From Falsiroseomonas algicola (GTDB lineage: Bacteria; Pseudomonadota; Alphaproteobacteria; Acetobacterales; Acetobacteraceae), in the NCBI RefSeq assembly GCF_011040385.1, contig NZ_JAAIKB010000014.1:1-64000 (forward strand): a DNA stretch of 64,000 bases, in the 5' to 3' direction. The notes beneath the pieces are model-generated. The model made no database searches. It was not told where the DNA came from and was given only the letters and a program-made list of their open reading frames with translations. Position numbers and translations under genes: made by a program. Shown piece after piece: positions 1-64,000 of this stretch (the first letter of the stretch is position 1; every line of letters begins with the position of its first letter).

Positions 1-54
1 ATCCTCAACGCCATCATCCGAACCGGAAAGCCATGGGACGCAAAACCCGCTTGA
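1..54 (+). mobile_element. 3' end of an IS110-family-like transposase (cut by window edge)
   Basis: Reading frame 1 gives ILNAIIRTGKPWDAKPA followed by TGA at 52-54. IS110/IS1111-type transposases typically end in a helix of the form LLxILNAxxRxxxPW, so this looks like the last 17 residues of one that starts left of the window. Only the tail is visible, so subgroup, intactness and the element's right boundary cannot be judged. Bases 55-182 hold no gene, only GC-rich sequence with short inverted repeats that may include the element's end. Confidence 0.5.
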
Positions 55-182
55 CGACCAACACAGTCGCTCAGACGGCGGGCGCCGGCTCCGCCGGCTT
101 GCCTGACGCGCCTACGCGCTGGGGCGCCTGGCCGCAAGGTCGCGCTGCGCGCGGGGGCCGCCGTGCGGCCCCAAAAAGAACT

Positions 183-728
183 TCAGCGCCGCGCCGCCGC
201 ATGGTCCCAGTAGGTAAAGGTGAAATCCTGCTGCGCCCGCGCGCCCAGGTGGCAGCCGAAGCAGGAATTGAGCGGGATGTTCCGCCGCTGCCCCGCCCCG
301 TCGAAGGCCGCGTATTCCCAATTGCCGTTGCGCTGGTCAGGCCCGTAGCCCTCGCCCCAGCCCGCCTCCTTCTGCTGCACGCCGATCGCGATCCAGCCGG
401 GCTCCGGGATGAAGCGGCCCGAGGTATCCAGCAGCGGCCTGCCCTGCGCATCCAGCCGCGCGCGGGTATCCGCCATGATGATCAGCGTCCCCTCCGGCGC
501 CGGCTGCCCGGCCCGCGTCGCCGCATAGGCTTCCGGGTTCACATACATGTGCCGGATGATCCTGCGGTCTTCCTTGTCCACCGTGGCGTAGCGGATGAAG
601 CGGCCCTGCCAGTCCGCCGGCAACTCGATGTTGTGCGGCCCTGGCGTATAGGGCGCGCGCGGCTGCGCGCCCGCCCCCAACGCCACCAGCCCAAGCGCGA
701 CCGCACCGGCCAGCATCGAAACCCGCAT
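183..728 (-). CDS. Cytochrome P460 family secreted haem protein
   Basis: This 181-residue protein has a cleavable signal peptide (about residues 1-21, ending GAGA-Q), so it should be periplasmic. The single c-type haem motif CFGCH lies near the C-terminus (about 156-160), where cytochrome P460 domains carry it. The body contains the family's typical stretches, a GWI beta segment and a NCFGCH haem site preceded by IPLNS. Family members bind a covalent haem with a lysine cross-link and some oxidise hydroxylamine, but many paralogs are uncharacterised, so no substrate is claimed. It lies 82 bp downstream of the GST gene on the same strand. A small perfect inverted repeat sits between its start and the GST stop. 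Confidence 0.8.
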   Translation of the reverse strand: MRVSMLAGAVALGLVALGAGAQPRAPYTPGPHNIELPADWQGRFIRYATVDKEDRRIIRHMYVNPEAYAATRAGQPAPEGTLIIMADTRARLDAQGRPLLDTSGRFIPEPGWIAIGVQQKEAGWGEGYGPDQRNGNWEYAAFDGAGQRRNIPLNSCFGCHLGARAQQDFTFTYWDHAAARR

Positions 729-740
729 GGAACGCTCCCC

Positions 741-755
741 CTGACATTCTGTCAG
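741..755. promoter_or_regulatory. Short perfect inverted repeat upstream of the P460 gene
   Basis: CTGACA-TTC-TGTCAG is a 6-bp perfect inverted repeat with a 3-nt loop, 13 bp upstream of the P460 start codon. It could be a regulator site or a weak attenuating hairpin. There is no T-run, so it is not a convincing terminator. Confidence 0.25.
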
Positions 756-810
756 GCCGCATCAGGCCATGCCGGGGGGCGCGCGGCCAACTATCCTTTC
801 GGTCACCCCG

Positions 811-1503
811 TCAGTCGAAGGCCGGCACCTGGCGAGCCATGCCGCCATGCAGGTCCAGCATCCGCTGCCGCCAGGCCTCCACCGGGTCATCGGAGGCCAG
901 CAGCCGGAAGGGGCTGACGCAGCGCGCCCATTGGAAGCAGCCCATCACGATGGAATCCGCATGCATCGCCGTGGCGCCGGACAGGAAGGGCTGCGCCCGC
1001 AGCACCATCCGCAAGGGGTGCAGCGCCTGGCGGAACGCCTCCACCCGCACCTCCCGGTCCGCCTGCGCCGCTTCCAGCGTCATGCCGAAGCGCTTCTCCC
1101 GGCTCGCGCGGAAATAGGCGCGGTCCTTCTCGTCGATCACCGCGTCGATGTCCGCCACCACCAGCCGCGCGATGCCCGGGATGACGACGGCGTCGGCGAA
1201 GGCATTGACGAAGCGCGCCAACGCGCGCCCGGGATCCGGGCCGAACAGGCTCGGCCGGTCGGGAAAGGCATCCTCCAGGTATTCCGCGATGGCCCAGCTG
1301 TCGGCCACCACGCGGTCGCCATCGATCAGCACCGGCACCTTGTCGCTGCCATGGCCGGCGATGACGTCCTTTTCCGTGAATCGCCAAGGCACGCCCTCGA
1401 AGTCCAGCCCCTTGGCGGCCAGCGCGTAGCGGATGCGCCAGCAATAGGGGCTGAAGCGCCGCGCCGGATCGGCGCCCGCCAATTCGTAGAGTCGCATGGC
1501 CAT
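811..1503 (-). CDS. Glutathione S-transferase family protein, LigE/beta-etherase-like clade
   Basis: This 230-residue cytosolic protein has a thioredoxin-fold GST N-terminus. The segment RFSPYCWRIRYALAAKGL is followed by a VPVL cis-proline region and DSWAIAEYLE, the classic glutathione-binding helix. The S-P-Y/F-C-W-R pattern with a following RFTEK is typical of GSTs annotated near bacterial beta-etherases (LigE/LigF type). That is a family resemblance only; no lignin pathway genes are nearby. The start at 1503 begins MAMRL; a second ATG at 1497 is possible. The gene begins 2 bp after the stop of the upstream TPR gene, so the two are probably cotranscribed. Confidence 0.75.
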   Translation of the reverse strand: MAMRLYELAGADPARRFSPYCWRIRYALAAKGLDFEGVPWRFTEKDVIAGHGSDKVPVLIDGDRVVADSWAIAEYLEDAFPDRPSLFGPDPGRALARFVNAFADAVVIPGIARLVVADIDAVIDEKDRAYFRASREKRFGMTLEAAQADREVRVEAFRQALHPLRMVLRAQPFLSGATAMHADSIVMGCFQWARCVSPFRLLASDDPVEAWRQRMLDLHGGMARQVPAFD

Positions 1504-1505
1504 GG

Positions 1506-3698
1506 TCAGTTTCCCCCCTCCGTCTCGCCCAGCTCCGCAAGGCGGCGGGCGATCTCCCGCCGATCCTCGCCGGGCAGGGTGGCGCGCGCCCGCAGCGCCG
1601 CCACCAGCTCCGCCCGCCGTCCCTGCCGCGCCAGCATCGCCTCGAAGCGCGGCCGCCAGCCCGCGCCCAGCGCCTCATCCGTCAGGCGGACCAGTAGCGG
1701 CCGCGTCTCGGGCGGCGCCGCCCCCAGCAGCAGGAACAGCGTCCCCTCCTGCTGCGCCCTGCTGAGGCGCGGCAGCAGCGCCCGCAGGCCCGCCTCCCCC
1801 GCGGCTGTCCCTTCGGCCCGGAAAACGGCCAGCACCAGGGCAGGCCCGAAGCGGCCCGGTTCCGTCTCCGCCCGCCGTGTGAGCAGCGGCACCGCGTCGC
1901 GCGGCGACAGCACCGCCAGCAGCGCCAGCCGCGCCGTCAGCGCCTCGGTTACCGCCGGGCCGGCCGCCTCGGCCTCCCGCCGCAGCCGTCGCAGCGCCGT
2001 GTGCTGCGCCACCTGCGGCATCTGCGCGGCGACGGCGCCGATCTCCGGCACCCCGGCCAGCAGCAGCACGATGCGGTTCCGCGCCTCCTGCTCCGACGCC
2101 CAGTCCAGCAGGTCCAGCGCCGTGCCCAGGCTGCCGGCGCCGAGCGGCCGGGCCAGCGCGGCCGCCACGCGCGCCTCCTCCGGCGTCCAGCCCTCCGTCA
2201 GGTCACGCCGCCCGCGCATCGCGGCGGCGATCACTTCCGCCAGGGCGGGCTCCCGCCGCCGCGCCGCCCAGCCCAGCGCCTCCGCCAGCGCCGCCGGGCC
2301 GACCTGGCCGCCATCGGTCAGGAACCGCGCCGCCTCCTCCGCCCGATCCTCCGCCAGCGCCAGGCGCAGCCAGGCCTCGCCCGCCGCCGCGCCGTCGCCG
2401 CGATGGCGTTCCAGCAGCGCCATCCCGGGGCCGCCCCGCCCGCCGGCCATCGACAATTCGGCAAACAGGCGCAGCGCCCCCGGATCGGGCCGCGGGCCCT
2501 GCAACTCCCGCCGCAGCCGGTCCCAGGCCGGCTGGTCCTGCCCCACCTCCCGCAGCGCCACGGCCAATCCCCGCGCGCCTTCCGCGCTGTTCGGCGGACG
2601 GCCGAGCGCCAGCTCCGCCCATCGCCGCGCCGCCACGCGGTCACCGCGCGCCAGGGCGATCGCGGCCGCGATCTCCGGCCGCGCGGCCAGGCGCTGCGGG
2701 TCGATCCGGCGCAGCAGCTCCGGCCGCGGCGGCGCGCGCACCGCCTCCGCCAGCCTGGCGGGCAGGGAAGGGGGCCAGGCCTCCGCCGGCAGCAGCGCCG
2801 CCACCTCGAAGGCCTCCTCCAGCCGTCCTTCCCGCAGCGCCAGCTCCACCAGCAGCGCGCCGGCGCCGGAGGGCAGGCCATCGGTGGCGCGCAGCGCCAG
2901 CAGCCGCGCCAGCGCGGCACCGCCCCAGCCGGCCCGGGCCTCCGCCTGCGCCAGGGCGAAGGCGGTGGCGGGCTCCGCCTGGCGCGCGGGGGGCAGCCCC
3001 TCCAGCAGCATCAGCGCCAAATCGGGCCGGGCATCGCCCATCAGCACGCGGCGCAGCGCCTCCAGCAGGTCCGGCGCCTGCTGTCCGAGAGCCCCGCCCA
3101 GCGCCCGCAGGGCGAGGCCCGGATCGGGCAGCCGCATCGCCGCCTGCACCGTCCGCAGCGCCAGTTCCGGCGTCGGCTCCCGCACCAGCGCCTGCATCAG
3201 GCCGGAGACCGCGCCCGCGGCATCCCCGCCATCGATCCGCAGCGCCGCCAGCCGCAGCGCTTCCGCCTCCGTCGTCGCGCCGATGGCGGAAAGCCGTTCC
3301 AGCGCCGCCCGCGCCGCGGCCTGGTCGCCGAGGTCCGTGCGCAGCTCCATCGCCTCCCGCAGCGGCGCGGGCTCCCCGGTCAGCCCATGCAGCCGTTCCA
3401 GCGCGATGGCGAGCTGGAGGGGGCGGTGGGTGGTGCGCAGCTGCTCGGCCAGGCGGCGCAGCGCCTCCGCATCCATCGGCCGGGCGGCGGAGGCCCGTTC
3501 CAGGGAGGCCGCGGCCCGATCGGCCGGCGAGGGCGCGGCTTCCACGAAGCGGGCCGGGCGCGGCGGGCTGGGGGAGGGCAGCAGCGCCATGGCGCCGATC
3601 GCCGCCGCCGCGGCCACGGCGAAGGAAGCCGCGAAGCGCCGCCCGTCGCGGGGCGGCAGGCCCGTGGCATCGGCAGGGGGGGCGGCGCTGGCGGACAT
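1506..3698 (-). CDS. Membrane-anchored TPR-repeat protein, PelB-TPR-like candidate
   Basis: This is a 730-residue, Ala/Leu/Arg-rich protein. A short cytosolic N-terminus is followed by one hydrophobic segment (about 21-40, FAASFAVAAAAAIGAMALL) and a Pro-rich linker. The remaining ~650 residues are repeated helical hairpins with TPR spacing, such as LAEQLRTTHRPLQLAIALERL and DLGDQAAARAALERL. The start at 3698 (MSASAAPP) is preferred to the upstream ATG at 3818 because the extra 40 residues are basic, low-complexity and lack a clear role. It is divergent from the PelD-like gene. The TPR part of Pel export protein PelB has this anchored architecture, but the C-terminal beta-barrel of PelB is absent. 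The link to Pel is inference from layout and context. Confidence 0.55.
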   Translation of the reverse strand: MSASAAPPADATGLPPRDGRRFAASFAVAAAAAIGAMALLPSPSPPRPARFVEAAPSPADRAAASLERASAARPMDAEALRRLAEQLRTTHRPLQLAIALERLHGLTGEPAPLREAMELRTDLGDQAAARAALERLSAIGATTEAEALRLAALRIDGGDAAGAVSGLMQALVREPTPELALRTVQAAMRLPDPGLALRALGGALGQQAPDLLEALRRVLMGDARPDLALMLLEGLPPARQAEPATAFALAQAEARAGWGGAALARLLALRATDGLPSGAGALLVELALREGRLEEAFEVAALLPAEAWPPSLPARLAEAVRAPPRPELLRRIDPQRLAARPEIAAAIALARGDRVAARRWAELALGRPPNSAEGARGLAVALREVGQDQPAWDRLRRELQGPRPDPGALRLFAELSMAGGRGGPGMALLERHRGDGAAAGEAWLRLALAEDRAEEAARFLTDGGQVGPAALAEALGWAARRREPALAEVIAAAMRGRRDLTEGWTPEEARVAAALARPLGAGSLGTALDLLDWASEQEARNRIVLLLAGVPEIGAVAAQMPQVAQHTALRRLRREAEAAGPAVTEALTARLALLAVLSPRDAVPLLTRRAETEPGRFGPALVLAVFRAEGTAAGEAGLRALLPRLSRAQQEGTLFLLLGAAPPETRPLLVRLTDEALGAGWRPRFEAMLARQGRRAELVAALRARATLPGEDRREIARRLAELGETEGGN

Positions 3699-3834
3699 CG
3701 GTCCCGGATCGGTGGCAGGCCCGCAACACGTAACCGGGCGCCGGGCCGGCCGCCAGGGTGATCCGGGCCGCGCCGCGCCCTGGCGCGCCCGCCGCCTTCC
3801 CGATAAGCACTTGTTCATGCGACGATCACCGCCG

Positions 3835-3847
3835 GTCCGTGACGGAC
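3835..3847. promoter_or_regulatory. Inverted repeat in the divergent promoter region of the TPR and PelD-like genes
   Basis: The 204-bp divergent spacer 3699-3902 contains GTCCGT-G-ACGGAC, a 6-bp palindrome. Imperfect outer arms starting CGATC at about 3823 and ending GATCG at about 3855 flank it. Its central position makes it a candidate operator controlling both directions. No obvious sigma-70 boxes could be picked by eye. Confidence 0.3.
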
Positions 3848-3902
3848 GGCGATCGGGGCAGGCGGTCGGGGCTCACATGAAGGCGACATCGGGGATGCTG
3901 GC

Positions 3903-5768
3903 GTGAAGATGCCGACCGCGTCGGCGGGCCGTCGCCGCGACCGGTTGCCGCCGGAGCCGCCCGCCGAGGAAGCGGCGCCGCGCCCGCGCCCCGTGCCCGC
4001 GCCGGAACCGCGCCCCGCGGAGCCGGTGATGGCGCCGCGCGGCATGCTCTCCGGCGCCGATCCCTGGGCCGCCCATGCCGCGATGGCGGGGCTGGAGGGG
4101 TCCGGCTCCCCCGTGGCCGCCCGCAACGCCGCCACCACCCCGCCGCCGCGCGCGACGCCGCTGATCCGTCCCGACCCCTCGCCCCGCCAGGCGCCGGCAC
4201 CGCCCCCGGCGCCGCCACCTTCGCCCACGCCCCCGCGGCAGGCGCCCCCCCCAGCGGCGGCGCCCGCGCCGGAGCCGGAGGAAGGCCCCGCCCCGCGCCG
4301 GCGCCGCCTGCCCTGGTCCCGCGCGCCGAAGCCGGCGGAGGCGGCGGCCGACCGGTTGCGCGCGCTCACCGGCACGGCCCCGCGCCCGGCGCCCCCGCCC
4401 GCCGAACCGCGGCCTGCCACGCCGCCCGAACGGCCAGCCGACGCCGTCGAGGCGCCGTCCCGCGCGGCGGGTCCGGAACTGCCGCTCCGCCCCCTGCTCG
4501 AAGGCTTCGGCGCGCTGGCGGCGCTGCTGCTGCTCGACCTCGTGCTGCGGGGCAACGGCTTCGGCGGCTGGCCGGTCTCCCCCTTCGCGCTGCCCGTCCT
4601 CTATGTCGCGGCGCGTCACGGGCTGGTGCCGGGCCTCGCCGTGGCGTTGGCCGCCGGGTTGCTCCGCATCGGTATCGCGCTCTCCACCGAATCCTGGACC
4701 GCCAATGCCTGGGTGGAGCCCCTGGCCTGGCCCTGCGCCGCGCTGCTGGTCGGCTTCTTCACCGACCGCGCCCGCGCCCGGGCGGACGCCGCCGAGAAGG
4801 CGGCCGCCGGCGCGCTGGTGGACCGCGCCGCCATTGCCGAATCGAATGACCGCCTGGCCGCCCGCGCCCTCGAGCTCGATGCCCGCCTCGGCGCCCGGCT
4901 GCAGGCCGCGACGGCGGTGTTCGAGGCCTCCCGCGCCCTCGGCCATGGGACGGAGGGGGTGATCCGCGGCGCCACCGGCCTGCTGCGCGCCGCCACGGGA
5001 TGCGCCGCCTGTTCCTTCTGGCTGGCGGAGGACCGCACCCTGCACCTCGTGGCGTCGGAGGGCTGGCCCGCGGATGCCACGCTCTCCCACCACTTCCTGC
5101 GCGGCCCGCTGCTCGATGCCATGGAACAGCGCCGCGGCGCCCTCCTCGTCACCCGCCCCTCGGACCGCCTGGCCCTGGGCGGGGAGGGGATCCTCGCTGC
5201 CCCGGTGCTCTCCCCCTGGGATGGCCTCGTGCTCGGCATGGTGAAGGTGGAGGATATCGGCTTCGCGGACCTCGCCCTGGATACGGTGGCGGCGCTGGAA
5301 TCCGCCGCCGCCTGGCTCGGCGCGGCGCTCGCCGATGCCCGGGCGCGGGAGGCGGCGGATGCCGCCACCGCAGCCTCCGGCGGCGCCCTGCCCGGTGGCG
5401 GCATGATGGTGGCCGGGGAGGATGCTTCCCGCGCCATCGCCGCCATGACGGCGCTGGCGCGGCGCGTCGGCTTCGACCTGGCGCTGCTCTCGGCCGAGAT
5501 CCCCGCCGGCCCCCGCGCCGCCTCGGCGCTGGAGGCGACGCGCGCGGCGATGGCGGAGGTCTTCCGCGGCTCCGACCTGCTGCTGGAGGCGCGGCTCGAT
5601 GAGCGCCGCCTGTCCATCCTGCTGCCCGCCGCCGGGCTGGGTGGCGCGGAGGCCGCGGCGGCGCGGCTGCGCGCCCTGCTGGCGGAACGCGCGCCGGCCG
5701 CGACGCAGCAGGTCATCGTCGGCGTCGCGCAGCTGCATCACATGGGCCATGCCCAACCCCATGGCTGA
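3903..5768 (+). CDS. PelD-like membrane c-di-GMP receptor (TM-GAF-degenerate GGDEF) with Pro-rich N-terminal extension
   Basis: This is a 621-residue protein. Residues 1 to about 190 are Pro/Ala/Arg-rich and probably disordered. About four membrane segments follow (about 195-290), with the PFALPVLYVAARHGLVPG layout seen in PelD. After a short helical stretch comes a GAF-like domain (about 340-490), then a C-terminal degenerate GGDEF domain. R555-G-S-D558 sits exactly five residues before RLDER, which occupies the GGDEF position. The allosteric I-site RxxD therefore appears kept while the active site is lost, as in PelD, the c-di-GMP receptor of the Pel exopolysaccharide synthase. The start is GTG at 3903; an ATG at 3909 is an alternative. 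The stop overlaps the next gene by 8 nt. The family call rests on motif spacing and architecture, not a database match. Confidence 0.75.
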   Translation: MKMPTASAGRRRDRLPPEPPAEEAAPRPRPVPAPEPRPAEPVMAPRGMLSGADPWAAHAAMAGLEGSGSPVAARNAATTPPPRATPLIRPDPSPRQAPAPPPAPPPSPTPPRQAPPPAAAPAPEPEEGPAPRRRRLPWSRAPKPAEAAADRLRALTGTAPRPAPPPAEPRPATPPERPADAVEAPSRAAGPELPLRPLLEGFGALAALLLLDLVLRGNGFGGWPVSPFALPVLYVAARHGLVPGLAVALAAGLLRIGIALSTESWTANAWVEPLAWPCAALLVGFFTDRARARADAAEKAAAGALVDRAAIAESNDRLAARALELDARLGARLQAATAVFEASRALGHGTEGVIRGATGLLRAATGCAACSFWLAEDRTLHLVASEGWPADATLSHHFLRGPLLDAMEQRRGALLVTRPSDRLALGGEGILAAPVLSPWDGLVLGMVKVEDIGFADLALDTVAALESAAAWLGAALADARAREAADAATAASGGALPGGGMMVAGEDASRAIAAMTALARRVGFDLALLSAEIPAGPRAASALEATRAAMAEVFRGSDLLLEARLDERRLSILLPAAGLGGAEAAAARLRALLAERAPAATQQVIVGVAQLHHMGHAQPHG

Positions 5769-6903
5769 CCGGGCGGCTGACCGGCGCGTCCTGCCGCGCC
5801 CGGGGCTCGGGGAGGCGCGCGTCACGGAACGCCGCCAGGGCGAACGCCGCGCCTGGCCGCGCATTGCCGCACGCCCGGCCGCCCTGAAGGGTGCGGAGAC
5901 CGCCTTCCTCCTCCTGCTCGGCATCGCGCTGGCGGAATCCCTGGTCGCGGCCGCGCTGCTGCTGGGCTGGCTCCATGGCGCGCTGCTGCTGCACATCCCG
6001 ATCTGCCTCGCGCTGCTGCTGGCCCGGCGGATGGACCCGCCCCCCGCCGGCTGGCCCGGCGCCGTGCTGCGCATGACGATGGCGCTGCTGCCCGCGCTCG
6101 GCCCGCTGGCGGCGCTGGGGGGCGTGGTGGCCATGGTGATGGGCGCCCCGCGCGGCCTGCGCCTGCCCGAAGGCCCGGCGCCGGAAGACCCGCTGGAGGC
6201 GCGCCTCGCCGCCATCGCCGCCGCGCCCCAGGTGCCGGACGGCCTGCTGGTGGAAGCACTCGGCGATGTGCTGCATTGGGGCACGCCGACGCAGAAGGCC
6301 CGCGCGCTCGAGATGGCGCAGGACGCGCTGCGGCCGGGGGGCGAGGCGCTGCTGCGGGTGGCGCTGAGCGACCCCGATCCGGCGGTGCGCGACCGCGCGG
6401 AACAGGCCCGCCCCGCCGTGGAACGCCGGCTGCTGGCGCGGGCGGAGGTGCTGCGCGGCGCGGCCCGGGCCGGCCGCCTGGCCGATCGCCGCGCGCTGGC
6501 CAGGCACCTCGACCGCGCCGCCTTTTCCGGCCTGCTCGATCCCGCCCGCGCCGATGCCTGCCGGGCGGAAGCCGCGGGGGTGTGGCAGGCGATGGGGGAG
6601 GCGATGCCGGAGGATGCCGAGGCGCAGGCCGCGCTCGGGCGCGACCTGCTGGCGCTGGGCGACCTCGCCGCCGCGAGGCTGGCGCTGGAAAGCGCGCTGG
6701 CGCGCGGCGTCGCCAGCCCCGCCGTGATCGGCTGGCTGGCCGAATGCCTGTTCCGCCTGCGCGACTTCGCGGCGATGGATGCGCTGGTCGCCCGGTGGCG
6801 CCCGGTGCTGGAGGAGGAGGCCGCGGGTGTCGGCGTGCTGGCGGCTCCCTGGCGCCTCTGGCTGGCCGAGGGCGGCGCGGCGCCGGCGGCGCGGCGCGCA
6901 TGA
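5761..6903 (+). CDS. PelE-like membrane/TPR protein
   Basis: This is a 380-residue protein starting at ATG 5761, inside the end of the PelD-like gene. The N-terminal 40 residues are basic. Two hydrophobic blocks follow (about 45-95 and 105-135). The first has a conserved-looking [15 protein letters not shown] turn, as in PelE, where paired helices sit ahead of a cytosolic TPR region. The C-terminal half is helical with TPR spacing ([22 protein letters not shown], then [22 protein letters not shown]). In the Pel system PelE supports PelD and the synthase at the inner membrane. The order PelD then PelE matches canonical operons. The stop overlaps the next start (ATGA). Confidence 0.65.
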
Positions 6904-7946
6904 AGGGCGGTGCCGGCCTGGTGGCGGCGGGCGCCTGGATCGGCCCCTTCCTGGCGCTGGCGCTCGGGGGCGGGCTGCTGCAGCTGGCGGCAGGGCCTGC
7001 CGGTTTCGGCGCGCTCGGCATCGTCATTATCGCCGCGGTGCTGGCCGGGGTGCCGGCCGCCATGCTGGCCAGCTTCCGCGGCGCTGTGGCGGGGCCGGTG
7101 GGCGTTGCCTCCCTGGCCGGCGCCATCGGCGCGCTGGCGCTGCTGGCCGATCAGGGCGCCAGCCTCGGGCTCGCCACGATCGGGGGCCTGACCGCCGCGG
7201 GGCTGGTGGCGCTGTCGGTCGGGCTGGTCGCGGCGCGGATCAACGGAATTTCCCTGCTGTGGCCCGGGATTGTCGGCCTGGCCGCCGCCCTGGGTTGCGC
7301 GCTGGCAGGGCCATCGGGGCCGGGCGCGGCGCTGCTGGCGCTGGGGCTCGGTGCGACCTTGGCCGCCCTGCCGGGCACGGCTGCCGGCGCGCTGACCGGC
7401 ACCAGGCTGCGCGCCGGCACCGCGCCCACCCTGGCTGGGATCGCCATCGGGCTGGCCGTGGTGGCCGGGCCGGGGACCGCTTTGCTGCGGGATGGCCCCG
7501 CCGCCGCGCTGGCCCTGGCGCCGCTGGTCGCCATGCCGGGCCTGGCGCTGGTGGCCACCATGCCGGGCACGCCCGGCCTGCCGCCGCTCCGCCTCGCCAC
7601 CCTGCTGCTGCTGCTCCAGGCGATGGTGGTGGCGCTGGCGCTGGCGGCGGAAAGCGCGCCGGTCGCCGCCGGGCTGCTGCGGGCGGAGGACCTGCCCCTG
7701 TTCCGCGCCGCGCTGCTCGGCGCGGCCTTCCTGCCCGTCTTCGCCAGCCTGCTCGCCGTGCTGCTCCACCGCCGCGCTTTCGGCCGCGCGACGATGGCCG
7801 CGCTGCTGCTGGCGCTGGTCTCGGCGCTGGCCGCCCTGCTGGAAGCCGGCGCCGTGCTGCTGGCCGCGCCCCTGCTGGCGACGGCGCTGGCGGCCTGGAT
7901 GGTGGCCCGCCTTGCATCCCCCCTGGTGGCGGAGGAAACCCCATGA
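6900..7946 (+). CDS. Multi-pass membrane protein in the pelG position, family uncertain
   Basis: This is a 348-residue, extremely hydrophobic protein of Ala/Leu/Gly-rich segments. Roughly ten membrane helices can be drawn, separated by very short loops. It has no recognised catalytic motif. It follows the PelE-like gene with an ATGA overlap and is itself overlapped by glpK, so translation of the whole block looks coupled. PelG, the MATE-like membrane partner of Pel synthase, is about 450 residues with 12 helices. The last helices here (after an LLHRR turn) loosely resemble the PelG C-terminus, but the match is weak. It could instead be an unrelated integral membrane protein. Confidence 0.5.
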
Positions 7947-9433
7947 GCGACTCCCTGCTGCTGGCCATCGACCAGGGCACCACCTCCACCAGGTCCATCC
8001 TGCACGGGCCGGACCTCGCCCCCCGGGCCGTGGCGCAGCAGGCGCTGCCGCAGCACTACCCGTCGCCCGGCTGGGTGGAGCATGAGCCGGAGGACATCTG
8101 GACCGCGACGCTCGCCACGATGCGCGAAGCCCTGGCCAAGGGCGGTGCGGCGGCCCGGCAGCTCGCCGGCATCGGCATCACCAACCAGCGGGAGACGACG
8201 CTGCTCTGGGACCGCGCCAGCGGCCGCGCCATCGCCCGCGCCATCGTCTGGCAGGACCGGCGGACGGCGGCGGATTGCGCGCGGCTGGTGGAGCAGGGCG
8301 CGGCGGCGCTGGTGACGGCGCGGACCGGGCTGCTCTGCGATCCCTATTTCTCCGCCACCAAGCTCGCCTGGCTGCTCGACAACGTCTCCGGCGCGCGGGC
8401 GGCGGCGGAGCGCGGCGACCTCGCCTTCGGCACCGTCGATTCCTTCCTGCTGTGGCGCCTGACCGGCGGCCGCGTGCATGCGACGGACGCGACCAATGCC
8501 GCGCGGACGATGCTGTTCGATATCCGCGCCGGCGACTGGGATGACGAATTGCTGCGCCTGTTCCGCATCCCCCGCGCCGTGCTGCCGCAGGTCAGGGACA
8601 ACGCGGCCGAGTTCGGCACCACCGCGCCCGGGCTGCTCGACGCCGCCGTGCCCATCCGCGGCATGGCGGGCGACCAGCATGCGGCGATGCTCGGCCAGGC
8701 CTGCTTCGCGCCGGGGATGGTGAAATCCACCTACGGCACCGGCTGCTTCCTTCTGCTCAACACCGGCGATGTCGCGGTGGAGTCGAAGAACCGGCTGCTG
8801 ACGACGCTGGCCTGGCAGCTGGGCGGACGTCGCACCTACGCGCTGGAAGGCGCCATCTTCATCGCCGGCGCCGCCGTCCAGTGGCTGCGCGACGGGCTGA
8901 AGATCATCGCGGACGCCGCGGAGAGCGGCACCCTCGCCGCCCAGGCGGACCCCGCCCAGCGCGTGCATTTCGTGCCCGCCTTCGTCGGCCTCGGCGCGCC
9001 GCATTGGGATGCGGAGGCCCGCGGCGCCATTCTCGGCCTGACCCGCGGCACAGGCCCCGCCGAGATCGCCCGCGCCGCGCTGGAATCCGTGGCCTTCCAG
9101 ACCCGCGACCTGGTGGAGGCCATGCGCGCGGATTGGGGGAATGAGGGTCAGCCCGTGCTGCGAGTCGATGGCGGCATGACGGCGTCGGACTGGACCATGC
9201 AGTTCCTGGCCGACCTGCTCGGCGCGCCCGTCGATCGGCCGGAGGTGCAGGAGACGACGGCACTCGGCGCCGCCTATCTCGCCGGCCTCCAGGCCGGGCT
9301 GCTGCCGCCCCCCGGCCCCGCCGTCGCCCATTGGCGGCTGGAGCGCCGCTTCACGCCCCGCATGGCGCGCGCGGAGGCCGATGCGCTGCATGCGGGCTGG
9401 CAGGGCGCGGTGAAGCGCGTCCTCACGACATGA
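7943..9433 (+). CDS. glpK: Glycerol kinase
   Basis: The product converts glycerol and ATP to sn-glycerol 3-phosphate in the cytosol. The 496-residue length fits FGGY-family glycerol kinases. Visible landmarks are the N-terminal phosphate-binding loop [12 protein letters not shown], the substrate region [14 protein letters not shown], the conserved IVWQDRRT, the [14 protein letters not shown] signature and the C-terminal [20 protein letters not shown]. Its ATG overlaps the stop of the preceding membrane-protein gene (ATGA). No glpF, glpD or glpR is nearby. Coupling to the Pel-like module is therefore unusual and could reflect either shared regulation or chance fusion of transcription units. 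Confidence 0.93.
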
Positions 9434-9452
9434 CCAGACGCGTCGTCACGCG

Positions 9453-10628
9453 ATGAGCCTCTACGAAAGCCTCGGCGTCACGCCGATCATCAACGCCGCC
9501 GGCACCAACACCCGCCTCTCCGGCGGCATGATGCATCCCGACATCCGCGCCGCCATGGCGGAGGCCGCGGATTGGTGCGTGGAGATGCATGACCTCCAGG
9601 CCGCAGCCTCCCGCGCCATCACGGAGGCGACGGGCGCCGAGGCCGGCATCGTGACCTCGGGCGCCGCCGCGGCGCTGACGCTCGGCGCCGCCGCCTGCGT
9701 CGCGCGCTTCGACGTGGCGCAGATGCATGGCGTGCCCATCCGCACCGACCGCGACCAGTTCGTCATGGCCCGCAGCCACCGCAACATGTACGACCGCGCC
9801 GTGCAGTCGGCGGGCTGCTGGATCGAGGAGGTCGGCATTCCCGACCGCTTCAGCGGCGCCGGCATCCGCGACGCCGATGCGGAGGATTTCGCCAGTGCCT
9901 TCGGCGCCCGCACCGCGGGGGTGCTCTGGGTGGCGCAGCCCTGGGCGGAGCCCGCGCTCGCAGATGTGGTGCGCGTCGCGCATGACGCGGGCCTGCCCGT
10001 GATGGTGGACGCCGCCGCGCAGCTGCCGCCGCGGGCCAATCTCCGCCGGTTCCTCGATGCGGGGGCGGACCTGGTCTGCTTCTCCGGCGGCAAGGCCATC
10101 GGCGGCCCGCAGGCCAGTGGCATCCTGGCGGGGCGGCGCGACCTGGTGGCCTCCGCGCTGCTGCAGATGCTGGACCTCGACCTGCCGCCCGCGCAATTCG
10201 CGCTGCCGCCGGAATTCGCCTGCGACGACGCGCCGAAGCAGCTGCCGCGCCACGGCATCGGCCGCGCCTGCAAGGCGGGGAAGGAGGAGATCGTCGGGCT
10301 GATCGTGGCGCTGCGCCGCTTCGTGGCGGAAGGCGATGCGCCCCAGGCCGCCCGCCTGCGCGCCGTGCTGGATCGCGTGCGCGCGCCGCTCGGCAATGCG
10401 CCCGGCGTGAGCATCACGGAGGGCCCCGTGCCGCTGCTGCTGCTGGCCATGGGCAGCCCCGCCGAGGCCCGTGCGGCGGAGGCGGCGCTGCGTGCGCGCC
10501 ACATCCATATCGGCCAGGGCAGGCTGCGCGACGGCGTGCTGGTGGTGAACCCGCTGGCGCTGGCCGAGCGGGACATCGCCCCGCTCGGCCAGGCGCTGCG
10601 TCAGGTCTGCGGTCTTCTGGACCGCTGA
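9453..10628 (+). CDS. PLP-dependent enzyme, SelA-like / D-glucosaminate-6-phosphate ammonia-lyase-like
   Basis: This is a 391-residue fold-type I PLP enzyme. The opening YESLGVTPIINAAGTNTRL is characteristic of the SelA-like family, which contains selenocysteine synthase and the sugar-amine lyase DgaE. The Schiff-base lysine is K214 in CFSGGKAIGGPQASG, and D186 (MVDAAAQLP) should bind the PLP pyridine nitrogen. Many proteins of this group act in sugar-amine or amino-acid eliminations rather than in selenocysteine synthesis. No selB, selD or tRNA-Sec is seen here, so a lyase role is more likely. It starts 20 bp after glpK. The precise substrate is unknown. Confidence 0.65.
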   Translation: MSLYESLGVTPIINAAGTNTRLSGGMMHPDIRAAMAEAADWCVEMHDLQAAASRAITEATGAEAGIVTSGAAAALTLGAAACVARFDVAQMHGVPIRTDRDQFVMARSHRNMYDRAVQSAGCWIEEVGIPDRFSGAGIRDADAEDFASAFGARTAGVLWVAQPWAEPALADVVRVAHDAGLPVMVDAAAQLPPRANLRRFLDAGADLVCFSGGKAIGGPQASGILAGRRDLVASALLQMLDLDLPPAQFALPPEFACDDAPKQLPRHGIGRACKAGKEEIVGLIVALRRFVAEGDAPQAARLRAVLDRVRAPLGNAPGVSITEGPVPLLLLAMGSPAEARAAEAALRARHIHIGQGRLRDGVLVVNPLALAERDIAPLGQALRQVCGLLDR

Positions 10629-10629
10629 C

Positions 10630-10757
10630 CCGGCGCCCGCCAGAGGCGGGCGAGCGCCCGAACGGGCGCCGCCGCTTATGCGTCACGCCGCTGGCGTGCC
10701 TTTGGCACGACGAAGCCAAGGCGGCGGAGCCGCCGCCCGGCGTCTGAGGGCATGAAA
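10630..10757. repeat. Structured intergenic repeat, copy 1
   Basis: This spacer between two convergent genes is almost entirely inverted repeats. They are CGCCCGCC-AGA-GGCGGGCG (10634-10652), GCGCCCG-AA-CGGGCGC (10654-10669), CACGCC-GCT-GGCGTG (10684-10698) and a GGCGGC/GCCGCC hairpin near 10720-10735. The blocks CGCCGCTTATGCGTCACGCC and CGGCGTCTGAGGGC recur at 31492-31590 around hairpins whose stem bases differ but still pair. It may serve as a bidirectional terminator or be a REP/BIME-like mobile repeat. Confidence 0.65.
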
Positions 10758-10761
10758 ATTC

Positions 10762-11718
10762 TCAGTCCGCGGTGACGCCCGCGGCCCGCGCAACCGGGCC
10801 CCACATCGCATCCTGGTCGCGGATGGTCTGCGCCAGTTCGGCCCGCGTCGATCCCACGGCCTCCGAGGCCAATTCCCGCAGCTTCGCCACCACGGCGGGA
10901 TCGCGCGCGATGGCGATGGCGGCGGCTTCCAGCCGCGCGGCCAGATCCTCCGCCATGCCCTTCGGCCCCATCAGCGCCAGCCAGGTCTCGGCCTCGAAGC
11001 CCGGGATCGTCTCCGCCACCGTCGGCACATCCGGCGCCAGGGAGGATCGCGTCCGCGACGCGATGGCGAGTGCCCGCGCGCGTCCATCCCGCGTCGGCGG
11101 CAGGCCGGTGACGACGGTGTCGGTATAGACCTGGATGCGACCATTCAGCAGGTCAGGCAGCGCCGGCCCCGTGCCGCGGTAATGCACGATGGTGCAGTCG
11201 AGGTTGCCCAGCGCGCGCAGCAGCAGCATGTCCGCGAGGTGCTGCGTCGTGCCCGCCCCCGGCGTGCCGCAGGCGGCCGGCCTGCCCGCGCGCAGCCACT
11301 CCGCCAGTTCCGCGATATTGCGCGGCGGGAAGTCATTGGCCGCCAGGATCACCACGGGGATGGCCGCGAAGCGGCTGATCGGCGTGAAATCGGCCAGCGG
11401 ATCGAATTGCATGGTCCGGTAGATGTGCCGGTTGATGACCAGCGGCCCCGCCGGGATCGATCCCAGCACGCTGCCATCCGGTGGCGCCCGCGCCACGATC
11501 TCCGCCGCCAGGTTGCCCCCCGCGCCCGCGCGGTTCTCCACCACCACTGGCCGGTTCAGCCGCGCCTGCAATTCCGTGCCGAGCACGCGCGTCAGCAGGT
11601 CGATCCCACCCCCCGGCGGGAAGCCGACGACGAGCCGGATCGGCGTGCCCTGCGGCTGCGCCATGGCGGGAAGGGCCGCGGCGCAGAGGGCCAGCGCCGC
11701 CATCACGATGCGCTTCAT
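10762..11718 (-). CDS. Bug/TctC-family tripartite tricarboxylate transporter substrate-binding protein
   Basis: This is a 318-residue periplasmic binding protein with a signal peptide (MKRIVMAALALCAAALPAMAQ). It shows the usual Bug landmarks: PIRLVVGFPPGGGIDLLTR near the N-terminus, VENRAGAGGNLAAE, the HYRGTGPALPDLLNG carboxylate-binding region and PDVPTVAET. These receptors capture organic acids for TctAB permeases or act in signalling. The start at 11718 is chosen because it yields the signal peptide directly; an upstream in-frame ATG at 11823 would overlap the SMP-30 gene. It lies 4 bp after the SMP-30 gene, so the pair is an operon. No tctAB is adjacent. Confidence 0.9.
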   Translation of the reverse strand: MKRIVMAALALCAAALPAMAQPQGTPIRLVVGFPPGGGIDLLTRVLGTELQARLNRPVVVENRAGAGGNLAAEIVARAPPDGSVLGSIPAGPLVINRHIYRTMQFDPLADFTPISRFAAIPVVILAANDFPPRNIAELAEWLRAGRPAACGTPGAGTTQHLADMLLLRALGNLDCTIVHYRGTGPALPDLLNGRIQVYTDTVVTGLPPTRDGRARALAIASRTRSSLAPDVPTVAETIPGFEAETWLALMGPKGMAEDLAARLEAAAIAIARDPAVVAKLRELASEAVGSTRAELAQTIRDQDAMWGPVARAAGVTAD

Positions 11719-11722
11719 CGCC

Positions 11723-12664
11723 TCAGCCCCCCGCCACGCCCTGCGTGTTGACGTAGAGTGAATACAGCGAATGCGCCGCCGCCATGAACAGCCGGTTCCG
11801 GTGCCGCCCGCCGAAGCAGACATTGGCGCAGCGCTCCGGCAAATCGATGAAGCCGATCGGCGCGCCGGCGCTGTTGAACACCTTCACCCCATCAAGCCCC
11901 GGCCCGCCCATGCCCCAGCCGCACCAGAGATTTCCTTCAATATCCACGCGGAAGCCGTCCGGCGTCTCGCCGGGCTCGGTGCGGATGAAGACGCGCTTGT
12001 TGGCCAGCGTCTCCCCCTTCACGTCATAGGCCAGGATGTTGCGCGGATCGGACCGCGATTCCACGACATAGAGCACGCTTTCATCCGGGCTGAAGGCCAG
12101 CCCGTTCGGATGGTCCACATCGTCGCAGACGCAGGTGATCGCCCCGGTCTGCCCATCCACGCGATAGACGTTGGTATGCGGATGCTCCGGCGTGAATTTC
12201 TCGCCTTCGTAGAAGCCGCCGATGCCGAAGGGCGGGTCGGTGAACCAGATGCTGCCATCCGACTTCACCACCACGTCGTTCGGGCTGTTGAGCTTCTTGC
12301 CCTGGTAGCTGTCGGCGATGACGGTGATGCTGCCGTCATACTCGTGCCGCACCACGCGGCGGCCGAGATGCTCGCAGGCCACGATCCGCCCCTGCCGGTC
12401 CCGCGTGTGCCCGTTCGCGTTGTTGGACGGCTTGCGGAAATGCGTCACCGCGCCCGTCTCCTCATCCCAGCGCAGCACGCGGTTGTTCGGGATGTCCGAC
12501 CACAGCAGGCAGCGCTGGTCGCCGAGCCAGACCGGCCCCTCGCCCCATCGGCTGCCGGTCCAGAGCCGCTCCACGCTGGCGAGTGGCAGGCGCAGCCGGT
12601 TGAAGGAGGGATCGAGCGACCGCACGGTGGGGTCGGGGTAGCGCAGGCTTTCCTGCCAGCTCAT
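11723..12664 (-). CDS. SMP-30/gluconolactonase family protein
   Basis: This is a 313-residue six-bladed beta-propeller hydrolase. Landmarks are GEGPVWLGDQRCLLWSDI, with the metal-binding Glu in the first blade, NSPNDVVVKSDGSIWFTDP, with the Asn/Asp ligands, and HPNGLAFSPDESVLYVVES. Family members hydrolyse sugar lactones or related esters using one divalent metal. There is no signal peptide, so a cytosolic location is expected. Its neighbour is a Bug receptor 4 bp downstream, and an NAD-dependent epimerase gene lies divergently upstream. This suggests a sugar-acid or lactone pathway, but the actual substrate cannot be read from sequence. Confidence 0.88.
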   Translation of the reverse strand: MSWQESLRYPDPTVRSLDPSFNRLRLPLASVERLWTGSRWGEGPVWLGDQRCLLWSDIPNNRVLRWDEETGAVTHFRKPSNNANGHTRDRQGRIVACEHLGRRVVRHEYDGSITVIADSYQGKKLNSPNDVVVKSDGSIWFTDPPFGIGGFYEGEKFTPEHPHTNVYRVDGQTGAITCVCDDVDHPNGLAFSPDESVLYVVESRSDPRNILAYDVKGETLANKRVFIRTEPGETPDGFRVDIEGNLWCGWGMGGPGLDGVKVFNSAGAPIGFIDLPERCANVCFGGRHRNRLFMAAAHSLYSLYVNTQGVAGG

Positions 12665-12702
12665 CGGGGCGTCTCCTGTCCCGGCATCTTGGCGCCGGGC
12701 TT

Positions 12703-12737
12703 CCTCCCGCCCATGCTGCCCCGATCGAGGCGGGAGG
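12703..12737. promoter_or_regulatory. Long-armed hairpin that would cover the ribosome-binding site of the epimerase gene
   Basis: CCTCCCGCC (12703-12711) and GGCGGGAGG (12729-12737) are perfect 9-bp arms around a 17-nt loop. The right arm contains the Shine-Dalgarno sequence of the gene starting at 12743. Folding of the mRNA would hide it. Whether this is used for control is unknown. Confidence 0.35.
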
Positions 12738-12742
12738 GGAAC

Positions 12743-13768
12743 ATGGGCAACTGGCCGGCGCGCATCACCGACGAGGCGATGCTGGAAGAGGTGATGTCCC
12801 GCCCGGACCCGGCGCTGGTGGCCGACCTCGCGAAGGTCCCCGGCGACATCCTGGTGCTCGGCGCCGCCGGCAAGATGGGCCCAACCCTCTGCCGCCTGGC
12901 GAAGCGCGCCGACCCCGCGCGGCGCGTCATCGCCGTCGCGCGCTGGTCGGAACCAGGCCTGCGGGAGCGCATGGAATCCTGGGGCATCGAATGCCTCACA
13001 GCCGAGCTGCTGGACGATGCCGCGCTGGCCGCGCTGCCCGATGCCCCCAACGTCGTCTTCATGGCCGCCCGGAAGTTCGGCAGCACGGGGAACGAGGCGC
13101 TGACCTGGGCCATGAATGTCCAACTGCCGGCCCGCGTCGCGGCGCGCTGGGCGTCGTCCCGCATCGTCTTCTTCTCCACCGGCAATGTCCTGCCGATGTG
13201 GCCCGTGAACGGGCCGGCACCGGATGAGGATGCGGCGCCATCGCCGATCGGGGATTACGCGGCCAGCTGCCTCGGCCGCGAACGCGCCTTCCAGCACGCG
13301 GCGGCCAGCCGCGGCACGCCCTGCTTCGGCATCCGCCTGAACTACGCCATCGATTGCCGCTACGGCGTGATCCACGACATCGCGACGAAGGTCTGGCACG
13401 GCACGCCGGTGCCGCTCGCCATGGGTCACGCGAATGTCATCTGGCAAGGCGACGCCAATGCCTGGACGCTGCGCGCGCTTTCCCGCGCGGACGCCAGCTG
13501 CCCCATCCTCAACGTGACGGGGCCGGAGACCGTCTCCATCCGCTGGCTCGCGCAGCAGCTCGGGGCCCGCATGGACCGCACGCCGGAGTTCAGCGGAGAG
13601 GAATCGCCGACCGCGCTCCTCTCCAACGCCGCCCGCGCCTTCGCCAGTTTCGGCTATCCGACCGTGCCCCTGCTGACGCTGATCGACTGGGTCGCGGATT
13701 GGGTCGCCGCCGGCGGCCGCGCGCTGGGCAAGGCCACCAAGTTCGAGGTCCGGGATGGGCGCTTCTAG
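12743..13768 (+). CDS. NAD-dependent epimerase/dehydratase family protein
   Basis: This is a 341-residue extended-SDR-like protein. A Rossmann start, DILVLGAAGKMGPTL, is followed by an NVVFMAARKFGSTG strand-loop and a VFFSTGNVLPMWP segment in the place of the catalytic Ser. GDYAASCLGRERAF takes the place of the YxxxK helix; the lysine of that motif is not obvious here, so catalysis may differ from standard SDRs. The start is ATG 12743, after a strong GGGAGGGGA site. The stop overlaps the TetR gene by 14 nt, so the two are cotranscribed. It is divergent from the SMP-30/Bug operon. It probably handles a sugar or sugar-acid intermediate. Confidence 0.75.
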   Translation: MGNWPARITDEAMLEEVMSRPDPALVADLAKVPGDILVLGAAGKMGPTLCRLAKRADPARRVIAVARWSEPGLRERMESWGIECLTAELLDDAALAALPDAPNVVFMAARKFGSTGNEALTWAMNVQLPARVAARWASSRIVFFSTGNVLPMWPVNGPAPDEDAAPSPIGDYAASCLGRERAFQHAAASRGTPCFGIRLNYAIDCRYGVIHDIATKVWHGTPVPLAMGHANVIWQGDANAWTLRALSRADASCPILNVTGPETVSIRWLAQQLGARMDRTPEFSGEESPTALLSNAARAFASFGYPTVPLLTLIDWVADWVAAGGRALGKATKFEVRDGRF

Positions 13769-14390
13769 GCCCCCGCTGTCGGCGCGGGCCACCGCGACCC
13801 GCCAGCGCATCCTCGACGCCGCCCTGGTGGAATTCGCGGAAAAGGGCCTGGCGGGATCGCGCGTGGATGAGATCGCGGCCCGCGCCGGCGCCAACAAGCG
13901 CATGCTCTACGCCCATTTCGGCAGCAAGGAGGAACTGTGGCTGGTGGTGCTGGAAGGCGCCTATGCCGCGAAGCGGGAGGAGGAGCGGCAGCTCGACGTC
14001 GCCAGCCTGCCGCCGGCCGAGGCCATGACGCGCCTCGTCGCCTTCAACCTGCGCTACACCAGCCGCCATCCTGAATTCGTCGCCCTGCTGAACCAGGAGA
14101 ACCTCCACCGCGCCGCCTATCTCCGCCGGTCGGAAGACGTGCCCGCGCTCTATTCCCCGATGCTGGAGGCGCTGAAGGCCGTGCTGGAGCGCGGCGCGCG
14201 GGAAGGCGTGTTCCGCGCCGGCGTCGATGCGATGCAGCTCTACATCTCCATCCTCGGCCTCGGCCATTTCTACGTGGCGAACCGCCACACGCTGTCCACC
14301 ATCTTCCACACGCCGCTCGACACCGAAGCCGCCATCGCGGCGCGGGAGGCCCACATCTCCGAGGTGGTGCTGGGCTTCCTGCGGCCTTGA
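13755..14390 (+). CDS. TetR/AcrR-family transcriptional regulator
   Basis: This 211-residue protein has an N-terminal helix-turn-helix in the standard TetR position: RQRILDAALVEFAEKGLAGS, then VDEIAARAGANKRMLYAHFGSKEEL, about residues 17-60. The C-terminal ligand domain is about 150 residues and contains the TetR_C-type RYTSRHPEFVALLNQEN region. It overlaps the epimerase gene. The next operon begins 55 bp downstream, and that gap holds a GTAAC-N6-GTTAC palindrome placed over a promoter. It is therefore the best candidate for the protein that reads that site and the matching one at 24978. Confidence 0.88.
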   Translation: MGASRPPLSARATATRQRILDAALVEFAEKGLAGSRVDEIAARAGANKRMLYAHFGSKEELWLVVLEGAYAAKREEERQLDVASLPPAEAMTRLVAFNLRYTSRHPEFVALLNQENLHRAAYLRRSEDVPALYSPMLEALKAVLERGAREGVFRAGVDAMQLYISILGLGHFYVANRHTLSTIFHTPLDTEAAIAAREAHISEVVLGFLRP

Positions 14391-14416
14391 CCGCGGCGCC
14401 ATCCCGCCGGTAAGTA
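14387..14416 (+). promoter_or_regulatory. Predicted sigma-70 promoter of the DapA-like operon
   Basis: TTGACC (14387-14392) and TAAGTA (14411-14416) are separated by 18 bp, a reasonable -35/-10 pair. The -35 box overlaps the stop codon of the TetR gene. The -10 box overlaps the left half of the palindrome at 14414-14429, so a bound repressor would block it. Confidence 0.45.
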
Positions 14417-14429
14417 ACCACCCAGTTAC
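14414..14429. promoter_or_regulatory. Predicted TetR operator, site A
   Basis: GTAAC-N6-GTTAC, with the longer match GTAACC-N4-AGTTACC, ends just before the GGGAGGGG ribosome-binding site of the DapA-like gene. The same geometry occurs at 24978-24993 upstream of tctC. Its location next to the tetR gene and over a promoter supports an operator role. Confidence 0.6.
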
Positions 14430-14445
14430 CTGGGAGGGGACGGGC

Positions 14446-15501
14446 GTGGGACTGCGGTGGCAGGACTGGCCGGCAGGCATGGTGGATCGGCTGCGCGCGG
14501 GCTGCGCCATCCCGGCCCATCCGCTGGCGCTGAACGCGAAGCGGGAGATGGATCCGCGCCGCCAGAAGGCGCTGTCCCGCTACTACCTGGCCGCGGGCTC
14601 GGGCGGCCTCGCGGTCGGCGTCCACACCACGCAATTCGCCATCCGCGATGTCGGGCTCTATGAACCCGTGCTGACCATCGCGGCGGAGGCCGCTTCGGAA
14701 GTGCAGTCCCAGCCCGTGCTGGTGGCCGGCGCCATCGGCCGGACGGAGCAGGCGGTGAGGGAGGCGCGGATCGCGCGCGGCCTCGGCTATCACGCCGTCC
14801 TGCTAGGCCTTGCCGCCTTCAAGGGCGCCAGCGAGGACGAGATCATCGCGCATTGCCGCACCGTCGCGGAGGAGATGCCGATCTTCGGCTTCTACCTGCA
14901 GCCCGCCGTCGGCGGCGTGCCGCTTTCCGCGGCGTTCTGGAAGCGCTTCGCCCTGATCGAGAACGTCATCGCCATCAAGATGGCGCCCTTCAACCGCTAC
15001 GCCACGCTGGATGTGCTGCGCGGCGTGCTGGAGGCCGGCGCGGCTTCGCGCATCGCGCTCTACACCGGGAATGACGACCACATCGTGGGCGACCTGCTGA
15101 CGCCCTTCGCGCTGCGCGTCACAGGCTGCGAGGCGCCGCTGCGCGTGGTCGGCGGGCTGCTCGGCCACTGGTCGGTCTGGACCCAGGCCGCGGTGCGCCT
15201 GCAGCAGGAATGCGCCGCCGCTTCCGGCGGCCCCATCCCCGCTAACCTGCTGGCGAAGGACGCGCAGGTGACGGAGATGAACGCCGCCATCTTCGACACC
15301 GCCAACGCCTTCGCCGGCTGCATCCCCGGCTGCCATGAGGTGCTGCGCCGCCAGGGCCTGCTGGAAGGGACCTGGTGCCTCGACCCGCATGAGGATCTCT
15401 CCCCAGGCCAGGCGGAACTGATCTCCGCCGCCGCGCTGCGCTACCCCGAACTCACGGACGACGATTTCGTCCGCGCCAATCTCAACACCTGGCTCTCCTG
15501 A
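14446..15501 (+). CDS. Dihydrodipicolinate synthase (DapA/NanA-superfamily)-like aldolase
   Basis: This 351-residue TIM-barrel protein is somewhat longer than the usual ~300 of DapA. K178 in VIAIKMAP is in the position of the Schiff-base lysine, and Y150 (FGFYLQP) is in the place of the catalytic tyrosine. The strand GGLAVGVHTTQFA replaces the usual GTTGE loop, so it is a divergent member rather than lysine-pathway DapA. The start is GTG 14446, 6 nt after GGGAGGGG. It is first in a run with Gfo/Idh, DUF993, an isomerase-like protein and a Bug receptor, downstream of a TetR-type operator. It probably performs a retro-aldol or dehydratase step in sugar-acid breakdown. Confidence 0.75.
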   Translation: MGLRWQDWPAGMVDRLRAGCAIPAHPLALNAKREMDPRRQKALSRYYLAAGSGGLAVGVHTTQFAIRDVGLYEPVLTIAAEAASEVQSQPVLVAGAIGRTEQAVREARIARGLGYHAVLLGLAAFKGASEDEIIAHCRTVAEEMPIFGFYLQPAVGGVPLSAAFWKRFALIENVIAIKMAPFNRYATLDVLRGVLEAGAASRIALYTGNDDHIVGDLLTPFALRVTGCEAPLRVVGGLLGHWSVWTQAAVRLQQECAAASGGPIPANLLAKDAQVTEMNAAIFDTANAFAGCIPGCHEVLRRQGLLEGTWCLDPHEDLSPGQAELISAAALRYPELTDDDFVRANLNTWLS

Positions 15502-15515
15502 AGGAACCGACGACA

Positions 15516-16670
15516 ATGGCGGAACGCCGCATCGGCATGATCATGAACGGCGTCACCGGGCGCATGGGCATGAACCAGCACCTCATCCGTTCCATCGCGG
15601 CCATCCGGAAGGATGGTGGCGTGATGCTGAAGAACGGCGACCGCGTGATGCCCGACCCCATCCTGGTCGGCCGCAACAAGGAGAAGCTGGAAGCGCTGGC
15701 CAAGGCCCATGGCATCAATCGCGTCTCCACCGACATCGACGCCTGCCTGGCCGATCCCAACGACACGCTGTTCTTCGATGCCGCCACGACGCAGCTGCGC
15801 GCCGGCCTGCTGACCAAGGCGATCGAGGCCGGCAAGGACATCTATTGCGAGAAGCCGACCGCCGACAGCCTGGCCGACGCCATGGCCGTCGCGCGCCTCG
15901 CCAAGCAGAAGGGCATCAAGGCCGGCGTGGTGCAGGACAAGCTGTTCCTGCCCGGCCTGCGCAAGCTGAAGATGGTGATCGATAGCGGCTTCCTCGGCCG
16001 CATCTGCTCCGTGAAGGGCGAGTTCGGCTACTGGGTGTTCGAGGGCGATCTCCAGCCCACGCAGCGCCCGTCCTGGAACTACAAGAAGGCCGAGGGCGGC
16101 GGCATCATCCTCGACATGCTCTGCCACTGGCGCTACGTGCTGGACAACCTCTTCGGCGAGGTCGAGGCCGTGTCCTGCCTCGGCGCCACGCATATCCCGA
16201 CGCGCATCGACGAAAGCGGCAAGCCCTACACGGCGGACACCGACGATGCCGCCTATGCCACCTTCCAGCTCGCGGGCGGCGTCGTCGCGCACATCAATTC
16301 CAGCTGGGTCACGCGCGTCCGCCGCGACGACCTCGTCACCTTCCAGGTCGATGGCACGCATGGCTCCGCCGTGGCGGGCCTGCAGAAGTGCTGGACGCAG
16401 AGCCGCGTGAACACGCCGAAGCCCGTCTGGAACCCCGACATCCCGCAGCCCATCAACTTCTACGAGGGCTGGCAGGAAGTCCCCGACGTCGAGCCCTACC
16501 CCAACGGCTTCCGCGTGCAGTGGGAACTCTTCTTCCGTTACCTCGCCGGCGAAGTCGCAACCTACCCGTGGGACCTGCTGGCCGGCGCCAAGGGCGTGCA
16601 ACTCGCCGAAGCCGGCCTGCAGAGCTGGGCGGAGCGCCGCTGGATCGACCTGCCGAAGCTGGAGGTCTAA
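15516..16670 (+). CDS. Gfo/Idh/MocA-family NAD(P)-dependent oxidoreductase
   Basis: This is a 384-residue cytosolic dehydrogenase. The N-terminal Rossmann domain starts GMIMNGVTGRMG. The conserved EKP signature is in GKDIYCEKPTADS, and the C-terminal substrate domain carries DMLCHWRYVLDNLFGE, whose His and Asp are in the usual catalytic area. Family members oxidise or reduce sugars, cyclitols and their acids. It starts 14 bp after the DapA-like gene with an AAGGAA site. A second, clearly different Gfo/Idh protein is encoded at 23053-24054 on the other strand of the same region. Confidence 0.88.
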   Translation: MAERRIGMIMNGVTGRMGMNQHLIRSIAAIRKDGGVMLKNGDRVMPDPILVGRNKEKLEALAKAHGINRVSTDIDACLADPNDTLFFDAATTQLRAGLLTKAIEAGKDIYCEKPTADSLADAMAVARLAKQKGIKAGVVQDKLFLPGLRKLKMVIDSGFLGRICSVKGEFGYWVFEGDLQPTQRPSWNYKKAEGGGIILDMLCHWRYVLDNLFGEVEAVSCLGATHIPTRIDESGKPYTADTDDAAYATFQLAGGVVAHINSSWVTRVRRDDLVTFQVDGTHGSAVAGLQKCWTQSRVNTPKPVWNPDIPQPINFYEGWQEVPDVEPYPNGFRVQWELFFRYLAGEVATYPWDLLAGAKGVQLAEAGLQSWAERRWIDLPKLEV

Positions 16671-16673
16671 GCG

Positions 16674-17834
16674 ATGCCGACCATCACGCTCCCCGATGAG
16701 CAGGGCGGCCTGACGCCCTTCACCCTCAGCGCGCCGCGCAACTTCCCGAAGGCCACGCCGCCCTTCCCGCGCGTGGCGCTGGCGGCGGCGCATGTCGTCG
16801 CCGATACGCGCGCGGAGCAGGACCCCTGGCTCGACGCGAAGATCGACTGGGACCGCACCATCGCCTTCCGGAAACATCTCTGGTCGCTGGGCCTGGGTGT
16901 CGCGGAGGCGATGGATACCGCCCAGCGCGGCATGGGCCTCGACTGGATCGCCGCGCAGGAACTCATCCGCCGCTCGCTCGATGCGATGAAGGACGTGCCC
17001 GGCGCGGTGATGGCGTCTGGCGCCGGCACCGACCACCTCGCCCCCGGCCCCGACGTCACGGTGGATGACGTCATCCGCGCCTATGAGGAGCAGTGCGAGG
17101 CGGTGGAGGCCATGGGCGGCCGCATCATCCTCATGGCCTCCCGCGCCCTCGCCAAGGCCGCGAAGTCCCCGGCCGACTACGAACGCGTCTATGCCCGCGT
17201 GCTGTCGCAGGTGAAGCAGCCCGTGATCATCCACTGGCTCGGCGAGATGTTCGACCCCGCGCTGGAAGGCTATTGGGGCAACCACGACCACATGCAGGCG
17301 ATGGAGACGGCGCTCGCCGTCATCCACGCCCATGCCGACAAGGTCGATGGCGTGAAGATCTCCCTGCTGGACGACAGGAAGGAGATTACCATGCGCCGCC
17401 GCCTGCCCAAGGGCGTGCGCATGTACACCGGCGACGACTTCAACTACGCCGAACTCATCGCGGGCGATGACCAGGGCTATTCCGACGCGCTGCTCGGCAT
17501 CTTCGACCCCATCGCCCCCGCGGTTGGCGGCGCGCTGGCCTCGCTCTCGCGCAACGACCTTGCCACCTTCCACGACATCCTGGCGCCGACCGTGCCGCTG
17601 TCGCGCCACATCTTCAAGGCGCCGACACGCTTCTACAAGACCGGCGTCGTCTTCATGGCTTGGCTCAACGGCCACCAGGACCATTTCGTCATGGTCGGCG
17701 GCCAGCAATCCACGCGCAGCATCCGCCATTTCTCGGAGCTCTTCCGCCTGGCCGACAAGGCCGGCCTGCTGCGGGACCCGGAAATGGCGGCTTCCCGCAT
17801 GCGCACGCTGCTCGCGCTGCACGGGGTCGCGTGA
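16674..17834 (+). CDS. DUF993 family protein (TIM-barrel aldolase-like)
   Basis: This 386-residue protein matches the pattern of DUF993 proteins: ITLPDEQG start, WDRTIAFRKHLWSLGLGVAEAMDTAQRGMGLDW, GAGTDHL, then HWLGEMFDPALEGYWG and DGVKISLLDDRKE. The KISLL strand is in the position expected for a Schiff-base lysine of class I aldolases; that role is inference. DUF993 genes are commonly found beside Gfo/Idh and sugar-isomerase genes, as here. The preceding gene ends 3 bp upstream, and the next start overlaps its stop (TGATG). No biochemical function is established for this family as far as I know. Confidence 0.75.
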   Translation: MPTITLPDEQGGLTPFTLSAPRNFPKATPPFPRVALAAAHVVADTRAEQDPWLDAKIDWDRTIAFRKHLWSLGLGVAEAMDTAQRGMGLDWIAAQELIRRSLDAMKDVPGAVMASGAGTDHLAPGPDVTVDDVIRAYEEQCEAVEAMGGRIILMASRALAKAAKSPADYERVYARVLSQVKQPVIIHWLGEMFDPALEGYWGNHDHMQAMETALAVIHAHADKVDGVKISLLDDRKEITMRRRLPKGVRMYTGDDFNYAELIAGDDQGYSDALLGIFDPIAPAVGGALASLSRNDLATFHDILAPTVPLSRHIFKAPTRFYKTGVVFMAWLNGHQDHFVMVGGQQSTRSIRHFSELFRLADKAGLLRDPEMAASRMRTLLALHGVA

Positions 17835-18643
17835 TGGAACTCTCGCTCAACACCGTCACGGTGAAGGAGAAATGGGGCCTCGCCGATTGCATCGAGGGCT
17901 GCGCCCGCCACGGCATCCCCGGCATCGCCCCCTGGCGTGACGTGCTGCACGCCATGGGCGTCGATGCTGCCGCGAAGCGCATCCGCGATGCGGGCCTGAC
18001 GGTCACCGGCCTCTGCCGCGGCGGCATGTTCCCCGCCGCCGATGCCGCCGGCCGCGCCGCGGCCATCGAGGATAATCGCCGCGCCATCGCCGAAGCACAC
18101 GCGCTCGGCGCGCGCTGCCTCGTCATGGTCTGCGGCGGCCTGCCGCCGGGATCGAAGGACCTGCCCGGCGCCCGCGCCCAGGTGCGGGATGGCCTGCACG
18201 CCATCATGGCCGATGCCCGCGCCGCCGGCGTCACCATCGCGCTCGAGCCCCTGCATCCCATGACCTGCGCGGATCGCAGCGTGCTCTCCACGCTCGGACA
18301 GGCGCTCGACCTCTGCGACGAACTCGGGGCGGGCACGGGCGTCGCGCTCGATGTCTATCACGTCTGGTGGGACCCCGACCTCGCGCGCCAGGTGACGCGC
18401 GCGGGAAGCCGCATCGCTGCCTTCCATGTCTGCGACTGGAAGGCGCCGACCACCGACCTCGTCTTCGACCGCGGCATCCCCGGCGAGGGCGTGATCGACA
18501 TCCCCGCCATCCGCGCCATGGTCGTGGAGGCCGGCTACAGCGGCAACTACGCGGAGGTCGAGATCCTCTCCAAGGCCTGGTGGGCCAGGGACCCGGAAGA
18601 GGTCCTGCCCCTGCTGAAGGAACGCAACCTCAGCGCCGTCTGA
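17834..18643 (+). CDS. Sugar phosphate isomerase/epimerase family (xylose isomerase-like TIM barrel)
   Basis: This is a 269-residue AP-endonuclease-2-type TIM barrel. The metal-site strands are visible: IALEPLHP (Glu), GVALDVYHVWWDPD (Asp/His), IAAFHVCDWK (His and Asp) and a C-terminal YAEVEIL (Glu). Such proteins isomerise or epimerise keto sugars and cyclitols (IolE/IolI-like). The ATG at 17834 overlaps the DUF993 stop by one base, implying translational coupling. Its counterpart at 22228-23049 belongs to the opposite operon. Confidence 0.82.
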   Translation: MELSLNTVTVKEKWGLADCIEGCARHGIPGIAPWRDVLHAMGVDAAAKRIRDAGLTVTGLCRGGMFPAADAAGRAAAIEDNRRAIAEAHALGARCLVMVCGGLPPGSKDLPGARAQVRDGLHAIMADARAAGVTIALEPLHPMTCADRSVLSTLGQALDLCDELGAGTGVALDVYHVWWDPDLARQVTRAGSRIAAFHVCDWKAPTTDLVFDRGIPGEGVIDIPAIRAMVVEAGYSGNYAEVEILSKAWWARDPEEVLPLLKERNLSAV

Positions 18644-18674
18644 CACTGAAGAAACCCCGGGAGAAGAAACAACC

Positions 18675-19655
18675 ATGATCCGCCTGACGCGACGTCACCT
18701 GGCTGCCGCGGTCCTCGCCGCACCCTTCCTCCCGGGCGCCGCACGCGCCCAGGCCTGGACGCCAAACCGCCCCATCCGCTTCGTCGTGCCTTTCCCGCCG
18801 GGCGGCGCGACCGATGTCGTCGCGCGCGTGCTGGGCGAGCGTCTGCAGGACCGCCTCGGCCAGCCCGTGACGGTGGAGAACCGCACCGGCGCCGGCGGCA
18901 ACCTCGGCGTGGAGAACGTGGTCCGCAGCGCGCCGGATGGCTACACGATCCTCATGGGCACGACGGGCACGCTGACCATCAACCCGCATCTCTACAGCAG
19001 CATGGCCTTCAACCCCGCGACGGACCTGGCGCCCATCGCCATGGCCTTCGCCACCGACCATGTGCTGATCGTGAACCCCACCGTCCCCGCCCAGACCGCG
19101 CAGGAATTCATCGCGCTGCTGCGCGCGCGGCCCAATGCGCTGTCCTACGGCTCCGGCGGCAGCGGCAGCTCCACGCATCTCGTGCCGGAACTCTTCAAGC
19201 TCGTCGCGCGCGTGGAGATGCAGCACGTCCCCTATCGCGGCAGCGCGCCCGCGCTGAACGACACGGTCGCGGGCACGGTGCAGGTGATGCTGGACCAGCT
19301 TCCCTCCGCGCTCGGCATGATCCAGGGCGGGCGCGTCCGTGCGCTGGCCGTCACCGGCCCGCGCCGTTCCTCTCTGCTGCCCGATGTGCCGACGCTGGCG
19401 GAGATCGGCCTGCCGGAGGCGCAGGCCACCAGCTGGGGCGCCGTCATGGCCCCCGCCGGCACGCCCGCCCCGATCGTCGATCGCTACAACGGCCTGCTGC
19501 GGGAGATCCTGGCCGACGCGACCGTGCAGCAGCGCCTGGCTGCCGCGGGCGCCGATGCCGTCTTCTCCACGCCCACGGACCTCGCCGCCACCATGCGGTC
19601 GGAATCGGAGAAGTGGAGCCGCGTCATCCGCGAGGCCCGGATCACGGTGAACTGA
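18675..19655 (+). CDS. Bug/TctC-family substrate-binding protein
   Basis: This is a 326-residue exported receptor. The signal region MIRLTRRHLAAAVLAAPFLPGAARAQ contains RRH, so Tat export is possible. Family landmarks are PIRFVVPFPPGGATDVVAR, VENRTGAGGNLGVE, VPYRGSAPALNDTVAG and LLPDVPTLAEIG. It is the last catabolic gene of the DapA-like operon, 31 bp downstream of the isomerase-like gene, and probably captures the pathway's substrate. The only complete membrane partner pair in the window (tctBA, 26033-28094) sits behind the same type of operator, so the two could share that permease. That is inference. Confidence 0.9.
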   Translation: MIRLTRRHLAAAVLAAPFLPGAARAQAWTPNRPIRFVVPFPPGGATDVVARVLGERLQDRLGQPVTVENRTGAGGNLGVENVVRSAPDGYTILMGTTGTLTINPHLYSSMAFNPATDLAPIAMAFATDHVLIVNPTVPAQTAQEFIALLRARPNALSYGSGGSGSSTHLVPELFKLVARVEMQHVPYRGSAPALNDTVAGTVQVMLDQLPSALGMIQGGRVRALAVTGPRRSSLLPDVPTLAEIGLPEAQATSWGAVMAPAGTPAPIVDRYNGLLREILADATVQQRLAAAGADAVFSTPTDLAATMRSESEKWSRVIREARITVN

Positions 19656-19663
19656 GCCTGCCC

Positions 19664-20227
19664 ATGCAAGCGCGCCCCTGGCCCTGGATCCTCGCCCTCG
19701 CCGCCATCGTCGTGGCGACGGCGGGCGTCCTGCTGGCCATGGGGCGCGTGCCGATCTGCGAATGCGGCACGGTGAAGCTGTGGCATGGGGAGGTCGTCAG
19801 CAGCGAGAACTCCCAGCACCTGACCGACTGGTACACGCCATCCCACATCGTGCACGGCATGCTCTTCTACGCCGCCGGGCATTTCCTGATGCGCCGCTTC
19901 GGCCTGATGCCGCGCCTCGTCGTCGCGACCATCCTCGAAGCCGCCTGGGAGATCGCGGAGAACACCGACGCCGTCATCCAGCGCTATCGCGAGGCGACCA
20001 TCGCCCTCGACTATTTCGGCGACAGCGTCATCAATTCCGTCAGCGACATCGGCGCGATGTGGCTGGGCTTCCTGATCGCAGCCAGGCTTCCGGCCTGGGC
20101 CACCGTCGCGCTGGCGCTCGCCTTCGAGATCGGCGTGGCGCTGGTCATCCGCGACAACCTCACGCTCAACGTGCTGATGCTGATCTGGCCGCTGGACAGC
20201 GTGAAGGCCTGGCAGGAAGGCGCGTGA
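19664..20227 (+). CDS. UPF0314/DUF2585 membrane protein
   Basis: This is a 187-residue integral membrane protein with about four helices. The signature RVPICECGTVKLWHGEVV, then SSENSQHLTDWYTPSHIVHG and AAWEIAENTDAVIQRYRE, is characteristic of the alphaproteobacterial UPF0314 family, and the C-terminus DNLTLNVLMLIWPLDSVKAWQ also fits. Function is unknown. Conserved His, Asp and Glu residues in and near the helices hint at metal or phosphate chemistry, but this is unproven. It starts 8 bp after the Bug gene. It is probably cotranscribed, though the link is more likely positional than functional. Confidence 0.85.
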   Translation: MQARPWPWILALAAIVVATAGVLLAMGRVPICECGTVKLWHGEVVSSENSQHLTDWYTPSHIVHGMLFYAAGHFLMRRFGLMPRLVVATILEAAWEIAENTDAVIQRYREATIALDYFGDSVINSVSDIGAMWLGFLIAARLPAWATVALALAFEIGVALVIRDNLTLNVLMLIWPLDSVKAWQEGA

Positions 20228-20228
20228 C

Positions 20229-20807
20229 TCAGGTCCGCGTCGCGTTGTCCCGCGCGATCGTCGCCACCAGGATCAGCGCCACGCGGTCGCTGCCGGGCGG
20301 ATTGGCGCGGAGCCGGATCTCCATCACCAGCGGGCCGTTGCGCGGCCTGATCTGGTAGCGCTCCTCCCGCGCGCCGCCGCCCGGTGCTTCGTTCGCCGGC
20401 ACCAGCAGCGGCGCGACGGGCCCGCCCTCGCTCGCCACGCGCTCCATGGCCTGCCCCAGCAGGGCGGCCGCGTGGTTCCCATCCGCATAAGGCGCCACAA
20501 CCGTGCAGCCGGCGCCGCCTTCGACCACCGCGACGAAGAAGGGCCGGCCCGCGGCGCGCCACACCTCCCGCCGGAAGGGCGCGGCAGGCGTCGCCCCCTC
20601 CGGCGTCGGCGTGAAGCCATCCGCCTTCAGCCGTTCCGTCATCACCGCCGGCCGTCCGACGCCGCCCATGCAGTAATGCGCGAAGCCCGCCATGCTGAGG
20701 TCGGCCGCGAGCCGCAGCCGTTCCGCCGGCAAATCCGACACCACCGCGGGCTTCGGTGGCGGCGCGGCGCAGCCCGCCAGCAGCAGCGCCGCCAGAGCGC
20801 GTCTCAC
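20229..20807 (-). CDS. Hypothetical lipoprotein
   Basis: This is a 192-residue protein beginning at GTG 20807, which overlaps the stop of the upstream enolase-superfamily gene (GTGA). The N-terminus VRRALAALLLAGCAAPPP is a short signal ending in a lipobox (LAGC), so a lipid-anchored product is expected. The rest shows paired cysteines (HYCMGG and GAGCTVV), a repeated beta pattern and a C-terminal LVMEIRLRANPPGSDRVALILVATIAR. I do not recognise the family. It shares an operon with sugar-catabolic enzymes by overlap, but nothing in it suggests catalysis. Confidence 0.6.
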   Translation of the reverse strand: MRRALAALLLAGCAAPPPKPAVVSDLPAERLRLAADLSMAGFAHYCMGGVGRPAVMTERLKADGFTPTPEGATPAAPFRREVWRAAGRPFFVAVVEGGAGCTVVAPYADGNHAAALLGQAMERVASEGGPVAPLLVPANEAPGGGAREERYQIRPRNGPLVMEIRLRANPPGSDRVALILVATIARDNATRT

Positions 20808-22231
20808 GGCCAGGCGGCCTTCGGCATCGCCTCCATCGCCGCCGTATCGGGCTCCTCCGTCGCGCCCAGTCCAGGCACGTCGAGGCTGGTCAGGTCCAGC
20901 ATCCCCTCCCGGATCGCCAGCCGCGGCCCGCGCGACGTGTCGGCATAGAGCGTCGGATGCGCCTCCATGAACCGCACCGCCTCCGCCTTCGGGCGGCCAT
21001 TGAAGCCATCGATGAAGTGGTGGCCGTTGCGCTCGACATGCGGCAGCCCGAGCAGCGAGATCAGCGCCAGGTCCTGCTGCACGCAGACCCCCGCCAGCGT
21101 CGTCAGATCCTCCGCCGACATGAAGTAGCGCTCGCGCCCTTCCTCCGCGTTCCAGGCGCGGCAGCGCGCCAGGTTCACGAGGCTGCGCCAGACGCCCTTG
21201 CACGCCTTGCTGGAAACGCCCGCATAGCCCAGCGCGCGTCCCGTCACGAAGGCATCCAGCGGGCCGTCGCTTTCGTCGATGATCACCGGCCGTTCGGCGG
21301 CGAGCACAGCCATCCCCGTCTCCAGCGCCCGCGCGCGCTTCACCGGCTGCTCGATGTAGAGGATCGAGGCGCAGAGCTTCGCAAGCCGCGGCTCCGCCTG
21401 CATCGCCCGCCACAGCGCCAGCGCGCCCTCCGCATCCTCATACTGCTCGTTGCCGTCGAGGCTGGCGTGATAGCCGCCATGCAGCCGGTCCAGCACGGAA
21501 GCGATGCGTGACAGGCGCTCCACATCGGCGGCGACGTTGCCGCCGACCTTCAGCTTCCAGTAGCGGTGCCGGTAGCCCGCGACGATTTCCTCGAGTGTCT
21601 CCGGCAGCCCGTCATCCACGCGGCTGTCCTGGTCCGACGCCGTGATGGGGTCCACCAGCCCCACCGTGTGCCGCGCATGCACCTGCTTCAGGGGCGAAAG
21701 CCCCGACAGCATCGCCGGAACATCGAAACCGGCGAGGTCGGGGGCCACGGCATGTGCTGCCATGCCGCCAATATTGGCGCGCATGCCGGTCCAGAAGGAC
21801 ACGCCCTTCGCCTTCAGCACCGCATCCAGCATGGCGCGGTCCAGCAGCGCGCGGCCGTAGCTTGCCACCAGCGGGTTCAGCAATTCCTCGCCGGCCGCCT
21901 TCGTCACCTCCGCATAGCTGTCGGCAAAATGGCCGAAGGCGGTATTGGCGCCGGCGGCGAGCGTCGCTTCCGTCGCGATCTCGATCGCGCGGCGCAGCTG
22001 GTGCTCGTTCTGCGCGTCGCTCAGGGCGGGGTTCTTGTCGAACCACTTGGCGGCCAGCGTCTCCGCCGCGATGCCCCAATGTTCCGTCCCATCCTCCAGC
22101 CGGATGCGCGCGCGGATCACGGCCTGGCGGCCCTGCGTCACGGTGATGACGCCGAAGCGGAAGGGCAGGCGCAGCGTGAAGGGCCATTCGAAGCGCTGCG
22201 TCTCCAGCAGCGTGAAGCGGGGCGCGGTCAT
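20804..22231 (-). CDS. Enolase-superfamily enzyme (mandelate racemase/muconate lactonizing-like)
   Basis: This 475-residue protein has an N-terminal capping domain and a barrel. The superfamily acid-base and metal residues can be read in order: KLKVGGN (KxK-type), SLDGNEQY (Asp ligand), YIEQPVKR (Glu ligand), IIDESDGP (Asp/Glu ligand) and SSKACKG (late lysine). It is longer than typical 370-400-residue members because of extra N-terminal and C-terminal segments. Members abstract a proton alpha to a carboxylate, usually dehydrating or racemising sugar acids. Its start overlaps the stop of the isomerase-like gene (ATGA). The operon reads Gfo/Idh, isomerase-like, this enzyme, lipoprotein. Confidence 0.8.
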   Translation of the reverse strand: MTAPRFTLLETQRFEWPFTLRLPFRFGVITVTQGRQAVIRARIRLEDGTEHWGIAAETLAAKWFDKNPALSDAQNEHQLRRAIEIATEATLAAGANTAFGHFADSYAEVTKAAGEELLNPLVASYGRALLDRAMLDAVLKAKGVSFWTGMRANIGGMAAHAVAPDLAGFDVPAMLSGLSPLKQVHARHTVGLVDPITASDQDSRVDDGLPETLEEIVAGYRHRYWKLKVGGNVAADVERLSRIASVLDRLHGGYHASLDGNEQYEDAEGALALWRAMQAEPRLAKLCASILYIEQPVKRARALETGMAVLAAERPVIIDESDGPLDAFVTGRALGYAGVSSKACKGVWRSLVNLARCRAWNAEEGRERYFMSAEDLTTLAGVCVQQDLALISLLGLPHVERNGHHFIDGFNGRPKAEAVRFMEAHPTLYADTSRGPRLAIREGMLDLTSLDVPGLGATEEPDTAAMEAMPKAAWP

Positions 22232-23049
22232 GCCATCATCTCCTCGATGCCGCGCAGGTAGCCGATGGCGCGGGCGGCGCTGGTCGGGCCGTCGGGATGG
22301 TAGTCGAAGGGCTCCACCGCGCAGAAGCCGGCGTAGCGCGCATCCCGCAGCGCAGCCAGCACCGGCCCGAAGCGATCCCCGCCCTGGCCGGGGCCGCGGC
22401 GGTTGCGGTCGTTCAGATGCACATGCGCGATCCAGCCGGTGGGGACGAGGCGCCGCAGCAGCACCGCCGCTTCCTCCGTCTCGCCATTTCCCGCCGCGCT
22501 GACGTCGAGCATCGTCTTCAGACCCGGCACATCCAGCCGCGCGACGATCTCCACTGCCTCCTCGACGGTGCGCGCCCAGTTCGTCTGCCCCGCATCCAGC
22601 GGTTCCAGGCAATAGGTCAGGCCGTTCTGCGCGGCCCAGGCGCCGGCCTTGGCCATCGCCTCCTCCGCCCGCCCTGCATCGCCATCGGCGGCGACATGCC
22701 GCTGCTTCGGCGACCCGTGCACCAGCAAGGTCGCGCCGAGGTCGGCCGCGAGTTCCACCAGCCCCTGCATGACATCCAGGGTGCGGGCGCGCACCGCGCT
22801 CTCCGCCGTGGTGATCGACAGCCCCGCCGGCGCCACCAGCAGCCAGTGGAGCGAGGTGATGGGCGCGCCCGCCTCCGCCGCGATGCGCCGCAGCTCCGCG
22901 CGCCGCGCGGCCGGAATGCGATGCGGCGCCTCCGCATCCAGCGTGAAGGGCGCGACCTCCAGCCCGTCATAGCCGAGCGCGGCGGCGAGCCGCGCCTGCT
23001 GCTCGAAGGGCAGCCCCGCGACGACTTCGTTGCAGAGCGAGATGCGCAT
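22228..23049 (-). CDS. Sugar phosphate isomerase/epimerase family protein
   Basis: This is a 273-residue AP-endonuclease-2-like TIM barrel. Metal-binding strands are LTYCLEPLD (Glu), LKTMLDVSA (Asp), WIAHVHLNDRNR (His, Asp) and FCAVEPFDY (Glu). It begins 3 bp after the Gfo/Idh stop and overlaps the enolase-superfamily start, so all three are translated together. It differs substantially from the second isomerase-like protein at 17834-18643, suggesting distinct substrates or steps rather than a recent duplication. Confidence 0.83.
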   Translation of the reverse strand: MRISLCNEVVAGLPFEQQARLAAALGYDGLEVAPFTLDAEAPHRIPAARRAELRRIAAEAGAPITSLHWLLVAPAGLSITTAESAVRARTLDVMQGLVELAADLGATLLVHGSPKQRHVAADGDAGRAEEAMAKAGAWAAQNGLTYCLEPLDAGQTNWARTVEEAVEIVARLDVPGLKTMLDVSAAGNGETEEAAVLLRRLVPTGWIAHVHLNDRNRRGPGQGGDRFGPVLAALRDARYAGFCAVEPFDYHPDGPTSAARAIGYLRGIEEMMA

Positions 23050-23052
23050 GCG

Positions 23053-24054
23053 TCAGTCGATCTCCACCACGCGACCCTCATGCGCGGAACGCCGCGCCGC
23101 GTCCAGTATCCGCAGCGGCAGCACGCCGCCTTCATGCAGGTCGGGCCCCTGCGGGATGCGCGTCTCCATGGCGTGGAGAAAAGCCTCCAGCTCCGCCGCC
23201 ACCACGCCGACCGGGTCCAGTGACCCGGCGCCCAGATCCTCCGTGGGGCCGAAGTCGGGCATCCAGGCGCCGCCCGCGCCCGGCACATGGCGCCCGCGCC
23301 GCAGGCGCAGCGTCTCCGCCATGAAATCAACCTCCGCCAGCGCGGCGCTGCCCGCCACGGCCAGCAGCTTGCGCGTCTCCGCCCCCGGCACCACGGCATC
23401 CGCGTGTTCGCCGGGCAGCACGCAGCCCGCCTCGATCATCGCGGTGGCGCCGGAGGGGAAGACCAGCTGCATCACCGCCAGGTCCTCCCGCCCCCGTCCT
23501 AGCGGATCCGACAGCGTGGCGAAGACGCGGGCCGGGGCCTCGCCGGCGATCCAGGGGATCAGGTCCGCGAAATGCACGGCATCGTTCAGCAGCGCGCCCG
23601 AATCACCCCGCGCACGCTTCAGCCCGGACATGCGGGCCGAGAGGTGATGGAGGCGACCGAAGCCACCCTCCCGCGCCAGGCGGTGCAGCGCCCGCGCCTT
23701 GGGATGGAAGCGGAAGAAAAGGCCCAGCTGAACGATGCGCCCCGCTGCCAGCGCATGCAGTGCCGCGGATTGCTCGGCGGTCTCGGTCGCCGGCTTTTCC
23801 AGGAACAGGTCGCGCCCCGCCCGCAGCACGGCCTCCGCCAGGGCCACATGCGTCGCCGGTGGCGTCGCGATGATGACGGCGTCGCTGGCCGCCAGCCCCT
23901 CCTCCAGCCGCGTGACGAAACGCGTGCCGGGCGGCGCCAGGGCGCGCATGGCGGCATCGGGTTCATGCACCAGCGCGTCCCGTTCGAGCCGCGCCAGCGC
24001 CGCCAGGTGCACCCGCCCGAAAGCCCCACATCCCAGGAGAAGCAGCCGCGCCAT
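23053..24054 (-). CDS. Gfo/Idh/MocA-family oxidoreductase
   Basis: This is a 333-residue dehydrogenase. The dinucleotide-binding start LLLLGCGAFGRVHLAAL is followed by DAVIIATPPATHVALAEAVL and the EKP signature in GRDLFLEKPATETAEQ. The C-terminal domain has LLNDAVHFADLIPWI in the substrate position. It is the first gene of a minus-strand operon whose promoter region carries a perfect 18-bp LacI-type palindrome at 24082-24099. The substrate is unknown; context suggests a sugar or sugar acid processed with the isomerase-like and enolase-type neighbours. Confidence 0.88.
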   Translation of the reverse strand: MARLLLLGCGAFGRVHLAALARLERDALVHEPDAAMRALAPPGTRFVTRLEEGLAASDAVIIATPPATHVALAEAVLRAGRDLFLEKPATETAEQSAALHALAAGRIVQLGLFFRFHPKARALHRLAREGGFGRLHHLSARMSGLKRARGDSGALLNDAVHFADLIPWIAGEAPARVFATLSDPLGRGREDLAVMQLVFPSGATAMIEAGCVLPGEHADAVVPGAETRKLLAVAGSAALAEVDFMAETLRLRRGRHVPGAGGAWMPDFGPTEDLGAGSLDPVGVVAAELEAFLHAMETRIPQGPDLHEGGVLPLRILDAARRSAHEGRVVEID

Positions 24055-24081
24055 GCGCCATCTCCGCAGGCGCCGCGCCGC

Positions 24082-24099
24082 GGGTCAAGCGCTTGACCC
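24082..24099. promoter_or_regulatory. Perfect 18-bp palindrome matching the LacI-family operator pattern
   Basis: GGGTCAAGCGCTTGACCC is fully self-complementary and contains AAnCGnTT, the core of LacI/GalR-family operators. It sits in the 74-bp divergent spacer between the Gfo/Idh operon (minus) and the GNAT gene (plus), 28 bp from the former's start. It includes TTGACC, usable as a -35 box. No LacI-family gene is present in the window. Confidence 0.6.
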
Positions 24100-24128
24100 C
24101 GCCCCTGCCGCGCGCGAGCCTTCGTGCC

Positions 24129-24947
24129 ATGCCCGCCTTCCGCGACGCGACGGATGCCGACCTGCCCCGTGCCGCGGCGCTCTCCGCCCGCATCGGCTGG
24201 AACCAGGTGCAGGCCGATTGGCGGCACTTCCTGCATCACGGCGCGGTGCGCGTGCTGGATGACGGCGACGCCGATTGCCTGGCCGCCAGCGCGGCGCTGC
24301 TGCCCTTCGACGACCGCCTCGCCTGGATCTCCATGGTGCTGGTGCGGCCCGACCGGCGGCGAGAGGGGCTGGCGACATCGCTCATGCGCTGGGCGATCGA
24401 CCATCCCGCCGCGCCGCGCTGTCTCGCGCTCGATGCCACGCCGGCGGGCAGGGAGGTCTATGGGCGCCTCGGCTTCGAGGACCTCTTCGGCTTCGCCCGC
24501 TGGACGCTGCCCGCTCTGCCGGTGGCGCCGGGATGCCGGCCGCTCCTGGATGCCGACTGGGACTGGATCCTGCCGCTCGACGGCCAGGTCTTCGGCGCGC
24601 CACGCGCCACGCTGCTGCGCGGCTTCGCGCAGCGCCTGCCGGCAGCCGCCTTCGTCCTGCCGGACGGCCGCGGCTTCGTGCTGGCGCGGGATGGGCTGCG
24701 CGCGCCGCAGATCGGCCCGGTCGTCGCGCCGGATCAGGATGGCGCCCTCGCGCTCATCGCCACCGCTCGCGCCGCACTCGGGCGCGATGCGGTGATCGAT
24801 CTCGCGGATGCCGCCACGCGCATCGCGGCATCGATCACGCAGGCGGGCGGGGAGAGACTGCGTCCCTTCACCCGCATGGCGCGAGGCGCGATGCCCTCCG
24901 CGCTTCCTGAACAAAACTTCGTCTTTGCAGGGCCGGAGTTCGGTTGA
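24129..24947 (+). CDS. GNAT-family N-acetyltransferase with C-terminal YitH-like domain
   Basis: This is a 272-residue protein. Residues 1-130 form a GNAT fold: FRDATDADLPRAAALSARIGW, then WISMVLVRPDRRREGLATSLM, which carries the acetyl-CoA pyrophosphate loop (R-R-x-G-L-A), and VYGRLGFEDL. The C-terminal half (about 140-265) resembles the extra Acetyltransf_18 domain of YitH-type proteins, with GFVLARDGLRAPQIGPVVA. The start at 24129 removes 12 residues of weak similarity from the longer frame at 24093, which would run into the palindrome. The acceptor is unknown. It is divergent from the Gfo/Idh operon. Confidence 0.8.
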   Translation: MPAFRDATDADLPRAAALSARIGWNQVQADWRHFLHHGAVRVLDDGDADCLAASAALLPFDDRLAWISMVLVRPDRRREGLATSLMRWAIDHPAAPRCLALDATPAGREVYGRLGFEDLFGFARWTLPALPVAPGCRPLLDADWDWILPLDGQVFGAPRATLLRGFAQRLPAAAFVLPDGRGFVLARDGLRAPQIGPVVAPDQDGALALIATARAALGRDAVIDLADAATRIAASITQAGGERLRPFTRMARGAMPSALPEQNFVFAGPEFG

Positions 24948-24977
24948 CGCCGCGCGCGGGCTGGCCTCACCATCCAG

Positions 24978-24993
24978 GTAACCGGTGGGTTAC
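24978..24993. promoter_or_regulatory. Predicted TetR operator, site B, ahead of tctCBA
   Basis: GGTAAC-N6-GTTACC matches site A at 14414 in half-site sequence and spacing. It lies between a possible -35 box TTGACG (24944-24949) and the GGAGGGGA ribosome-binding site of the TctC gene. This places the transporter operon under the same regulator as the DapA-like operon, most simply the TetR protein encoded at 13755. Confidence 0.6.
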
Positions 24994-25022
24994 CCATGAG
25001 AACCGGAGGGGAGAACGGACCG

Positions 25023-26036
25023 ATGAGCCTCACTCGCAGGACGCTTCTGGCCACGACGGGCGGCGTGCTCGCCGCGCCCGCGCTTGTCAGCGCCCAAGGC
25101 AGCAGCTGGCGCCCGGACAGGCCCGTGACGATCATCGTCCCCTGGGCTGCCGGCGGCAGCACGGACCAGATGGCGCGCATCGTGGCGGCCGAGCTTGAAG
25201 CGGCACTCGGCCAGCGCTTCGTCGTGGTGAACCAGCCCGGCGCCTCCGGCTCCATCGGCACGCGCAACGCGCTGGAAGCGGCGAAGGATGGCATGACCTG
25301 GGCGGCCGGCGCCGCCGTCGATGTCGGCTGCTACAAGGTGCTCGGCCTGCTGGACACGCAGTTGCAGGACTGGAACCTGTTCTTCGCCGTCGCCAATGTG
25401 AACATCCTGGTCGCCAATCCCCGCGCCGGCATCGCCGATTTCGGCGCGGCGATGGAGGCCTTCCGCACGCGCGGCGCCTCCATGGCCGTGGCCACGGCCG
25501 GCGTCTCCTCCGCCGGCCACAACATGATGTCCGCCATCAAGGCCGCGACGCGCATCGACTATCGCCACGCCACCTATGATGGCGGCAACCCCGCCATGAT
25601 CGCGACCGTCAGCGGCGAGACGCCGATGGGCGCCGTGCTGCTGGTGGAAGCGGCGGAGATGATCCGCGCGCGCCGCCTGATCCCGCTGGCGGTGCAGGCG
25701 GAACAGCCCGTCACGCTTCAGGGCGTGGGCGAGCTTCCCTCCATCAAGCGCTGGCTGCCGGACATCCCGGCGCCGATGAACTATTTCGGCGTCTGGTGCC
25801 CGAAGGGCGTGCCGCAGAATGTCGTCGACACGGTCGGCCAGGTCTGGCGCGACAGGATCAAGGACAGCCAGCGCCTGAAGGACTACGCCGCGCAGCGCGC
25901 CGCCGTCTTCACGCCGATCGCCGGCCAGGAAGCGCATGACGAGGCCTGGAAGATGGTCCGCCAGACCGCCTGGCTCTACTTCGATGGCGGAACCGCGCGC
26001 GTCAGCCCCGACACGCTCGGGATCCAGCGGCTTTGA
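25023..26036 (+). CDS. tctC: TctC/Bug substrate-binding protein of a complete TTT transporter
   Basis: This is a 337-residue periplasmic receptor with signal MSLTRRTLLATTGGVLAAPALVSAQ; the TRRTLL motif suggests Tat export. Features include VTIIVPWAAGGSTDQMAR, VVNQPGASGSIGTRNAL and an IDYRHATYDGGNPAM region. The latter differs from the usual YRGxxPA motif, so ligand specificity may also differ. The start at 25023 is chosen over an in-frame ATG at 24996 because GGAGGGGA lies 10 nt upstream and the earlier ATG falls inside the operator region. It is followed directly by tctB and tctA. Confidence 0.9.
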   Translation: MSLTRRTLLATTGGVLAAPALVSAQGSSWRPDRPVTIIVPWAAGGSTDQMARIVAAELEAALGQRFVVVNQPGASGSIGTRNALEAAKDGMTWAAGAAVDVGCYKVLGLLDTQLQDWNLFFAVANVNILVANPRAGIADFGAAMEAFRTRGASMAVATAGVSSAGHNMMSAIKAATRIDYRHATYDGGNPAMIATVSGETPMGAVLLVEAAEMIRARRLIPLAVQAEQPVTLQGVGELPSIKRWLPDIPAPMNYFGVWCPKGVPQNVVDTVGQVWRDRIKDSQRLKDYAAQRAAVFTPIAGQEAHDEAWKMVRQTAWLYFDGGTARVSPDTLGIQRL

Positions 26037-26575
26037 GCGGCGCGCCCGAAACTGCGGAATCGCCGTTCTCGGGTGATCGCGCACCGCTGCCGCCGCGGGT
26101 GGATCTCTACACCGCGGCGGTGCTGCTGGCCTTCGGGCTCGCGGTCATCTCGCTCGCCTGGTCCATGCCGACCTTCGTGGAGCAGTCGCATACCGGCCTG
26201 ACCGCGCCCGGCATCGTGCCGGGCTTCCATGGGCTGGTGATCACCTTCCTCGCGGTGCTGCTGGCACTGCGGGCGGTGCGCCGCGGGGCGCTGCAGCCCA
26301 GCGCCACGCAGGGCCGCGCGCTGGCGCCGGGCGATGCGCGGCAGCTTGGGACGGCGGCCTTCCTCGGCGTGCTCTATGCGGGGTTCCTGATCGGCACGCT
26401 GCCCTTCTGGATGGCAGCCGCGCTCTTCGTCTTCGCCTTCACCGCCGCCTTCGAATGGGATGCGGGGCCCGAGGGCCGCGTGCGGCGCCTGATCGAGGCC
26501 GCCGTTCTCGGCATCGGCACGGGCATCGCCGTGACGCTGGTCTTCGAACGCATCTTCCTCGTGCGGCTGCCCTAG
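26033..26575 (+). CDS. tctB: TctB small membrane subunit of the tripartite tricarboxylate transporter
   Basis: This is a 180-residue protein with four predicted helices: LLAFGLAVISLAW, PGIVPGFHGLVITFLAVLLAL, AFLGVLYAGFLIG through FVFAFTAAF, and AVLGIGTGIAVTLVFERIFLVRLP. The pattern TGLTAPGIVPGFHGL after helix one is typical of TctB. The apparent start is TTG at 26033, overlapping the tctC stop; an in-frame GTG at 26099 is an alternative that would still keep all helices. It sits 10 bp ahead of tctA. Confidence 0.85.
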   Translation: MSGAPETAESPFSGDRAPLPPRVDLYTAAVLLAFGLAVISLAWSMPTFVEQSHTGLTAPGIVPGFHGLVITFLAVLLALRAVRRGALQPSATQGRALAPGDARQLGTAAFLGVLYAGFLIGTLPFWMAAALFVFAFTAAFEWDAGPEGRVRRLIEAAVLGIGTGIAVTLVFERIFLVRLP

Positions 26576-26585
26576 GAAATCCGGC

Positions 26586-28094
26586 GTGAACAATCCCTTC
26601 GTCATGCTCGGCGACGGCTTCGCCCATGTGCTGCAGGGCGGCGCCATCTTCCATGCCTTCTGGGCGGTGCTGATCGGCATCGTCATCGGCGCGCTGCCGG
26701 GGCTGACGGCCACGATGGGCGTCGCGCTGCTGACCACGCTGACCTTCACCATGGGCCCGCAGGTCGCGATGCTCGTGCTGGTCTGCGTCTATGTCGGCGC
26801 GATCTATGGCGGGTCGCGTTCCGCCATCCTGCTCAACATCCCCGGCACGCCGGCTTCCGCCGCCTCCACGCTCGATGGCTTCCCCCTGGCGCGGAAGGGC
26901 ATGGCCGGCCGCGCCATGGGCATCTCCACGCTCGGCTCCTGGCTCGGCACGCTGTTCGGCACGCTGATCCTGGCCATGTTCGCGCCGAGCTTCGGCGAAT
27001 TCGCGCTGGAATTCGGCAGCTACGAGATGTTCTGGGTCGCGCTGTTCGGCATCGTCATCGCGGGCAGCCTCTCTGGCGGCGATGCGCTGAAGGGCTACAT
27101 CGCGGGCTTCCTCGGCCTGCTGGTCGCGACCGTGGGGCAGGAGACGAACCACGCCTATCCCCGCTTCGCCTTCGGCAATGCGGACCTCGCCGGCGGGCTC
27201 GGCCTGCTGCCCGTGCTGGTCGGCGTCTTCGGCGTGGCGGAGGTGCTGAATTCCATGCGCGGCCCCGCGGTGAAGGCGGTGTCGTCGAAGATCGACAGCG
27301 TCATCCCGCGCGTGAGGGACGTGGCGCAGTACTGGCGCACCATCTTCCGCTCCGGCGCGCTCGGCACCTTCATCGGCGCCATGCCCGGCCTCGGCGAGGA
27401 TATCGCCGCCTGGACCAGCTACGCCGCCGCCAAGCGCGCCAGCGCGGAGCGCGAGCAATTCGGCAAGGGCAGCGTCGAGGGCCTGATGGCCGCCGAGACG
27501 GGCGAGAGCGCCTGCGTCCCCGGCGCCATCATCCCCGTCCTCACTTTGGCCGTCCCCGGCTCCGCCCCCGCCGCCGTGCTGATGGCGGCGATGATGATCC
27601 ATGGGCTCAACCCGGGCCCGATGCTGGCGATCACCGCGCCGGAATTCATCTACCAGATCGTCGCCATGCTGGTGATCGCGGATATGGTGAAGCTGGTCTA
27701 CGGCCTGGTGCTGGTGAAGCCGCTGCTCTGGGTGCTGCTGATCCCGCGCTCGCGCCTCATGCCCGTGGTCTTCGTGCTCTGCACGGTCGGCGCCTTCGCC
27801 ATCACGTCGCGGCTGTTCGACATCTGGGTGATGCTGGGCGCCGGGCTGGTCGGCTTCATCCTGCGGGAGCTGCGCTTCCCGATGGCGCCGCTGGTGCTGG
27901 GGATCGTGCTGGGCGACCTGCTCGACAAGAATTTGCTGCGCGGCCTGGTGCTGAGCGGCGGCGACGTCTCGCCTTTCTTCACCCGCCCCATCAGCGCGGG
28001 CCTCTGCGCTTTGACGGTGCTGGCCGCCCTCTGGGCCGTCCCCGGCTTCATGGACCGCGTCACGGGCCTGTTCCGACGTCGCCAGCCTGTCTGA
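26586..28094 (+). CDS. tctA: TctA large membrane subunit of the tripartite tricarboxylate transporter
   Basis: This is a 502-residue polytopic permease with about 11-12 helices. The family signature GALPGLTATMGVALL through GAIYGGSRSAILLNIPGTP lies at about residues 36-100. A second conserved block, IGAMPGLGEDIAAWTSYAAAKR, is at about 259-280. It moves carboxylates across the inner membrane using an ion gradient and the TctC receptor. The start is GTG 26586. A strong double hairpin follows the stop. This is the only TctA in the window, against four Bug receptors. Confidence 0.93.
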   Translation: MNNPFVMLGDGFAHVLQGGAIFHAFWAVLIGIVIGALPGLTATMGVALLTTLTFTMGPQVAMLVLVCVYVGAIYGGSRSAILLNIPGTPASAASTLDGFPLARKGMAGRAMGISTLGSWLGTLFGTLILAMFAPSFGEFALEFGSYEMFWVALFGIVIAGSLSGGDALKGYIAGFLGLLVATVGQETNHAYPRFAFGNADLAGGLGLLPVLVGVFGVAEVLNSMRGPAVKAVSSKIDSVIPRVRDVAQYWRTIFRSGALGTFIGAMPGLGEDIAAWTSYAAAKRASAEREQFGKGSVEGLMAAETGESACVPGAIIPVLTLAVPGSAPAAVLMAAMMIHGLNPGPMLAITAPEFIYQIVAMLVIADMVKLVYGLVLVKPLLWVLLIPRSRLMPVVFVLCTVGAFAITSRLFDIWVMLGAGLVGFILRELRFPMAPLVLGIVLGDLLDKNLLRGLVLSGGDVSPFFTRPISAGLCALTVLAALWAVPGFMDRVTGLFRRRQPV

Positions 28095-28101
28095 CGACGG
28101 T

Positions 28102-28157
28102 CCAGGGGCGTCTCGCCCCTGGCGGATGGGGTCCGGGGAAGGCAGCGCCTTCCCCGG
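28102..28157. terminator. Double-hairpin terminator region between convergent genes
   Basis: Two perfect hairpins fill the 69-bp gap between tctA and the next, oppositely oriented gene. CCAGGGGCG-TCT-CGCCCCTGG is at 28102-28122, and CCGGGGAAGGC-AGC-GCCTTCCCCGG is at 28133-28157. Being symmetrical they can stop transcription from either side. No clear U-tract follows. Confidence 0.6.
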
Positions 28158-28163
28158 TTCGCC

Positions 28164-29144
28164 CTATTCCAGCTTCAGATCCAGCTCCCGGATCTTCCGC
28201 CCCCAGAACCCATGCTCCTCCCGCACCGCCGCGAACCACTCGGCGCGCGGCCGCACCGGGGAGGGTTCGAGCCCGTCCTGTTCCAGCCGCGCCGCGAAGC
28301 GCTGCGTCGCGGCGGCCTGGCGGGCCGCGCGTTCCAGCCGGTCCATCTGGTCGGCGGGCACGCCCGCCGGGGCGAAGATGCCGTGCCAGCCGGTGATGGA
28401 GACGCCCGGCAGCCCCGCCTGGGCGAGCGTCGGGATGTCCGGCAGCGTGCCGATGCGGTTGTCGCCCGTCACCGCGATGGCGCGCAGCCGCCCTTCGCGC
28501 GCCAGCTGGATGGCCGGCGGCGGGGAGGAGAAGTTCATCGTGATGCGCCCCGCCACCACGTCCAGCAGCGCCGGGCCGGTGCCGCGGTAGGGCACGTGCT
28601 CCATCTCGATCTTCACGGCGTCGCTGAACAGCACGCCCGCCAGGTGGTTGGCGTTGCCGACGCCGCCCGAGGAATAGGTCAGCTCCCCCTTCGGCTTCGA
28701 CCGCGCATAGGCGATCAGTTCCTGCAGCGTGTTCACGGGGATGCGCGGGTCGATCACCAGCACATACTGGTAGGAGGTGATCTGCGCGACCGGCGCCAGC
28801 GCCGTCAGCAGGTCCACGCCATCCCGCTGCATATGCGGGTTGACGACGAGGTTGGTGGAGACGGCGAAGAGCAGCGTGTTGCCATCGGGGCGGGACCGCG
28901 CCACGCCGACGGACCCGATATGCCCCGCCGCGCCGCCGCGGTTCTCGATGATGACGGACTGGCCGCCCAGCGCCTCGCTGAAGGTCTGGGCGAATTCGCG
29001 CGCGGTCAGGTCCGTGCCGCCGCCGGGGGCGTAGGGCACCACGAGGACGATCGGCCGGTTGGCCTGGGCGCGGGCGGTGCCGCCATTCACGAAGGGCAGG
29101 GCCAGCGCGCCGGCGGCCAGCGCGCGGCGTCGGATCAGGGTCAT
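28164..29144 (-). CDS. Bug/TctC-family substrate-binding protein
   Basis: This is a 326-residue receptor with signal MTLIRRRALAAGALALPFVNGGTARAQ (RRR before the hydrophobic core, possibly Tat). It shows IVLVVPYAPGGGTDLTAR, IIENRGGAAGHIGS, VPYRGTGPALLDVVAG and LPDIPTLAQAGLPG. The start at 29144 gives the signal peptide directly; the longer frame to 29297 is not supported. It stands alone, between tctA (convergent) and the triplicated hydrolase genes (same strand, 64 bp upstream). No dedicated permease is adjacent. Confidence 0.9.
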   Translation of the reverse strand: MTLIRRRALAAGALALPFVNGGTARAQANRPIVLVVPYAPGGGTDLTAREFAQTFSEALGGQSVIIENRGGAAGHIGSVGVARSRPDGNTLLFAVSTNLVVNPHMQRDGVDLLTALAPVAQITSYQYVLVIDPRIPVNTLQELIAYARSKPKGELTYSSGGVGNANHLAGVLFSDAVKIEMEHVPYRGTGPALLDVVAGRITMNFSSPPPAIQLAREGRLRAIAVTGDNRIGTLPDIPTLAQAGLPGVSITGWHGIFAPAGVPADQMDRLERAARQAAATQRFAARLEQDGLEPSPVRPRAEWFAAVREEHGFWGRKIRELDLKLE

Positions 29145-29208
29145 GGCAGGGGCCTCCCGGGTTGTTTCTGCCGCATCACTACGCGGCGGCCCGGCCGGCG
29201 CCAAGCGA

Positions 29209-30240
29209 TCACCCGCACCCGCGGACCCGCCCCTCGGCGAAATCCAGCAGGCAGGTGGCGTAGCGCAGCGTGAAGCGCCAATCGGCGCCCGCGCCATGCC
29301 CGGTCAGTCCCGGCGGGCGGTCCAGCAGCAGCAGCGCCGCGCCGCGCCCCGCGAAGGCGCCGAAGATGGCGGCCCGGCCATTCGGGTCCGGGTCGAACTC
29401 ATCACCGGAAAAGTTCGCGATGGCGATCCGCGTGCCCGGGGACCGCGCGGCGGCGACCACGCGGCGAAGGTCGTCCAGCGCCCAGGCATGGGCAATGCTG
29501 CCGGTCGGCCCATGCGCCGCCGGCGCGATGGCGATCACCGCATCCGCCCGCCCCGGCGCATCCAGCGCCTGCAGCGCGTTCCAGGCCCCGCGGGACTGGC
29601 CGGCCGCCACCACGCGCCGGTAGCCGCGCGCCCGCAGCTCCGCCAGCGCCACCCGCATCCACGCGGCGCCGGCCTCGGTCTCGTCCGTCGCCGGGTCGCG
29701 GTCCAGCCGCACCACGTCATAGCCCGCATTGTTGAAGGCCCGAGCATGGGGCTGCGGCTGCGTGCCGCGGCTATCCGCGCCGCCGGCGGATCGCCCATGC
29801 GCCCAGAGATAGACGCCCCGCGCCTGCTCCGGCCCCTGCCACAGGAAGCGCCCATCCGGCTGCAGCCGCCACCCGGCGCCACCCGCCAGCGGCGTGGCCG
29901 GCGCCGGCCGTGCCATCGCCTCCCGCCCCGGCCAGACCACGTCGAGGTCCCGCGCATAGATGCGGCACCCGCGGCCGCCCCAGGCCGCGCAGTTCTGCAC
30001 GGCGCGCGTTTCCGTCGCGACGGGATCGTCATCGATCGCCGCCGCCCATCCCCAGGCGCCATCCTCCGACAGGGCGAAGGCCCGGGGCACGGCCTGGAGC
30101 AGGAAGCGCTGGTAGTCGGTGCGGCCCGCCGCACTGACATGCGGCACCGCCGAGGCGTCCAGCACCGCCGGCGTCTCGGCCCGCGCGGCGGGGCCGAAAC
30201 AGAGCAAGGCGATCACGATGCGGTAGATCGTATTCAACAT
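29209..30240 (-). CDS. Secreted serine-hydrolase-like protein, paralog 3 of a tandem triplet
   Basis: This is a 343-residue exported protein with signal MLNTIYRIVIALLCFGPAARA (an ATG at 30252 would add four residues). The N-terminal ~100 residues hold a small domain with a conserved Cys pair (VQNCAAWGGRGCRIYARDLDVVW), common in alphaproteobacterial secreted proteins. The C-terminal part is alpha/beta-hydrolase-like. It has an oxyanion-type YLWAHGRS, the nucleophile elbow GQSRGAWN and candidate acid residues in IAIANFSGDEFDPDP. The late His of a full triad is not obvious (LTGHGAGADW is a candidate). It is the downstream-most of three related genes on this strand. Substrate unknown. Confidence 0.65.
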   Translation of the reverse strand: MLNTIYRIVIALLCFGPAARAETPAVLDASAVPHVSAAGRTDYQRFLLQAVPRAFALSEDGAWGWAAAIDDDPVATETRAVQNCAAWGGRGCRIYARDLDVVWPGREAMARPAPATPLAGGAGWRLQPDGRFLWQGPEQARGVYLWAHGRSAGGADSRGTQPQPHARAFNNAGYDVVRLDRDPATDETEAGAAWMRVALAELRARGYRRVVAAGQSRGAWNALQALDAPGRADAVIAIAPAAHGPTGSIAHAWALDDLRRVVAAARSPGTRIAIANFSGDEFDPDPNGRAAIFGAFAGRGAALLLLDRPPGLTGHGAGADWRFTLRYATCLLDFAEGRVRGCG

Positions 30241-30302
30241 GCCGTGAGGCATGAAACCAGAGCGCCGGAAGCCTGTCCAGCGCCTTTTTCAACCGCCGCG
30301 TC

Positions 30303-31322
30303 TCAGCAGGCGCGGGGCGGTGGATTGGCCGTGGCCAGCCGCAGCAGGCAGGCGCCGTAGCGATCCGCGAAGACGTTGCCCGCCCCGCCGAAATGCCCCG
30401 GCAGCCCCTCCGGCCGGTCGAGGAAGATGAAGCCGCCGGCCCGCGCGCCGAGCTCGTTGAACAGCACCGCCCGCGCATCGGGCTGGGCGTCGAAGGGGTC
30501 GTCGCGGAAATTCGCCACCGCGATCCTTGCCCGCGGTGCCCCCGCCGCCGCCGCCACGATCTGGCGGAGGTCATCGAGCTGCCGCGCATGGCTCGGCCCG
30601 CCCTCGAAGCCATGGGCGGCCGGCGCGATGGCGATGTGGGCCTCCGCCAGGCCCGGCGTGTCCAGCGCCATCAGCGCGTTCCAGCCGCCGCGCGACTGCC
30701 CCGCGATGACCACCATCCGGTAGCCGCGGGCCCGCAGCGCCTGCAGATCCGCCTTCAGCCAGCCCGCGGCGCGCGGCGCCTCATCCACATTGGGGTGGCG
30801 GTCGAAGCGCCAGACATCGAAGCCGGCATTGTTGAAGTGCCGCGTCCAGGGTTGCGGCTGGCCGCCTCGGCTGTCGCTCCCGCGTGGCCCACGCCCATGG
30901 GCGAAGACCAGCACCCCCGCCGCCCGCTGCGGCCCCCACCAGAGGAAGCGCGGGTCGGGCACCGTCTCATGGTTCATGTCGCTGATCTCGAGGCCCGATG
31001 GCGCCGGGGCCGGCGGGGCCGCGCCGGGCGCCACGATGGCCAGGTCACGCGCGATGATCCGGCAGGTGGCGCCGCTGCGCCCGCAGGCCTCGAGAGCCTT
31101 CTGCTCCACCTCGCCCTCCGCGCCGCCGGACTGCCAGGCGAAGCGGCCCTCCGGGCCGAGGGCGAAGGCCCGGGGCAGGTTGCGCGTCAGCATCCGCTGC
31201 GCCTCCGCCTTTCCGCGCTCGGACAGGCCCGGGAAGGCGGGCAGGTCCAGGATGGCAGGGCTTGGCTGCGCCAGCGCGGGTCGGGCCAGCAGGAGGCCGA
31301 GCAGGACGGCGATCAGGCGCAT
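30303..31322 (-). CDS. Secreted serine-hydrolase-like protein, paralog 2 of a tandem triplet
   Basis: This is a 339-residue paralog with signal MRLIAVLLGLLLARPALAQ starting at 31322; the longer frame to 31508 would run through the intergenic repeat and is rejected. It shares the layout of its neighbours: the Cys-pair domain (LEACGRSGATCRIIARDLAIV), then [36 protein letters not shown], nucleophile elbow [20 protein letters not shown] and [24 protein letters not shown] could carry the catalytic His. The R-D-D-P-F-D motif is shared exactly with paralog 1, so these two are closer to each other than to paralog 3. Confidence 0.68.
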   Translation of the reverse strand: MRLIAVLLGLLLARPALAQPSPAILDLPAFPGLSERGKAEAQRMLTRNLPRAFALGPEGRFAWQSGGAEGEVEQKALEACGRSGATCRIIARDLAIVAPGAAPPAPAPSGLEISDMNHETVPDPRFLWWGPQRAAGVLVFAHGRGPRGSDSRGGQPQPWTRHFNNAGFDVWRFDRHPNVDEAPRAAGWLKADLQALRARGYRMVVIAGQSRGGWNALMALDTPGLAEAHIAIAPAAHGFEGGPSHARQLDDLRQIVAAAAGAPRARIAVANFRDDPFDAQPDARAVLFNELGARAGGFIFLDRPEGLPGHFGGAGNVFADRYGACLLRLATANPPPRAC

Positions 31323-31491
31323 GGGCACGCTCCGGTGTCGATCCGGCATGGCAACATGCGCGACCCGCGCGCCGCAAGCGCCTCTTACGCCGAGTACATG
31401 TCGTGACCTGCGGCCGACACCGTCGGCCGAGGCCGCGACGGGTGCCCATGCGCGTTGCTGCGCAACGTGCATGGGGTCCCGGAACGCGGCC

Positions 31492-31590
31492 CGCCGCTTA
31501 TGCGTCACGCCGAAGGCGTGCCTGCGGCACGGTCACGGCACTGCCGTGACGCCAAGCGGCCGGATGGCCGCGCCGGCGTCTGAGGGCGGA
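31492..31590. repeat. Structured intergenic repeat, copy 2
   Basis: This second copy of the element seen at 10630-10757 lies in the 296-bp gap between hydrolase paralogs 2 and 1. Shared blocks are CGCCGCTTATGCGTCACGCC at the left and CGGCGTCTGAGGGC at the right. Between them are CACGCC-GAA-GGCGTG, GTGCC-TGC-GGCAC, GTCACGGCA-CTG-CCGTGAC and GCGGCC-GGAT-GGCCGC, which differ in sequence from copy 1 yet remain paired. A further AAATGC-GTCA-GCATTT hairpin follows at 31590-31606. The rest of the gap shows nothing recognisable. Confidence 0.65.
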
Positions 31591-31618
31591 AATGCGTCAG
31601 CATTTCTGCACATCGGTA

Positions 31619-32659
31619 TCAGCACGTCGCGGGCGGCGGCTCCTCCACCGCGAAGCGCAGCAGGCAGGGGCCGAAGCGCAGGCTGAAGGCGGCGCTGGCC
31701 CCGGCGGCATGGCCGGCCAGCCCCTCCGGCCGGTCGATCAGCAGGAAGGCACCGGCCCGCGGCGCCAGCGCCCGCAGCGCCGCCGCCCGCTCCTCCGGCA
31801 GCCCGTCGAAGGGGTCGTCCCGGAAATTCGCCACCGCCACCCGCGCGCCGGCCGCCGCCGTGGCGCCCGCCACCACGCCCCGCAGCGCCGCCATCTGCCG
31901 CGCCTGCCCGGCCTCATCCATCGAGGCGAGGGCCGCCGGCGCGATCGCGATCGTCACTTCCGCCAGCCCCGGCGTATCCAGCGCCTGCAACGCGTTCCAG
32001 CCGCCACGCGACTGTCCCGCCACCACGACGCGCCGGTAGCCCCGCCCCCGCAGCGCCGCCAGGTCGGCCCTCATCCACCCCGCCGCCCGCTGCACGAAAT
32101 CGGCCGCCGGGTCGCGGTCGAAGCGCCAGATGTCGAAGCCGGCATTGTTGAAATGCCGTAGCCACGCCTGGGGCTGCTGGCCGCGGCTATCCTCTCCGGA
32201 GGCGCCACGCCCATGCGCCCAGAGCACCACGCCCCGCGCGCTCTCCGGCCCCCACCAGAGGAATCGGGCATCGGGCACCGTCTCCCGCACCTCTTCGCGC
32301 CAGCCGATCCCGGGCGGGGGCGGGGCGGGGGCCCATTCGCGGCCGGGGAAGACGATCTCCAGGTCCCGCAGCCACAGCATGCAGGGCTGGCGTCCCGGCG
32401 TATGGGCCTGGCAGGCCTCCAGCGCCGCCTGCGCCACCGCCTCCGGCGCCGCATTGCCGGCCCGGCTGGCATAGGCGCCGCCCGGGCCGATAGCGAAGGC
32501 GCGGGGCAGGTTGCGCAGCAGGGTGCGGGACAATTCCGCCCGCCCGTTCGGCCCCAGCCCCGGCACCGCCTCCACCGCGAGGGGTGGCGCGGGCGCCAGC
32601 ACCTCCGCCCGCGCAGTGCCCAGCGCCAGTGCCAGCAGCAGCAGGGCAAGGGCACGCAT
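31619..32659 (-). CDS. Secreted serine-hydrolase-like protein, paralog 1 of a tandem triplet
   Basis: This is a 346-residue protein with signal [18 protein letters not shown]. Domain order is as in the two downstream paralogs: the Cys-pair region ([25 protein letters not shown]), [35 protein letters not shown], nucleophile elbow [20 protein letters not shown] and [15 protein letters not shown], then LAGHAAG. The start at 32659 is chosen for the signal peptide. It is divergent from argG with a 192-bp spacer. High conservation around the Ser elbow suggests real catalysis, but no substrate can be named. Confidence 0.68.
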
Positions 32660-32851
32660 GGGTGGTTCGGTCGTCCGGCGGATTGTTGCCGGGGCAGGAT
32701 GCCGGAACCCGGGCGCCAGCGGCAAGGCAGGCGCCGATCACAGCCCCGAATCCCGGCCGCCGCCCTTGCCGTAACGCCCCCGGGACGGCATCTTCCGCCC
32801 CCTTTCCGGGCGCCCCCTTCGGGGCCCTCCCGGCCTGCCAGGGGACTCCCG

Positions 32852-34087
32852 ATGCGCGTTAAGGACGTGAAGAAGGTCGTGCTCGCCTATTCCGGCGGCC
32901 TCGACACCAGCGTGATCCTGAAGTGGCTCCAGACCACCTATCGCTGCGAGGTGGTGACCTTCACCGCCGATCTCGGCCAGGGCGAGGAACTGGGCCCGGC
33001 GCGCGACAAGGCCCTGCTGCTCGGCATCAAGCCGGAAAACATCTTCATCGACGATCTGCGCGAGACCTTCGTGAAGGACTTCGTCTTCCCGATGTTCCGC
33101 GCCAATGCGCTGTATGAGGGGATGTACCTGCTGGGCACCTCCATCGCCCGCCCCCTGATCGCGCAGCGCCAGATCGAGATCGCGGAGCAGGTCGGCGCCG
33201 ATGCCGTCGCCCATGGCGCGACCGGCAAGGGCAACGACCAGGTCCGCTTCGAGATCGGCTACTACGCGCTGAAGCCCGATGTGAAGGTCATCGCCCCCTG
33301 GCGCGAATGGGACCTGACCAGCCGCACCGCGCTGATCGCCTTCGCCGAGCAGCACCAGATCCCCATCGCCAAGGACAAGCGCGGCGAGGCGCCCTTCAGC
33401 GTCGACGCCAACCTTCTGCATTCGTCCAGTGAGGGCAAGATCCTCGAGGAGCCCTGGGACGCGGCGGATGAGATGGTCTGGCAGCGCACCATCAGCCCGA
33501 CCGAGGCGCCGGACAAGGTGACCGAGATCACCATCGAGTTCGAGCGCGGCGACGCTGTCGGCATCAATGGCGAGCGCCTGTCGCCGGCGACGCTGCTGAC
33601 CAAGCTGAATGCGCTCGGCAAGGAGAACGGGATCGGCCGCCTCGACCTGGTCGAGAACCGCTTCGTCGGCATGAAGTCCCGCGGCTGCTACGAGACGCCC
33701 GGCGGCACCATCCTCTACGTCGCCCACCGCGCCATGGAGTCGATCACGCTGGACCGCGAGGCCGCGCACCTCAAGGACAGCCTGATGCCGCGCTATGCGG
33801 AGATCATCTACAACGGCTTCTGGTTCAGCCCGGAACGCCGGATGCTGCAGGCGCTGATCGATGAGAGCCAGAAGAGCGTGACGGGCACGGTCCGCCTCAA
33901 GCTCTACAAGGGCAACACTATCGTCAGCGGCCGCCAGTCCCCGAACAGCCTCTACTCCATGAAGCACGTGACCTTCGAGGACGACCAGGGCGCCTACGAC
34001 CAGTTCGACGCCCAGGGCTTCATCAAGCTGAACGCGCTGCGCCTTCGCCTCGGCGCCATGGCCGGCCGCAAGGGCGGCGCGCTCTGA
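32852..34087 (+). CDS. argG: Argininosuccinate synthase
   Basis: The product joins citrulline and aspartate with ATP to give argininosuccinate, the penultimate step of arginine synthesis. The 411-residue length is standard. Diagnostic motifs are the ATP pyrophosphatase loop [15 protein letters not shown] (residues 9-23), [39 protein letters not shown] and [10 protein letters not shown]. The start is ATG 32852; the upstream spacer 32660-32851 is shared with the divergent hydrolase gene. It is monocistronic and ends in a strong GC hairpin. Confidence 0.97.
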
Positions 34088-34104
34088 CCACCCGGCCCTG
34101 AAAG

Positions 34105-34131
34105 CCCTCTCCCCCCAACGGGGGGAGAGGG
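34105..34131. terminator. Strong hairpin terminator after argG
   Basis: CCCTCTCCCCCC-AAC-GGGGGGAGAGGG is a perfect 12-bp stem with a 3-nt loop, 18 bp after the argG stop. A second hairpin GCGGGGG/CCCCCGC follows at 34138-34155. Both lie between convergent argG and lpxXL and could serve either. The rest of this 281-bp gap includes an unusually A/T-rich patch at about 34300-34365 with no recognisable gene. Confidence 0.7.
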
Positions 34132-34368
34132 TTGGGTGCGGGGGGCTTCCCCCGCCGATTTCCCTGGCGCTCACCACCCCGTTCGCGCTACGTTCCAGCC
34201 GTCACCACCCGACCCGCGCCCGCCGCCATGCCACCCACGCATGACATAGGTCGCGCACCCCGCGCATCTGGAATTCCCCGCCCCGGAGCGGCCCGCGAAA
34301 TCGGTGCTAAACGCACCTAATCGGCATAATCGGCTAAAACCGCAGTAGCCCTAAAAATTGTGGCGGCC

Positions 34369-35271
34369 TCAGTCCCGCCACCGCCGGTGCTGCCACAGCC
34401 ACTGCCCCGGATGCTCCCGGATCCAGCCCGCGACGATGTCGTTCACCGCCTGGGTCGCCGCCTGGATGTCCACCTGGCCCTTCGCATCCCGCGGCAGCTC
34501 CACCGCCTCCGTCAGCTCCAGCCGGAAGCGCCCGCCGGGCAGCCGGATCGCCCGCGCGCCATGCACCGGGCAGTCGAAGCGCCGCGCCAGCCGGGCCAGC
34601 AGCGGGTTCGCTGCCGCCGTCCGGCCGAGGAACTGCACCTTCGGCCCCCGCCCGAAGCGCTGGTCCACCAGCATGCCGAGATGCAGGCCCTGGTCCAGCG
34701 CCTCCATCATCGCCACCGGCGCGGACAAGCCCGCCGGGATCAGCAGGCCCATCACCCCCGCGCGCATCGCCAGGATGTCGCGCGCGATGGCGGGGTTGTT
34801 GGGGGTGCGGTAGAGCGCGGCGGAGGCCAGCCCGTTGCGCTGCGCCGCGACGGCCGGCAGCTCCCAATTCGCGAGGTGGGCGGCGAAGAAGATCGCGGGC
34901 TTGCCGTCATCCCGCAGCCGGATGAAGCGCTCGATGCTCTCGGGCGAAAGCTCGATCCGCCCCGCGCCGGGATTGTCGATGTCGAAGTCCCAGAGATCGC
35001 CGAGATGGACGTATTCGCTCGCGGTGCGGCCGAGATTCTCCCAGCTCTCCCGCAGGATCGCCGCGCGTTCCTCGGCGCTCTTCTCCGGGAAGGCCGCGTC
35101 GATGTTCTCCCGCGCGATGCGGTGCGCGGAGGTCAGCGGGCCGAGGGTGCGCGCCGCCGCGGCGCCGATCGCGCCCGCACGGTCCGGCCCCAGCGCCTTC
35201 ACCACGGCGAAGCCGCCCCGGATCAGCGCGGCCAGCGCCTCCTCGCCCAGACGCCGCAGGGCTGCCTTCAC
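34369..35271 (-). CDS. lpxXL: LpxXL-type lipid A very-long-chain acyltransferase (HtrB/LpxL family)
   Basis: This 300-residue protein belongs to the LpxL/HtrB lysophospholipid acyltransferase family. The catalytic HX4E-type motif is in FFAAHLANWELPA, followed by LYRTPNNPAI and LVDQRFGRGPKVQFLGR, where lipid-binding basic residues usually lie. There is one N-terminal membrane-associated helix. In rhizobia the last gene of the acpXL operon, lpxXL, transfers the long hydroxy fatty acid from AcpXL to lipid A. Position and family match here. The start is GTG 35271, overlapping the stop of the dehydrogenase gene (GTGA). Confidence 0.85.
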   Translation of the reverse strand: MKAALRRLGEEALAALIRGGFAVVKALGPDRAGAIGAAAARTLGPLTSAHRIARENIDAAFPEKSAEERAAILRESWENLGRTASEYVHLGDLWDFDIDNPGAGRIELSPESIERFIRLRDDGKPAIFFAAHLANWELPAVAAQRNGLASAALYRTPNNPAIARDILAMRAGVMGLLIPAGLSAPVAMMEALDQGLHLGMLVDQRFGRGPKVQFLGRTAAANPLLARLARRFDCPVHGARAIRLPGGRFRLELTEAVELPRDAKGQVDIQAATQAVNDIVAGWIREHPGQWLWQHRRWRD

Positions 35272-36290
35272 AGCGTGACGACGATCTTCCCGAAGACCCG
35301 GCGGGATTCCAGCCGTTCCAGCCCTTCGGTGAAGCGCTCCAGCGGCACGACGGTATCCAGCACGGGGCGGATGCCCTGCGCCATCTTGGCCAGGCCATCC
35401 TGCACGTTGCGGATGGCGCAGCCGAAGCTGCCGAAGATGTGGAGCTGGCGCTGGAAGATCATCATCAGGTTGGTCTCGGCCGAGACGCCGGAGGTGCTGC
35501 CGCAGGTCACCAGCCTGCCGCCCATGCGGAGCGACAGCAGCGACCCCGCCCAGGTCGTCGCGCCCACATGCTCGAACACCACATCGACGCCGCGCTTGCC
35601 CGTGACGCGCCGCGCGACCGTGGAAAAATTCTTCTCGGTGTAGTTCACGGCATGATCGGCGCCGAGCGCCAGCGCCTTGGCGCATTTCTCGTCATCGCCC
35701 GCCGTGGCGATGACGGTGCAGCCCAGGGCCTTGGCGACGCGGATGGCGACGGAGCCGATGCCCGATCCCGCGGCCTGCACCAGGATGGTCTCGCCGGGCT
35801 GCAGCTTCGCATTGTCGAACAGCATGTGCTCGACCGTGCCGAAGGTGACGGTGGCGCAGGCCGCATCCTCGAAGCTGACGCCATCGGGCACGCGGACCAG
35901 CAGGCGGGCGGGGACATTCGCCTCCTCCCGCGCGAAGCCATCGACATGGAAGCCCGCCACGCCCTGCACGTTCTCGCAGAGGTTGTCGCGGCCTTCCTGG
36001 CAGGCCTGGCAGGTGCCGCAGGTGCGCGCGCCATAGGGCACGATGCGGTCGCCCGCCTTCCAGCCCGTGACTCCGGGGCCGACGGCGATCACTTCGCCGG
36101 AGGCTTCCGCGCCCACCGCCAGCGGCAGCTTGCGCTGCGCGAAGGCCATGCCGCGCCAGCCCCAGACATCGATGTGGTTCAGCGAGATGGCGCGCAGCCG
36201 GATGCGCACCTCGCCCTCGCCAGGCGGCGGCGGCGGCTCGATGGCCTCGAGCCGCAGGTCACGGTCGCCATGCAGGCGCAGCGCACGCAT
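35268..36290 (-). CDS. adh2XL: Zinc-type alcohol dehydrogenase-like protein of the acpXL cluster
   Basis: This is a 340-residue MDR-family oxidoreductase. The structural zinc loop with four Cys is intact (GARTCGTCQACQEGRDNLCEN). The catalytic region retains GxEASGEVIAVG, and the nucleotide fold is ILVQAAGSGIGSVAIRVAKALG. In the rhizobial VLCFA operon an Adh-like gene (adh2XL) occupies this exact place. It is thought to take part in elongation as the ketoacyl or enoyl reductase, though this role is not firmly shown. The start at 36290 is the downstream of two ATGs; it overlaps the fabF1XL stop by one base. Confidence 0.8.
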   Translation of the reverse strand: MRALRLHGDRDLRLEAIEPPPPPGEGEVRIRLRAISLNHIDVWGWRGMAFAQRKLPLAVGAEASGEVIAVGPGVTGWKAGDRIVPYGARTCGTCQACQEGRDNLCENVQGVAGFHVDGFAREEANVPARLLVRVPDGVSFEDAACATVTFGTVEHMLFDNAKLQPGETILVQAAGSGIGSVAIRVAKALGCTVIATAGDDEKCAKALALGADHAVNYTEKNFSTVARRVTGKRGVDVVFEHVGATTWAGSLLSLRMGGRLVTCGSTSGVSAETNLMMIFQRQLHIFGSFGCAIRNVQDGLAKMAQGIRPVLDTVVPLERFTEGLERLESRRVFGKIVVTL

Positions 36291-37555
36291 CAGGCAGGAG
36301 CCCCACTCAGCACGAGACACACATTCTGCCCGCCGAAGCCGAAGCTGTTGGAGAGCACGTTGGAAACCTTGGCCGGCCGCGCGACATTCGGCACCACGTC
36401 GAGCGTGATGGCCGGGTCGGGCTCCACATGGTTGATGGTGGGCGGCAGCATCTGGTCGCGGATCACCAGCAGGCTGAAGGCGGCCTCGATCGCGCCGGCG
36501 GCGGAGAGGGTGTGGCCGATCATCGACTTGTTGGAGGAGATCGGCGGCGCGTCATTGCCGAAGACGGCGCGCATGCCGAAGGTCTCCATCTTGTCGTTCT
36601 CCGGCGTCCCCGTGCCATGCGCGTTGACGTAGGAGATGTCGGCAGGCGTCAGCCCCGCATCCTCGATCGCGTTGCGCATGGCGCGGATCACCGCGCCGCC
36701 ATCGGGGTTGGACCGCGTGCGGTGGAAGCTGTCCGACTTCTCCCCGCAGCCCCGCACGATGCCAAGGATGGTGGCGCCACGCGCCGTCGCATGGGCGAGG
36801 CTTTCCAGCACCAGGCAGGCCGCGCCCTCGCTCATCACGAAGCCACCGCGCGTCTTCTCGAAGGGGCGGGACGCCGCGGTCGGGTCCTCGTTGCGGGTGG
36901 AGAGCGCGGAGAGGAGCGAGAAGCGGATCAGCGATTCCGGCTGCACCGTGCCATCCGCGCCGATGGCGATGGCGGCCTCCGTCTCGCCGCGCTGGATCGC
37001 CTCGACGCCGAGCTGGATGGCGGAGGCGCCGGTGGCGCAGGCGGTGGAGATGGCGATCGGCGCGCCGCGCGTGCCGAGATGCGCGGCCAGGCGGTCGCCG
37101 ACGCCGGCGAAGGCGGTGGTGCGATAGAGTTCGTCGCGCCCCGCGGCTGCCTCGGTCAGCGCCTTGTAGCTGGGCGCGGCCTCCCCGGTCGCCTCCGCCA
37201 GGCGCAGCCGCGCCGGCCATTCCAGCTCCACCGGCGGCATGCCGAGCAGCAGCGGGCCGGGGAAGGGGGCAACGAGGCCGGATTGCGCCAGCGCCTCATC
37301 CGCCGCGCGCTGCGCCATCAGCCGCACGCGCTCGGAGGAGGGGAGCCAGGCGCCCTCCGCTTCCTCGGGCAGGTCCACGGTGCCGGCGATGGTGGTGCGC
37401 AGATGGTCGGTCGGGAAGCGGGTGATGCGGCGGATGCCGGACCGGCCCGCCAGCAGCGCCTCCCAGTTGGTGGCGACGCCGAAGCCGAGCGGGGTCACGA
37501 GCCCGATACCCGTGACGGCGACGATGGGACGCCCGCGATGGTCGGTGGTGTTCAT
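36290..37555 (-). CDS. fabF1XL: Beta-ketoacyl-ACP synthase, catalytically complete (FabF1XL)
   Basis: This is a 421-residue condensing enzyme with the full KAS II triad: C173 in ISTACATGASA, H313 in NAHGTGTPEND and H348 in NKSMIGHTLSAAG. It should elongate the AcpXL-bound acyl chain by decarboxylative condensation with malonyl-ACP. Its neighbour fabF2XL lacks these residues, so the two may form a heterodimer in which this subunit is active. The start at 37555 (MNTTDHRG) overlaps the fabF2XL stop (ATGA); the longer frame to 37609 is unlikely. Confidence 0.9.
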   Translation of the reverse strand: MNTTDHRGRPIVAVTGIGLVTPLGFGVATNWEALLAGRSGIRRITRFPTDHLRTTIAGTVDLPEEAEGAWLPSSERVRLMAQRAADEALAQSGLVAPFPGPLLLGMPPVELEWPARLRLAEATGEAAPSYKALTEAAAGRDELYRTTAFAGVGDRLAAHLGTRGAPIAISTACATGASAIQLGVEAIQRGETEAAIAIGADGTVQPESLIRFSLLSALSTRNEDPTAASRPFEKTRGGFVMSEGAACLVLESLAHATARGATILGIVRGCGEKSDSFHRTRSNPDGGAVIRAMRNAIEDAGLTPADISYVNAHGTGTPENDKMETFGMRAVFGNDAPPISSNKSMIGHTLSAAGAIEAAFSLLVIRDQMLPPTINHVEPDPAITLDVVPNVARPAKVSNVLSNSFGFGGQNVCLVLSGAPA

Positions 37556-38754
37556 GGCTGGTCCTCCGCCGGGATCGCCCGCAGATGCGCCAGCGCTTCC
37601 CCGCGCCACCCCGCGAAGCCCGTGACCAGGATGTCGGTCAGCGGGCCGTCAAATTCGTCCTCGCCCGGTCCCATGGCCGCCGGCAGCCTGCCATCGGCCA
37701 GCGCCAGCGCCGCCAGCGCCACGCTGCCCGGGAAGGTCGCCTCCACGCCCCAGCCGAGGCGATTGCCCGCGGCCCGCACGGCCAGCTTGCGCCCGAGCCC
37801 GTCCAGGAACTCACGCTCCGCCGCCACGGGCCCGGCGATGCCCGTGGCGCCCGACAGGACGGCGAGAGGGCCGGCCGGCAGGTCGAGCCGCGCCGCCGCC
37901 CGGGCCGCCGCCATGGCGCTGGTATCGGCCCCGTCGCGCCGCGCCTGTTCGCAGGCGACACCCATGATGCGCGCCAGGCCCCGGGCTCCACGAGCGCGCG
38001 CGGCCTCCGCCGTTTCCAGCACCAGGAAGGCGCCGAGCGTGCCGGGGATGGCGCCGGGCGCCGTCGCGCGGTCCAGCACCGGCGCCCAGCCCGGTGCCCG
38101 CCGCAGCAGCCCGCCGGCGTGGTAGAGGATCATCAGGTCCCAGCGGGAGGCCACGAAGCCGCCGCCCACCAGCGCCGCCTGGCCGCGCCCTTCGGCCAGC
38201 CGCGCCGCGGCCACCCGCACCGCATCGGCGCCGGCCTGCTCCTCCCCCATGAAGGTGCGGGACGCGCCGGTCACGCCATGGACGATGGAGATGTTGCCTG
38301 CCAGCAGGTTCGACAGCTGCGCCAGGAACAGCGTCGGCCGCAGCCCGCCGGCCAGCATCTCGTTCAGCTTCCTCGCGGCCTCCGCGGGCGCCAGGGGGGC
38401 GAGGGCGGCGACTACGCTCTCATCCAGCGCCATGTCCCGCTCGCCGCCGCCAGCGGCGACGATGAGGTCCATCTCTGCCACCAGGCCGCGGGCGCCGGCA
38501 TCGTCCAGCGCCAGGCCGGCGGCATAGGTGCCGAGCCGCTGCCAGGGCTCCATCTGCCGCTGGTCGCCCTTCTTGGGGATCTGGCGGTCCAACTCCAGCG
38601 CCGGGCCGGGATGGATGGCGAAGGGGGCGTAGGTGGTGTCGTCCAGCGCCGGGGGGGCGCCGGCCAGCGTGGCGACGCGATGCGCGTCCCGCCCTTCGCC
38701 GGCCGCGGAGACCAGGCCGACGCCGGTGACCCAGATGGGGGAGGCTTGCGTCAT
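37552..38754 (-). CDS. fabF2XL: Ketosynthase-like protein without catalytic residues (FabF2XL)
   Basis: This is a 400-residue thiolase-fold protein recognisable by WVTGVGLVSAAG at the start and the overall KAS layout. The nucleophile segment, normally ACATG, reads IVHGVTGASRTFMGEEQAG (about 157-175) with no Cys. The two His motifs are also missing: the NAHGTGT position reads VLSGATGI, and the second falls near GNRLGWGVEATF. This resembles a chain-length-factor partner of polyketide-type ketosynthases. It is probably a non-catalytic partner of FabF1XL that shapes the very long acyl pocket; that role is inference. It ends 4 nt into fabF1XL and starts 1 bp after fabZXL. Confidence 0.85.
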   Translation of the reverse strand: MTQASPIWVTGVGLVSAAGEGRDAHRVATLAGAPPALDDTTYAPFAIHPGPALELDRQIPKKGDQRQMEPWQRLGTYAAGLALDDAGARGLVAEMDLIVAAGGGERDMALDESVVAALAPLAPAEAARKLNEMLAGGLRPTLFLAQLSNLLAGNISIVHGVTGASRTFMGEEQAGADAVRVAAARLAEGRGQAALVGGGFVASRWDLMILYHAGGLLRRAPGWAPVLDRATAPGAIPGTLGAFLVLETAEAARARGARGLARIMGVACEQARRDGADTSAMAAARAAARLDLPAGPLAVLSGATGIAGPVAAEREFLDGLGRKLAVRAAGNRLGWGVEATFPGSVALAALALADGRLPAAMGPGEDEFDGPLTDILVTGFAGWRGEALAHLRAIPAEDQP

Positions 38755-38755
38755 C

Positions 38756-39211
38756 TCAGGAATGGCCGGGCAGGCCGATCCGCTTCGCCGTGGCGGTCAT
38801 CGCCTCGCGCAGCGCCTCGGCGGGGAAGGGCATGATGCGGTAGGTGATCTCGGCATCGGCGATGCGCTTGCCGCCGGACAGGATCCGCGCCTCCGCCACC
38901 GCGAAGCCGGACCCGTCATGCGTGCGCTTCGCCTCCACCACCAGGGGCGAGCCCGGGCCGACGAAGCCGCGGAACTTGGCTTCCTTGACGGTGGAGAGGA
39001 AGGGCATGCGCTGCATGCCCTCCAGCGCCAGGATCAGCCAGCCGCCGGCCTGGGCCATCGTCTCCACCAGCAGCACGCCGGGCACGATGGGGTAGCCGGG
39101 GAAGTGGCCCTCGAAGACCGGGCTGGCTTCCGGGACGTGGCTTTCCACCGTGATCGATTCGGGGCCGAGCGACACCACCCGGTCCACCATCTGGAAGTAT
39201 TCGAGGCGCAT
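38756..39211 (-). CDS. fabZXL: 3-hydroxyacyl-ACP dehydratase FabZ-like (FabZXL)
   Basis: This is a 151-residue hot-dog-fold dehydratase. H36 in FEGHFPGYPIVPGVLL and E50 in VETMAQAGG form the FabZ catalytic pair. It removes water from 3-hydroxyacyl-AcpXL during chain elongation. It is located between acpXL (30 bp upstream) and fabF2XL, the order known from rhizobial VLCFA operons. A separate housekeeping fabZ presumably exists elsewhere in the genome. Confidence 0.9.
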   Translation of the reverse strand: MRLEYFQMVDRVVSLGPESITVESHVPEASPVFEGHFPGYPIVPGVLLVETMAQAGGWLILALEGMQRMPFLSTVKEAKFRGFVGPGSPLVVEAKRTHDGSGFAVAEARILSGGKRIADAEITYRIMPFPAEALREAMTATAKRIGLPGHS

Positions 39212-39241
39212 GGCGTCCTGTCCGCGGGCCGGGCCCGGAGT

Positions 39242-39532
39242 TCAGGCCTTGGCCTGCTTGGCCGCGACCAGTTCCTCGATCCGCAGCGCCAGGTTGCCCA
39301 TGACGAAGTACTGCTCGGCCGGCGCGGTGCCGGCGTTCACTTCCTGCGTCCAGGCCTCCACCGGCACCTTGATGCCGAAGGCCTTGTCGATGGCGAAGAC
39401 GATGTCGAGGAAGTCCAGGCTGTCGATGCCGAGGTCGTTGATGACATGCGCCTCCGGCGTGATGGAGTCGCGGGCGACCTCGCTGTTCTCCGCGATGATG
39501 TCCGCGATGCGGTCGAACACGGGGGAAGTCAT
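39242..39532 (-). CDS. acpXL: Acyl carrier protein AcpXL
   Basis: This is a 96-residue carrier protein. The phosphopantetheine attachment Ser is S38 in [21 protein letters not shown], and the C-terminal extension [17 protein letters not shown] exceeds that of AcpP, as in AcpXL. It carries the growing very-long-chain hydroxy acyl group used for lipid A. It is the first gene of the six-gene operon running down to 34369. The 181-bp spacer 39533-39713 upstream should hold the promoter, but I could not pick convincing boxes. Confidence 0.92.
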
Positions 39533-39713
39533 GGGGCGTGCTCCGGGGGCGGCCAGGGGTCGCCGAGGGGGGATGTCAGGGGTTTGGGCGCGGTTTGGCG
39601 CGATCCGGCCGGCTTGTCCAGCATCGGCGGCCGGCGGCGCCAGCGTGCCGGCCGGCAGGCTCAGCAAAAACAGCGGCTTGCGCCGATGCGCCCGCGCAAT
39701 GCCCGCGGTTGCG

Positions 39714-41045
39714 TTACATCTCGTAGCGGTTCGGCGGCACCGGCAGGCCCAGATGGTCCCGCAGCGTCGTGCCGGCATATTCCGTCCGGAACAGGCCCCG
39801 CCGCTGCAATTCCGGCACCACCTGGGCGACGAAGCGCTCCAGCGGCGCGGGGTAGTAGGGGGAGAGCAGGGTGAAGCCATCGCAGGCCCCCGCCTTCACC
39901 CATTGCTCCATCGTGTCGGCGATCGTCGCCGGCGTGCCCACCAGCAGGTGGTGGCCGAGTGAGGTGGCGAGGTACCGCGCCACCTGGATGATCGACAGGT
40001 TCTCCCGCTTAGCCTTCTCCACTAGGTGGCGCTGCCGCGCCTGGGCGGCGTTGGAGAGCGGCAGCGGCGGCAGGGGCGCATCCGGCGGGTAGGCGAAGAT
40101 GTCGAGGTCCCCGCAGAGACGGGCCAGCAGGCGCATGGAATTCTCATCCGCCAGCAGGCCCTGCAACTCGCGGTAGCGCGCCTGCGCTTCCTCCTCCGTC
40201 GCCCCGATGATGGTCATGAGGCCGGGCATGATCTTCACATGGTCCGGGTTCCGCCCGTGCTTCGCCGCCCGCGCCTTGAGGTCCGCGTAGAAGGCCTGCG
40301 CCTCCCCGAGGTCAGACTGGGCCGTGAAGACCAGGTCGGCCGTGCGGGCGGCGAGTTCCATGCCGGGGCCGGAGGAGCCCGCCTGGGTCACGATCGGCCG
40401 CCCCTGAGGGCAGCGCGCGATGTTCAGCGGCCCGCGGACGGCGAAATGCTTGCCGCGGTGGTTCTGCAGGTGGACCTTGGCGGTGTCCACATAGATGCCG
40501 CTGTCCTTGTCCCGGATCAGCGCGCCATCGCCGAAGCTGTCCCACAGCGCGGCCATGACGTCGAAGAACTCCTCCGCGCGCTCATAGCGCTCCGCATGCG
40601 CCATGTGGTGGTCGGCGCCGAAATTGCCGGCCTCGTCCTCGATCTGGGAGGTGACGAGGTTCCACCCCGCCCGGCCGTTGCTGATGTGGTCGATGGAGGC
40701 GAAGCGGCGGGCGAGGTTGTAGGGCTCGTTGTAGGTCGTCGTCGCGGTCGCGATCAGCCCGATGCGCTGGGTGACGATGGCGAGGGCGGAGAGCAGCGTC
40801 GTGGGCTCCAGGTAGGCGGTGCGGCCCTGCCGCGGGCGATAGGGCCCGGCGCCGTCGAGGGACGCGCTGCCATTCACCGCCACCGTGTCCTGGAAGAACA
40901 CCGCATCGAGCTTCCCGCTCTCCGCGACCTGCGCGATGTGGGCATACTGCCGAAAGTCCATGTCGCATTCGGGCACGGCTTCCGGGTGGCGCCAGCCGGC
41001 GGAATGGCTGCCCGGCGTGAACATGAAGGCGGCGAGGTGCATCAT
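39714..41045 (-). CDS. LLM-class flavin-dependent monooxygenase (NtaA/SnaA/DszA type)
   Basis: This is a 443-residue FMNH2-dependent two-component monooxygenase. Landmarks are a GWRHPEA region near the start, [53 protein letters not shown] and [22 protein letters not shown]. This subgroup oxidises N-, S- or ring-containing small molecules such as nitrilotriacetate or thiophenes and needs a separate flavin reductase, which is not seen nearby. The start is ATG 41045, with another ATG at 41042 and a TTG at 41054 overlapping hyuA. It is the last gene of an eight-gene operon. Confidence 0.88.
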
Positions 41046-41050
41046 GGCTT

Positions 41051-43078
41051 TCAATCCCGTCGCAGCAGCAAGGCGCCGCTGGGCAGTGCCTCCGCCGTCC
41101 AGCCGGGCGGCAGCAGGGTGGTGGCATCGAGCTGGGTGATGATGGCGGGGCCGGCGATGCGGTCGCCGGCGCCGAGCGCGGCGCGGTCATGGAGCGCGGC
41201 ATCCGCCGTGCCGCCAGGCAGGTGGACGGGATGCGTGCCGATCGGCGCGGCGCCGCGCCCGGGCGGCAGGGCCTGGGCGGCGGGGGGCGGCAGGCTGCCG
41301 ACGGCTTCCAGCCGCAGCGTCACGATCTCCGCTCGGCCCTCCGGCAGGTCGAAGCCGTAGAGCGCGCGGTGCGCCGCGGCAAAATCGAAAGCGGCGTGGT
41401 CGAGGCCGCGCCAGGGAACCGGAAGCTCCGCCCCCTGGCCGGCATAGCGCATCAGCGCGACGGGCGTGGTAGCGCGAGCGTCGGGCGGGATCGCCTCCTC
41501 CTCGAACCAGGCGATGGCTTCCTGCGCCAGCGTCTTGAAGGTGGCGTCCAGGGCGGCGGCATCCTCGGCCTGCCTGGGCAGGACGGAGCGGCTGAACTCC
41601 GCCCGCATGTCGGCATGCAGCAAGCCCTGCGCGCAGAGCACGCCGGGGGAGGGCGGCACCAGCACGCGCGAAATGCCGAGCATCGCGGCCAGCGCGCAGC
41701 CGTGCAGCGGCCCCGCGCCGCCGAAGGGCACGAGCGTGAAGTCGCGCGGATCATGCCCACGCTCGACGGAAACGACGCGCAGCGCGCCGACCATGTTGGA
41801 ATCGACGACGGCCAGGATGCCGCGCGCCGCCTCGTGCAGCGGCAGGCCCAGCGGCTCAGCGACGCCCTTGCGCACGGCGTCCTCCGCCGCCGCCACATCC
41901 AGCGTCATCCGCCCGCCGAGTAGCGAGGGCGGGAGATGGCCGAGCACGACATGCGCATCCGTCACGGTGGCGAGGGTGCCGCCCCGGCCATAGCAGGCCG
42001 GGCCGGGTTGCGCGCCCGCACTCTCCGGCCCCACGGCCAGTGCGCCGTCCCGCGTGACGCGCGCGATGGAGCCGCCGCCGGCGCCGATCGTCACCATGTC
42101 CAGCATCGGCAGGGGCAGCGGCCAGTCGCCGACGGCGCCGCGCTGCGTCAGCGCGATGGTGCCGTCCTTCATCAGGCAGATATCGGCGCTGGTGCCGCCG
42201 ATATCGACGGTGAGGATGTTCGGGATCCCCGCTGCCGCCGCCACCGCCCGTGCGCCGACCACGCCCGCGGCAGGGCCCGACAGCGCGGTCACGGCCGGCG
42301 CACGGCGGATGGAGGCCGCGCCGGCCACGCCGCCATTCGACTTCATCAGCAGCAGTGGCGCCGCGATGCCGTCCTCCGCGATGCGCCGCTCCAGCCTTTC
42401 GACATAGGTGGAGACGGCCGGCATGACCTGCGCATTGAGGATGGCGGCAAGGGAGCGTTCGTATTCGCGCACCACCGGCAGCACATCGACGGAAGCGGTG
42501 ATCGCGACACCGGGCAGGGCTTCGCGCAGCATCGCCGCCACGCGGCGTTCATGCGCGGCATTGGTGAAGGCGTGCAGCAGGCAGATGGCGATGGCGGTGA
42601 CGCCGGATTCGCGGCAGGCCTCCGTGGCGCGCGTCACGCTGGCCTCATCCAGTGGCACCAGCACGCTGCCATCGGCAACGATGCGCTCCGTCACCTCGAA
42701 GACGCGCGACGGTGGCACGGGGCGCTTCGGCTTCACCCAGGCATGCAGGTTGGCGCGGCGCGGGATGTCCTGCCGCCCGATCTCCAGCACGTGGCGGAAG
42801 CCCGCGGTGGTGATGAGGGCGGTGCGCGCGCCCTTGCCTTCCAGGATCAGGTTCGTCGCGATGGTCGTGCCGTGCAGCACGCGCCCGATGCGCCCGGCCT
42901 CCTCCCGCGCCGTCTCCAGCGCCAGGCGCACACCGGCCTGGAAGGCCTCCGACGGATCATGCGGAGTCGAGGGCGTCTTCGCCGTCCAGGCGCGGCCCGT
43001 GGCGGCATCCTGCAGGGTCACGTCGGTGAAGGTGCCGCCGATATCGACCGCGACCGAGAGCGGGTCAGTCGAGGGCAT
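41051..43078 (-). CDS. hyuA: Hydantoinase/oxoprolinase subunit A
   Basis: This is a 675-residue ATP-grasp-independent, actin-fold hydrolase subunit. The phosphate loop VAVDIGGTFTDVTL is at the N-terminus. HGTTIATNLILEG, the second phosphate motif ILTVDIGGTSADICLM, GAGGGSIA and VPFGGAGPLHGCALA follow in the order expected. With HyuB it should open a cyclic amide, hydantoin- or oxoproline-like, using ATP. Two ATGs are close, 43084 and 43078; the latter is preferred because GGGAG lies 8 nt upstream. The gene begins inside the 3' end of hyuB. Confidence 0.9.
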   Translation of the reverse strand: MPSTDPLSVAVDIGGTFTDVTLQDAATGRAWTAKTPSTPHDPSEAFQAGVRLALETAREEAGRIGRVLHGTTIATNLILEGKGARTALITTAGFRHVLEIGRQDIPRRANLHAWVKPKRPVPPSRVFEVTERIVADGSVLVPLDEASVTRATEACRESGVTAIAICLLHAFTNAAHERRVAAMLREALPGVAITASVDVLPVVREYERSLAAILNAQVMPAVSTYVERLERRIAEDGIAAPLLLMKSNGGVAGAASIRRAPAVTALSGPAAGVVGARAVAAAAGIPNILTVDIGGTSADICLMKDGTIALTQRGAVGDWPLPLPMLDMVTIGAGGGSIARVTRDGALAVGPESAGAQPGPACYGRGGTLATVTDAHVVLGHLPPSLLGGRMTLDVAAAEDAVRKGVAEPLGLPLHEAARGILAVVDSNMVGALRVVSVERGHDPRDFTLVPFGGAGPLHGCALAAMLGISRVLVPPSPGVLCAQGLLHADMRAEFSRSVLPRQAEDAAALDATFKTLAQEAIAWFEEEAIPPDARATTPVALMRYAGQGAELPVPWRGLDHAAFDFAAAHRALYGFDLPEGRAEIVTLRLEAVGSLPPPAAQALPPGRGAAPIGTHPVHLPGGTADAALHDRAALGAGDRIAGPAIITQLDATTLLPPGWTAEALPSGALLLRRD

Positions 43079-44831
43079 CGGCATAGCTCCCGCGATGGAA
43101 GGCGCGCGTGGCGGGGCGAGAGGCGCGCAGAGTTGCGGTCGCGGCTTCATCGATGGCGCGGCCGGCGATGACGACGCCGTAGTCGGCCCGGGCGGAAGCG
43201 GCGCTGACCAGGCCGCCCAGCACATCCTCCAGCACCGCCTCCGCCGGCCGGTCGAAGGGATGGCCGCGGCCGCCGCCGCCGCCCGTCTCGATCCGCAGGA
43301 TGTCGCCGCGCACCACGCGGTTGCCGTCGGAGAGCGGCTTCAGCACGCGTTCATTCGGCAGGCCGGGGTTCAGCACCACGCGGCCCGGGCGGCCGGACTG
43401 CCCGCCGGCGGCGCCCCAGGGCGGGTTCTCGACACCGTCGAGCCGAACGGCGAGAATCGATTCCTCCGCCATCACCTCATATTCGCGCACGATCCCGCAT
43501 CCCCCGCGGAAGCGCCCAGGCCCGCCGCTGTCGATGTTGAGGCCGTATTCGCGGAGCCGGACAGGATACTCGGTCTCCAGGAACTCGACCGGGTAGTTCT
43601 CCTGCGCCACGAAATAGACGCCATCGATCCCATCCGCGAAGCCGCGCGCGCCATAGCCGACGCCGAGGCCGTCGCTCATGAGAAAATGCTTTCCGCCGAT
43701 GGTGCCACGCAGCAGCATGATGACATAGGCGGCATGGGCGGCGGGGGCTTCGCCACCGGCGACGGAGACGAGGCCGTTCAGCGCCGCCAGCATGCGCATC
43801 ATGGTCAGGCCGCGCATGCCGAGCGCCGCGGGAAAGCGGGGCTGCAGCAGCGAGCCTTCGCGCAGGATCACCTCATCCAGCGATCGCGGCCCGCCGGCAT
43901 TCACGACCTGCGTCGGATCGCCGCCGAGGAAATAGAGGCCGAGCGCCATGCCCGGCACATCGGGGTTCATCAGGAAGTTCACCGGGCCGGCCGACTGGTC
44001 ATCCGTCTCCGACGCATCGAGCACGAAGCGGTCTTCCGGCGTGCGCGTCAGCGCGAAGCGGAGCCGGAGCGCGCCGCTGCCATGGCCATCGCCGTCGATG
44101 CGATCGGTGAAGCGATGCGTGCCGACCGGGAAGGTTTCCATCAATCGCCCGCGCACCGTATCCCGCGTGCGGGCCAGCAGCTGCGCCAGCGCATCGGCCA
44201 GCACATCGGCGCCGAAATTCGCCGCGATCTCCCTCATGCGCGCGACGCCCAGCTCCACGCTCGCCATCAGCGCGCGGGTGTCGCCCTGGGCGGTGCGGGG
44301 ATAGCGGGAGTTGCGATAGAAGATGGAGAGCGCGGCCTGGTTCACCACGCCGTCGCGGATCAGCAGCGTCGGCGGGATGATGACGCCCTCGTGGAAGATC
44401 TCCGTCGCATCGGGGCTGATGGAGCCGGGGCGGAGCCCGCCGATATCGGCGAAATGCGCCCAGCCCATGACGAAGGCGACTCGCTGGCCATCCACGAAGA
44501 CCGGCGCCAGGAAGACCTGGTCGTTGGAATGGCTGACGGCGCCGCGCGATCCGTAGCAGTCATTGTACCAATAGAGGTCGCCGTCCCGGATCGTCCCGAT
44601 CGGAAAGTCGCGGAAGACGGGGCCGCAGATGTCGCCGAAGACGGGGACGTTGGAGCCCACCGCCATGACGCCATCGGCATCGAAGAGGGCGGTGTAGAAA
44701 TCCTTCTTCTCCCGGATGAAGGCGGACATGGCGGTGCGCTCGATCAGCGCCTCCATCTCCGCCTGCGCGGCGCGGATGGCGCCGCGGATGATCTCGAGCG
44801 TGACGGGGTTGCAGGGGCGTGGCGTGGTCAT
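43065..44831 (-). CDS. hyuB: Hydantoinase/oxoprolinase subunit B
   Basis: This is a 588-residue partner of HyuA. Typical stretches are TLEIIRGAIRAAQAEMEALI, REKKDFYTALFDADG, WYNDCYGSRGAVSHSNDQ, VMGWAHFADIGG and the glycine-rich NIDSGGPGRFRGGCGIVREY near residue 475. The last stretch, GGGGGRGHPFDRPAEAVLEDV, is the conserved C-terminal signature. The start at ATG 44831 is chosen; GTG 44840, which overlaps the upstream ABC gene stop, is also possible. Coupling to a dedicated ABC importer suggests that the ring substrate is imported rather than made. Confidence 0.9.
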   Translation of the reverse strand: MTTPRPCNPVTLEIIRGAIRAAQAEMEALIERTAMSAFIREKKDFYTALFDADGVMAVGSNVPVFGDICGPVFRDFPIGTIRDGDLYWYNDCYGSRGAVSHSNDQVFLAPVFVDGQRVAFVMGWAHFADIGGLRPGSISPDATEIFHEGVIIPPTLLIRDGVVNQAALSIFYRNSRYPRTAQGDTRALMASVELGVARMREIAANFGADVLADALAQLLARTRDTVRGRLMETFPVGTHRFTDRIDGDGHGSGALRLRFALTRTPEDRFVLDASETDDQSAGPVNFLMNPDVPGMALGLYFLGGDPTQVVNAGGPRSLDEVILREGSLLQPRFPAALGMRGLTMMRMLAALNGLVSVAGGEAPAAHAAYVIMLLRGTIGGKHFLMSDGLGVGYGARGFADGIDGVYFVAQENYPVEFLETEYPVRLREYGLNIDSGGPGRFRGGCGIVREYEVMAEESILAVRLDGVENPPWGAAGGQSGRPGRVVLNPGLPNERVLKPLSDGNRVVRGDILRIETGGGGGRGHPFDRPAEAVLEDVLGGLVSAASARADYGVVIAGRAIDEAATATLRASRPATRAFHRGSYADALD

Positions 44832-44836
44832 GGTCC

Positions 44837-45811
44837 TCACACCAAATGGCAGGCGGCCATGCGGCCGGGCGCGATGCTGCGCGGCGCCGGCGCTTCCTCC
44901 GCGCAGCGGGGCATGGCGAGGGGGCAGCGGTCGCGGAAGGCGCAGCCGCTGGGCTGGTTCACCTGGTCCGGCAGCCCGCCCTGGATGGGCAGCGCGCCGC
45001 GATCCTGGTCCACGCGCGGCACCGGCACGGCGGCAACCAGCGCGCGGGTGTAGGGATGCGCGGGGGCGGCGATGATCTCCGCCGTCGGGCCGGATTCCAC
45101 CACGCGGCCGAGATACATCACCGCCACCTCCTCGCAGACATAGCGGATCAGGGCGAGGTCGTGGCTGATGTAGATGGCGGCCAGCTGCAATTCGTCCCGC
45201 GCGCGGCGCAGCACGTTCAGCACGCCGGCGCGGACGGAGACGTCGAGCATCGAGACCGGCTCATCCGCGATGATGGCGCGGGGATGCGCGACGAGGGCGC
45301 GGGCCAGCACCACGCGCTGCAACTGCCCGCCGGAGAGTTCATGCGGATGGCGGTCGAGATAGGCCTCGGCGGGGTCGAGCCGGACGCGCGCCATGGCTTC
45401 GCGGATGCGGGCATCCTGCTGGTCCGGCGGGATGCCGAAGTTGCGCAAGGGCTCCGTCAGCGTGCGGCGGATGGTGAAGCGGGGGTTCAGCGCGTCGAAG
45501 GGGTTCTGGAACACCAGCTGCACGCTGGACCGGAAGGGCAGCAGCGCCTTGCCGCGCAGCGCCGTCACATCCTGGCCGTCGAACAGCACACTGCCGCTGG
45601 TCACTTCCTCCAGCCGCAACAGCAGCCGCGCCGTGGTCGTCTTGCCGCAGCCGCTTTCGCCGACGATGCCGAGCGCGCGGCCCGCGCCGACGCCGAGCGT
45701 GACGCCATTGACGGCGCGCACCATCGGCCGGTGGCCTCGCAGCAGGTCGGAGAGGCGGCGGGAGGCCGGGAAGGCCTTCGTCAGGTCGTTCGCGGCGATG
45801 ACGGGCGTCAT
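44837..45811 (-). CDS. Peptide/nickel-type ABC transporter ATP-binding protein (DppF/OppF-like)
   Basis: This is a 324-residue ATPase. Walker A is GESGCGKT (51-58), a Q-loop VFQNPFDALNP follows, the signature is LSGGQ (159-163), and Walker B IIADEP with VSMLD lies near 180-190. The C-terminal oligopeptide-transporter extension with paired Cys (SGCAFRDRCPLAMPRCAEE) is present and in related proteins binds an Fe-S cluster. It overlaps the second ATPase gene by 4 nt and forms the heterodimeric motor of the importer. Confidence 0.9.
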   Translation of the reverse strand: MTPVIAANDLTKAFPASRRLSDLLRGHRPMVRAVNGVTLGVGAGRALGIVGESGCGKTTTARLLLRLEEVTSGSVLFDGQDVTALRGKALLPFRSSVQLVFQNPFDALNPRFTIRRTLTEPLRNFGIPPDQQDARIREAMARVRLDPAEAYLDRHPHELSGGQLQRVVLARALVAHPRAIIADEPVSMLDVSVRAGVLNVLRRARDELQLAAIYISHDLALIRYVCEEVAVMYLGRVVESGPTAEIIAAPAHPYTRALVAAVPVPRVDQDRGALPIQGGLPDQVNQPSGCAFRDRCPLAMPRCAEEAPAPRSIAPGRMAACHLV

Positions 45812-46821
45812 GCGACGACACCCGCCCAGGTCTCGGCGCGCGCGGCTTGCGGGCGCAGTGCGGCCGCCTCCGCGCTGCGCCAGCAGGCGGCGTGATGGTC
45901 GGGCGCGTCCTCGACCAGGGGCGGGTCCTCGGCACAGCGCGCCACCGCGAAGGGGCAGCGGGCGGCGAAGCGGCAGCCCTTGGGCGGGTTGAGCAGGGAG
46001 GGGGGAGAACCCTCGATCGGGACGAGTTCGCCGCCCGCGCGTTCTAGGTCCGGAAAGGCGTTCATCAGGCCCATTGTGTAGGGGTGCAGCGGCGCCTCCA
46101 GCACGGCTCGGACGGGCCCGGATTCGACCACGCGGCCGGCATACATCACCACGACGCGGTCGCAGGCATAGGCAACGACGGCGACATCATGCGTCACCAG
46201 GATCATCGCGAGCCCCAGACGCGCCTGAAGCTCCTTCATCACGTCCAGCACCTGGCGCTGCACGATGACGTCGAGCGCCGTCACCGGTTCATCCGCGATC
46301 ATCAGCGCGGGATCGAGGGCCAGCGCCAGCGCGATGGAGGCGCGCTGGCGCATGCCGCCGGAGAACTGGTGCGGCCAGTCGCGCAGCCGCTTGGGGTCGA
46401 GGCCGACGAGGGTGAACAGCGCCTCCGCCCGCGACGCCGCCGCGGCGCGCGACAGCCCGCCTCGTTCCGTCAGCACTTCCATCAGCTGCGCGCCGACGCG
46501 CTGCACCGGGTCCAGCGCATTCATCGCGGTCTGCGGCACGAAGGAGAGGCGGCGCCAGAGCAGTTCCTTCCGTGCCTTGTCGGGCAGCGTCACCAGGTCC
46601 TGGCCCTCGAACACCGCCGATCCCGCGGCGATGCGGGCGCTGCGCGGCATCACGCCCATCAGCGCGCGGCCGAGCGTCGACTTGCCGCAGCCGCTTTCGC
46701 CGACGAGGCCCACGATGGAGCCCGCCGGCACGTCGAAGCTCGCGCCATCCACGGCGCGCACCGGGCCGGCCGCGGTGGCGTAGTGGACGGCGAGGTCGCG
46801 GACGGTGAGGAGGCTCGCCAT
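45808..46821 (-). CDS. Peptide/nickel-type ABC transporter ATP-binding protein (DppD/OppD-like)
   Basis: This is a 337-residue ATPase with Walker A GESGCGKST (41-49), signature FSGGMRQR and Walker B MIADEPVTALD. The C-terminal extension KGCRFAARCPFAVARCAEDPP has the Cys pattern of OppD/DppD proteins. The start at 46821 overlaps the stop of the permease gene by one base (TGATG); a longer frame to 47157 is rejected as it lies within that permease. It pairs with the DppF-like subunit. Confidence 0.9.
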   Translation of the reverse strand: MASLLTVRDLAVHYATAAGPVRAVDGASFDVPAGSIVGLVGESGCGKSTLGRALMGVMPRSARIAAGSAVFEGQDLVTLPDKARKELLWRRLSFVPQTAMNALDPVQRVGAQLMEVLTERGGLSRAAAASRAEALFTLVGLDPKRLRDWPHQFSGGMRQRASIALALALDPALMIADEPVTALDVIVQRQVLDVMKELQARLGLAMILVTHDVAVVAYACDRVVVMYAGRVVESGPVRAVLEAPLHPYTMGLMNAFPDLERAGGELVPIEGSPPSLLNPPKGCRFAARCPFAVARCAEDPPLVEDAPDHHAACWRSAEAAALRPQAARAETWAGVVA

Positions 46822-47681
46822 CAATCCCCCAGCTTCGGAAAGAGCAGCTTCTCCGACCCCCGGCTGACGAGGAAGCCGGCGAGGACGAGGGCCACGATGC
46901 AGAGGCCTGGCGGGATGAACCAGTTCCAGGCCTCCCGCGACAGGGCCTGGTTGGCGAAGGCGTCCTGCAGCATCAGGCCCCAGGAGATGGCAGCGGGATC
47001 GCCGAAGCCGAGGAAGGAGGCCGAGGCCTCCGTCAGGATCGCCCAGCCCACCGCGATCGATCCGTAGAGTGCCGCGAGCGGCGCCACCTGCGGCGCGATG
47101 TGGACGAAGATGATGCGCATGGGCGAACAGCCCGTGACGCGCGCGGCCTCCACCCATCCCCGCTCCCGCAGCGAGAGGACCTGGGACCGGATGACGCGGG
47201 CCGTGTTGGGCCAGAGCATCAGCGCAACGGAGGCAACGAGCGTGACGGTACCGGGCCGGGTCAGCGCCGAGATGACGAGGACGAACGGAAGGAAGGGCAG
47301 GCCCAGCACGATGTCGGAGAGCCGCATGATGATGCGGTCCACCCAGCCGCCGAGATAGCCGGCCAGCAGCCCCATCAGCGAGCCCAGGAACACCACGCAG
47401 AAGGCGGCGGTGACGCCGACCGTCAGCGCGGATCGCGTGCCATGGACGAGCTGGGAGAAGATGTCCCGCCCGCCCGCCGTGGTGCCGAGGTAATGCGTGG
47501 CCGAGGGCGGCAAATAGCGCGCCACGCGGTAGGCGCCGCTGAACAGGATCTGCCGCGGATCATGCGTCGCGATCTGGTCGGCAAAGATCGCGAGCACCAG
47601 GAACAGCAGGTAGATGCTGATTCCCACCAGCGCGAAGGGCTGGCTGCGCAGGAAGCCGAGGGTTGCTCTAGCGGCGCGCAC
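46821..47681 (-). CDS. Peptide-type ABC transporter permease (DppC-like)
   Basis: This is a 286-residue inner-membrane permease with about six helices and the EAA loop region EAARVTGCSPMRIIFVHIAPQ that docks on the ATPases. The DppC-type ending ISWGLMLQDAFANQAL is also seen. The GTG at 47681 (overlapping the dppB-like stop by 14 nt) is preferred because GAGGGTG precedes it; the ATG at 47711 would give 296 residues and a 44-nt overlap. Confidence 0.88.
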   Translation of the reverse strand: MRAARATLGFLRSQPFALVGISIYLLFLVLAIFADQIATHDPRQILFSGAYRVARYLPPSATHYLGTTAGGRDIFSQLVHGTRSALTVGVTAAFCVVFLGSLMGLLAGYLGGWVDRIIMRLSDIVLGLPFLPFVLVISALTRPGTVTLVASVALMLWPNTARVIRSQVLSLRERGWVEAARVTGCSPMRIIFVHIAPQVAPLAALYGSIAVGWAILTEASASFLGFGDPAAISWGLMLQDAFANQALSREAWNWFIPPGLCIVALVLAGFLVSRGSEKLLFPKLGD

Positions 47682-48645
47682 CGACGGACACCCTCGGATC
47701 GAGCCAGGCATAGAGCAGGTCGGCCACCATGTTCATCGTCACCAGCACCGCCGCGATCAGGATGAAGGCGCCCTGCGCCAGCGGATAGTCGGCACCCTGC
47801 ACGGCGGAGACCAGCACGCGGCCGAGCCCGGGCCAGGAGAAGACCGTCTCGATCACGACATTCCCGCCGAAGGAACTGCCGAGGCCGAGCGCAAAGGCCG
47901 TCGCCACCGGCAGCAGCGCATTGCGCGCGGCGTGGCGCATGACGATCGCCCAGCGGGAGAGGCCCTTCATGCGCGCCATGACGATGAACTCGTCATTCAG
48001 CACTTCCAGCATGGTGGCGCGCATCAGCAGCAGCGGCAGCCCTTGCAGGTAGAGCGCCAGGGTCAGCGCCGGCAGCACGAGGTGCCAGAGGAAATCGGCG
48101 GAGGTCAGCCGCGCCCATTCGGAGGTGAATTCCGACCCGGCCTCATTCGCGCCGCTTGACGGAAAGATGCCCCAGGCGAAGGAGAGCCAGGCCAGCAAGA
48201 TCATGCCGAGCCAGAATTCCGGCGCGGCGCGGGTGATCAGCGCGGCGGGGATGGCGATGCCCTCCGTCACGCTGCCGCGGGCAAAGGCGAGGAAGGCGCC
48301 GGCGATGATGCCGAAGGCATAGGCGATGACCAGCGCCGTCACCGTCAGCGCCACCGTGTTCGGCAGCGCATCCAGCAGGATGTCCAGCACCGGCTTTTTC
48401 TGCAGGAAGGAGACGCCGAGGTCGCCCCGCAGCAGGCTGCCGAGGTAGAGCACGTATTGCTCCGGCAGCGGGCGATCGAGCCCGAAGGAGGTCAGCAGGG
48501 CCGCGCGCATCTCCTCGCTGAAGGATTCCGAGAGGAAGTTCAGCGTGGGATCGCCCGGCATCAGCCGGAACATGACGAAGGTCAGGGACGCCACCGCCCA
48601 GAGGACGAAGATGGCGTGCCCCAGCCGCCCGAGGACGCGCTTCAT
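47668..48645 (-). CDS. Peptide-type ABC transporter permease (DppB-like)
   Basis: This is a 325-residue permease with six helices. The N-terminus ends in FVMFRLMPGDPTLNFL, the typical DppB periplasmic start, and the docking loop is ARMKGLSRWAIVMRHAARNALLPV. NVVIETVFSWPGLGRVLVSAV is a hallmark of the family. Its ATG overlaps the stop of the binding-protein gene (ATGA). Confidence 0.9.
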   Translation of the reverse strand: MKRVLGRLGHAIFVLWAVASLTFVMFRLMPGDPTLNFLSESFSEEMRAALLTSFGLDRPLPEQYVLYLGSLLRGDLGVSFLQKKPVLDILLDALPNTVALTVTALVIAYAFGIIAGAFLAFARGSVTEGIAIPAALITRAAPEFWLGMILLAWLSFAWGIFPSSGANEAGSEFTSEWARLTSADFLWHLVLPALTLALYLQGLPLLLMRATMLEVLNDEFIVMARMKGLSRWAIVMRHAARNALLPVATAFALGLGSSFGGNVVIETVFSWPGLGRVLVSAVQGADYPLAQGAFILIAAVLVTMNMVADLLYAWLDPRVSVGARR

Positions 48646-50321
48646 TGATAGGGCGTCGTCGTTTCCCGTACGCCGCTGGGATAGTGCAGCCGGTTGCCGA
48701 CCATGCGGTAGCCCGCTTCCTGCAGCAGCCGCCGCGCGCCCTCCAGATTGCCGCCGGGCACGCGGCCCTCGATCCCGCGGTCGTGCCAGGCGGCGAGCGC
48801 TGGGGAGACCATGGAGTTGGCGGGCACTGCCTGGCCGTTCCAGGCGGCGCCGGCCATCATCTCCCGATTCACCGCTGCAGAGAGCGCGCGGCGGAAGGCG
48901 GCATCGTTGAAGGGGGGGCGGCGGAGGTTCATGCCGACGAACTGGAAGCCGATATCGACCTCCTCCCGCACCGCGATCATGTTCGGCAGCTGACGCGCCA
49001 TGGTCTTCACCAGGTCGGGGTCGCCAAAATAATCGGCGAGCACGTTGATCTCGCCACGGCGCAGCGCGCCGAGCGTCGCTTCCGTGTTGAGGATGATGCG
49101 CATGATCCAGCGATCGGCCTTGGGCCGCGCCCAGTGGTTCGGGTTCGCCTCCAGCACCACTTCCTCATTCACGCGGGAGCGCACGAAGCGGTAGGGGCCG
49201 GAGCCGACGGGCCGTTCCTCGACGAAGGATTCCAGGTTCTGCGGCCGGTTCAGGTAGTCCTGCACCACCGGCGCCCAGATGCGCTTGGAGACGATGTTGA
49301 GCTTGGCCAGCACGGCGATGCGGAAGGCGGCGTCGGGGCGCTTCAGCACGAAGCGCACGGTGCGGGCATCGGTGGCGGTGACGGAGGCGATGTTCTGTAC
49401 GAAGGGCTTGTACATCGGCGATTCGTCGCCCATGCCCGGCACCTCGTAGGAGAAGACGACATCCTCCGTCGTCACCGGCGTGCCGTCATGATGCGTCATG
49501 CCCTGGCGGATGACGCAATCGATGGTGAGCGGATCCACCTGCGTCACGCGCTCCGCCGCCCAGGGCTGCGGCAGGCCATCGGGGCCGACGCGCATCAGGC
49601 GATCCCAGACCAGGTCCGTCACCCAACTGTCCGGCGCGCCGCTGACATAGAAGGGGTTGGTCGCCTTCACCGGTTCCGTGGAGTTGACAATGATGTCGCG
49701 CTGGCGGCCGGTGGGCTGCAGGCTGATCCAGTTCCAGAAGTTGCGGATGCCGAGGCCGGCCTGGTTCACCGCGCTGCCTTCCGCGAAGACCTGCTTGTTG
49801 AAGGCCTGCAGATTCACGGGGTGGACCAGGAAGGCATAGGGCTGGTCGCGGTTCACGACCTCCTGCACCTCCCGCACGATGGCGGCGCGGCGGGCCTGGT
49901 CCATCTCGCTCCGCTGCGCCTCGGCCAGGCGGTCGTAGTCGGGGTTGCTGTAGCCGACGAAATTGTAGCCCGTCGCGATGTTGGCGGAGTGCAGGAGGTT
50001 GTAGACCATCTCATCGGGGTCGCCGCGTTCCGGCCGGCCGACCATCTGCCACATGGTGAAGTCCCAGCGCTGGCGTTCGTACCAGACCACCTGGCTCATC
50101 TGCTGGTTGGGCAGGGGGCGCAGCTCCACCTGCAGGCCGAGCTTGCGCCATTCCTGGGCGATCAGCTCCGCCGCCTGATAGGCCGCCGGCGCCGCGGCCT
50201 GGGGTCGGGTGAGCAGCACCAGGGGGCGGATGGGATCGCCGGGCGCGCCCTGCGCCAAAGCGGGCAGGCGCGGCAGGGCGGTCAGCGCGGTGGCGGCGAG
50301 CAGGACGGAGCGGCGGTTCAT
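48642..50321 (-). CDS. Family 5 extracellular solute-binding protein with an apparently circularly permuted domain order
   Basis: This is a 559-residue periplasmic receptor with signal MNRRSVLLAATALTALPRLPALA. Residues about 30-200 read like the C-terminal third of normal DppA/OppA proteins: AELIAQEWRKLGLQVELRP, RWDFTMWQMVG, YSNPDYDRLAEAQRS, then NRDQPYAFLVHPVNLQAF. Residues about 210-300 then read like the usual mature N-terminus, with LVWDRLMRVGPDGLPQPW and GMTHHDGTPVTTEDVVFSYE. The protein ends at ARRLLQEAGYRMVGN, a point normally followed by the segment found here at the N-terminus. No second copy of that segment exists. The start at 50321 has GAGG 9 nt upstream; an ATG at 50330 is possible. 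First gene of the importer/hydantoinase operon. Confidence 0.85.
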   Translation of the reverse strand: MNRRSVLLAATALTALPRLPALAQGAPGDPIRPLVLLTRPQAAAPAAYQAAELIAQEWRKLGLQVELRPLPNQQMSQVVWYERQRWDFTMWQMVGRPERGDPDEMVYNLLHSANIATGYNFVGYSNPDYDRLAEAQRSEMDQARRAAIVREVQEVVNRDQPYAFLVHPVNLQAFNKQVFAEGSAVNQAGLGIRNFWNWISLQPTGRQRDIIVNSTEPVKATNPFYVSGAPDSWVTDLVWDRLMRVGPDGLPQPWAAERVTQVDPLTIDCVIRQGMTHHDGTPVTTEDVVFSYEVPGMGDESPMYKPFVQNIASVTATDARTVRFVLKRPDAAFRIAVLAKLNIVSKRIWAPVVQDYLNRPQNLESFVEERPVGSGPYRFVRSRVNEEVVLEANPNHWARPKADRWIMRIILNTEATLGALRRGEINVLADYFGDPDLVKTMARQLPNMIAVREEVDIGFQFVGMNLRRPPFNDAAFRRALSAAVNREMMAGAAWNGQAVPANSMVSPALAAWHDRGIEGRVPGGNLEGARRLLQEAGYRMVGNRLHYPSGVRETTTPYQ

Positions 50322-50401
50322 GGGCGGCATCCTCTGGCGTCGCGGGGAGTGCAGCACATTCCGTGCCGCGTCGGCCATGGGGTATCCGCGGCGATTTTCA
50401 C

Positions 50402-50416
50402 ATCGGTCGTGCCGAT
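50402..50416. promoter_or_regulatory. Small inverted repeat in the divergent spacer of the importer and peptidase operons
   Basis: ATCGG-TCGTG-CCGAT lies near the middle of the 184-bp spacer 50322-50505. Its position would suit a regulator acting on both directions, but five-base arms are short and could be chance. Confidence 0.25.
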
Positions 50417-50505
50417 CACTGCCTTGCCGCCCCGTCATCACGCGCGGGCACGGCTTGCGCGCCCCGCCGCGCGGTGCTGCCATCGGCGGAGCAGGAGGCC
50501 GCACC

Positions 50506-52245
50506 ATGCCGATCACCGCCGACGAACAGGGTTTCCTCGATGCCGTCACGCTCGATGCGCCCTGGGACCTGGTTACGACCTTCGCGGGCATGCATCGCTG
50601 GAAGCCCGATGACGTGAACAAGGCGGCCGCGGTCATCGTGGATCGCCTGCGCCGCCACGGCATCCCGGTGGAGGTGCACCAGCCGGAGATCTGCCTCTCG
50701 ATTCCGCATGATGCCTCCGTCACGGCCAATGGCGTGCGCTACCGCGCCAAGCCGCCCTCCTCCGCCCTGCACGTGCCGGAGGGACGGACGGCGAAGCTGG
50801 TCAAGCTGAAGGCGAACCCCAAGGCGCTGCGATCCTACAGCCGCGATATCGGGCTGCTCTTCGGCGGATCGATCGGATCGGTGGAGGAGGTGCGCCGGAA
50901 GATCGGCGGCTGCATCGTGGTGATGGAGGGTTTCGGCAATCCGGCGCTGACCAGCCTGATCGAGGAATGGGGCGGCGTCGGGCTGATTGCCGTGAACCCC
51001 GGCATCGACATCCATTGGGGCACCTGCACCACCATCTGGGGCAGCCCGGACCTGCACGATCTGCCGCGCAAGCCGAAGATCCCCGTCGTGGCGGTCAACA
51101 ACCCCGATGGCCAGGCGCTGATGGCGCTGGCGGAGGCGGGCGGGGAGGCGACGATCCGCACGGTGATGGAGGAGGGCTGGTTTCCGCAATCCATCCCCGT
51201 CGTCACCATTCCCGGCACGGAAGACCAGCAGAAGTTCGTCCTGCTGCACGGCCATTACGACAGCTGGGAAGTGGGCGTCGGCGACAATGCCACGGGCGAT
51301 GCGACCATGCTGGAGATCGCGCGCGTGCTCTGGGCGAAGCGCGGATCGCTGAAGCGCAGCGTGAGGATCGCCTGGTGGCCGGGGCATTCCACCGGTCGCT
51401 ATGCGGGCTCCACCTGGTTCACCGATGCCTTCGCGCAGGACCTCGATGAGAACTGCCTGGCGCAGATCAATTGCGACAGCCCGGGCTGCCGCTGGGCGAC
51501 CTCCTACCACCAGACCCGCGCCTTCACGGAAAGCGCCGCGCTGGCCGCGGGCGCGATCCGCGACGTGGTGCCGGATGCCGACATCAAATGCATCCGTCCG
51601 CCCCAGGCCGGCGACTACTCCTTCAACAATATCGGCCTGCCCAGCTTCTTCATGCTGTCCAGCACGATGCCGGAGGCGCTGCGGCGGGAGAAGAACTACT
51701 ACGACGTCTCCGGCTGCGGGGCGAACATCGCCTGGCATACGGAGAACGACACGCTGGAGATCGCGGATCGCGACATCCTGCTGGTGGACATGAAGATCTA
51801 CCTGCTGTCGGTGCTGCGCATCGCGAATGCCGAGGTGCTGCCCTTCGACTGGTCCGCGACCTGCGACGAGTTCGATGCGACCATCGCGCAGTATGAGGGT
51901 GCCTCGAAGGGCATGGCGGACCTTTCGCCCGCGAAGGCGGCAGTGGCGGGGCTGCGGGAGGCGCTGGCCGGGCTGGGTGGCGCGCCGATCGCGGCGCGCA
52001 ACGCGGCGGTGCAGGACCTGTCGCGCATCCTCGTGCCCATCAACTACACGCGGGAGGCGCGCTTCGCGCATGACCCCGCCTATACGGTGCCGCCGCTGCC
52101 GACGCTGGCCGTGGCGGCGGAGCTGCCGGCGCTGGATGCCGCGCTGGCGAAGCCCGCCATGGTGGAGCTGATGCGCGGCCAGAACCGCTTCGTGGCCGCG
52201 CTGCGGGCCGCCACGCGCCGCGTGCACCAGGCGACCGGCGCATGA
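50506..52245 (+). CDS. M28-family (PA-domain) metallopeptidase-like protein with altered active site
   Basis: This is a 579-residue protein without a signal peptide. A PA-type insert (about 110-230) precedes the peptidase fold. The first metal motif LLHGHYDSWEVGVGDNATG provides H250, D252 and D260. The catalytic EE of M28 enzymes (xxEExGLxGS) is replaced by WWPGHSTGRYAGSTWF, so the general base is missing and a His stands nearby. Later YYDVSGCGANIAWHTENDTLE could supply the last His ligand. It may be a hydrolase with changed chemistry or a non-catalytic homologue. It is divergent from the importer operon and overlaps the M20 gene. Confidence 0.8.
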   Translation: MPITADEQGFLDAVTLDAPWDLVTTFAGMHRWKPDDVNKAAAVIVDRLRRHGIPVEVHQPEICLSIPHDASVTANGVRYRAKPPSSALHVPEGRTAKLVKLKANPKALRSYSRDIGLLFGGSIGSVEEVRRKIGGCIVVMEGFGNPALTSLIEEWGGVGLIAVNPGIDIHWGTCTTIWGSPDLHDLPRKPKIPVVAVNNPDGQALMALAEAGGEATIRTVMEEGWFPQSIPVVTIPGTEDQQKFVLLHGHYDSWEVGVGDNATGDATMLEIARVLWAKRGSLKRSVRIAWWPGHSTGRYAGSTWFTDAFAQDLDENCLAQINCDSPGCRWATSYHQTRAFTESAALAAGAIRDVVPDADIKCIRPPQAGDYSFNNIGLPSFFMLSSTMPEALRREKNYYDVSGCGANIAWHTENDTLEIADRDILLVDMKIYLLSVLRIANAEVLPFDWSATCDEFDATIAQYEGASKGMADLSPAKAAVAGLREALAGLGGAPIAARNAAVQDLSRILVPINYTREARFAHDPAYTVPPLPTLAVAAELPALDAALAKPAMVELMRGQNRFVAALRAATRRVHQATGA

Positions 52246-53633
52246 ACCGCGAGGCCGCCATCGCCGCTGCGCGGGCGATGTTCGAGGATGGCAGCTTCCT
52301 GGCGATCCTGGAGCGCCGCATCGCCTGCCCGACCGCGAGCCAGGAGCCCGGTGCCGGCCCGCATCTGCTGCGCTACCTCGAGCAGGAGATGGCGCCGGAC
52401 CTAACGCGCATCGGCTTCACCTGCACGGTGCATCCGAACCCCACGGGCAAGGGCGGCCCCTTCATGATCGCGCGCCGCGTGGAGGACGCTGGGCTGCCGA
52501 CGCTGCTGACCTATGGTCATGGCGACACGGTCCAGGGCCTCGACAAGGAATGGCATGAGGGGCTGTCGCCCTGGACCATCACGCAGCGCGGCGACCGGCT
52601 CTATGGCCGCGGCATCGTGGACAACAAGGGCCAGCACAGCGCGAACCTCGCCGCGCTGGAGGCCGTGCTGAACACGCGCGGGAAGCTGGGCTTCAACGTG
52701 ACCTTGCTGCTGGAGATGAGCGAGGAGGTGGGATCGCCCGGCATCGACGAATTCGCCCGCGCGCATCGCGATGAACTCAAGGCCGATGTGCTGATTGCCT
52801 CCGACGGGCCGCGGCTGGTGCCGGATGTGCCGGCGCTGGTGCTGGGCACGCGCGGCGCGCTCGCGCTCGACCTGCGCGTGAAGTACCGCGACGGCGGGCA
52901 TCATTCCGGGAACTGGGGCGGGCTGCTCGCCAATCCCGGCATCCGCCTCGCGCATGCCATCGCCAGCATCATCGACCGCGACGGCAAGGTGCTGGTGCGG
53001 GACCTGGTGCCGGAGCGCATCCCGAACAGCGTGCGCGCCGCGCTCGCCTCCTGCCGCGTCGATGGCGGGGCGGATGGGCCGGAGATCAATCACTGGTGGG
53101 GCGAACCCGGCCTGACGGCGGCGGAGAAGGTCTTTGGCTGGAACACCTTCGAGGTGCTGGCCTTCGAATGCGGCCACCCAAGGGCGCCGGTCAACGCCGT
53201 GCCGCCGGAGGCCTTCGCCCGCTGCCAGATCCGCTACACCGTGGACCGCCATCCCTCCACCTTCATCCCCGCCATCCGCAAGCACCTGGCGGAAGCCGGC
53301 TTCGACGACGTGACGGTGGAAGCGGTGAAGCAGGGCGCGGAATGGGCGGCCACGCGCATGGACCCGGATGGCCCCTGGCCGCAGATGGTCGCGGCATCCG
53401 TGCGGGAGACCACGGGCAAGCAGCCGATGATCGTGCCGAATGCCGGCGGGTCGCTGCCGAACGACACCTTCGCGGTCACGCTGGGGCTGCCGACGGTCTA
53501 CCTGCCGCATTCCTACACCGGCTGCTCGCAGCACGCGCCGAACGAACACGCGCTGCGGCCGCTGATGCGGGAGGGCATGGAGATCATGGCCGGGCTGTTC
53601 TGGGACCTCGGCGAACAGCCCTGGCCAGCGTGA
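52242..53633 (+). CDS. M20-family metallopeptidase
   Basis: This is a 463-residue dinuclear-zinc amidohydrolase/peptidase. Metal ligands and catalytic residues are readable: H93 and D95 in YGHGDTVQG, D127 in GRGIVDNKGQ, E161/E162 in EMSEEVGSPG, and a late His in LPHSYTGCSQHAPNEH. The dimerisation lid sits between about 200 and 320. M20 enzymes cleave dipeptides, N-acyl amino acids or carbamoyl amino acids, the last being products of hydantoin ring opening. It overlaps the M28-like gene (ATGA) and probably works on the substrate delivered by the divergent importer. Confidence 0.9.
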   Translation: MNREAAIAAARAMFEDGSFLAILERRIACPTASQEPGAGPHLLRYLEQEMAPDLTRIGFTCTVHPNPTGKGGPFMIARRVEDAGLPTLLTYGHGDTVQGLDKEWHEGLSPWTITQRGDRLYGRGIVDNKGQHSANLAALEAVLNTRGKLGFNVTLLLEMSEEVGSPGIDEFARAHRDELKADVLIASDGPRLVPDVPALVLGTRGALALDLRVKYRDGGHHSGNWGGLLANPGIRLAHAIASIIDRDGKVLVRDLVPERIPNSVRAALASCRVDGGADGPEINHWWGEPGLTAAEKVFGWNTFEVLAFECGHPRAPVNAVPPEAFARCQIRYTVDRHPSTFIPAIRKHLAEAGFDDVTVEAVKQGAEWAATRMDPDGPWPQMVAASVRETTGKQPMIVPNAGGSLPNDTFAVTLGLPTVYLPHSYTGCSQHAPNEHALRPLMREGMEIMAGLFWDLGEQPWPA

Positions 53634-53636
53634 GCC

Positions 53637-54224
53637 CTATGCCGCGGGGGGCATGGTGCTGAAGCCGGGATCGGCGGGGAAGGGGGGCTCGACGCCGTCC
53701 GGCAGCGGGATGCGGTGTGCGTTCAGCGCGATGCAGACCATGGTGTAGAAGCCGATCATCGCCGTCAGCTCCACCACGCCCCTTTCGCCCCAGCGCGCCG
53801 TGATGGCGGCGTGGCTCGCATCATCCGGCGCGCCGTTCACCTGGATCTGGCGGGCGTATTCGTAGACCTCCCGCTCCGCGTCATCCTGGAAGACGGGCGG
53901 CGCGCCGATGCGGATCGCCTCCACCACCGCGGGGTCGATGCCGGCCTTGATGGCGGCGGCACCGTGGAAGTGGAATTCCAGCTGGCTGTTCCAGCGCCGC
54001 CCCGCGACGATGATGGCGAGTTCCAGCAGCGGCTTCGGGATCACGGTCCGCAGCCGCAGCATGTCGCCGAGCTGCCACCAGGCCTCCGCCAGTTCGGGGC
54101 TGTGGATGTTGGCGCGCTGTGGGCCGACCATGCTGCCGGTGCCGCTGCCCAGGATCCGGTCGCGCAGGCTGCGCTGCGCCTCGTTCATCGCCTCGGGCTC
54201 CGGCAGCGTCAGGCGCGGGGTCAT
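53637..54224 (-). CDS. Carboxymuconolactone decarboxylase (AhpD-fold) family protein
   Basis: This is a 195-residue all-helical protein with the CMD motif region LLELAIIVAGRRWNSQLEFHFHGAAA (split here across about residues 75-100). It lacks the CxxC pair of peroxidase-type AhpD proteins, which agrees with the gamma-CMD-like branch where Arg, Glu and His replace the thiols. The start at 54224 (MTPRLTL) is favoured over the frame extending to 54344. It lies convergent to the M20 gene with 3 bp between stops. Function unknown; decarboxylation or lactone chemistry is only a family-level guess. Confidence 0.8.
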   Translation of the reverse strand: MTPRLTLPEPEAMNEAQRSLRDRILGSGTGSMVGPQRANIHSPELAEAWWQLGDMLRLRTVIPKPLLELAIIVAGRRWNSQLEFHFHGAAAIKAGIDPAVVEAIRIGAPPVFQDDAEREVYEYARQIQVNGAPDDASHAAITARWGERGVVELTAMIGFYTMVCIALNAHRIPLPDGVEPPFPADPGFSTMPPAA

Positions 54225-54342
54225 GCGGATGTTTCCTTGCTTCTTGCCGCCGGATTCAACACCGGATCGGCGCTGCTGGAAATCCGTGCAGGACAGCGCG
54301 ACTGCGCGCCGGTATCGTCGCGACCGGATGGAGGAACGCACC

Positions 54343-55245
54343 ATGCCCGATGGACAGGACGGCTTCGTGCCGCTGACGCAGGTCCAGATCGACCAGCGCG
54401 TCTTCGACCTCTACGACGAATACTGCCATGGGCGGATGGACCGGCGGTCCTTCCTCATGGCCTCGGCGGCGGTGACGGCGGGTGGGCTGTTGATGGCGCA
54501 GTCGCTGCTGCCCCGCTACGCGCAGGCGCAGACCATCTCCTTCACCGATCCGCGCATCAAGGCCACCTACGTCACCTACCCTTCGCCCGGCGGCAATTCA
54601 GGGACGATGCGCGGCTACCTGGTGCAACCCACAGGCACCGGGCCCTTCCCGACCGTGCTGGTCATCCACGAGAATCGAGGCCTCAACCCCTATATCGAGG
54701 ATGTGGCGCGGCGCGCGGCGGCGGAGGGATTCCTCGCGCTCGCCCCCGATGGCCTGTTCCCCGCCGGCGGCTATCCCGGCAATGATGATGACGGCCGCGC
54801 GCTGCAGGCGGGGCTGGACCAGGCGAAGCTGCGGCAGGACATGCTGAACAGCGCGCGCTTCCTGAAGGCGCATGCGGCGTCGTCGGGGAAGCTCGGCGTC
54901 ACCGGCTTCTGCTGGGGCGGCGGCACCACGAACTGGCTGGCGGCGACGATGGGGGCGGAGATGCAGGCGGGCGCGCCCTTCTACGGCGCCGCGCAGCCGG
55001 CGGAGGCCGTGGCGCGCATCAAGGCGCCGCTGCTGATCCACTACGCGGAGAACGACGCCAACATCAACAACCAGTGGCCCGCCTTCGAGGCCGCGCTGAA
55101 GGCGAATGCCGTGCCGCATGAGGCCCACATCTATCCGGGCACGCAGCACGGCTTCCACAACAACTCCACGCCCCGATACCAGGAAGCCGCCGCGAAGCTC
55201 GCCTGGGACCGGACGGTGGCCTGGTTCAGGCGCCACCTGGCCTGA
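54343..55245 (+). CDS. Tat-exported dienelactone hydrolase family protein
   Basis: This is a 300-residue alpha/beta-hydrolase. Residues 1-30 precede a Tat signal with MDRRSFLMASAAVTAGGLL, so a folded enzyme is exported. The DLH triad is C190 in VTGFCWGGG, an Asp in HYAENDANINNQW and a His in YPGTQHGFHNNS. GTVLVIHEN-type oxyanion residues appear as TVLVIHENRG. The start at 54343 has GGAGG 8 nt upstream; ATG 54328 is an alternative. Such exported DLH proteins are widespread but poorly characterised. It is unlikely to act in cytosolic chlorocatechol breakdown. Confidence 0.88.
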   Translation: MPDGQDGFVPLTQVQIDQRVFDLYDEYCHGRMDRRSFLMASAAVTAGGLLMAQSLLPRYAQAQTISFTDPRIKATYVTYPSPGGNSGTMRGYLVQPTGTGPFPTVLVIHENRGLNPYIEDVARRAAAEGFLALAPDGLFPAGGYPGNDDDGRALQAGLDQAKLRQDMLNSARFLKAHAASSGKLGVTGFCWGGGTTNWLAATMGAEMQAGAPFYGAAQPAEAVARIKAPLLIHYAENDANINNQWPAFEAALKANAVPHEAHIYPGTQHGFHNNSTPRYQEAAAKLAWDRTVAWFRRHLA

Positions 55246-55254
55246 GGTGTCGCG

Positions 55255-57285
55255 TCACGCAGCAAGCCGCGTGACGCCGCCACCGATCGCCGCCAGTGCC
55301 TGGTCGATGCGCGCCAGGCTGGCGGCGGACTGGCCGAAGATCACCGCCACTGCGCCATCCTCGATGCGCACGATGCGGGCCGGGATCGCCGCCGAGCCGC
55401 CCGGCAGCGTGATCTCCACTTCCGTGCCGGGCGCCGCGGCGAGGCCGGCGCCGGCCAGCCCGGTACTGGCGAGGCGCGCGCCGCCGCGGGAGATGTCGAT
55501 CACGGACGCCTCCACGCCGCTGGCCTCACCCGGCAGCGTGATGCGGGCGCGGGCGCCATGTCCCTCGATGCGTTCCCATTGCCGGCGATCCGCGCCATCG
55601 GCGCTGCGCATGCCCGCAAGGAAATCATCCACCTCCGTCCGCAGGGTGGCGGAGACCTCGAACATCGCCTCCGACGCATCGCGCACGCGCGACCCGGCGG
55701 CGATGGCATCCGCGGCCAGGGCGGAGACCTCTCCCATCTGGCGGGTCGTGTCGTTGGTGCCCTGCGCCGTCATCGTCACCTGGCGCGCGATCTCGCGCGT
55801 CGCGCTGCCCTGCTGTTCAGCGGCGGCGGCGATGGCGACGGCGATGTCGTTGATGCGGTCGATGCCGCCGGCCATGTCCGCCACCGCGGCCACGGCGGTA
55901 CCGGTCGCTGCCTGCATGGCGGCGATCTGGGCGCCGATGCGGTCCGTGGCGGCCGCGGTCTGCGCGGCCAGGGCCTTCACCTCGCTCGCCACCACGGCGA
56001 AGCCCTTGCCGGCCTCCCCGGCGCGCGCCGCCTCGATCGTCGCATTCAGCGCGAGAAGGTTCGTCTGCCCCGCGATGCCGCTGATCAGGCGGACGATGTC
56101 GCCGATCTCCCCGGCCGCGGTGGACAGGCCCTTCACCGTCTCATCGGTGGCGCGGGCGCGGGCCACCGCGTCCTCGGCGGCCGAGGCCGCTTCCGAGATA
56201 CGGCGCGCGATCTCGCTGGCGGTCGCGGTCAGTTCCTCCGTTGCGGCGGCGACGGCGTTGAGGTTGGTGGAACTGCGCGTGGCCTGGGTCACGGTCTCCG
56301 CCGCGCCGTCGCGGGTGCGCGTCGCGGCATCCGCCACCTGGCCCGCGACCGCCTGCATGTCGCTGGCGGCGGAGGAGAGGGAGTGCAGCACGGCGGAGAT
56401 GGTGCCGCCGAAATCCTGCGTATGGCGTTCGATCGCCTGCGCGCGACGATCCCGCGCCTGCTGTTCCGCAAGCGCGGCCTTCTGCAGGTTGCGGTTCTCC
56501 AGCCCCTGGGCCCGGAAGGCGTCGAGCGCCCGGGCGAGGTCGCCGACCTCGTCCCGCCGCTCCGCACCCGGCGCGGCGACGGCCAGGTTGCCATCCGCCA
56601 TGGCGATGGTCGCCTCCGTCACGGCGCGCAGCGGGCGCACGATGCCGCGCGCCACCAGCGTGGCGAGCAGCATGAGGATGATGGCGGCGGTGCCTTCCTC
56701 CATCGCCATCTGCAGCATGGCGGCCCGCGTCTCCGCTGCCAGGTCATCGACATAGACGCCGGAGCCGATCACCCAGCCCCAGGGCGCGAAGCCCGCGACG
56801 AAGGAGAATTTCTCGACCGCCGGATCACCATCCGCGGCCCCCGGCCGGGGCCAGTGGTAGCGCACCATGCCCGATCCCTGGCGCCGCACCGTATCGACGA
56901 AGGCGGTGAAGAGCGCGAGGCCCGTCGGGTCGCGGAAGCCAGAGAGGTCCTGCCCCTCCAGCGCCGGGCGGAAGGGGTGCATGACCATGCGGGGGGTCAT
57001 GTCGTTGATCCAGACATACTCCTCGCCGCGGTAGCGGATGGCGCGCATCGCCTCCATGGCGCGGCCCTGGGCCGTGGCGCGGTCCATGCGCCCGGCCCGT
57101 TCCTCCGCCTCGAACCGCCGGGCGATGGAAAGCGCGCTGTCCACCACGGATTGCAGCAGCGCGATGCGGTCGCGTTCCAGCACATCGGCAACGAGGCGCG
57201 TGCCGGAGATGCCGACCAGCAGCAGCGCCACCAGGGCCAGGGCGGTGATGATGTGGATGCGCAGGGCGATGCGAAGGCGTGTCAT
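55255..57285 (-). CDS. Methyl-accepting chemotaxis protein with sCache sensor and C-terminal PilZ domain
   Basis: This is a 676-residue receptor. TM1 spans about 11-28, and a periplasmic sCache_2-like domain (about 30-185) contains [21 protein letters not shown] and [19 protein letters not shown]2 is near 200-215, followed by HAMP. The signalling hairpin tip includes [24 protein letters not shown], split here from [14 protein letters not shown]. From about 564 a PilZ domain follows, with R568-x3-R572 and D597-x-S-x-x-G602, the c-di-GMP contacts. It probably lets second-messenger levels tune chemotaxis output. It is divergent from a GGDEF-EAL gene with a 201-bp spacer. Confidence 0.92.
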
Positions 57286-57486
57286 GGAACCCCTGGGGAG
57301 CGGTTTCGAGCACTGGAAAACAAAGTATCGAACGTGCTGTTAACCACCGTCGCGATGCGTCGTGGATCTGACCCGCGCGCGGCAGGAGGCTCCCGATAAG
57401 AATTCGGCAATTCCGCTGAGGCAGAGTTTGCCGGGTCTGCTGCCCTACCGGCTCCGCCCACGCCTGCCGCGCCCTACGGAGTCCCG

Positions 57487-59343
57487 ATGCCGCCCGCACC
57501 CTTGCCGCCCGATGAGGCGAAGCGCCTCCTGGCGCTCCGATCCTACGAGATCCTGGACACGGAGGCCGAGGAGGCCTTCGACCGGATCGTCACGCTGGCT
57601 GCCGACCTGACGGGCAATCCCATCGCGCTGGTCTCGCTGGTGGATGAGGCGCGGCAGTGGTTCAAGGCCGGTGTGGGCCTGCCGGTGCGGGAGACGCATC
57701 GCGACCACGCCTTCTGCGCCCATGCCATCCTGTCGCCGCGCGAGGCGATGGTCGTCACGGATGCCGTGCAGGACCCTCGTCTGTGCGACAATCCGCTCGT
57801 CACGGGCGAACCCGGGCTGCGGTCCTATCTCGGCGTGCCGCTGGTGGATTCGGATGGCTTCGCGCTGGGCACGCTCTGCGTCCTCGACACGGTGGCGAAG
57901 GCGCCGGGTGACGGGGCGGTGGCGTTGCTGCGCACCCTGGCGCAGGCGGTGGTCGCCAACCTCGAACTGCACCGCGCGCTGCGCCGGTCCGAAGCCATGG
58001 CCCTGACCGATGAGGTGACGGGCCTGCCCAACCGGCGCGGCATCGCCGCCACGCTCGGCCGCGCGATGCAGGAACGGCAGGCCGTGACCGTGATCGTCAT
58101 CGACCTCGACCACTTCAAGGAGGCGAATGACTCCGCCGGCCACGCCGCCGGCGATGCCGTGCTGCGGGAAGTGGCGCAGCGGCTGCGGCAGGGCGTGCGG
58201 GGCGGCGATGTGGTGGGCCGCATCGGCGGCGACGAATTCGCCGTGCTGCTGATGGGCCTTGCGGATCGTGCCGCGGCGACGGAGGCCGTGCGGCGGCTGA
58301 GCGCCGTGCTGCACAAGCCCGTGGCGCATGCCGGCATGAGCCTGCGGCTCGGCGCCACCATCGGCGCGGCGATGGCCCCCGCCGATGCGGATGGCGCGGA
58401 GGCTGCGCTGCGCCTGGCCGATGAGGCGATGGTCCAGGCCAAGCGGCTGGGCCGCGGCGGCATCGGCTGGGCATGCCGCGCGGATGCGGAACGGGTCCAT
58501 CGGGTCACCGCCATCATCCGCGCCTTCGATGCCGATCTCGGCGGCGCCACGGTGCTGTCCGGCGCCACCGTGCACCTGCAACCGATCCTGCGGCTGGATG
58601 GCACGCAGGCCACGGTGGCGGTGGAAGCGCTGGCCCGCTGGGCCGATCCGGAACTCGGCGCCGTGCCGCCGGCGCAACTCTTCCCCGCCATCGGCCCGGC
58701 CCGCGCCGCGCGGCTGGGGGAGGTGGTGCGCGACCAGGCGCTGGCGGCGATGGCGGTGCTGCGCGGCAGCGGCCTCACCGGCGCACGCCTCGCCATCAAC
58801 CTTTCCGCGGCCGAGGTCGCGCGCGCCGACATCGTCGAGCACATCGTGGCGCAGGTGGAGCGCGGAGGCCTCGGCCTCGATGCGATCGAGGTCGAGATCA
58901 CGGAGGAAGTGCTGCTGGATCGCGTCAGCAACCGCACGCTGGACCAGCTGGCGGCGCTGCGCGGCCGGGGGGCGAAGCTGGCGCTGGATGATTTCGGCAC
59001 CGGCCATTCGGGCCTGGCGCAGCTGCTGCGCCTGCCGCTGGATGCGGTGAAGCTGGACAAGCGCTTCGTGCAGAAGCTCGGCACCGATCGCCGGGCGGAG
59101 GAGATCATCCGCGCCACCGTCTCCCTCGCCCATGGCCTCGGCATGGTGGTGGTGGCGGAGGGGGTGGAGACGGCGCAGCAGGCCGCCATGGCGACCGCCC
59201 TGGGCTGCGACCGCGCGCAGGGATACTTCTTCGCGGCTCCGATGGACCGCCAGGCGCTGTCCGCCTGGCTGATGGACCGCCAGCCCGATGCGCCCGGGGC
59301 GCCCGTGCCGCTGCGGCCGCGGGGACAGCGGGCGGCGGGGTGA
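57487..59343 (+). CDS. GAF-GGDEF-EAL c-di-GMP turnover protein
   Basis: This is a 618-residue cytosolic protein. An N-terminal GAF domain (about 20-165) is followed by a GGDEF domain with an intact GGDEF (247-251). An RxxD I-site at 238-241 suggests feedback inhibition. The EAL domain has EAL at 380-382, NLSAAE, EITEEVLL, DDFGTGHSGL, KLDKRFV and AEGVET, so all metal-site segments are present. Both synthesis and hydrolysis of c-di-GMP are therefore possible. The start is ATG 57487 with ACGGAG upstream. It faces the PilZ-containing chemoreceptor across a shared spacer, so the two may be coregulated. Confidence 0.93.
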   Translation: MPPAPLPPDEAKRLLALRSYEILDTEAEEAFDRIVTLAADLTGNPIALVSLVDEARQWFKAGVGLPVRETHRDHAFCAHAILSPREAMVVTDAVQDPRLCDNPLVTGEPGLRSYLGVPLVDSDGFALGTLCVLDTVAKAPGDGAVALLRTLAQAVVANLELHRALRRSEAMALTDEVTGLPNRRGIAATLGRAMQERQAVTVIVIDLDHFKEANDSAGHAAGDAVLREVAQRLRQGVRGGDVVGRIGGDEFAVLLMGLADRAAATEAVRRLSAVLHKPVAHAGMSLRLGATIGAAMAPADADGAEAALRLADEAMVQAKRLGRGGIGWACRADAERVHRVTAIIRAFDADLGGATVLSGATVHLQPILRLDGTQATVAVEALARWADPELGAVPPAQLFPAIGPARAARLGEVVRDQALAAMAVLRGSGLTGARLAINLSAAEVARADIVEHIVAQVERGGLGLDAIEVEITEEVLLDRVSNRTLDQLAALRGRGAKLALDDFGTGHSGLAQLLRLPLDAVKLDKRFVQKLGTDRRAEEIIRATVSLAHGLGMVVVAEGVETAQQAAMATALGCDRAQGYFFAAPMDRQALSAWLMDRQPDAPGAPVPLRPRGQRAAG

Positions 59344-59364
59344 TCGCCCGCCGCCCCTGACGGA

Positions 59365-60234
59365 TCAGCCCTTCGCGGCCAGCTTGTCCTGCGTCCTGGT
59401 GTCGAAGTCGCTGGCGTCGTGGCGTTCATGCAGCTGGCTGGAGGGTTCGCCCTGCACCCGGTTCACCATGCGGCCGCGCCGCACCGCCGGGCGTTCCAGC
59501 AGCTGGTCCGCCCAGCGCTGCACATGCTTGTAGCTGGCCACGTCCAGGAACTCCGCCGCGCCATAGAGCCACCCCTTCGCCAGCCCGCCATACCAGGGGA
59601 AGATGGCCATGTCGGCGATGGTGTAGTCAGGGCCTGCGATGTACTCGGATTCCGCCAGGCGGCGGTCCAGCACATCCAGCTGCCGCTTCGTCTCCATGGA
59701 GAAGCGGTCGATCGGATACTGCATCTTGCTCGGCGCATAGGCGTAGAAATGGCCGAAGCCGCCGCCGAGATAGGGCGCGCTGCCCATCTGCCAGAACAGC
59801 CAGGACAGGGTCTCGGCGCGCGCCGCACCGCCCGGTGGCAGGAAGGCGCCGAACTTCTCCGCGAGGTAGGTCAGGATCGCGCCTGATTCGAAGACGCGCA
59901 CCGGCGTCGGACCGCTGCGGTCCATCAGCGCGGGAATCTTGGAGTTCGGGTTCACGGCCACGAAGCCGCTGCCGAACTGGTCACCCTCCCCGATCTTGAT
60001 CAGCCAGGCATCGTATTCGGCGCCGCCATGGCCCGCGGCCAGCAGCTCCTCCAGCATGATCGTCACCTTCACGCCGTTCGGCGTGCCGAGCGAATAGAGC
60101 TGCAGCGGGTGCTTTCCGACCGGCAGTTCCTTGTCATGCGTCGGTCCGGCGATCGGCCGGTTGATGTTGGCGAAGCGGCCGCCATTGGCCTTGTCCCAGG
60201 TCCAGACCTTGGGGGGCGTGTACTCGTCGCTCAT
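59365..60234 (-). CDS. yghU: YghU-type glutathione S-transferase (disulfide-bond oxidoreductase-like)
   Basis: This 289-residue protein has the long N-terminal arm typical of YghU/YfcG nu-class GSTs: YTPPKVWTWDKANGGRFANINRPIAG. LYSLGTPNGVKVTIMLEELL, AVNPNSKIPALMD and ESGAILTYLAEKFG follow. YghU proteins bind two glutathiones and reduce disulfides or peroxides. The C-terminal all-helical domain includes YTIADMAIFPWYG. It is convergent with the GGDEF-EAL gene. No redox regulator is adjacent. Confidence 0.9.
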   Translation of the reverse strand: MSDEYTPPKVWTWDKANGGRFANINRPIAGPTHDKELPVGKHPLQLYSLGTPNGVKVTIMLEELLAAGHGGAEYDAWLIKIGEGDQFGSGFVAVNPNSKIPALMDRSGPTPVRVFESGAILTYLAEKFGAFLPPGGAARAETLSWLFWQMGSAPYLGGGFGHFYAYAPSKMQYPIDRFSMETKRQLDVLDRRLAESEYIAGPDYTIADMAIFPWYGGLAKGWLYGAAEFLDVASYKHVQRWADQLLERPAVRRGRMVNRVQGEPSSQLHERHDASDFDTRTQDKLAAKG

Positions 60235-60377
60235 GCAGGAAACTCCCTATCCTTGCCCCCCATGTGAGGCCTTGCCGCGCCCAGCGGAAGGGGCATGTCA
60301 GCCATCGCTTCGCGTGGTCGCGCCGTGCCGTTATGCAGCATCATCGCCTCCCGCCCTCGCCTCAAGGATCACGCGTC

Positions 60378-61367
60378 ATGCGATCCGTCCTCCCCTTCTT
60401 CTCCAGCGGCACGCGCCGCTTCGACAGCCTCTCGCCGCGGGAGATCCTCTCCCTCGCCATCGGGGCGGAGGAGGAGGACAGCGCCATCTACGCGCTCTAT
60501 GCCAGCCGGCTGCGGGACGAATATCCGGCCTCGGCCGCGGTGTTCGAGGCGATGGCGGCGGAGGAGAACGAGCATCGCCGCCTTCTGATCGACCTCTACC
60601 GCGCGCGTTTCGGCGACCTGATCCTGCCCATCCGGCGGGAACACATCGCCGATTTCTACGTCCGCAAGCCGGTCTGGCTGGTCGAGAATCTCGGCCTGGA
60701 CCGGATCCGGGAGGAGGTGCGCGCGATGGAGCAGCAGGCGCTCGCCTTCTATCGCGCCGCCGCCGCCCGCACGACGGATGCCGAGGTCCGCAAGCTGCTG
60801 GGCGACCTGGCGGCGGCGGAGGCGGTGCATGACGAGGACGCGGCCAGGCTCTCCGCCGATCTGCTGGGCGGCGACGCGGCGGAGAAGGAAGACGCGACTG
60901 CCAAGCGGCAATTCGTGCTGACCTGGGTGCAGCCGGGCCTGGCGGGGCTGATGGATGGCTCCGTCTCCACCCTGGCGCCGATCTTCGCCACCGCCTTCGC
61001 CACGCAGAACCCCTGGACCACCTTCCTGGTCGGCCTCTCCGCCTCGCTCGGCGCCGGCATCTCCATGGGCTTCACCGAAGCGGCGCATGACGATGGCAAG
61101 CTGTCCGGCCGCGGCGCGCCCTGGAAGCGGGGCATCGCCTCCGGCGTCATGACGGCGATCGGCGGGCTCGGCCATGCGTTGCCCTACCTGATCCCGCATT
61201 TCTGGACCGCGACGGCCATCGCGCTCGCCGTGGTGTTCCTCGAACTCTGGGCCATCGTCTGGATCCAGCACCGCTACATGGAGACGCCGATCGGACGCGC
61301 CATGTTCCAGATCCTGCTGGGCGGCGGCCTGGTGCTGGCGGCGGGTATCCTGATCGGGGGCGCGTGA
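60378..61367 (+). CDS. mbfA: Membrane-bound ferritin MbfA (ferritin-like plus VIT1/CCC1 iron exporter)
   Basis: This is a 329-residue fusion. The N-terminal ~150 residues form a ferritin-like helical bundle with Glu/His iron ligands (AIGAEEEDSAIYALYA, MAAEENEHRRLLIDLY, AEAVHDEDA). The C-terminal half is a VIT1-like membrane domain with about five helices, starting TWVQPGLAGLMDGSVSTLAPIFATA. MbfA proteins of alphaproteobacteria export iron and protect against iron and peroxide stress, and are usually controlled by Irr. I looked upstream (60235-60377) for an ICE box and saw none convincing. The start at 60378 avoids 38 residues of non-homologous leader. Confidence 0.9.
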   Translation: MRSVLPFFSSGTRRFDSLSPREILSLAIGAEEEDSAIYALYASRLRDEYPASAAVFEAMAAEENEHRRLLIDLYRARFGDLILPIRREHIADFYVRKPVWLVENLGLDRIREEVRAMEQQALAFYRAAAARTTDAEVRKLLGDLAAAEAVHDEDAARLSADLLGGDAAEKEDATAKRQFVLTWVQPGLAGLMDGSVSTLAPIFATAFATQNPWTTFLVGLSASLGAGISMGFTEAAHDDGKLSGRGAPWKRGIASGVMTAIGGLGHALPYLIPHFWTATAIALAVVFLELWAIVWIQHRYMETPIGRAMFQILLGGGLVLAAGILIGGA

Positions 61368-61428
61368 CCGTCATGCTTGGCGCCAACCGGGGCCTCTGCT
61401 AACTCGAAGTCCTGCCGTCACCGGCCTT

Positions 61429-61514
61429 GCGGGCGTGGCGAAATGGTAGACGCGACGGACTCAAAATCCGTTTCTGGCGACAGAGTGTCGGTTCGAGCCC
61501 GACCGCCCGCACCA
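61429..61514 (+). tRNA. tRNA-Leu (anticodon CAA)
   Basis: This is an 86-nt cloverleaf including encoded CCA. Acceptor arms GCGGGCG (61429-61435) and CGCCCGC (61504-61510) pair fully. The anticodon stem is ACGGA/TCCGT with loop CTCAAAA, giving anticodon CAA. A long variable arm follows, as expected for leucine tRNA, and the T-arm is GTCGG-TTCGAGC-CCGAC. Confidence 0.96.
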
Positions 61515-61676
61515 CCCCCTTTGTTCCTGCAGCCTGGACGCCGGCGCCGATCAAGGCGCCATGCGCTCGCGGTTTCGTGTGGACGGGGTCAAGTTTTCGT
61601 GTATTGTAGGCAAAGAGCGGTGCAGCTGAGGGCGCCGCCCCCCCTGAAACCGGCTTCGAGATCGGGCCTCCGTCCC

Positions 61677-61886
61677 ATGAAGAACGCCTTTGCCACCCGC
61701 ATCCGCCCCGCGAGCGCGGCCCTCGCCATTGCCATCATCTGGCTGTTGATCGTTCAGTTCGTCGCTGTTCTGGCCTGGGATGCGGAGTTGCTGACGCGCA
61801 AGGCCGCACTGCTGCACTGGCTGTTCGTGGGCGTGCTGCCGCCGGCGCTCGCCCTGTGGCAGACAAAGCTTCCCGAAGCCGCCTGA
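61677..61886 (+). CDS. Small hypothetical membrane protein
   Basis: This is a 69-residue protein with two probable helices, ALAIAIIWLLIVQFVAVLAW and LLHWLFVGVLPPALALW, separated by DAELLTRKA. The start at ATG 61677 has no good Shine-Dalgarno sequence, and a long in-frame upstream extension exists but crosses the tRNA. I do not recognise a family. The coding potential rests on the two well-formed hydrophobic segments. The preceding 61515-61676 shows no gene or clear signal. Confidence 0.45.
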   Translation: MKNAFATRIRPASAALAIAIIWLLIVQFVAVLAWDAELLTRKAALLHWLFVGVLPPALALWQTKLPEAA

Positions 61887-61961
61887 GGCGCTGCCGCCAC
61901 CTCCTCACAACGCCGTGGGGGGTAGCAAACCGGATAGGTTCTGCGGGGTTGCCCCACCGCA

Positions 61962-62681
61962 ATGGACCTTCCCCCGACCGCGCCCGAACCCATGGCGCTC
62001 TTCCTCGATTTCGATGGCACGCTGGTGGATATCGCCGAGCGACCCGAAGCCATCGATGTGCCGCCGGGTCTGCCGGCGCTTCTCATGCGGCTTTCAGCGC
62101 GGCTGGATGGCGCGCTGGCCGTCGTCTCCGGCCGGCCGATCCCACAGCTGGATGAGCATCTGCCGGTGCCGATCGCCAAGGTAGGCGACCATGGCGGGTC
62201 GCTCCGCGTCGATCCCGCAGGGCCGGTGGAGGGCCCACCGCTGGCCAGCCCCCCGGCCTCCTGGCTCGCCCGTGCCCGGCTGCTGGCGGATACCTTTCCC
62301 GGTGCCTTCATCGAGGTGAAGGACCACGGCTTCGTCCTCCACTACCGCCAGGCGCCGGAGGCAGCGGGCATGGCCCAGGGCCTTCTGGAAGCGATGGTCG
62401 CGGAGGCGCCCGACCATTTCACCCTGATGCCCGCCCGCATGGCATGGGAGGTGACGCCGCGCGCCGTATCGAAGGGCACGGCCGTGGCCGCGCTGCTGGC
62501 GCGCGCGCCCTTCGCGGGCCGGGTGCCGGTGTTCATCGGCGACGACGTGACGGATGAGGCCGGGATGGCCGCGGCGCGCGCCGCGGGCGGGCTCGGGCTG
62601 CGGTTGCAGGACAGTTTCGGCACGCCATCGGCCCTTCGCGCCTGGCTCGCCGCCTTGGCGGAGCCGAGTGACACCCCATGA
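61962..62681 (+). CDS. otsB: Trehalose-6-phosphate phosphatase
   Basis: This is a 239-residue HAD-superfamily phosphatase. D16 and D18 in LFLDFDGTLVDIAERPE are the nucleophile and acid. SGRPIPQLDEHL and GDHGG carry the substrate-side residues, a conserved Lys lies in AVSKGTAV, and GDDVTDEAGM provides the late acidic pair. It removes phosphate from trehalose 6-phosphate, the second step of trehalose synthesis from UDP-glucose. The start at 61962 follows a GC hairpin and lacks a clear ribosome site; ATG 61992 is an alternative. Its stop overlaps the otsA start (ATGA). Confidence 0.92.
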   Translation: MDLPPTAPEPMALFLDFDGTLVDIAERPEAIDVPPGLPALLMRLSARLDGALAVVSGRPIPQLDEHLPVPIAKVGDHGGSLRVDPAGPVEGPPLASPPASWLARARLLADTFPGAFIEVKDHGFVLHYRQAPEAAGMAQGLLEAMVAEAPDHFTLMPARMAWEVTPRAVSKGTAVAALLARAPFAGRVPVFIGDDVTDEAGMAAARAAGGLGLRLQDSFGTPSALRAWLAALAEPSDTP

Positions 62682-64000
62682 GTCGTCTCGTCATCGTTGC
62701 CAACCGGGTGCCCGACCCGAAGGAGCAGGGCGCCGTCGCGGGCGGCCTCGCCGTGGCGCTGAAGGATGCGCTGGCGAAGCGGGACGCCATGTGGTTCGGC
62801 TGGTCCGGCAAGACGGCGCCGGAGACGGCCACCACGCCGGTGGAAGCGCGCGTCGGCCAGACCGCCTATGCGCGGCTCGATCTCGGCCAGGACGACTACC
62901 GCCACTACTACCAGGGTTTCTCGAATGCCGCCTTGTGGCCGGTGCTGCATTACCGGCTGGGCGTGGCGCGGTTCGACCGGCTCGACTGGATCGGCTACCA
63001 GCGCGTCAATGCCGCCTTCGCCGCGGCGCTGGCGCCGCTGCTGCGGCCGGACGACACCATCTGGATCCACGACTTCCACCTGTTCCTGATGGCGAAGGAG
63101 TTGCGCGCGCTGGGCTGCAAGCAGCGCATCGGCTTCTTCCTGCACGTGCCCTTCCCGCCGCGTGCCGTCTTCACCGGCCTGCCGCATGCGCATGACGTGC
63201 TGGCGGCGATGGATGCGATCGATGCGATCGGCATGCAGACGGAAGACGATGCCGAGAACCTGCGCGGCGCGCTGATCTCCCACGGCCATGCGGGGGCCGC
63301 GATGCGCGTCGGCGCCTTCCCCATCGGCATCGATGCCACGGGCTTCGCCAACCTCGCCTCGCGCCAGGCGACGCAGAAGGAGGTGACGCGCCTGCGTGAT
63401 TCGCTGGCGGGACGGTCGCTCGCCATCGGCGTCGATCGCCTGGACTACACCAAGGGCCTGCCACAGCGCATCGCGGGCTTCGGCGCGCTGCTCAGCCGCT
63501 TCCCGAAGCACCGCGGCAAGATCACCTTCCTCCAGGTGGCGCCGGTCAGCCGCGGCGACGTGGCGCAATACCGCGCGCTGCGACGCGAACTCGATGAGAG
63601 CGTGGGCCGCATCAACGGCCAGATGGCGGAGCCCGACTGGGCGCCGATCCGCTACATCACCCGCGCGGTGGCGCGGCCGACGCTGGCGGGCTTCATGCGC
63701 ATGGCGCGGATCGGCATCGTGACGCCGCTGCGCGACGGCATGAACCTGGTCGCCAAGGAATTCGTGGCGGCGCAGGATGCGGATGATCCCGGTGTCCTCG
63801 TCCTCTCCCGCTTCGCCGGCGCGGCGCAGGAGATGGAAGGCGCGCTGCTGGTCAACCCGCTCGATCCCGATGACATCGCGGAGGCGCTGGACGTCGCGAT
63901 GGACATGCCGGCGGATGAGCGGCTGGATCGCTGGGCGCGCATGGCCGCGATCGTGCGCGCCAATACCGCCGCTGTCTGGTGCCGCCGCTTCCTCGCGGCG
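62678..64000 (+). CDS. otsA: Trehalose-6-phosphate synthase (3' end beyond window)
   Basis: The first 441 residues of a GT20 glycosyltransferase are visible; full-length enzymes are about 460-480. It starts SRLVIVANRVPDP and has an early GGLAVAL loop. WIHDFHLFLMA and FFLHVPFPP form the sugar-phosphate site, IGVDRLDYTKGL is the hallmark nucleotide-sugar motif, and TPLRDGMNLVAKEFVAAQ binds the UDP moiety. It transfers glucose from UDP-glucose to glucose 6-phosphate. It is translationally coupled to otsB. The frame is open at the window end. Confidence 0.95.
   Translation, partial: MSRLVIVANRVPDPKEQGAVAGGLAVALKDALAKRDAMWFGWSGKTAPETATTPVEARVGQTAYARLDLGQDDYRHYYQGFSNAALWPVLHYRLGVARFDRLDWIGYQRVNAAFAAALAPLLRPDDTIWIHDFHLFLMAKELRALGCKQRIGFFLHVPFPPRAVFTGLPHAHDVLAAMDAIDAIGMQTEDDAENLRGALISHGHAGAAMRVGAFPIGIDATGFANLASRQATQKEVTRLRDSLAGRSLAIGVDRLDYTKGLPQRIAGFGALLSRFPKHRGKITFLQVAPVSRGDVAQYRALRRELDESVGRINGQMAEPDWAPIRYITRAVARPTLAGFMRMARIGIVTPLRDGMNLVAKEFVAAQDADDPGVLVLSRFAGAAQEMEGALLVNPLDPDDIAEALDVAMDMPADERLDRWARMAAIVRANTAAVWCRRFLAA

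Follow-up and report, generated by a model that had tools for sequence, protein, structure and literature searches.

The closest described relatives of the receptor considered here are the solute-binding proteins (SBPs) of the DppA/OppA/AppA/NikA type (PF00496; structures 1dpp, 1xoc, and 8efz), which have Opp/Dpp-type permeases and oligo_HPY ATPases encoded adjacent to them. Known structures of family 5 SBPs have the canonical chain order, with the N-terminal part ahead of the C-terminal third. Engineered receptor halves, which are neither natural whole receptors nor members of family 5, reportedly bear on the tolerance of new ends, as far as the accessible part of that work goes.

A natural circularly permuted ABC-type ligand-binding protein has been described outside family 5. 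According to the accessible part of its description, TpMglB-2 (Tp0684) of Treponema, designated 'Type Ic/Cluster Bc', was shown to bind glucose (PMC4990184). By the same text its fold is Type I/Cluster B and the moved element is the initial strands of the N-lobe sheet; the moved part matches poorly in sequence, and such proteins occur in treponemes and Gram-positives (PMC4990184).

The window analyzed here, a 64,000-nucleotide stretch of Falsiroseomonas algicola DNA, encodes an SBP (P0001) that is homologous to the DppA/OppA/AppA/NikA type over nearly its full length once its chain is rotated. Like that type, P0001 has Opp/Dpp-type permease and oligo_HPY ATPase genes beside its own, but its chain is rotated at the turn before the C-terminal third, and the permuted proteins, in contrast to canonical family 5 proteins, have a conserved Arg-containing loop beside the position of DppA Asp408. 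The P0001 group resembles TpMglB-2, as far as the accessible text of that report extends, in that the permutation is natural and also found in relatives, but differs in matching family 5 SBPs by both sequence and fold and in having another cut (PMC4990184). The original prediction knew of no described family 5 example. None emerged from the literature searched, in which no permuted family 5 receptor was described in the title or start of the abstract among the matches listed; that search covered the open literature. Thus TpMglB-2 is a precedent outside family 5, and the conserved, functional-looking circular permutation within family 5 is apparently undescribed.

We put at about 0.93 the probability that P0001 is the exported receptor of an Opp/Dpp-type ABC importer that was permuted once, long ago, that has kept the two-lobed fold, and that hands its ligand, most likely an N-blocked, acidic, or cyclic amino-acid derivative, to the permeases and ATPases encoded downstream.

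Chain order of P0001

The gene and the parts of its product are as follows.

48642..50321, minus strand: complete gene for the circularly permuted family 5 SBP (559 aa, P0001), from Pfam, PDB-chain matches, the rotation scan, and AlphaFold2
50250..50321, minus strand: apparent signal peptide region, residues 1-24 (MNRRSVLL...ALAQ), without a lipobox cysteine, by eye and from a regular-expression survey of relatives
49713..50228, minus strand: residues 32-203, relocated, the counterpart of the C-terminal third in canonical family 5 SBPs, from the AppA match and rotation scan
50013..50039, minus strand: GRPERGDPD, residues 95-103, from the profile alignment to 1dpp and conservation in the structure alignment (A2)
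49704..49712, minus strand: junction of the canonical C terminus to the canonical N terminus, about residues 204-206, from frame comparison
48666..49706, minus strand: residues 206-552, the counterpart of the N-terminal two thirds in canonical family 5 SBPs, from Pfam, the AppA match, and the rotation scan
48645..48707, minus strand: new C-terminal tail past the helix ARRLLQEAGY, a hairpin RMVGNRLHYPSG..., ending at the shared cut point, from the translation, the model, and frame comparison

The translation of this real reading frame, 559 residues and a stop, contains the motifs quoted in the original prediction in the order in which it gave them. P0001 scored 226.1 bits against Pfam SBP_bac_5 (PF00496), above the gathering threshold of 32.4, and is thus a family 5 SBP by score; there were two matched stretches, the better aligning residues 251-545 with profile positions 2-285 of 368 (E 9.5e-67). 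The score against the NCBIfam DppA equivalog NF043070 was 90.9 bits, below its cut-off of 1005 bits.

The order of the matched parts is the reverse of the canonical topology. In a phmmer search of PDB chains, residues 209-540 of P0001 aligned with positions 23-346 of the Bacillus subtilis AppA chain (1xoc) and residues 51-175 with positions 377-496. All three alignments printed (1xoc, 5u4o, and 5isu) had two such out-of-order blocks, the second 5isu block being weak. The C-terminal part of family 5 SBPs corresponds to residues ~32-203 of P0001 and the N-terminal part to ~206-552, which bears out the proposal that the C-terminal segment directly follows the signal peptide and that the canonical N terminus begins at about residue 210; the N-terminal ~200 residues are therefore not unrelated to the usual C-terminal segment, an outcome that the proposal had named as fatal to it. 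The genome itself is rich in family 5 SBPs, with 81 stretches matched by the P0001 query (E<=0.001). Only P0001 spans both parts; the other 80 stretches match the N-part or the C-part alone, as in canonical proteins.

For a rotation scan, 31 canonical SBPs encoded elsewhere in this genome were made into a profile, and the mature chain was rotated in 5-residue steps with the best single match scored at each. Unrotated P0001 scored 230 bits over profile positions 19-341 of 498. Rotation by 155-180 residues raised the score to 305 bits (+75), with one match covering positions 19-479 of 498. The best rotation of four of four canonical controls outside the profile was zero or within ~10 residues of zero. 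Nine of 11 other permuted proteins gained 36-78 bits, the two without gain being the very divergent L129 and L130, and three of four haloarchaeal permuted proteins gained 37-56 bits, L152 showing no gain. Truncation of P0001 was rejected, since after rotation the chain fills almost all of the canonical profile. The same coverage indicates that, at profile resolution, nothing is duplicated or missing, so that the order is rotated, as had been proposed.

Four divergent permuted proteins, L129 (G045), L130 (G468), L152, and L153, have long N- and C-terminal extensions, and L153 is the only one of them that gained on rotation. They may represent distinct, old branches whose partner surface differs.

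The permuted chain was modeled as it stands by AlphaFold2 from alignment A2, which comprises 78 permuted proteins (that of the window and those of 77 of 80 fetched loci). A2 leaves out L054, L066, and L078, whose frames are broken or cut; L011-L024 and L105-L109 are also outside it. The model had a mean pLDDT of 92.0 and a pTM of 0.87; a single-sequence structure prediction of P0001 had a pLDDT of 32.9. The confident model of the permuted chain answers in part the other outcome that the original prediction had named as fatal, a model in standard domain order. Foldseek matched the AlphaFold2 model to family 5-type SBPs at a probability of 1.00 over 352-401 columns, with TMq 0.43-0.52 (50 rows shown). 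Partial matching is expected of a sequential aligner when one segment is out of order, and is not proof of permutation. Both parts of the family 5 fold are predicted to be complete in P0001, as judged from the pTM and from the coverage of the profile by one match after rotation. A profile of the junction region detected no solved permuted chain among 49 distinct PDB sequences matched at E<=0.001. In all 49 the best stretch ended at or before position 168 of 232, short of the junction, and in 48 it lay at chain position 336 or later, the remaining one being a 229-residue fragment (3o6p). Circular permutation is supported as the correct reading of P0001 by the sequence blocks, the rotation test with its canonical controls, the confident fold, and the homologues with the same order that are described below.

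Distribution and origin of the permuted order

The search for homologues with the same segment order that the original prediction had called for found them in many bacterial and haloarchaeal genomes. Fifteen of 59 genomes, the source included, matched at E<=1e-60 in a search of relatives, although L023 lies on a cut contig and L022 is partial with an internal stop (one TGA). Searching a species-level genome collection with the junction yielded 193 relatives; the 80 retained include Roseomonas/Falsiroseomonas, Reyranella, Rhizobium, Neorhizobium, Nitratireductor, Roseibium, and Rhodobacteraceae. The permuted frame is carried by 79 of these 80 loci, two of them (L054 and L078) as pieces of broken frames; the remaining locus (L066) is cut by a contig end and falls below the length limit. 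The 530-residue permuted protein of L109, used as a query against a plasmid collection, met 50 records, 43 of which matched over >=80% in one piece (29 haloarchaeal and 14 alphaproteobacterial, counted from the listing). Plasmid records with the permuted order came from Neorhizobium, Ketogulonicigenium, Nitratireductor, and haloarchaea. The other seven records match only residues 184-507 of L109, mostly the N-terminal part, and are probably canonical proteins. All five fetched haloarchaeal loci that were checked (L105 and L151-L154) have the permuted order, the C-part match of L152 being weak (15.4 bits).

In even samples, 18 of 385 genomes from across the class matched at E<=1e-15, 13 with the permuted order (the source included) and five with the canonical order. 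Only three of 398 sampled across the phylum matched at E<=1e-20, the source genome alone having the permuted order and the other two the canonical one. The counts of permuted proteins (13/385 and 1/398) are lower bounds, since at most seven candidates were scored per genome. One kept locus (L075) is from a metagenome-assembled genome (MAG) labelled Trueperaceae, where the permuted SBP is 60% identical over the junction and is accompanied by transporter genes; this could be a transfer or a misplaced contig.

The source is a draft genome of 90 contigs, and a rotated order might in such a case be an artefact of assembly or gene modeling, or a recent rearrangement private to this genome. The chance of this is negligible, because the same order occurs in independently assembled isolates and MAGs and in the plasmid records, which refutes an artefact. 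As judged by their sequences, permuted family 5 SBPs are a conserved group in bacteria and archaea and not a one-off.

The permuted proteins share their cut. The 30 + 4 permuted frames printed open immediately ahead of the strand corresponding to IRxLxLL and close at the hairpin corresponding to xLHYP or shortly beyond it, except for C-terminal extensions in L129, L130, L152, and L153. FastTree was run on the N-part, on the C-part, and on the two combined; each time the permuted proteins (43 of 43) grouped together, separate from 42 canonical tips (support 0.99-1.0), and with four haloarchaeal proteins added, their part boundaries set by hand, 47 of 47 formed one group (support 0.98-1.0). The permuted tips were hand-chosen as representatives (44 of 112 frames, one lost as a duplicate), and the canonical set is small, drawn largely from a single genome (42 of 46 frames, four cut or overlapping ones being left out). 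Rooted on a canonical tip, the trees are informative about grouping but not about direction; the derived state of the permuted order follows from the canonical order of the known family 5 structures.

Independent permutations might have recurred at the same favored turn, since the cut sits in a turn that may tolerate new ends, and L129, L130, L152, and L153 are extended at both ends. However, the same cut in the printed frames and the single, well-supported group in the sample, together with an Arg before DP or EP that is common to 43 of 43 tree members besides the four added haloarchaeal ones, make repeated permutation quite improbable. Another possible origin is the joining of parts of two different SBP genes, with no single gene being rotated. 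The canonical sister group of the permuted proteins does differ between the N-part and C-part trees, and the accessible part of the TpMglB-2 report shows its authors raising such an origin for their own protein (PMC4990184). Yet each part alone groups the permuted proteins together, the two pieces cover the canonical profile once without duplication, and sister-group differences on stems as long as these are weak evidence. A two-gene fusion is thus unlikely.

In the rotation of a single chain that we favor, the old termini would have been joined through a short link and the new termini would fall within the turn that separates the 'LHYP' strand of the hairpin from the strand 'IRxLxLL'. The C-terminal third would then be made first, and the mature chain would fold to the same two-lobed family 5 structure. 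It is likely that a single permutation, ancient enough for alphaproteobacteria and haloarchaea to have it in common, gave rise to a separate class of family 5 receptors of several specificities. The rotated order would mark this class, as would, in most aligned members, a conserved Arg loop at the ligand site. That this class has gone unnoticed so far is perhaps because domain annotation ignores segment order.

Gene neighborhood, ligand site, and anchoring

The permuted SBP gene is the first of a minus-strand run of genes, with two peptidase genes on its other side. Assignments are from domain search.

47668..48645, minus strand: ABC permease 1 (BPD_transp_1 + BPD_transp_1_N)
46821..47711, minus strand: ABC permease 2 (BPD_transp_1)
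45808..47157, minus strand: ABC ATPase 1 (ABC_tran + oligo_HPY), true start probably internal to the open frame
44837..45811, minus strand: ABC ATPase 2 (ABC_tran + oligo_HPY)
43065..44840, minus strand: hydantoinase B/oxoprolinase (HyuB-like)
41051..43225, minus strand: hydantoinase A/oxoprolinase (HyuA-like), true start probably internal
39714..41054, minus strand: luciferase-like monooxygenase, end of the gene run
50506..52245, plus strand: M28 peptidase, divergent
52242..53633, plus strand: M20 peptidase

Much of this arrangement recurs in relatives. Among 85 loci (L025-L109), the two permeases were matched in 80 and 78, the two ATPases in 77 and 76, M28 in 66, HyuB in 56, and HyuA in 53, M28 being the commonest non-transporter neighbor sought; these counts take a match anywhere in the locus, and some loci are short contigs. 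Other neighbors of permuted SBPs are creatininase (L105 and L151), gamma-glutamylcyclotransferase (L108), and a member of the mandelate racemase family (L151). Specificity probably varies among members, as their neighbors differ. In Reyranella-type loci a gene similar to the luciferase-like monooxygenase gene is upstream of the SBP gene. In two loci, L072 (4200-5825, 9668-11581) and L076 (2315-3940, 7782-9695), an SBP of canonical order, accompanied by its own transporter genes, is encoded directly upstream of the permuted SBP gene, and in the C-part tree these canonical SBPs fall within the group that is sister to the permuted proteins.

Nei-Gojobori dN/dS was 0.03-0.20 against six close relatives, indicating purifying selection, and 0.48 against the more distant L033, for which silent changes may be saturated. 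Broken frames of the permuted SBP were seen in single genomes or MAGs (L054, L078, and L022). These few broken relatives might be explained if the protein had decayed or had a role other than transport, such as that of a sensor or chaperone, while retaining the fold, but the low dN/dS with close relatives and the frequency of permease and ATPase genes in the 85 loci make this highly improbable. As an importer receptor, P0001 would be exported, close on its ligand, and pass it to the permeases and ATPases of the genes immediately downstream.

Most of the permuted proteins aligned carry a conserved Arg loop near the predicted ligand site. GRPER (residues 95-99) and DPD are identical in 78 of 78 rows of A2. 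In a profile alignment to 1dpp, Arg96 of P0001 falls at DppA Asp408, a place that adjoins a gap and where the register is uncertain. In DppA, Asp408 (mature numbering) binds the dipeptide through its free amino group. A DppA with D436R, the same residue in precursor numbering, appears in the title of 8z1z. Arg96 is not kept everywhere, being Ala in L024 and L108, and the canonical paralogues L137, L139, and L149 have Gly-Arg at its place. Arg99, the Arg three residues before the P of DP/EP, is more widely conserved. Among the four added haloarchaeal proteins, L151 has its equivalent, in L152 and L153 the Arg is displaced, and L154 lacks it. Permuted proteins usually have 1-3 more residues in this loop than canonical paralogues do, although it is as long in the canonical L097, L144, and L148. 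The hydantoinase/oxoprolinase neighbors and this one motif suggest that the ligand may be an acidic, N-blocked, or cyclic amino-acid derivative, which would be processed by the products of the neighboring hydantoinase/oxoprolinase and peptidase genes.

Tethering is one reason proposed for the permutation of TpMglB-2 in the accessible part of its report (PMC4990184). A regular-expression survey found no lipobox-like pattern in 96 of 99 permuted family 5 frames, and two of the three patterns found look spurious by eye, so tethering is unlikely as a general reason for this permutation and was rejected as such. Five haloarchaeal members (L105 and L151-L154) do have lipobox-like N termini. A lipid anchor there would adjoin the relocated segment, unlike in canonical receptors.

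Implications for two-lobed receptors

Family profiles such as PF00496 can mask a change in topology. The permuted SBPs offer a natural permutation kept in two domains of life and thus a ready case for examining how chain order relates to folding, export, and domain closure of two-lobed receptors. The many canonical paralogues in the same cell provide controls for the permuted receptor. Permutation moves the signal-peptide or anchor end to another part of the protein, and the permuted receptor is a natural scaffold with new ends for sensor design.
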